NCBI GenBank assembly: GCA_016929465.1
Contig: JAFGIT010000074.1
Span: 1-11,376, forward strand
Reading direction: 5' to 3'
Source: JAFGIT01 sp016929465 [NCBI: Candidatus Coatesbacteria bacterium]
GTDB lineage: Bacteria > B130-G9
DNA: 11,376 nucleotides
Both the position numbers and the translations under genes were made by a program. Below are positions 1-11,376 of the stretch, piece after piece (position 1 is the stretch's first letter; every line of letters starts with the position of its first letter). The notes beneath the pieces are model-generated. The model saw only the letters and a list, made by a program, of their open reading frames with translations. It was not told the DNA's origin and ran no database searches.

Positions 1-36
1 GCAAAAGCCCTCATAGAAGCCATCACGCTGACCAAA

Positions 37-651
37 CTACTGTCCAATTCCGATGATTAAAACACTCGTGAAAATCGGTGTCAATTGAGCCTTGCCGGTC
101 GGTGTGAGATGGTCCATAAGGCCCGACCAGAAGCCTCGTATCACCTCGCCGTTCTTTCCACCCAGATAGGCCTGCTCCCACGGGTTCTTGGGATCGAGAA
201 AGAGAAAAGGTGTGTTAAATATAATCAGGTCGAACTTCTCGTCCTGCCCTACGTTCTCAAAGAGGTTGCTCTGACGGCATTCGATCCTTGAGTCCACCTC
301 GTGAATTATGGAATTTATCCTCGCACATTTCACGGCCATCGGATTGATGTCGCAGGCAAGAACCCTCGCTGCTTTCGACGCAGCCGAAATGGCTTGAACG
401 CCGGAGCCAGTCCCCATGTCCAGCACTGAATCACCCTCCTCCACCACCAGGTTGTCGGAGAGAAACTCCCCCGCCCAATGCCTGATTGGATCATAGACTG
501 TAGGAAGAATAATTAGAGGCTTATCGCGATAGGTGACACTCCTGACACGTCCCCTGTCTCGAAGAGCCATGAACCTGGCGAGTGATATCATAAGTAGCGT
601 TCTAATACGGCGGCGAACCGACCGGCTAAATAATTGGTCGTGGTCTGGCAT
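37..651 (-). pseudogene. HemK-like SAM-dependent methyltransferase, apparently frameshifted near its C-terminus
   Basis: The frame encodes a class I SAM methyltransferase. Visible are the SAM-binding loop LDMGTGSGV (about residues 77-85), the acidic residue of CDINP (D101) and FNTPF (145-149) in the place of the N-P-P-Y/F motif of HemK/PrmC and RsmC-like enzymes. TVYDPIRHW (51-59) resembles the segment before motif I in HemK relatives. The substrate cannot be told. The frame ends after LTPTGKAQLTPIFTSV with a low-complexity tail (LIIGIGQ). Removing one A from TTTTAA (minus strand, 62-57) restores an open frame reading SSELDSSLVSVMASMRAFA to the window edge, as expected for the end of such a fold. 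So this is either a decayed gene or a sequencing indel, and the true 3' end lies outside. The ATG at 651 has only a weak ribosome site; the frame stays open upstream to a TAA at about 717 without another ATG. Confidence 0.6.
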
Positions 652-759
652 CTGGTCCAGTCTCTCTTTCTCAGGCAGTAAGCCTAGTATCTTGTTCCCG
701 TGATCCTTTGGCGATTATGGCAATTTCGTGGCAATGTCAGCTAAAGCTCCTATCTGGGC

Positions 760-924
760 CTAACCGACGTCCTTGAAGAACTCCATGAGCTCATCGAGCA
801 GATCATCACCGTCCGAATCCCTGGCCTGGGTCTCAGACAGGGCTCTTACTGCGGTTTCTGGCAATTCATTGGTTTGGCTCTTGATCTTTCTGATGTGGGT
901 TTTCACATCGACCCTCGCGGGCAT
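760..924 (-). CDS. small hypothetical protein, 54 aa
   Basis: A short minus-strand frame starting at ATG 924 (GTG 927 is the alternative) and ending at TAG 760. The product begins MPARVDVKTHIRKIKS and ends in a strongly acidic, leucine-rich helix (DGDDLLDELMEFFKDVG). Codon choice and the amphipathic charged composition look protein-like, whereas the plus-strand frames over the same bases look like translated noise. No family is recognised. It lies 108 bases upstream of the methyltransferase and in the same direction. It could be the C-terminal remnant of a longer decayed gene, because short coding-like pieces in other frames lie just upstream. A real but unassigned small gene or a gene fragment are about equally likely. 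Confidence 0.4.
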   Translation of the reverse strand: MPARVDVKTHIRKIKSQTNELPETAVRALSETQARDSDGDDLLDELMEFFKDVG

Positions 925-1361
925 CACTTCACCAATCTTCCGCTATAATGCTGTTTCTTTCCGCGCAAGGTGCGTCTCAGCCGGGCCTCGTGAAGTCAAC
1001 CACTTCGCCGAGGGTTTCAATCAAAATACTACGAATTAATTGTTATGCTGCACGACTCTCTTTGTCAAGCATATTTTCACTCCCAAAGACCAGATTGAGC
1101 GGGAATTGGGGTCGCTCTGATTCGAGTAGTCTATTGCTGGCGATTGGGCGGCTGAAATGGTGCGAGATGCTCGCCTTATCCATTCAGACGACCGCAGCAT
1201 CTGCGATTCAGATTCATGCTGCGCAGCCAGAAGGATTGCAGCCAGGGCGGCCTCCCGACCTTAATAGGACGGCGAGAGCCTATGGTTGCGCTAGCGCTGG
1301 TCCTACATTATTAGAAGGGGAAAGATGGAGATGAGGTTCGACATTCCTCCAGAATAGGACA
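925..1361 (-). other. 437-base stretch without a convincing gene; minus-strand coding-like fragments
   Basis: No complete gene can be supported. On the minus strand a frame is open from about 1260 to a TAA at 1036-1038 (54 residues if started at ATG 1200). It begins with an alanine-rich segment (REAALAAILLAAQ, upstream of that ATG) and contains SEWIRRASR, but matches no family I recognise. A second tiny frame (1024-977) reads ETLGEVVDFTRPG before a TGA. A perfect TTGACA lies at 1063-1068 on the minus strand, but the bases 17 further on (TAACAA) are a poor -10, so a promoter is only possible. The plus-strand frame at 948-1334 is serine/proline-rich noise. Confidence 0.35.
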
Positions 1362-1379
1362 TTAGCTGGAGGAATTGTC
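1340..1379 (-). terminator. hairpin overlapping the stop codon of the nuclease gene
   Basis: ATTCCTCCA (1343-1351) pairs perfectly with TGGAGGAAT (1367-1375) around a 15-base loop, and GAC/GTC extend the stem past a one-base bulge. The TAA of the nuclease gene (1362-1364) is in the loop. There is no T-run after the stem on either strand, so a classical intrinsic terminator is not shown. It may be a 3' mRNA-stabilising hairpin at the end of the restriction-modification transcript. Confidence 0.35.
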
Positions 1380-1991
1380 AGGATGCTCCAGTCCCAATAT
1401 CTTCGCCACGAATTGGGTCCGGGCATAAAATGCCCTGCTTCTACTCCCGTGTCCTGGACCTTTGGTTCTCGGCTGCACAAATACTCCCATCTTGCCGGTC
1501 AAGCAGTCAAAGCCCCGACTGGCGATACACTCCCTGGTCTCTTCGTAGTCCCTCTTAACCTGCTCATAGAGGACCGGGTCGGCGAGGTCGAATGCAGCCA
1601 CCGCAACTAAAAGCGATCTCTCTTCACGCTGTGACTCAAAAAGGCGAGCGCACACCACTGCCCTCTGTAATTTTGAGAGTAGATGACTCTCTTCGAAGGG
1701 CGTCTGTTTGACGTTATAGGGATCGATCATCGTGATTGCCATGGTCTCTTTGACTGCAATTCTGCCACTTTTGAGTCGCTTGAGTGGTACTATCTTCAGC
1801 TCCCATGAGCCAAAATTGGGAGATTTCGCCGAGTTGATCGGAAGCCCGAGATAGCGCTCGAGAACGTGGCCGGCCCATCCCTTGTTCTTCTTGTCGCCCT
1901 TCCAGATAGTCACCTCATATTTGGATGCAAGGGGAACGAGGTCGGTTCCCTCCAGTTGCTTCAACTTCTCTATTGCTTGCTGCCGTTCCAT
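1362..1991 (-). CDS. MutH/Sau3AI-family restriction endonuclease
   Basis: A 209-residue single-domain nuclease that follows the order of E. coli MutH: GWAGHVLERYLGL (38-50, E45 corresponding to MutH E56), SPNFGSWELKIVPL (57-70, with the E-x-K pair E64/K66), KETMAI (81-86), SHLLSKLQRAVV (102-113), a region like the MutH YLQIRPK segment (GVFVQPRTK, 169-177) and AFYARTQFVAKIL (187-199). MutH nicks, and Sau3AI cuts, at GATC with this fold. Where MutH has catalytic D70 this protein has N59, either a subfamily trait or a loss. Sau3AI has two such domains; this protein has one, the size of MutH. It starts at ATG 1991, 17 bases after the methyltransferase stop, so the pair is almost certainly co-transcribed and forms a type II-like system. 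A mismatch-repair MutH is less likely without mutS or mutL nearby. Confidence 0.8.
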   Translation of the reverse strand: MERQQAIEKLKQLEGTDLVPLASKYEVTIWKGDKKNKGWAGHVLERYLGLPINSAKSPNFGSWELKIVPLKRLKSGRIAVKETMAITMIDPYNVKQTPFEESHLLSKLQRAVVCARLFESQREERSLLVAVAAFDLADPVLYEQVKRDYEETRECIASRGFDCLTGKMGVFVQPRTKGPGHGSRSRAFYARTQFVAKILGLEHPDNSSS

Positions 1992-2008
1992 CCGCTATCC
2001 AAGCTCAG

Positions 2009-2911
2009 CTAGAAGTTCAAGGTCGCTTGTCTATTTGCTATAGCGTGCTTCAATCTCTTCTCAGATAGTTTGATGTATTCTGATTCCAGTTCGACCCCCA
2101 AGAACCTCCTACCGCAGTTGATGGCTGCGACACCCGTGGTTGAGCTTCCTGCAAATGGGTCGAACACCAGATCGCCCTCGTCGGTGCAAGATAGAATTAT
2201 CCTCTGCAACAAAGCGACTGGCTTCTGAGTAGGATGCTTGCCAAAAGCCTTTTCGTCACCATTTGGCGCTGTGAACGTCCAGACAGACTTCATCTGCTTC
2301 CCATGATTCATTTCACGCATGGCGTGATAGTTGAAGCGATGTTTAGCCTTCTCGTTCTTTGCGGCCCAGATGATCGTCTCGGTAGCATGAGTGAAGTAAC
2401 GGCAAGATAAATTTGGGGGCGGATTGGGCTTAATCCAGGTTAGATCGTTAAGTATTTTCATGCCCAATTGCTGCATAGCAAAGCCGGCAGAGTGGATGAC
2501 ATGGTGCGTCCCCGAGATCCACATGGTTCCATTTGGCTTGAGTAGATCGCGGCATTGGGAAATCCATGCGGTATTGAATTCGTGGTTGAGATCCGGTCCT
2601 TTGGATTTGTCCCATTTTCCCTTATCCACATTTACCATCTTGCCTGCATGGCACGTGATCCCGCCATTCGAGAGGAAATACGGCGGATCGGCGAAGATCA
2701 TATCGAATAGACCCTTAGGATTCGCGCAGATTTGCGAGTCCATGAACTCGATACAATTGGCCTGATAGAGCCATACCCCAATTTCATCACTCTTGAACAC
2801 GCACTTGTTTGGCGAGTATTCGGTGCTTTGCAATGCCATTGGAGGCTGAGGACCAACCTCGATCTGTGAATTATGGGATCTCGCCATCGACGCCCGGAGT
2901 ATCTTTGCCAT
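2009..2911 (-). CDS. adenine-N6 DNA methyltransferase, M.DpnA-like (GATC expected)
   Basis: A 300-residue beta-class amino-methyltransferase: the catalytic motif comes first (MIFADPPYFLSNGG, DPPY at 75-78) and the SAM-binding motif last (FDPFAGSSTTG, 250-260), with HPTQKP at 226-231. VDKGKWDK (95-102), LKPNGTMWISGT, PNLSCRYFTHATETI (166-180) and KQMKSVW match the DpnA protein of the Streptococcus pneumoniae DpnII system from memory. DpnA methylates the adenine of GATC and can act on single-stranded DNA. The role here would be to protect host DNA from the MutH-like nuclease encoded just downstream. The start is uncertain: ATG 2911 has no clear ribosome site, and ATG 2839 would remove 24 residues that DpnA lacks. 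It is the first gene of the pair, about 110 bases after the DUF2442 gene, on the same strand. Confidence 0.88.
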   Translation of the reverse strand: MAKILRASMARSHNSQIEVGPQPPMALQSTEYSPNKCVFKSDEIGVWLYQANCIEFMDSQICANPKGLFDMIFADPPYFLSNGGITCHAGKMVNVDKGKWDKSKGPDLNHEFNTAWISQCRDLLKPNGTMWISGTHHVIHSAGFAMQQLGMKILNDLTWIKPNPPPNLSCRYFTHATETIIWAAKNEKAKHRFNYHAMREMNHGKQMKSVWTFTAPNGDEKAFGKHPTQKPVALLQRIILSCTDEGDLVFDPFAGSSTTGVAAINCGRRFLGVELESEYIKLSEKRLKHAIANRQATLNF

Positions 2912-3021
2912 ATTACTTTTGTATCGTCTTTGCCGGATTTCTGCAAGGGTGGACGAGCCGGATTGGGCTTGAGCGATCCATGGGAGGGGGGATTTGGTAT
3001 CGCCGAATCTAGATAACTTAC

Positions 3022-3258
3022 CTAATGGCTGCCGCGGAGCAGCCCGGCCACGCTCAAATCCTCATCGAGGTCCGGCCAGTGTATCCCATCGCCATCGCCA
3101 AGCAGCTCGTAATTCGCAAGCTGCTCCTTTGACGCCCCTGCCAAGCGCGGGAACCACACCAGCGGAACCGATATCGTCCGCCCGTCCACAAGCGACACGA
3201 TCAGCTCGTCGTCGGTGAAGCGAATCTCTTGCGCCGATGCGCGTGCCTGAGTGTTCAT
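3022..3258 (-). CDS. DUF2442 family protein
   Basis: A 78-residue protein with the whole DUF2442 pattern: FTDDELIVSLVDGRTISVPL (14-33), WFPRLAGAS, a central charged helix, and the C-terminal signature GIHWPDLDEDLSVAGLLRG (58-76). The family is of unknown biochemistry. It is often found beside DUF4160 genes, in pairs suspected to be toxin-antitoxin modules, and some members carry an extra DNA-binding domain. No DUF4160 gene is present here. It is the last of a run of small same-strand genes, 45 bases after the BrnA/CopG-like gene. A G-rich stretch (GGGGGCC) upstream of ATG 3258 is the only ribosome-site candidate. Confidence 0.85.
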   Translation of the reverse strand: MNTQARASAQEIRFTDDELIVSLVDGRTISVPLVWFPRLAGASKEQLANYELLGDGDGIHWPDLDEDLSVAGLLRGSH

Positions 3259-3303
3259 TACAGGCCCCCATGGGCGGAGCCATTCAGTTCCGACATTGAG
3301 CCA

Positions 3304-3513
3304 CTAATCAAGCCGAGATTTCTCAAGCCTCCTACCGGAGCTCTCTCTTGAGGTCCGCACCCTAGAGATATCCACCTCAAATTCCGCAGGGAAAAGAAAC
3401 TCCTCGAAGTCCGTAATGCTGTGCTCGTCCCAGAATTCCCCAGCCTGGTCTTCCGACTCGAACTCGGCGGGAAGTGTGGTGACAAAATCCGGCTTCACTG
3501 GTTTGTTATTCAA
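3304..3513 (-). CDS. BrnA/CopG-like antitoxin, possibly C-terminally decayed
   Basis: LPAEFESEDQAGEFWDEHSITDFEEFL is the typical N-terminal segment of BrnA/CopG_antitoxin proteins (F-x-S-E-x-x-x-x-F-W-x-x-H-x-x-x-D). These bind a cognate toxin and their own promoter through a C-terminal ribbon-helix-helix. Here the part after EFEVDI is short, basic and unlike a ribbon-helix-helix (SRVRTSRESSGRRLEK), so the DNA-binding end may be lost. The start is not fixed. TTG 3513 sits 13 bases after the HicB-like stop and gives 69 residues; ATG 3543 would overlap the HicB-like gene and give 79. A still longer version from ATG 3618 reads through the HicB gene in another frame and is unlikely. No BrnT toxin gene is adjacent. 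Confidence 0.6.
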   Translation of the reverse strand: MNNKPVKPDFVTTLPAEFESEDQAGEFWDEHSITDFEEFLFPAEFEVDISRVRTSRESSGRRLEKSRLD

Positions 3514-3526
3514 CTCATCTGCGGAA

Positions 3527-3742
3527 TTAGGCCACAGTGACATCCACGTATTCCATCTCTGATGTCGGCTGTGGAATGGGTGCGCCGTCTTGCTTGAGCC
3601 CTTCGATATGGAATTCAATAGCCTCCTTTATGAGCCGAACGACATCTTCCCTCGTCTCGTCCGCAGCAGCACATACGGGGAGGTCAGGAACATAGGCCCC
3701 CCAGCTCGTCGATTCCCTCTCGATCACGATCATGTATTTCAT
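3527..3742 (-). CDS. HicB-like antitoxin domain protein
   Basis: A 71-residue protein of the short HicB-like type: a beta hairpin (YMIVIERESTSWGAYVPDLP), the family's alanine-rich turn (VCAAADET), an alpha helix (REDVVRLIKEAIEFHIEGLK, 31-50) and the closing GAPIPQPTSE followed by a final strand. HicB neutralises the mRNA-cleaving HicA toxin, but HicA would be a short gene beside it and none is seen. It lacks the C-terminal DNA-binding extension of autoregulating HicB proteins. ATG 3742 is well supported by AGGGAAG five bases upstream. The gene lies 13 bases after the DUF2283 stop and is followed at once by the BrnA/CopG-like gene, so the set is likely one transcript. Confidence 0.85.
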   Translation of the reverse strand: MKYMIVIERESTSWGAYVPDLPVCAAADETREDVVRLIKEAIEFHIEGLKQDGAPIPQPTSEMEYVDVTVA

Positions 3743-3755
3743 TGTGCTTCCCTCA

Positions 3756-3905
3756 TTACCAATTGTCGATGTCTATTCCGACAAGATCCCCGTAAGTGTC
3801 GCAATCCAGGACCGGTCCCTCAGATATCTCACTGCTATCCACACTCGGCTTGGCGGAGAGGGCAATGCAAAGAGAGTCGATCTCCAGGAAGCAATTTGAC
3901 CTCAC
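3756..3905 (-). CDS. DUF2283 family small protein (GTG start, short C-terminus)
   Basis: A 49-residue frame that is easily missed because it has no ATG. From GTG 3905 it reads FLEIDSLCIALSAKPSVDSS and then SEGPVLDCDTYGDLVGIDID, which is the DUF2283 pattern: Y-x-P-E-x-D-S-L-Y-I-x-L, then E-I-x-x-G-V-x-L-D-Y-D-x-x-G-x-L-V-G-I-D-I. Two positions that are usually tyrosine are cysteine. The frame stops at D-I-D-N-W, where relatives run a few residues further. The function of the family is unknown; members often sit beside small toxin-antitoxin genes, as here. No clear ribosome site precedes the GTG, so translation may be coupled to the upstream peptide gene (42 bases away), or the gene may be decaying. 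Confidence 0.6.
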   Translation of the reverse strand: MRSNCFLEIDSLCIALSAKPSVDSSEISEGPVLDCDTYGDLVGIDIDNW

Positions 3906-3947
3906 AATCGAGATTATCTACGATGTAAGCCCGGGGATATGGAGAGC

Positions 3948-4070
3948 TCAGGGCAGGAACCTGGTCGAGCTATACTCGGTAATTCTTACGATTTGTTGTT
4001 GACTTTGCCCTATATTAAAAGAGAGAAGCTCTAACACAGCGACAATGATCGTTAAAATAGTTATCGCCAT
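3948..4070 (-). CDS. small one-helix membrane peptide, 40 aa
   Basis: The peptide starts MAITILTIIVAVLELLSF, a single hydrophobic helix. A polar, glutamine-rich piece (NIGQSQQQIVRI) and a short tail ending RFLP follow. ATG 4070 is chosen because a near-perfect ribosome site (AAAGGAGG) lies eight bases upstream; ATG 4076 is two bases from it and too close, and the longer TTG frame from 4139 has no such site. It is the first gene behind a consensus promoter. Length and topology resemble hydrophobic toxic peptides of type I systems and small regulatory membrane proteins, but there is no family match and no antisense RNA is shown. Being first in a transcript of antitoxin-like genes makes it the best candidate here for a toxin or effector. 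Confidence 0.5.
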   Translation of the reverse strand: MAITILTIIVAVLELLSFNIGQSQQQIVRITEYSSTRFLP

Positions 4071-4181
4071 CTTCATCGCCTCCTTTAATCCAAATACCCT
4101 TCCAGGTGCCTTGTCCGCAGATTGAATTCCTGCCCTCAACTCTCTACTTCATGATACATGGACAATATTATATCTATCTTA

Positions 4182-4210
4182 AGTATAATGCCTTTCCAGA
4201 AATATGTCAA
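4182..4210 (-). promoter_or_regulatory. sigma70 promoter of the small-gene cluster
   Basis: On the minus strand TTGACA (4210-4205) and TATACT (4187-4182) are separated by exactly 17 bases, the best sigma70-type match seen in the window. Transcription would start near 4175. That gives a leader of about 100 bases that contains a seven-codon frame (MYHEVES, at about 4160) before the membrane peptide gene. TATAAT just downstream (4172-4167) adds to the AT-rich start region. Confidence 0.7.
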
Positions 4211-4253
4211 GGCGATTCCTCGCCCCAGCTTGACATGACGGCTCGCACCCTCC

Positions 4254-4350
4254 TCCCCCTGAAAGGGGGATACAATCTGTAGCCGTAGGCGGGAGCCTAC
4301 GGGACCGATGGAGCCCCGCAACCTCACCTACACCGGCCCTGAAGGGGCCG
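4254..4350 (+). repeat. left hairpin array of the RAYT element (A-B-C)
   Basis: There are three hairpins in a row. A: CCCCC/GGGGG, loop TGAAA (4254-4270). B: CCGTAGGC/GCCTACGG, loop GGGA (4283-4302), a perfect 8-bp stem. C: CGGCCC/GGGCCG, loop TGAAG (4334-4350), ending 11 bases from the transposase stop codon. The same three recur in reverse order and orientation at 4834-4923. This is the layout of REP/BIME sequences tied to RAYT transposases. Confidence 0.85.
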
Positions 4351-4361
4351 CACAGCTGGCT

Positions 4362-4808
4362 TCACAAAAGAAACCGTTCATCGAATTCAATTCCAGCCTC
4401 AATCAGAAGCTGCCTCAGCTCATCCGCAAACGACACCCTCCTATGATGCGCCTTTTCGGCGTTTATATAATCGACTAGCGCATCTTTATCACGTCTCGAA
4501 TGCGTGAAGGCGCCGTATCCATCCTGCCAGCCAATGAAATCGGGGAATATGCGCTCATCTTTGATCCAGCGCGATGCCTTTGTTTTGACGTCTCTGACGA
4601 GGTCTGCCAGCCGTTGGCATGGGTGAAGAGTCGTGAGAATGTGCACGTGATCCTCGACCGCCCCAATTCGATGAAGGTGGCAATCTCTGTTCTTGATGAG
4701 CCCCCAGATGTATCGGTAGAGAGGCTCACGGTTGGATCCGCAGAGGGAAGGTGTCCTGTTCTTCGTCGAAAAGACAATATGATATAGAATCTGTGTAAAT
4801 GTGGACAT
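4362..4808 (-). mobile_element. REP-associated tyrosine transposase (RAYT), Y1/IS200-like
   Basis: A 148-residue HUH/Y1 transposase. It opens YHIVFSTKNRTP, carries the metal-binding His-x-His at H54-V55-H56 (EDHVHIL) and has the catalytic tyrosine Y98 in WQDGYGAFTHS. It ends with the family's GIEFDERFLL. LADLVRDVKTKASRWI fits the helix between the two motifs. All catalytic parts and a full length are present, so the gene looks intact. RAYTs cut and move short REP hairpins using single-stranded DNA; they are usually domesticated, one copy per site and flanked by their hairpins, which is the arrangement here. No Shine-Dalgarno precedes ATG 4808, consistent with low expression. A mobile IS200 is the alternative, but paired mirror-image hairpin arrays favour RAYT. 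Confidence 0.9.
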
Positions 4809-4833
4809 TATTTCATTGCATTATCTGATTGTA

Positions 4834-4923
4834 CGACCCCTTCAGGGCCGTTTTTGTTCGTTGTCGCATTTCGATCCGTAGGCTCCCGCCTACGGCTACC
4901 ATTGTCAAGCCCTTTCAGGGCTT
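4834..4923 (-). repeat. right hairpin array of the RAYT element (C'-B'-A')
   Basis: This is a mirror image of the left array. C' (4834-4850) is the reverse complement of C with one base changed. B' (4876-4895) has the identical 8-bp stem with loop TCCC. A' is AAGCCC/GGGCTT, loop TTTCA (4907-4923). The A'-B' gap is 11 bases against 12 on the left, and the bases next to B/B' (GTAGCC on the relevant strand) are also shared. The A and A' stems differ in sequence but keep the CCCTGAAAGGG core. Confidence 0.85.
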
Positions 4924-4932
4924 TAGAAGCAC

Positions 4933-4952
4933 CACCATGTTGAAACATGGTG
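4933..4952. repeat. extra TGAA-loop hairpin beside the RAYT element
   Basis: CACCATGT (4933-4940) and ACATGGTG (4945-4952) form a perfect 8-bp stem closed by the tetraloop TGAA. The loop matches the TGAA core of hairpins A and C, but there is no counterpart on the left side. It lies nine bases beyond the right array. Confidence 0.6.
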
Positions 4953-5030
4953 TTAATATTATTGGAGGCTGAGATTTCGACCGCATTGAAATATCGCCTA
5001 AAGAGGTGCGGCGAATCGGCCCGCGGCGTC

Positions 5031-5058
5031 TTGATCTAATCGGCGCTCCCCCTATTAT
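5031..5058 (+). promoter_or_regulatory. probable ftcD promoter
   Basis: TTGATC (5031-5036) and TATTAT (5053-5058) are 16 bases apart, matching sigma70 boxes at 4/6 and 5/6. This would start a leader of about 50 bases. An AAGAGG ribosome site lies about six bases before the ftcD ATG at 5116. The inverted repeat at 5033-5064 overlaps both boxes. Confidence 0.5.
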
Positions 5059-5064
5059 TAGATC
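5033..5064. promoter_or_regulatory. inverted repeat over the ftcD promoter, candidate operator
   Basis: GATCTAAT (5033-5040) and ATTAGATC (5057-5064) form a perfect 8-bp dyad with a 16-base centre, so half-site centres are 24 bases apart. One arm overlaps the -35 box and the other the -10 box. It could be the binding site of a dimeric or tetrameric repressor. Each arm also contains GATC, the site expected for the nearby methyltransferase. Confidence 0.45.
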
Positions 5065-5115
5065 GGACGTTCTAGGCGGACCAGAATTACCGACCATTAA
5101 GATAAGAGGTATGAG

Positions 5116-6804
5116 ATGTTCAAACTTGTTGAGTGTGTTCCGAATTTTAGCGAGGGCCGGGATAGGGCGGTCATCGATGAGATAACTGCTGAGATATCCG
5201 CCACGGCGGACGTGAAGCTGCTCGATGTCGATCCGGGGGCGGATACGAACCGCACGGTCGTGACGTTCATCGGCACGCCGGACGCTTGCGTCGAGGCCGC
5301 CTTCAAGGCGATAAAAAAGGCGGGTGAGCTCATCGACATGACCAAGCACAAGGGCGCGCATGGCCGCATGGGCGCGACCGACGTTTGTCCCTTCGTGCCG
5401 GTCGCAGGGGTGACGATGGAGGATTGCGCCGAGCTTGCGAAGCGACTCGGAAAGCGTGTCGCGGAGGAGCTCAAAATCCCGGTCTATCTCTACGAAGAGG
5501 CGGCACAGAAGCCGGAGCGACAGAACCTCGCCAACTGCCGCAAGGGCGAATACGAGGGGCTGCCCGAGAAGTTGAAGGACCCCGAGTGGGCACCCGACTT
5601 CGGCGAGCCCGTCTTCAACGCGAAGTCCGGGCTGACGACGATTGGCGCCCGTGAGTTCCTCATCGCCTACAACGTCAACCTGAACACTCGCGACGCCAAG
5701 AAAGCGAAGGACATCGCGATGACGATCCGCGAGGCGGGCCGCGCGAAGCGCGATGATGACGGCGAAATCGTCCGCGATGACGACGGCAAGGCAATCAAGG
5801 AACAGGGCCGTCTGACCTTCTGCAAAGGCACCGGCTGGTATATCGACGAGTATGCAATGGCCCAGATTTCGATGAACCTCACGAACTACAAGGTGACACC
5901 GCACCACATCGCGGTAGAAGTGTGCCGCGAAGAGGCGCAGAAGCGCGGGCTGGTCGTGACTGGCACTGAGCTAGTTGGTCTCATCCCCAAGGCAGCGATG
6001 CTGATGGCCGGGAAATACTACCTCGAGAAGCAGGGCAAGTGCCCCGGTCAGCCCGAGAAGGAGCTGATCCGTGTCGCTGCGCAGTCGCTCGGCATGAGCG
6101 AGGTTGCGCCATTTAATCCGAAGGAGAAGATCATCGAGTACCAGTTCGCGGACGACGCGGGCTCGCTCCGCGCGATGACGCTCTGCGACTTTGCGGATGA
6201 GCTCTCGACCGATTCGCCGGCACCTGGCGGAGGCAGTGTGGCCGCGCTCGCCGGCTCGATGTGCGCTTCACTTGCCGCGATGGTCGCGAATCTGACGCAC
6301 GGCAAGAAGGGCTACGAGGACAAGAACGACGAAATGGCCGAGGTCGCTCTCGCCGGGCAGCCGATGAAGGATGAGTTTCTCCAGCTGATCGACACCGACG
6401 CCAAGGCCTTCGACAACGTCATGGCCAAGATGCGCATGAAGAAAAAGACACCCGAGGAGAAAGCTGCGCGTAACGCCGCGGTCCAGGAGGCCACGAAGGA
6501 GGCGACGCTGGTCCCGCTGTCGGTGCTGAAAAAGTCCCTCGATGCGCTGAAGCTTGCGAAGGTGGTTGCCGAGAAGGGGAATGTGAACTCGCTAAGTGAC
6601 GCTGGTGTCTCCGCGATGATGGGCTATGCCGCTGCGGAGGGCGCCTATATGAACGTGGTCATCAACCTGGCGGGCATCGAGGACAAGGAATTCGTCGAGA
6701 GGACGAAGGCTGAGGCGGACGAGCTGCTGGCCTCCTGCAAGGAGCTGTCGGATTCGATCCGCAAGGAAGTCATGGACAGGCTGATAGCCAATATCAAGGT
6801 GTGA
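5116..6804 (+). CDS. ftcD: bifunctional glutamate formiminotransferase / formiminotetrahydrofolate cyclodeaminase
   Basis: A 562-residue full-length FtcD. It moves the formimino group from N-formimino-L-glutamate to tetrahydrofolate, then cyclises and deaminates it to 5,10-methenyl-THF and ammonia, joining histidine breakdown to one-carbon metabolism. The formiminotransferase N- and C-subdomains span about 1-330 (KLVECVPNFSEGRD at the start; HKGAHGRMGATD with H82, the catalytic histidine in the porcine enzyme; GWYIDEYAMAQISMNLTNY at 240-258). The cyclodeaminase spans about 351-555 (SPAPGGGSVAALAGSMCASLA, an Asp-rich helix near D430, NSLSDAGVSAMMGYAA). A charged piece (208-230) between strands carries the doubled RDDDG motif. 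ATG 5116 follows AAGAGG. No hutH, hutU or hutI is in the window. The gene looks more GC-rich in codon choice than its neighbours. Confidence 0.96.
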   Translation: MFKLVECVPNFSEGRDRAVIDEITAEISATADVKLLDVDPGADTNRTVVTFIGTPDACVEAAFKAIKKAGELIDMTKHKGAHGRMGATDVCPFVPVAGVTMEDCAELAKRLGKRVAEELKIPVYLYEEAAQKPERQNLANCRKGEYEGLPEKLKDPEWAPDFGEPVFNAKSGLTTIGAREFLIAYNVNLNTRDAKKAKDIAMTIREAGRAKRDDDGEIVRDDDGKAIKEQGRLTFCKGTGWYIDEYAMAQISMNLTNYKVTPHHIAVEVCREEAQKRGLVVTGTELVGLIPKAAMLMAGKYYLEKQGKCPGQPEKELIRVAAQSLGMSEVAPFNPKEKIIEYQFADDAGSLRAMTLCDFADELSTDSPAPGGGSVAALAGSMCASLAAMVANLTHGKKGYEDKNDEMAEVALAGQPMKDEFLQLIDTDAKAFDNVMAKMRMKKKTPEEKAARNAAVQEATKEATLVPLSVLKKSLDALKLAKVVAEKGNVNSLSDAGVSAMMGYAAAEGAYMNVVINLAGIEDKEFVERTKAEADELLASCKELSDSIRKEVMDRLIANIKV

Positions 6805-6823
6805 CGATATTTCTTTTGGGGCG

Positions 6824-6855
6824 GGGCAATTCCCATCGTGAGGCGGGAATTGCCT
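6824..6855 (+). terminator. hairpin terminator after ftcD
   Basis: GGCAATTCCC (6825-6834) and GGGAATTGCC (6845-6854) form a perfect 10-bp stem with a 10-base loop, 20 bases after the ftcD stop. Only a pyrimidine-rich, T-poor tail (GCTCCTTTCC) follows, so termination may be partial. Confidence 0.6.
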
Positions 6856-6963
6856 GCTCCTTTCCAATTGCTCCGATTATTCGAGAAGACCTCCTCCCTC
6901 CCCTGCAATCCAAAGCTATCTCGTGCTTGCCGGTCGCAAGAGGCTGCCACGGTCGTTTGAAGC

Positions 6964-6991
6964 TTGACAATTCCCGCATCAGTTTTAGAAT
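6964..6991 (+). promoter_or_regulatory. promoter of the RAM-domain gene
   Basis: TTGACA (6964-6969) is followed after 16 bases by TAGAAT (6986-6991, 5/6 match to the -10 consensus). It is placed after the ftcD hairpin and about 70 bases before the next gene, so that gene is probably transcribed separately from ftcD. Confidence 0.6.
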
Positions 6992-7064
6992 CTTTTTGGG
7001 TTGGCGGATAGTCTGCACTACCAGATGCGAACGACATTACCGATGTTAGGAGGTGGACCGTATA

Positions 7065-7307
7065 TTGAATAAACACAAAGGTTTCGTGGCCGTGAATGTC
7101 GCGACAGGAGAGGCGCTAAACGTTTACAATTACCTGAAGAAGCGTCCCGAGGTAACCTCGATTTACCTCGTCGCTGGCATGTATGACCTGATGATGATAA
7201 TCGAGGCGGATTCATCTGAGGTCTTTGCGGATTTCATTGTGCAAGAAATCCAGAAGACCAAGGGTGTTACCCACACGATGACCTGCATGGCGTTGCGCGG
7301 AGAGTAA
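7065..7307 (+). CDS. stand-alone Lrp/AsnC ligand-binding (RAM) domain protein
   Basis: An 80-residue protein made only of the Lrp/AsnC C-terminal alpha-beta sandwich: a first strand (GFVAVNVATGEA), a helix (NVYNYLKKRPEV), a second strand and turn (TSIYLVAGMYDLMMIIEA, the conserved x-x-G-x-Y/F-D segment), a helix (FADFIVQEIQKTKGV) and a last strand (THTMTCMALRGE). No helix-turn-helix precedes it. Such stand-alone RAM proteins assemble into ring-like oligomers, bind amino acids and may modulate full-length Lrp proteins or enzymes. The start is taken as TTG 7065, because AGGAGGT (7048-7054) lies about ten bases upstream; the in-frame GTG 7053 overlaps that ribosome site and cannot use it. Its place after ftcD is suggestive of amino-acid sensing, but a separate promoter argues against strict co-regulation. 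Confidence 0.85.
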   Translation: MNKHKGFVAVNVATGEALNVYNYLKKRPEVTSIYLVAGMYDLMMIIEADSSEVFADFIVQEIQKTKGVTHTMTCMALRGE

Positions 7308-7604
7308 CGCCGGGGCTTAGACTGGCCGGACTCGAGTTCCCAATTTCGCGGCCGCCATCGTTCTTATGGCTCTGCGACCGTTGTTGTTTCGTGCGCCGGC
7401 AGGCTTTGTGCTGTAGAGCGCGTGGCTTGGATGTGGCGTTGTTGTTCGCGACTCCAAAAACCCGTGCAAGGAGACATTCGTGGCACCGGCTTTCGGAGCA
7501 GCCCATATTTAGTTGTTGGTAACCAAATCACGCAACATCTCGATCGACTATTTCGCCTGTGCGCCGCTCCAGGAGCGATATCATCCATTGCAGCATGCTG
7601 TGCG
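7308..7604. other. intergenic stretch, no gene seen
   Basis: Frames on both strands are short and rich in Cys, Arg, His and Trp, typical of noncoding DNA. No clear terminator follows the RAM gene; CCGG repeats near 7312-7333 could pair only weakly. A 13-base palindrome with a central A, CGCTCCAGGAGCG (7565-7577), lies about 30 bases before the next promoter and could be a protein-binding site. Confidence 0.5.
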
Positions 7605-7634
7605 TTGATGGACTTGGCTGGCAGTGAGTAGAAT
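7605..7634 (+). promoter_or_regulatory. probable promoter of the pentapeptide-dnaB operon
   Basis: TTGATG (7605-7610) and TAGAAT (7629-7634) are separated by 18 bases, about 30 bases before the pentapeptide gene start. No other good promoter is seen before dnaB. Confidence 0.45.
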
Positions 7635-7665
7635 GCACACATTGTGAATCAAGGGAGGTTTGGAT

Positions 7666-8577
7666 TTGAGTAAGTTGACTCGTGAGGAAGTGGAGCGCGG
7701 CGTCCGTGAGGGCAGGAGTTTTGCCGATGCCGACCTGTCTTATGTTGATCTGGATGAATGTGAGCTTTCTGGTACTGATTTTTCGGGTGCGAATTTCGAG
7801 GGCGCTATTCTCAGGAATGCGGACCTTTCATACTGCAATCTTCAGGGCGCCAATCTCTCAAGGGCGAATATGCAGGAGGCGTTCATGAAGAAGGCCGATT
7901 TCACCGGTGCCGTCCTTCAGGGGGCTGACCTCTCGCGAACGCATGTTCGGTCCTGCAATCTCAAGAAGGTGGACCTCCGCGGAGCCAGAGGCGAGGACTG
8001 CGAGTTCACAGAATGCGATATGTCGGAGGCCGTATTAAACGGAGCAGATCTGACACTTTCCGACTTCATCGACTGCGTTTTGGAGCGAGTTGAGGCACTG
8101 GATGCCGACTTTTCTCTCTCCAGCATAAAGAATTGTGTCCTCGACCATTCCAATCTGAAAGGCCTCGACCTCGGCGGTGCCGAAATAACGGACTGCGAGA
8201 TGACAATGGCATGCCTCGATAATGCGAATCTGAGACAAGCAAAGATCAACACATCGAAGTTGATGAAGGCTCAGCTGAAGGAGGCGATTCTCTCCGCGAG
8301 CAACCTCAAAGAGGTCGATCTCACGGAGGCGGACCTGAGCGGCAGCAAGATGGAAATAGCGAAGGTCAGGGAGTGTCAGATGTCGCACGCGAATCTCTCG
8401 GGAGCGGACCTGAAGGCCTCCTACTTCCGCGACGTGAACCTTGCCAGCGCAAATATGGAAGGCGCTGATTGCTTTTCGACAACTTTTCGCAACGTTGAGC
8501 TTTCTGGAATAGACCTATCAGTGGTGAGGAACCTGGACAAGTCCAAGGGCGATCTCAGGAGCGCGGTGGAGTCTTGA
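7666..8577 (+). CDS. pentapeptide-repeat protein
   Basis: About 303 residues. After a short N-terminal helix (SKLTREEVERGVREG), nearly the whole chain consists of five-residue repeats of the A-(D/N)-L-x-x type (for example GANLSRANMQEAF, ADLSGSKMEIAKV). This predicts a right-handed square beta-helix of roughly 13-14 turns. Cysteine is common in the repeats (DCEFTECD, DCEM, ECQM). There is no signal peptide or membrane helix, so it is likely cytoplasmic. Some family members (Qnr, MfpA) mimic DNA and protect gyrase; most have no known role. TTG 7666 is preferred because GGGAGG lies seven bases upstream; TTG 7660 is too close to it. The stop is 22 bases from dnaB, so the two are probably one transcript, which makes a link to replication or DNA binding worth considering, but it is not shown. 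Confidence 0.92.
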   Translation: MSKLTREEVERGVREGRSFADADLSYVDLDECELSGTDFSGANFEGAILRNADLSYCNLQGANLSRANMQEAFMKKADFTGAVLQGADLSRTHVRSCNLKKVDLRGARGEDCEFTECDMSEAVLNGADLTLSDFIDCVLERVEALDADFSLSSIKNCVLDHSNLKGLDLGGAEITDCEMTMACLDNANLRQAKINTSKLMKAQLKEAILSASNLKEVDLTEADLSGSKMEIAKVRECQMSHANLSGADLKASYFRDVNLASANMEGADCFSTTFRNVELSGIDLSVVRNLDKSKGDLRSAVES

Positions 8578-8599
8578 CAAGGCTTTCAGTGGCGACCCT

Positions 8600-10042
8600 A
8601 TGACGATTGAGGTCCAGACCCGAGTCCCTCCCCACGACAGAGAGGCGGAGCGGCTCGTAATAGGCGGTCTTCTGATTGATAACGGGCTTATTCCGGTAGT
8701 CGGCGAGAGTATAACCGAGAAGAGCTTCGACTTTGCTGCGCATAGAGATATATACGCAGCGATTCTCGATCTCTTCGAAAGAGACTTCCCGGTCGATCTC
8801 GTTACTCTGAAGGACGAGCTGACACGTCGTCAGAAGCTCGACCGTGTGGGCGGCATGGCCTATATATCGGGGCTCCTGGCGGACGTGTCCGCAATAACCA
8901 ACGTTCGACATTATGCGAGTATAATCAGCGACAAGTTCCTTCTTCGGAGGCTCATCACAGCCTGCAACCGGATCATAGACCGCTGCTATGACGGTGCCCA
9001 GGACGCGATGGACGCGCTCGAGTATGCCGAGAGATCGGTATCCGATGTGGCGCAGAACAGGTCTCGCACATCCGTCGTTCCTCTGGGTGATATCGTCGAG
9101 GATAATCTCGACACCATCGAGAAGCTCGCGACCGGCGAGAAGAAGGTCTCTGGCGTCCCGACCGGCTTCAAGGACCTGGACGCGCTGATCCTCGGATTTC
9201 ACCCGGGAGATGAGATAATAATCGGCTCGCGACCGAGCGTCGGAAAGACTTCGCTCTGCCTGAACATGGCCCAAAATATGACCAAGCGGGATAAGGTCCC
9301 CATTCTCATCTTCACCATTGAGATGTCAAAGGAGGAGATCACAAATCGCCTGATCTCCTCGGTTGCCGGAGTTTCGCTTTTGAAGATAAGGAGCGGCAAG
9401 CTCTCTCACAAAGATCGGGAAGCGATCAAAGCAGCCTGCGACGAAATCGGCGAGCTGCCAATCTTTATAGATGATTCCGCGACGCTTACGCCGCTTCAGA
9501 TGCGATCTCGGGCCAAGATGCTCAAGGCCGAGCACAACATCGGCGTTGTCATGATCGACTACCTTCAGCTGATGCAGTATCACCGGCGAACCGACAACCG
9601 TCAGCAGGAGGTCACCGCGATTTCCAGGTCCTTGAAGGCAATGGCCCGCGAATTGGATGTCGCAGTTGTTGCCTTTTCCCAGCTGAGCCGCGACGTAACT
9701 AAGCGCCGGGAAAACAACATTCCGCAGTTAGCGGACCTCCGGGAGTCGGGTTCCCTGGAGCAGGACGCTGACGTGGTGCTCTTCCTTCACGACCCGTCGA
9801 GGTCTGTCTATAAGAAGAAAGAGGAAGGTCAGAAGAGGCCAGAAGCGGTAGAAATAGAGGTCATCGTTGCCAAGCAGCGAAATGGCCCGGTTGGCTCGAT
9901 CAAGCTGCTATTCCAGACGAAATTCGCTACCTTCAGGAGCATATCGAACGAACCGGCCCCGCCTTGGGATGCCGGAGATGATTCAGATGGCCCTGACTGG
10001 ATTTCCCAGGATGATGATGACGACGATTTGGACTACGAATAG
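8600..10042 (+). CDS. dnaB: replicative DNA helicase DnaB
   Basis: A 480-residue complete DnaB, the ring-shaped 5'-3' helicase at the replication fork. The N-terminal domain is about 8-115 (PPHDREAERLVIGGLLID; GGMAYISGLLADV). A linker and then the RecA-like motor follow: Walker A GSRPSVGKT (209-217), catalytic glutamate in FTIEMS (E241), Walker B VVMIDYLQL (316-324), AFSQLSRDVTKR, LADLRESGSLEQDADVVLFL (377-396) and the C-terminal KQRNGPVG (425-432) with the likely arginine finger R427. The last 25 residues are a very acidic tail (DDSDGPDW, DDDDDDLDYE) after a proline segment, longer and more acidic than usual. There is no rplI upstream, unlike many bacteria. It starts at ATG 8600 with a weak ribosome site, so translation may depend on the pentapeptide gene just before it. 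Confidence 0.97.
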   Translation: MTIEVQTRVPPHDREAERLVIGGLLIDNGLIPVVGESITEKSFDFAAHRDIYAAILDLFERDFPVDLVTLKDELTRRQKLDRVGGMAYISGLLADVSAITNVRHYASIISDKFLLRRLITACNRIIDRCYDGAQDAMDALEYAERSVSDVAQNRSRTSVVPLGDIVEDNLDTIEKLATGEKKVSGVPTGFKDLDALILGFHPGDEIIIGSRPSVGKTSLCLNMAQNMTKRDKVPILIFTIEMSKEEITNRLISSVAGVSLLKIRSGKLSHKDREAIKAACDEIGELPIFIDDSATLTPLQMRSRAKMLKAEHNIGVVMIDYLQLMQYHRRTDNRQQEVTAISRSLKAMARELDVAVVAFSQLSRDVTKRRENNIPQLADLRESGSLEQDADVVLFLHDPSRSVYKKKEEGQKRPEAVEIEVIVAKQRNGPVGSIKLLFQTKFATFRSISNEPAPPWDAGDDSDGPDWISQDDDDDDLDYE

Positions 10043-10061
10043 CGCCTGGGAAAGAGGGCCT

Positions 10062-11376
10062 CTATCCTAAATCGGATACTCTCTGAATCGCGGATATGGC
10101 GATCGCTCTCGGCCTTCCGGTCGAGCTATCGATCCCCCTGATGTATCCTTCGTTCTTCGGCCCGATGATCTCGGACACCACCAGTTTTCTGAAGCGCACA
10201 GACGAAGTTATCGGTGAAGTGTATTCGATCACAACCGGTTTGCCCAAGGCTTGTGCTTTGCCCAGATCATCCATTATAGCTTTTTGAGACCTGCCCTGGA
10301 GCCGGAGATGCCGCTTCTCGCCTTTATGCTTCATCGATATCGGCTCACGGTTCAAGATTAGGTCCGAGAGCTCGCTCGCGATGAAACTTGCGCGAAGCAT
10401 TAGCTTGTAGGGGATGTGGCTCGAGAGGGCCTCCTCATCAACGAGCAGTTTCTTCAGTGCCGGGAATTCCGATTGAATCAAATCGAGTACCTCCGACATA
10501 CCGAGCGCTGCGGCAAATACAGCAACGCTTTGCTGTAAAGGCAGAGTAAACGCCTGCACTTCCGCCCCCAGTCTCTTCAGGTCCTCGTCGATCTCCGGAA
10601 GATATCCCTCGCGCTTGAGGTCCTTATAGATGGTGCCGGAGTTCTCCCGGTCAATGATCGCGGTCTTCTTCCCTACTCTCTCCTGGACCCCGGCAGTGAT
10701 TTTGCCCGAAGCCATGATCTCGGTCATAAGGAATTCGTCCGCAGTCTCGAGGATGACCGCATCCCTAATCCTGATGTTTCCGAACTTGGCGGACCACTCC
10801 TTTATCGAGTACTCGACGTTCTGAGGAATTCCAGCAGTAGAGTGCTTCTTCAGAAAGGATATTATTGTCTTCGCCTCGATGCCGATCTGCAACGCCCTCG
10901 AGATCGAGTGCTTGCTTATCTGAAACTTGAATACGGCATCAAGTTCCGTCCGGACAGCGAATTTGCTCAAGAACAACAGGGCGGAGCGGTTGAAATCCCG
11001 ATGCGCGGTGATCTCGAAGTCAGGATGAAGAATGAACCGCTGTTTCGCGCCGCTCGGGCCAGGCTGAAAGGCATCGGTCAAGAAAGCCCGACCTCGCTCC
11101 GAGATCGCGAAATGGTTCAGCTCGCCGTTGTCATCCAAGCGCAGCCTTGTCAGGCCGAGCCAATACAGTGGATCGTAAATATAGGCACGCAGCAGAGACC
11201 CCTCCAAGTTGAGCCAGAAGCTCTTCTCACTCTCCTCGCTGTGATGATGACGCCCTGCTCCGGTAGCCAGCAACGTGATCTTCCAATTGTAAGGATTAGA
11301 CGGGGGTCTCAGAAGGCCGGGCTTCTTGACGAACATGTACTCGACGAACGAATCGAACTCGTGCCACTCATCTACA
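10062..11376 (-). CDS. XPB/Ssl2 N-terminal-like protein with WYL-like C-terminus, 5' end outside the window
   Basis: The frame is open from the window edge (VDEWHEFDSFVEYM precedes ATG 11336), so the N-terminus is missing and the ATG is probably internal. Counted from that ATG, about 20-110 is a winged-helix-like region (GLTRLRLDDNGELNHFAISERGRAFL). ILHPDFEITAHRDFNRSALLFLSKFAVRTELDAVFKFQISKHSISRAL (about 102-149), split by family convention into a strand and helix pair, is characteristic of the helicase XPB/Ssl2 N-terminal domain family. Residues about 365-423 (GKPVVIEYT to AISAIQRV) resemble a WYL domain (I-x-Y, R-x-x-x-P, G-R-x-R-x-I-x-x-x-x-I). Bacterial proteins of this type usually lack helicase motor motifs and their role is unknown; WYL domains sense ligands or nucleic acids. 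It converges on dnaB with 19 bases between stops. Confidence 0.8.
   Translation of the reverse strand, partial: VDEWHEFDSFVEYMFVKKPGLLRPPSNPYNWKITLLATGAGRHHHSEESEKSFWLNLEGSLLRAYIYDPLYWLGLTRLRLDDNGELNHFAISERGRAFLTDAFQPGPSGAKQRFILHPDFEITAHRDFNRSALLFLSKFAVRTELDAVFKFQISKHSISRALQIGIEAKTIISFLKKHSTAGIPQNVEYSIKEWSAKFGNIRIRDAVILETADEFLMTEIMASGKITAGVQERVGKKTAIIDRENSGTIYKDLKREGYLPEIDEDLKRLGAEVQAFTLPLQQSVAVFAAALGMSEVLDLIQSEFPALKKLLVDEEALSSHIPYKLMLRASFIASELSDLILNREPISMKHKGEKRHLRLQGRSQKAIMDDLGKAQALGKPVVIEYTSPITSSVRFRKLVVSEIIGPKNEGYIRGIDSSTGRPRAIAISAIQRVSDLG

What the first reader, a model, noticed from the sequence alone, without database searches (positions are those of the whole stretch)
1362..2911. GATC system pairing an M.DpnA-type methyltransferase with a single MutH-like nuclease
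The methyltransferase shares long stretches with DpnA (adenine-N6, GATC), while the nuclease is of the MutH/Sau3AI fold, not the DpnII nuclease family. Sau3AI itself has two MutH-like domains and pairs with a cytosine methyltransferase. A one-domain, MutH-sized enzyme coupled to a DpnA-type methylase could be a nicking or dimerising restriction enzyme, and DpnA's single-strand activity might protect incoming DNA. The shared GATC expectation comes from family knowledge; the pairing itself is seen in the sequence.
Basis: partly seen in the sequence, partly recalled or inferred. Interest (0 to 1): 0.65.

Follow-up and report, generated by a model that had tools for sequence, protein, structure and literature searches.

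The report
GATC restriction pair with MutH-like nuclease
Two adjacent bacterial genes look like a DNA self-defence pair, one marking the sequence GATC and one cutting it when unmarked; the cutter is a small relative of a DNA-repair enzyme and carries an unusual change in its cutting site that most of the relatives examined share.

Summary
Window 2009-2911(-) encodes a beta-class adenine methyltransferase, 58% identical over 219 aa to the DpnA-type enzyme of pSRQ700, grouping with DpnA-type enzymes and apart from CcrM. Seventeen bases on, 1362-1991(-) encodes a 209-aa single-domain MutH-fold nuclease. The pairing is conserved: 83 of 85 loci examined have a DpnA- and/or DpnM-type methyltransferase gene within 2.5 kb. 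Residues that MutH needs at GATC (K48, R184, Y212) are kept; one Sau3AI-like enzyme compared lacks two of them. A Type II GATC system is the best reading, not mismatch repair.

New here: the catalytic Asp (MutH D70; D70A is inactive) is Asn in the window and in 78 of 83 aligned rows, Asp in the other 5, which are scattered on the tree; the other catalytic residues do not vary in these rows. Partners are modular: DpnA-type, DpnM-type or both, in one locus with a DpnII-type nuclease; an unnamed ~180-aa protein recurs. DpnA's single-strand role finds no support here. Cutting, nicking and methylation are untested.

The parts
2009..2911 (-). DpnA-type (beta-class) adenine DNA methyltransferase, 300 aa
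   Evidence: PF01555 E 3.1e-59; 58% over 219 aa to the pSRQ700 DpnA-type enzyme; tree
2678..2689 (-). methyltransferase DPPY motif, residues 75-78
   Evidence: residue number; coordinates computed from the gene end
2132..2164 (-). methyltransferase FDPFAGSSTTG motif, residues 250-260
   Evidence: residue number; coordinates computed from the gene end
1992..2008 (-). 17-base gap between the two genes, consistent with one transcript (inference)
   Evidence: in 53 of 85 loci the DpnA-type gene is directly upstream, same strand, within 60 bases, overlaps included
1362..1991 (-). single-domain MutH-fold nuclease, 209 aa
   Evidence: PF02976 43.6 bits; model pLDDT 90.7; MutH Z 19.4
1857..1859 (-). 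E45 = MutH E56, 83 of 83 rows
1815..1817 (-). N59 (AAT) at the place of the catalytic Asp (MutH D70); N in 78 and D in 5 of 83 rows
1794..1802 (-). E64-L-K66 = MutH E77-L-K79; E and K in 83 of 83 rows
1671..1673 (-). K107 = MutH K116, 83 of 83 rows
1461..1469 (-). R175-T-K177 = MutH R184-P-K186, GATC readout loop; R and K in 83 of 83 rows
   Evidence: role of R184 from PMC10940147 passages
1425..1427 (-). Y189 = MutH Y212, 83 of 83 rows; S in the one Sau3AI-like enzyme compared
   Evidence: role of Y212 from PMC3848065 section 11 and PMC10940147 passages

Best explanation
A Type II restriction-modification system for GATC. The DpnA-type enzyme methylates adenine in GATC of the cell's own double-stranded DNA (inferred). 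The single-domain MutH-fold nuclease recognises GATC with the same side chains as MutH, senses adenine methylation through the tyrosine that matches MutH Y212, and cuts unmethylated GATC (inferred from conserved residues). With one active site it most likely nicks one strand at a time, by rebinding as BcnI and MvaI do or by a transient dimer, giving a double-strand break when both strands are unmethylated (inferred). Its active site has Asn in place of the usual metal-binding Asp (shown in sequence), probably as a metal ligand that keeps the enzyme active but perhaps slow (inferred).
For: Pair conserved in 83 of 85 loci from many phyla. In a 76-row tree the window methyltransferase falls in a set of 57 rows (98/89) with all 4 enzymes taken from DpnII operons, the 4 CcrM rows outside. 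The nuclease keeps MutH E56, E77, K79, K116, R184, K186 and Y212 in 83 of 83 rows; these lie outside the patterns that found the 80 genome loci. K48 and E91 are also 83 of 83 but lie inside those patterns. In MutH, K48A, R184A and Y212S abolished function at GATC in a base-editing assay (PMC10940147, passages). The one Sau3AI-like enzyme compared, next to a cytosine methyltransferase, has A and S at the R184 and Y212 places, which fits m6A sensing in this family. Position 59 is N or D only in 83 rows, and the 5 D rows need 5 changes on the tree, at least 4 forced by well supported branches, which fits a working ligand better than decay. In C. coli a SMRT-detected GATC motif was matched to a dpnA-type gene (PMC4687069, passages).
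Against: MutH D70A is inactive (PMC10940147), and Asn here may weaken metal binding. GATC is only mildly rare in a 149,250-base sample of the genome (O/E 0.78; CATG 0.79, GTAC 0.67), so there is no clear mark of restriction. L044 carries the Asn-type nuclease beside DpnM-, DpnII- and DpnA-type genes, where a second GATC cutter looks redundant. The C. coli genome also lists a dpnM-type gene, so that precedent is not clean. The genome has 15 PF01555 matches, the window's included, of which 8 were compared with DpnA, so another enzyme may do the protecting. No activity has been measured.
Confidence: 0.72

Rival explanations
1. The nuclease is catalytically dead or nearly so because of Asn for Asp, and works as a GATC-binding protein (for example a regulator of the methyltransferase or a roadblock).
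For: MutH D70A is inactive (PMC10940147, passages); Asn in 78 of 83 rows.
Against: E45, E64, K66 and K107 are the same in 83 of 83 rows, and position 59 is only N or D although S, T, K, H, I and Y are also one base away from the AAT/AAC codons found; Asp recurs in 5 scattered rows. A dead enzyme should drift.
Confidence: 0.13
2. A nicking module that acts on hemimethylated GATC, giving strand discrimination after replication without MutL, with the methyltransferase supplying the mark.
For: MutH cuts hemimethylated GATC about ten times faster than unmethylated (PMC3848065 section 11); one active site; MutH-like nucleases occur together with a DpnII-type gene in L044 and in 6 of 6 examined loci of a second family; an unnamed accessory protein recurs.
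Against: The window genome's MutL has a DQHA-type stretch, so a MutH would not be needed (meaning of the motif recalled); patchy spread over phyla and presence on viral contigs fit a mobile defence pair.
Confidence: 0.1
3. Ordinary mismatch-repair MutH that happens to lie next to a methyltransferase gene.
For: Same fold and GATC residues; it is the only PF02976 match in the genome.
Against: Far below the NCBIfam MutH cut-offs; 83 of 85 loci have a linked methyltransferase gene; E. coli K-12 mutH has no DNA methyltransferase gene in the 10 kb read; MutL of this genome looks endonuclease-type.
Confidence: 0.02
4. The pair is a restriction system, but for another motif than GATC.
For: Specificity is inferred only; beta-class methyltransferases vary (recalled); two Poribacteria loci (L039, L048) pair the nuclease with a divergent methyltransferase that falls on the CcrM side, a join flagged as possible long-branch error.
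Against: Both halves point to GATC independently.
Confidence: 0.03

Closest known systems
DpnII / LlaDCHI-type restriction system (DpnM, DpnA, DpnII)
   Same: DpnA-type methyltransferase, 58% over 219 aa to the pSRQ700 enzyme; GATC expected. The system name LlaDCHI is recalled, not from a call.
   Different: No DpnM and no DpnII-family nuclease in the window, and no PF04556 match in the genome; the nuclease is MutH-fold
Sau3AI family restriction system
   Same: MutH-like fold (Z 18.6 to the N-terminal domain); GATC target of Sau3AI from PMC4390886 passage
   Different: Two MutH-like domains there (PMC1189080 passage) and a cytosine methyltransferase in the case read; one domain and an adenine methyltransferase here; Asn for Asp; R and Y kept where the Sau3AI-like enzyme compared has A and S
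MutH mismatch-repair nicking enzyme
   Same: Fold, size, GATC readout residues, E56/E77/K79/K116
   Different: D70 is Asn; 4 not 6 residues between that place and the ExK Glu; linked to a methyltransferase gene; below MutH model cut-offs
MvaI / BcnI monomeric restriction enzymes
   Same: PF15515 28.3 bits against a cut-off of 25, over residues 31-72; four-residue spacing as stated for BcnI (PMC4081073, passage); Z 7.6 and 7.5
   Different: PF15515 match covers 42 of 227 profile positions; fold match far weaker than to MutH, and Z under 8 may mean only a common arrangement; BcnI target CC|SGG
Katablepharid mitochondrial Kat-MutH system (PMC8099122, passages)
   Same: MutH-type nuclease paired with a methyltransferase, GATC predicted by its authors
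   Different: Cytosine methyltransferase; its authors found no methylation at GATC and no toxicity of the nuclease

Membership tests
Pfam PF02976 (MutH) | Score above the curated cut-off | tested here: met
   43.6 bits against 23
Pfam PF02976 (MutH) | MutH fold | tested here: met
   Model pLDDT 90.7; MutH Z 19.4 over 197 residues
Canonical DEK (D-xn-E-x-K) nuclease active site | Asp, Glu and Lys all present | tested here: not met
   Glu and Lys present; Asp is Asn in the window and in 78 of 83 rows
Pfam PF15515 (MvaI_BcnI) | Score above the curated cut-off over the domain | tested here: inconclusive
   28.3 bits against 25, but only profile positions 14-55 of 227 matched
Mismatch-repair MutH (NF003458, TIGR02248) | Score above equivalog cut-off | tested here: not met
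   63.6 against 243 and 44.6 against 229.9
Sau3AI family (NF040973) | Score above cut-off and two domains | tested here: not met
   51.4 against 300; 209 aa, one domain
Sau3AI family (NF040973) | Cytosine methyltransferase partner | tested here: not met
   Partner is PF01555, DpnA-type
M.DpnA-type methyltransferases | Groups with DpnA enzymes of DpnII operons, not with CcrM | tested here: met
   Set of 57 rows, 98/89, holding the window and the 4 DpnII-operon rows; 4 CcrM rows outside; tree rooted at the midpoint for drawing only
M.DpnA-type methyltransferases | m6A at GATC, activity on single strands | not testable with these tools
   needs methylation data or an assay
CcrM (NF050803) | Score above cut-off | tested here: not met
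   232.1 against 830
DpnII system | DpnM and DpnII-family nuclease present | tested here: not met
   None in the window; PF04556 in 0 of 1 genome; two D12 methyltransferases elsewhere, 27% and 26% to DpnM over 200 and 179 aa; the genome is 86% complete
Type II restriction-modification system | Conserved nuclease-methyltransferase gene pair | tested here: met
   83 of 85 loci
Type II restriction-modification system | Nuclease cuts, methyltransferase protects the same site | not testable with these tools
   needs an assay

The most novel reading that the evidence does not exclude
These are mobile, MutL-independent MutH modules: a nuclease with an Asn-x4-Glu-x-Lys active site, slowed by the Asp-to-Asn swap, nicks hemimethylated or unmethylated GATC, in some loci under control of a dedicated unnamed ~180-aa partner and alongside DpnII, serving more than plain restriction.
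Probability: 0.12. Interest if true: 0.8.

Novelty: new variant of a known kind. Interest (0 to 1): 0.52.

Why it matters
It shows a widespread GATC system that joins the DpnA-type adenine methyltransferase to a single MutH domain. If active, the nuclease would be a natural PD-(D/E)xK enzyme that works with Asn in place of the metal-binding Asp, with natural Asp variants at hand for direct comparison, so a textbook point about these active sites becomes testable. It also offers a possible source for MutH (inference), and puts MutH-fold nucleases with GATC readout in cyanobacteria, in which a 2015 paper, holding MutH to be confined to gamma-proteobacteria, postulated an analogue (PMC4390886, passages).

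Tried and rejected
GATC avoidance: O/E 0.78 in 149,250 bases (contigs C1-C20 and the window, of 423 contigs), fourth lowest of 16 palindromes, no clear signal. Plasmids: two partial matches to the nuclease, both annotated Sau3AI family. Phage records: one match, an unannotated 595-kb phage. Phylum search: of 4 genomes held, only the window's own has the nuclease. PHROGs: no hit to the nuclease. PADLOC: nuclease hits only REase_II PDLC03553, 49.8 bits, profile length 527. Structure of the ~180-aa protein: 0 Foldseek matches at E 0.001, best VIA Z 4.1. Literature: no paper found on a DpnA- or DpnM-type methyltransferase paired with a single-domain MutH nuclease in the searches (open-licence full text; I saw listings, and passages of the papers cited); REBASE is not held, so absence from print is not shown.

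Ascertainment limits: one search found 202 relatives and kept the best 80; 122 were not seen, and more distant ones could hold more Asp. Its two patterns span residues 33-41 and 80-87, so the invariance of K37, G38, W39, G41 and K81-T87 (E82 included) is partly built in. The three viral loci came from other patterns, one of which covers Y189. The linkage count took methyltransferase matches of at least 110 aa (DpnA-type) or 200 aa (DpnM-type); some partners are cut by contig ends or in pieces (L055, L077), some on the other strand (L042, L086). Rows left out of the 83-row alignment: L029, L065 and L069 (frames under 180 aa); L039 gives two rows; L006 (fragment) was left out of all counts. Two results against a tight link: L089, an Asp member, has no methyltransferase match in the stretch read, and the viral relative L135 of the ~180-aa protein has no match to the methyltransferases or MutH in its 6.5 kb. 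Many loci are metagenome bins, so host names and single bases may be wrong.

Full report
What is there. The finding's limits are exactly those of two minus-strand ORFs, 2009-2911 (300 aa) and 1362-1991 (209 aa), 17 bases apart, methyltransferase first. The window is one contig (C195) of an unnamed 3.19-Mb genome in 423 contigs (86.3% complete, 3.5% contamination). Near it lie a DUF2442 gene, a HicB-like antitoxin and an IS200-type transposase, surroundings in which mobile defence genes are often found (inference).

The methyltransferase. PF01555, E 3.1e-59. It is 58% identical over 219 aa to the DpnA-type enzyme of Lactococcus plasmid pSRQ700, which stands between a DpnM-type gene and a nuclease gene of the DpnII type (the names DpnM and DpnII for the neighbours are recalled, the record says DNA adenine methylase and type II restriction endonuclease). 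In a tree of 76 rows it lies in a set of 57 (98/89) that also holds the four enzymes taken from such operons, while the four CcrM rows fall outside (CcrM rows were named from similarity, two of them from their RNase HII neighbour). The CcrM model scores 232.1 bits against a cut-off of 830. GATC is therefore the expected target. In pneumococcus DpnM methylates double strands and DpnA single strands (PMC3573125, abstract and passages). Here no DpnM lies at the locus. If the nuclease cuts, this methyltransferase has to act on double strands, or another one in the genome does. The genome has 15 PF01555 matches, of which 8 were compared with DpnA; one, on contig C416, is 52% like the window enzyme and has no MutH-like or DpnII-type gene in the 3.7 kb read. 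Two D12 enzymes are 27% and 26% like DpnM. In Campylobacter coli a SMRT-detected GATC motif was matched to a dpnA-type gene, though that genome also lists a dpnM-type gene (PMC4687069, passages), so it is a hint, not proof, of chromosomal methylation by this type.

The nuclease. PF02976, 43.6 bits against a cut-off of 23; PF15515 (MvaI_BcnI) also passes, 28.3 against 25, over the active-site stretch only. The model (pLDDT 90.7) matches MutH best (Z 19.4, 3.0 A over 197 residues), then the N-terminal part of Sau3AI (18.6), the C-terminal part (13.7), then BcnI and MvaI (7.6, 7.5). It is one domain, and the only PF02976 match in the genome.

The family. A scan of one genome per species found 202 relatives, of which the best 80 were kept; with the window, three viral contigs and one phage record that makes 85 loci. 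A DpnA-type gene alone lies within 2.5 kb in 60, a DpnM-type gene alone in 20, both in 2, both plus a DpnII-type nuclease in 1 (L044), neither in 2 (L029, cut by the contig end, and L089). In 53 of 85 the DpnA-type gene is directly upstream on the same strand within 60 bases. Record titles name Bacillota, Cyanobacteriota, Planctomycetota, Verrucomicrobiota, Chloroflexota, Aquificota and others, mostly metagenome bins. The pair is thus a conserved, exchangeable unit.

Target readout. In an alignment of 83 family rows with E. coli MutH, the places of MutH K48, E56, E77, K79, E91, K116, R184, K186 and Y212 hold the same residue in 83 of 83. In MutH, K48A, R184A and Y212S abolished activity at GATC in a base-editing assay, and D70A is an inactive form (PMC10940147, passages); Y212 matters for sensing methylation (PMC3848065, section 11). 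The one Sau3AI-like enzyme compared, whose neighbour is a cytosine methyltransferase, has A and S at the R184 and Y212 places. So the nuclease side, on its own, points to GATC with sensitivity to adenine methylation. K48 and E91 fall inside the search patterns, so their invariance is partly built in; the others do not, except that one pattern used for the three viral loci covers Y189.

The odd active site. The catalytic Asp (MutH D70) is Asn in the window and in 78 of 83 rows, Asp in 5 (L025, L045, L071, L086, L089), no other residue. The Asp rows need five changes on the tree, at least four forced by well supported branches; shuffled labels give 4.9, so Asp is simply scattered. Codons are AAT/AAC or GAT/GAC. 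The spacing to ExK is four residues, as stated for BcnI (PMC4081073, passage). Either Asn serves as a metal ligand, or the enzyme is dead. The sameness of E45, E64, K66 and K107, and the lack of any third residue at position 59, favour the first, but nothing has been assayed, and the 122 relatives not seen may differ.

Mismatch repair. The MutH models fail by a wide margin, the genome's MutL has a DQHAAHERIYYD stretch close to the endonuclease motif DQHA(x)2E(x)4E (motif recalled, its last E is D here), and E. coli K-12 mutH has no DNA methyltransferase gene in the 10 kb read. An ordinary repair MutH is very unlikely.

Beyond the window. A ~180-aa protein lies near the pair in 9 of the 85 loci (4 of them the seeds of the model, one broken), two more weakly, including the window's close relatives L013, L014 and L016 but not the window or its genome. 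It has no Pfam match above cut-off (L004, L073, L088) and no NCBIfam or PADLOC match (L013, L073). Following it into viral contigs gave 4 loci: one is L004's contig, one (L135) shows no methyltransferase or MutH match in 6.5 kb, and two, L137 and L138, carry DpnM-, DpnA- and DpnII-type genes and a second kind of single-domain MutH-like gene, PF02976 22.4 bits, just under the cut-off of 23. A scan with that protein found 7 loci, two of them those same contigs; 6 were examined (L140 was not), and all 6 carry DpnM-, DpnA- and DpnII-type matches and a canonical Asp, 5 of 6 the ~180-aa protein too. Two GATC nucleases in one locus is hard to explain as plain restriction and is the main reason to keep the nicking-module rival open.

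Verdict. A new variant of a known kind, made more interesting by the Asn active site.

Noticed in passing
L073:2113-2649, L078:3455-3988, L088:3452-4000, L004:576-1121, L016:2511-3104, L080:4615-5151, L013:2530-3069, L037:4619-5164, L014:2442-3032 (broken): Unnamed ~180-aa protein near the methyltransferase-nuclease pair; model pLDDT 85.1, no convincing fold match.
   Followed up: partly
L139, L141, L142, L143, L144, L145: Second single-domain MutH-like family with canonical Asp, in 6 of 6 examined loci with DpnM-, DpnA- and DpnII-type matches, 5 of 6 with the ~180-aa protein.
   Followed up: partly
L044:860-4558: DpnM-, DpnII- and DpnA-type genes followed by the Asn-type MutH-like nuclease: two GATC-type nucleases in one gene cluster.
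   Followed up: partly
L039:4001-4627 and 4725-5354: Two MutH-like nuclease genes in tandem, both Asn-type, beside a divergent methyltransferase.
   Followed up: no
L031:3667-4041, L050:1229-1564, L052:3480-3809, L088:3085-3411, L059:3670-3861: ~110-aa ORF with a DGQHRL motif (in those printed) and weak ParB-like PHROG matches, upstream of the nuclease.
   Followed up: partly
L053:4620-5483, L061:1944-2750: In these DpnM-type loci a further methyltransferase-like gene follows the nuclease; L061's matches PF01555.
   Followed up: no
L007 (595-kb phage record LR756511) and L005: A distant Asn-type relative pairs with a D12 (Dam-like) methyltransferase gene in a very large phage and a viral contig.
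   Followed up: partly
genome contig C416, L097:1447-2319: A second DpnA-like methyltransferase gene in the same genome with no MutH-like or DpnII-type nuclease in the 3.7 kb read.
   Followed up: partly
window 3022-3258, 3304-3618, 3527-3742, 4362-4808: DUF2442 protein, a CopG-like match below cut-off, HicB-like antitoxin and IS200-type transposase near the pair.
   Followed up: no
window 10062-11336: Protein with a Helicase_C_3 / XPB-like region, convergent with the gene at 8600-10042, which reads like dnaB (recalled from its sequence, not scanned).
   Followed up: no
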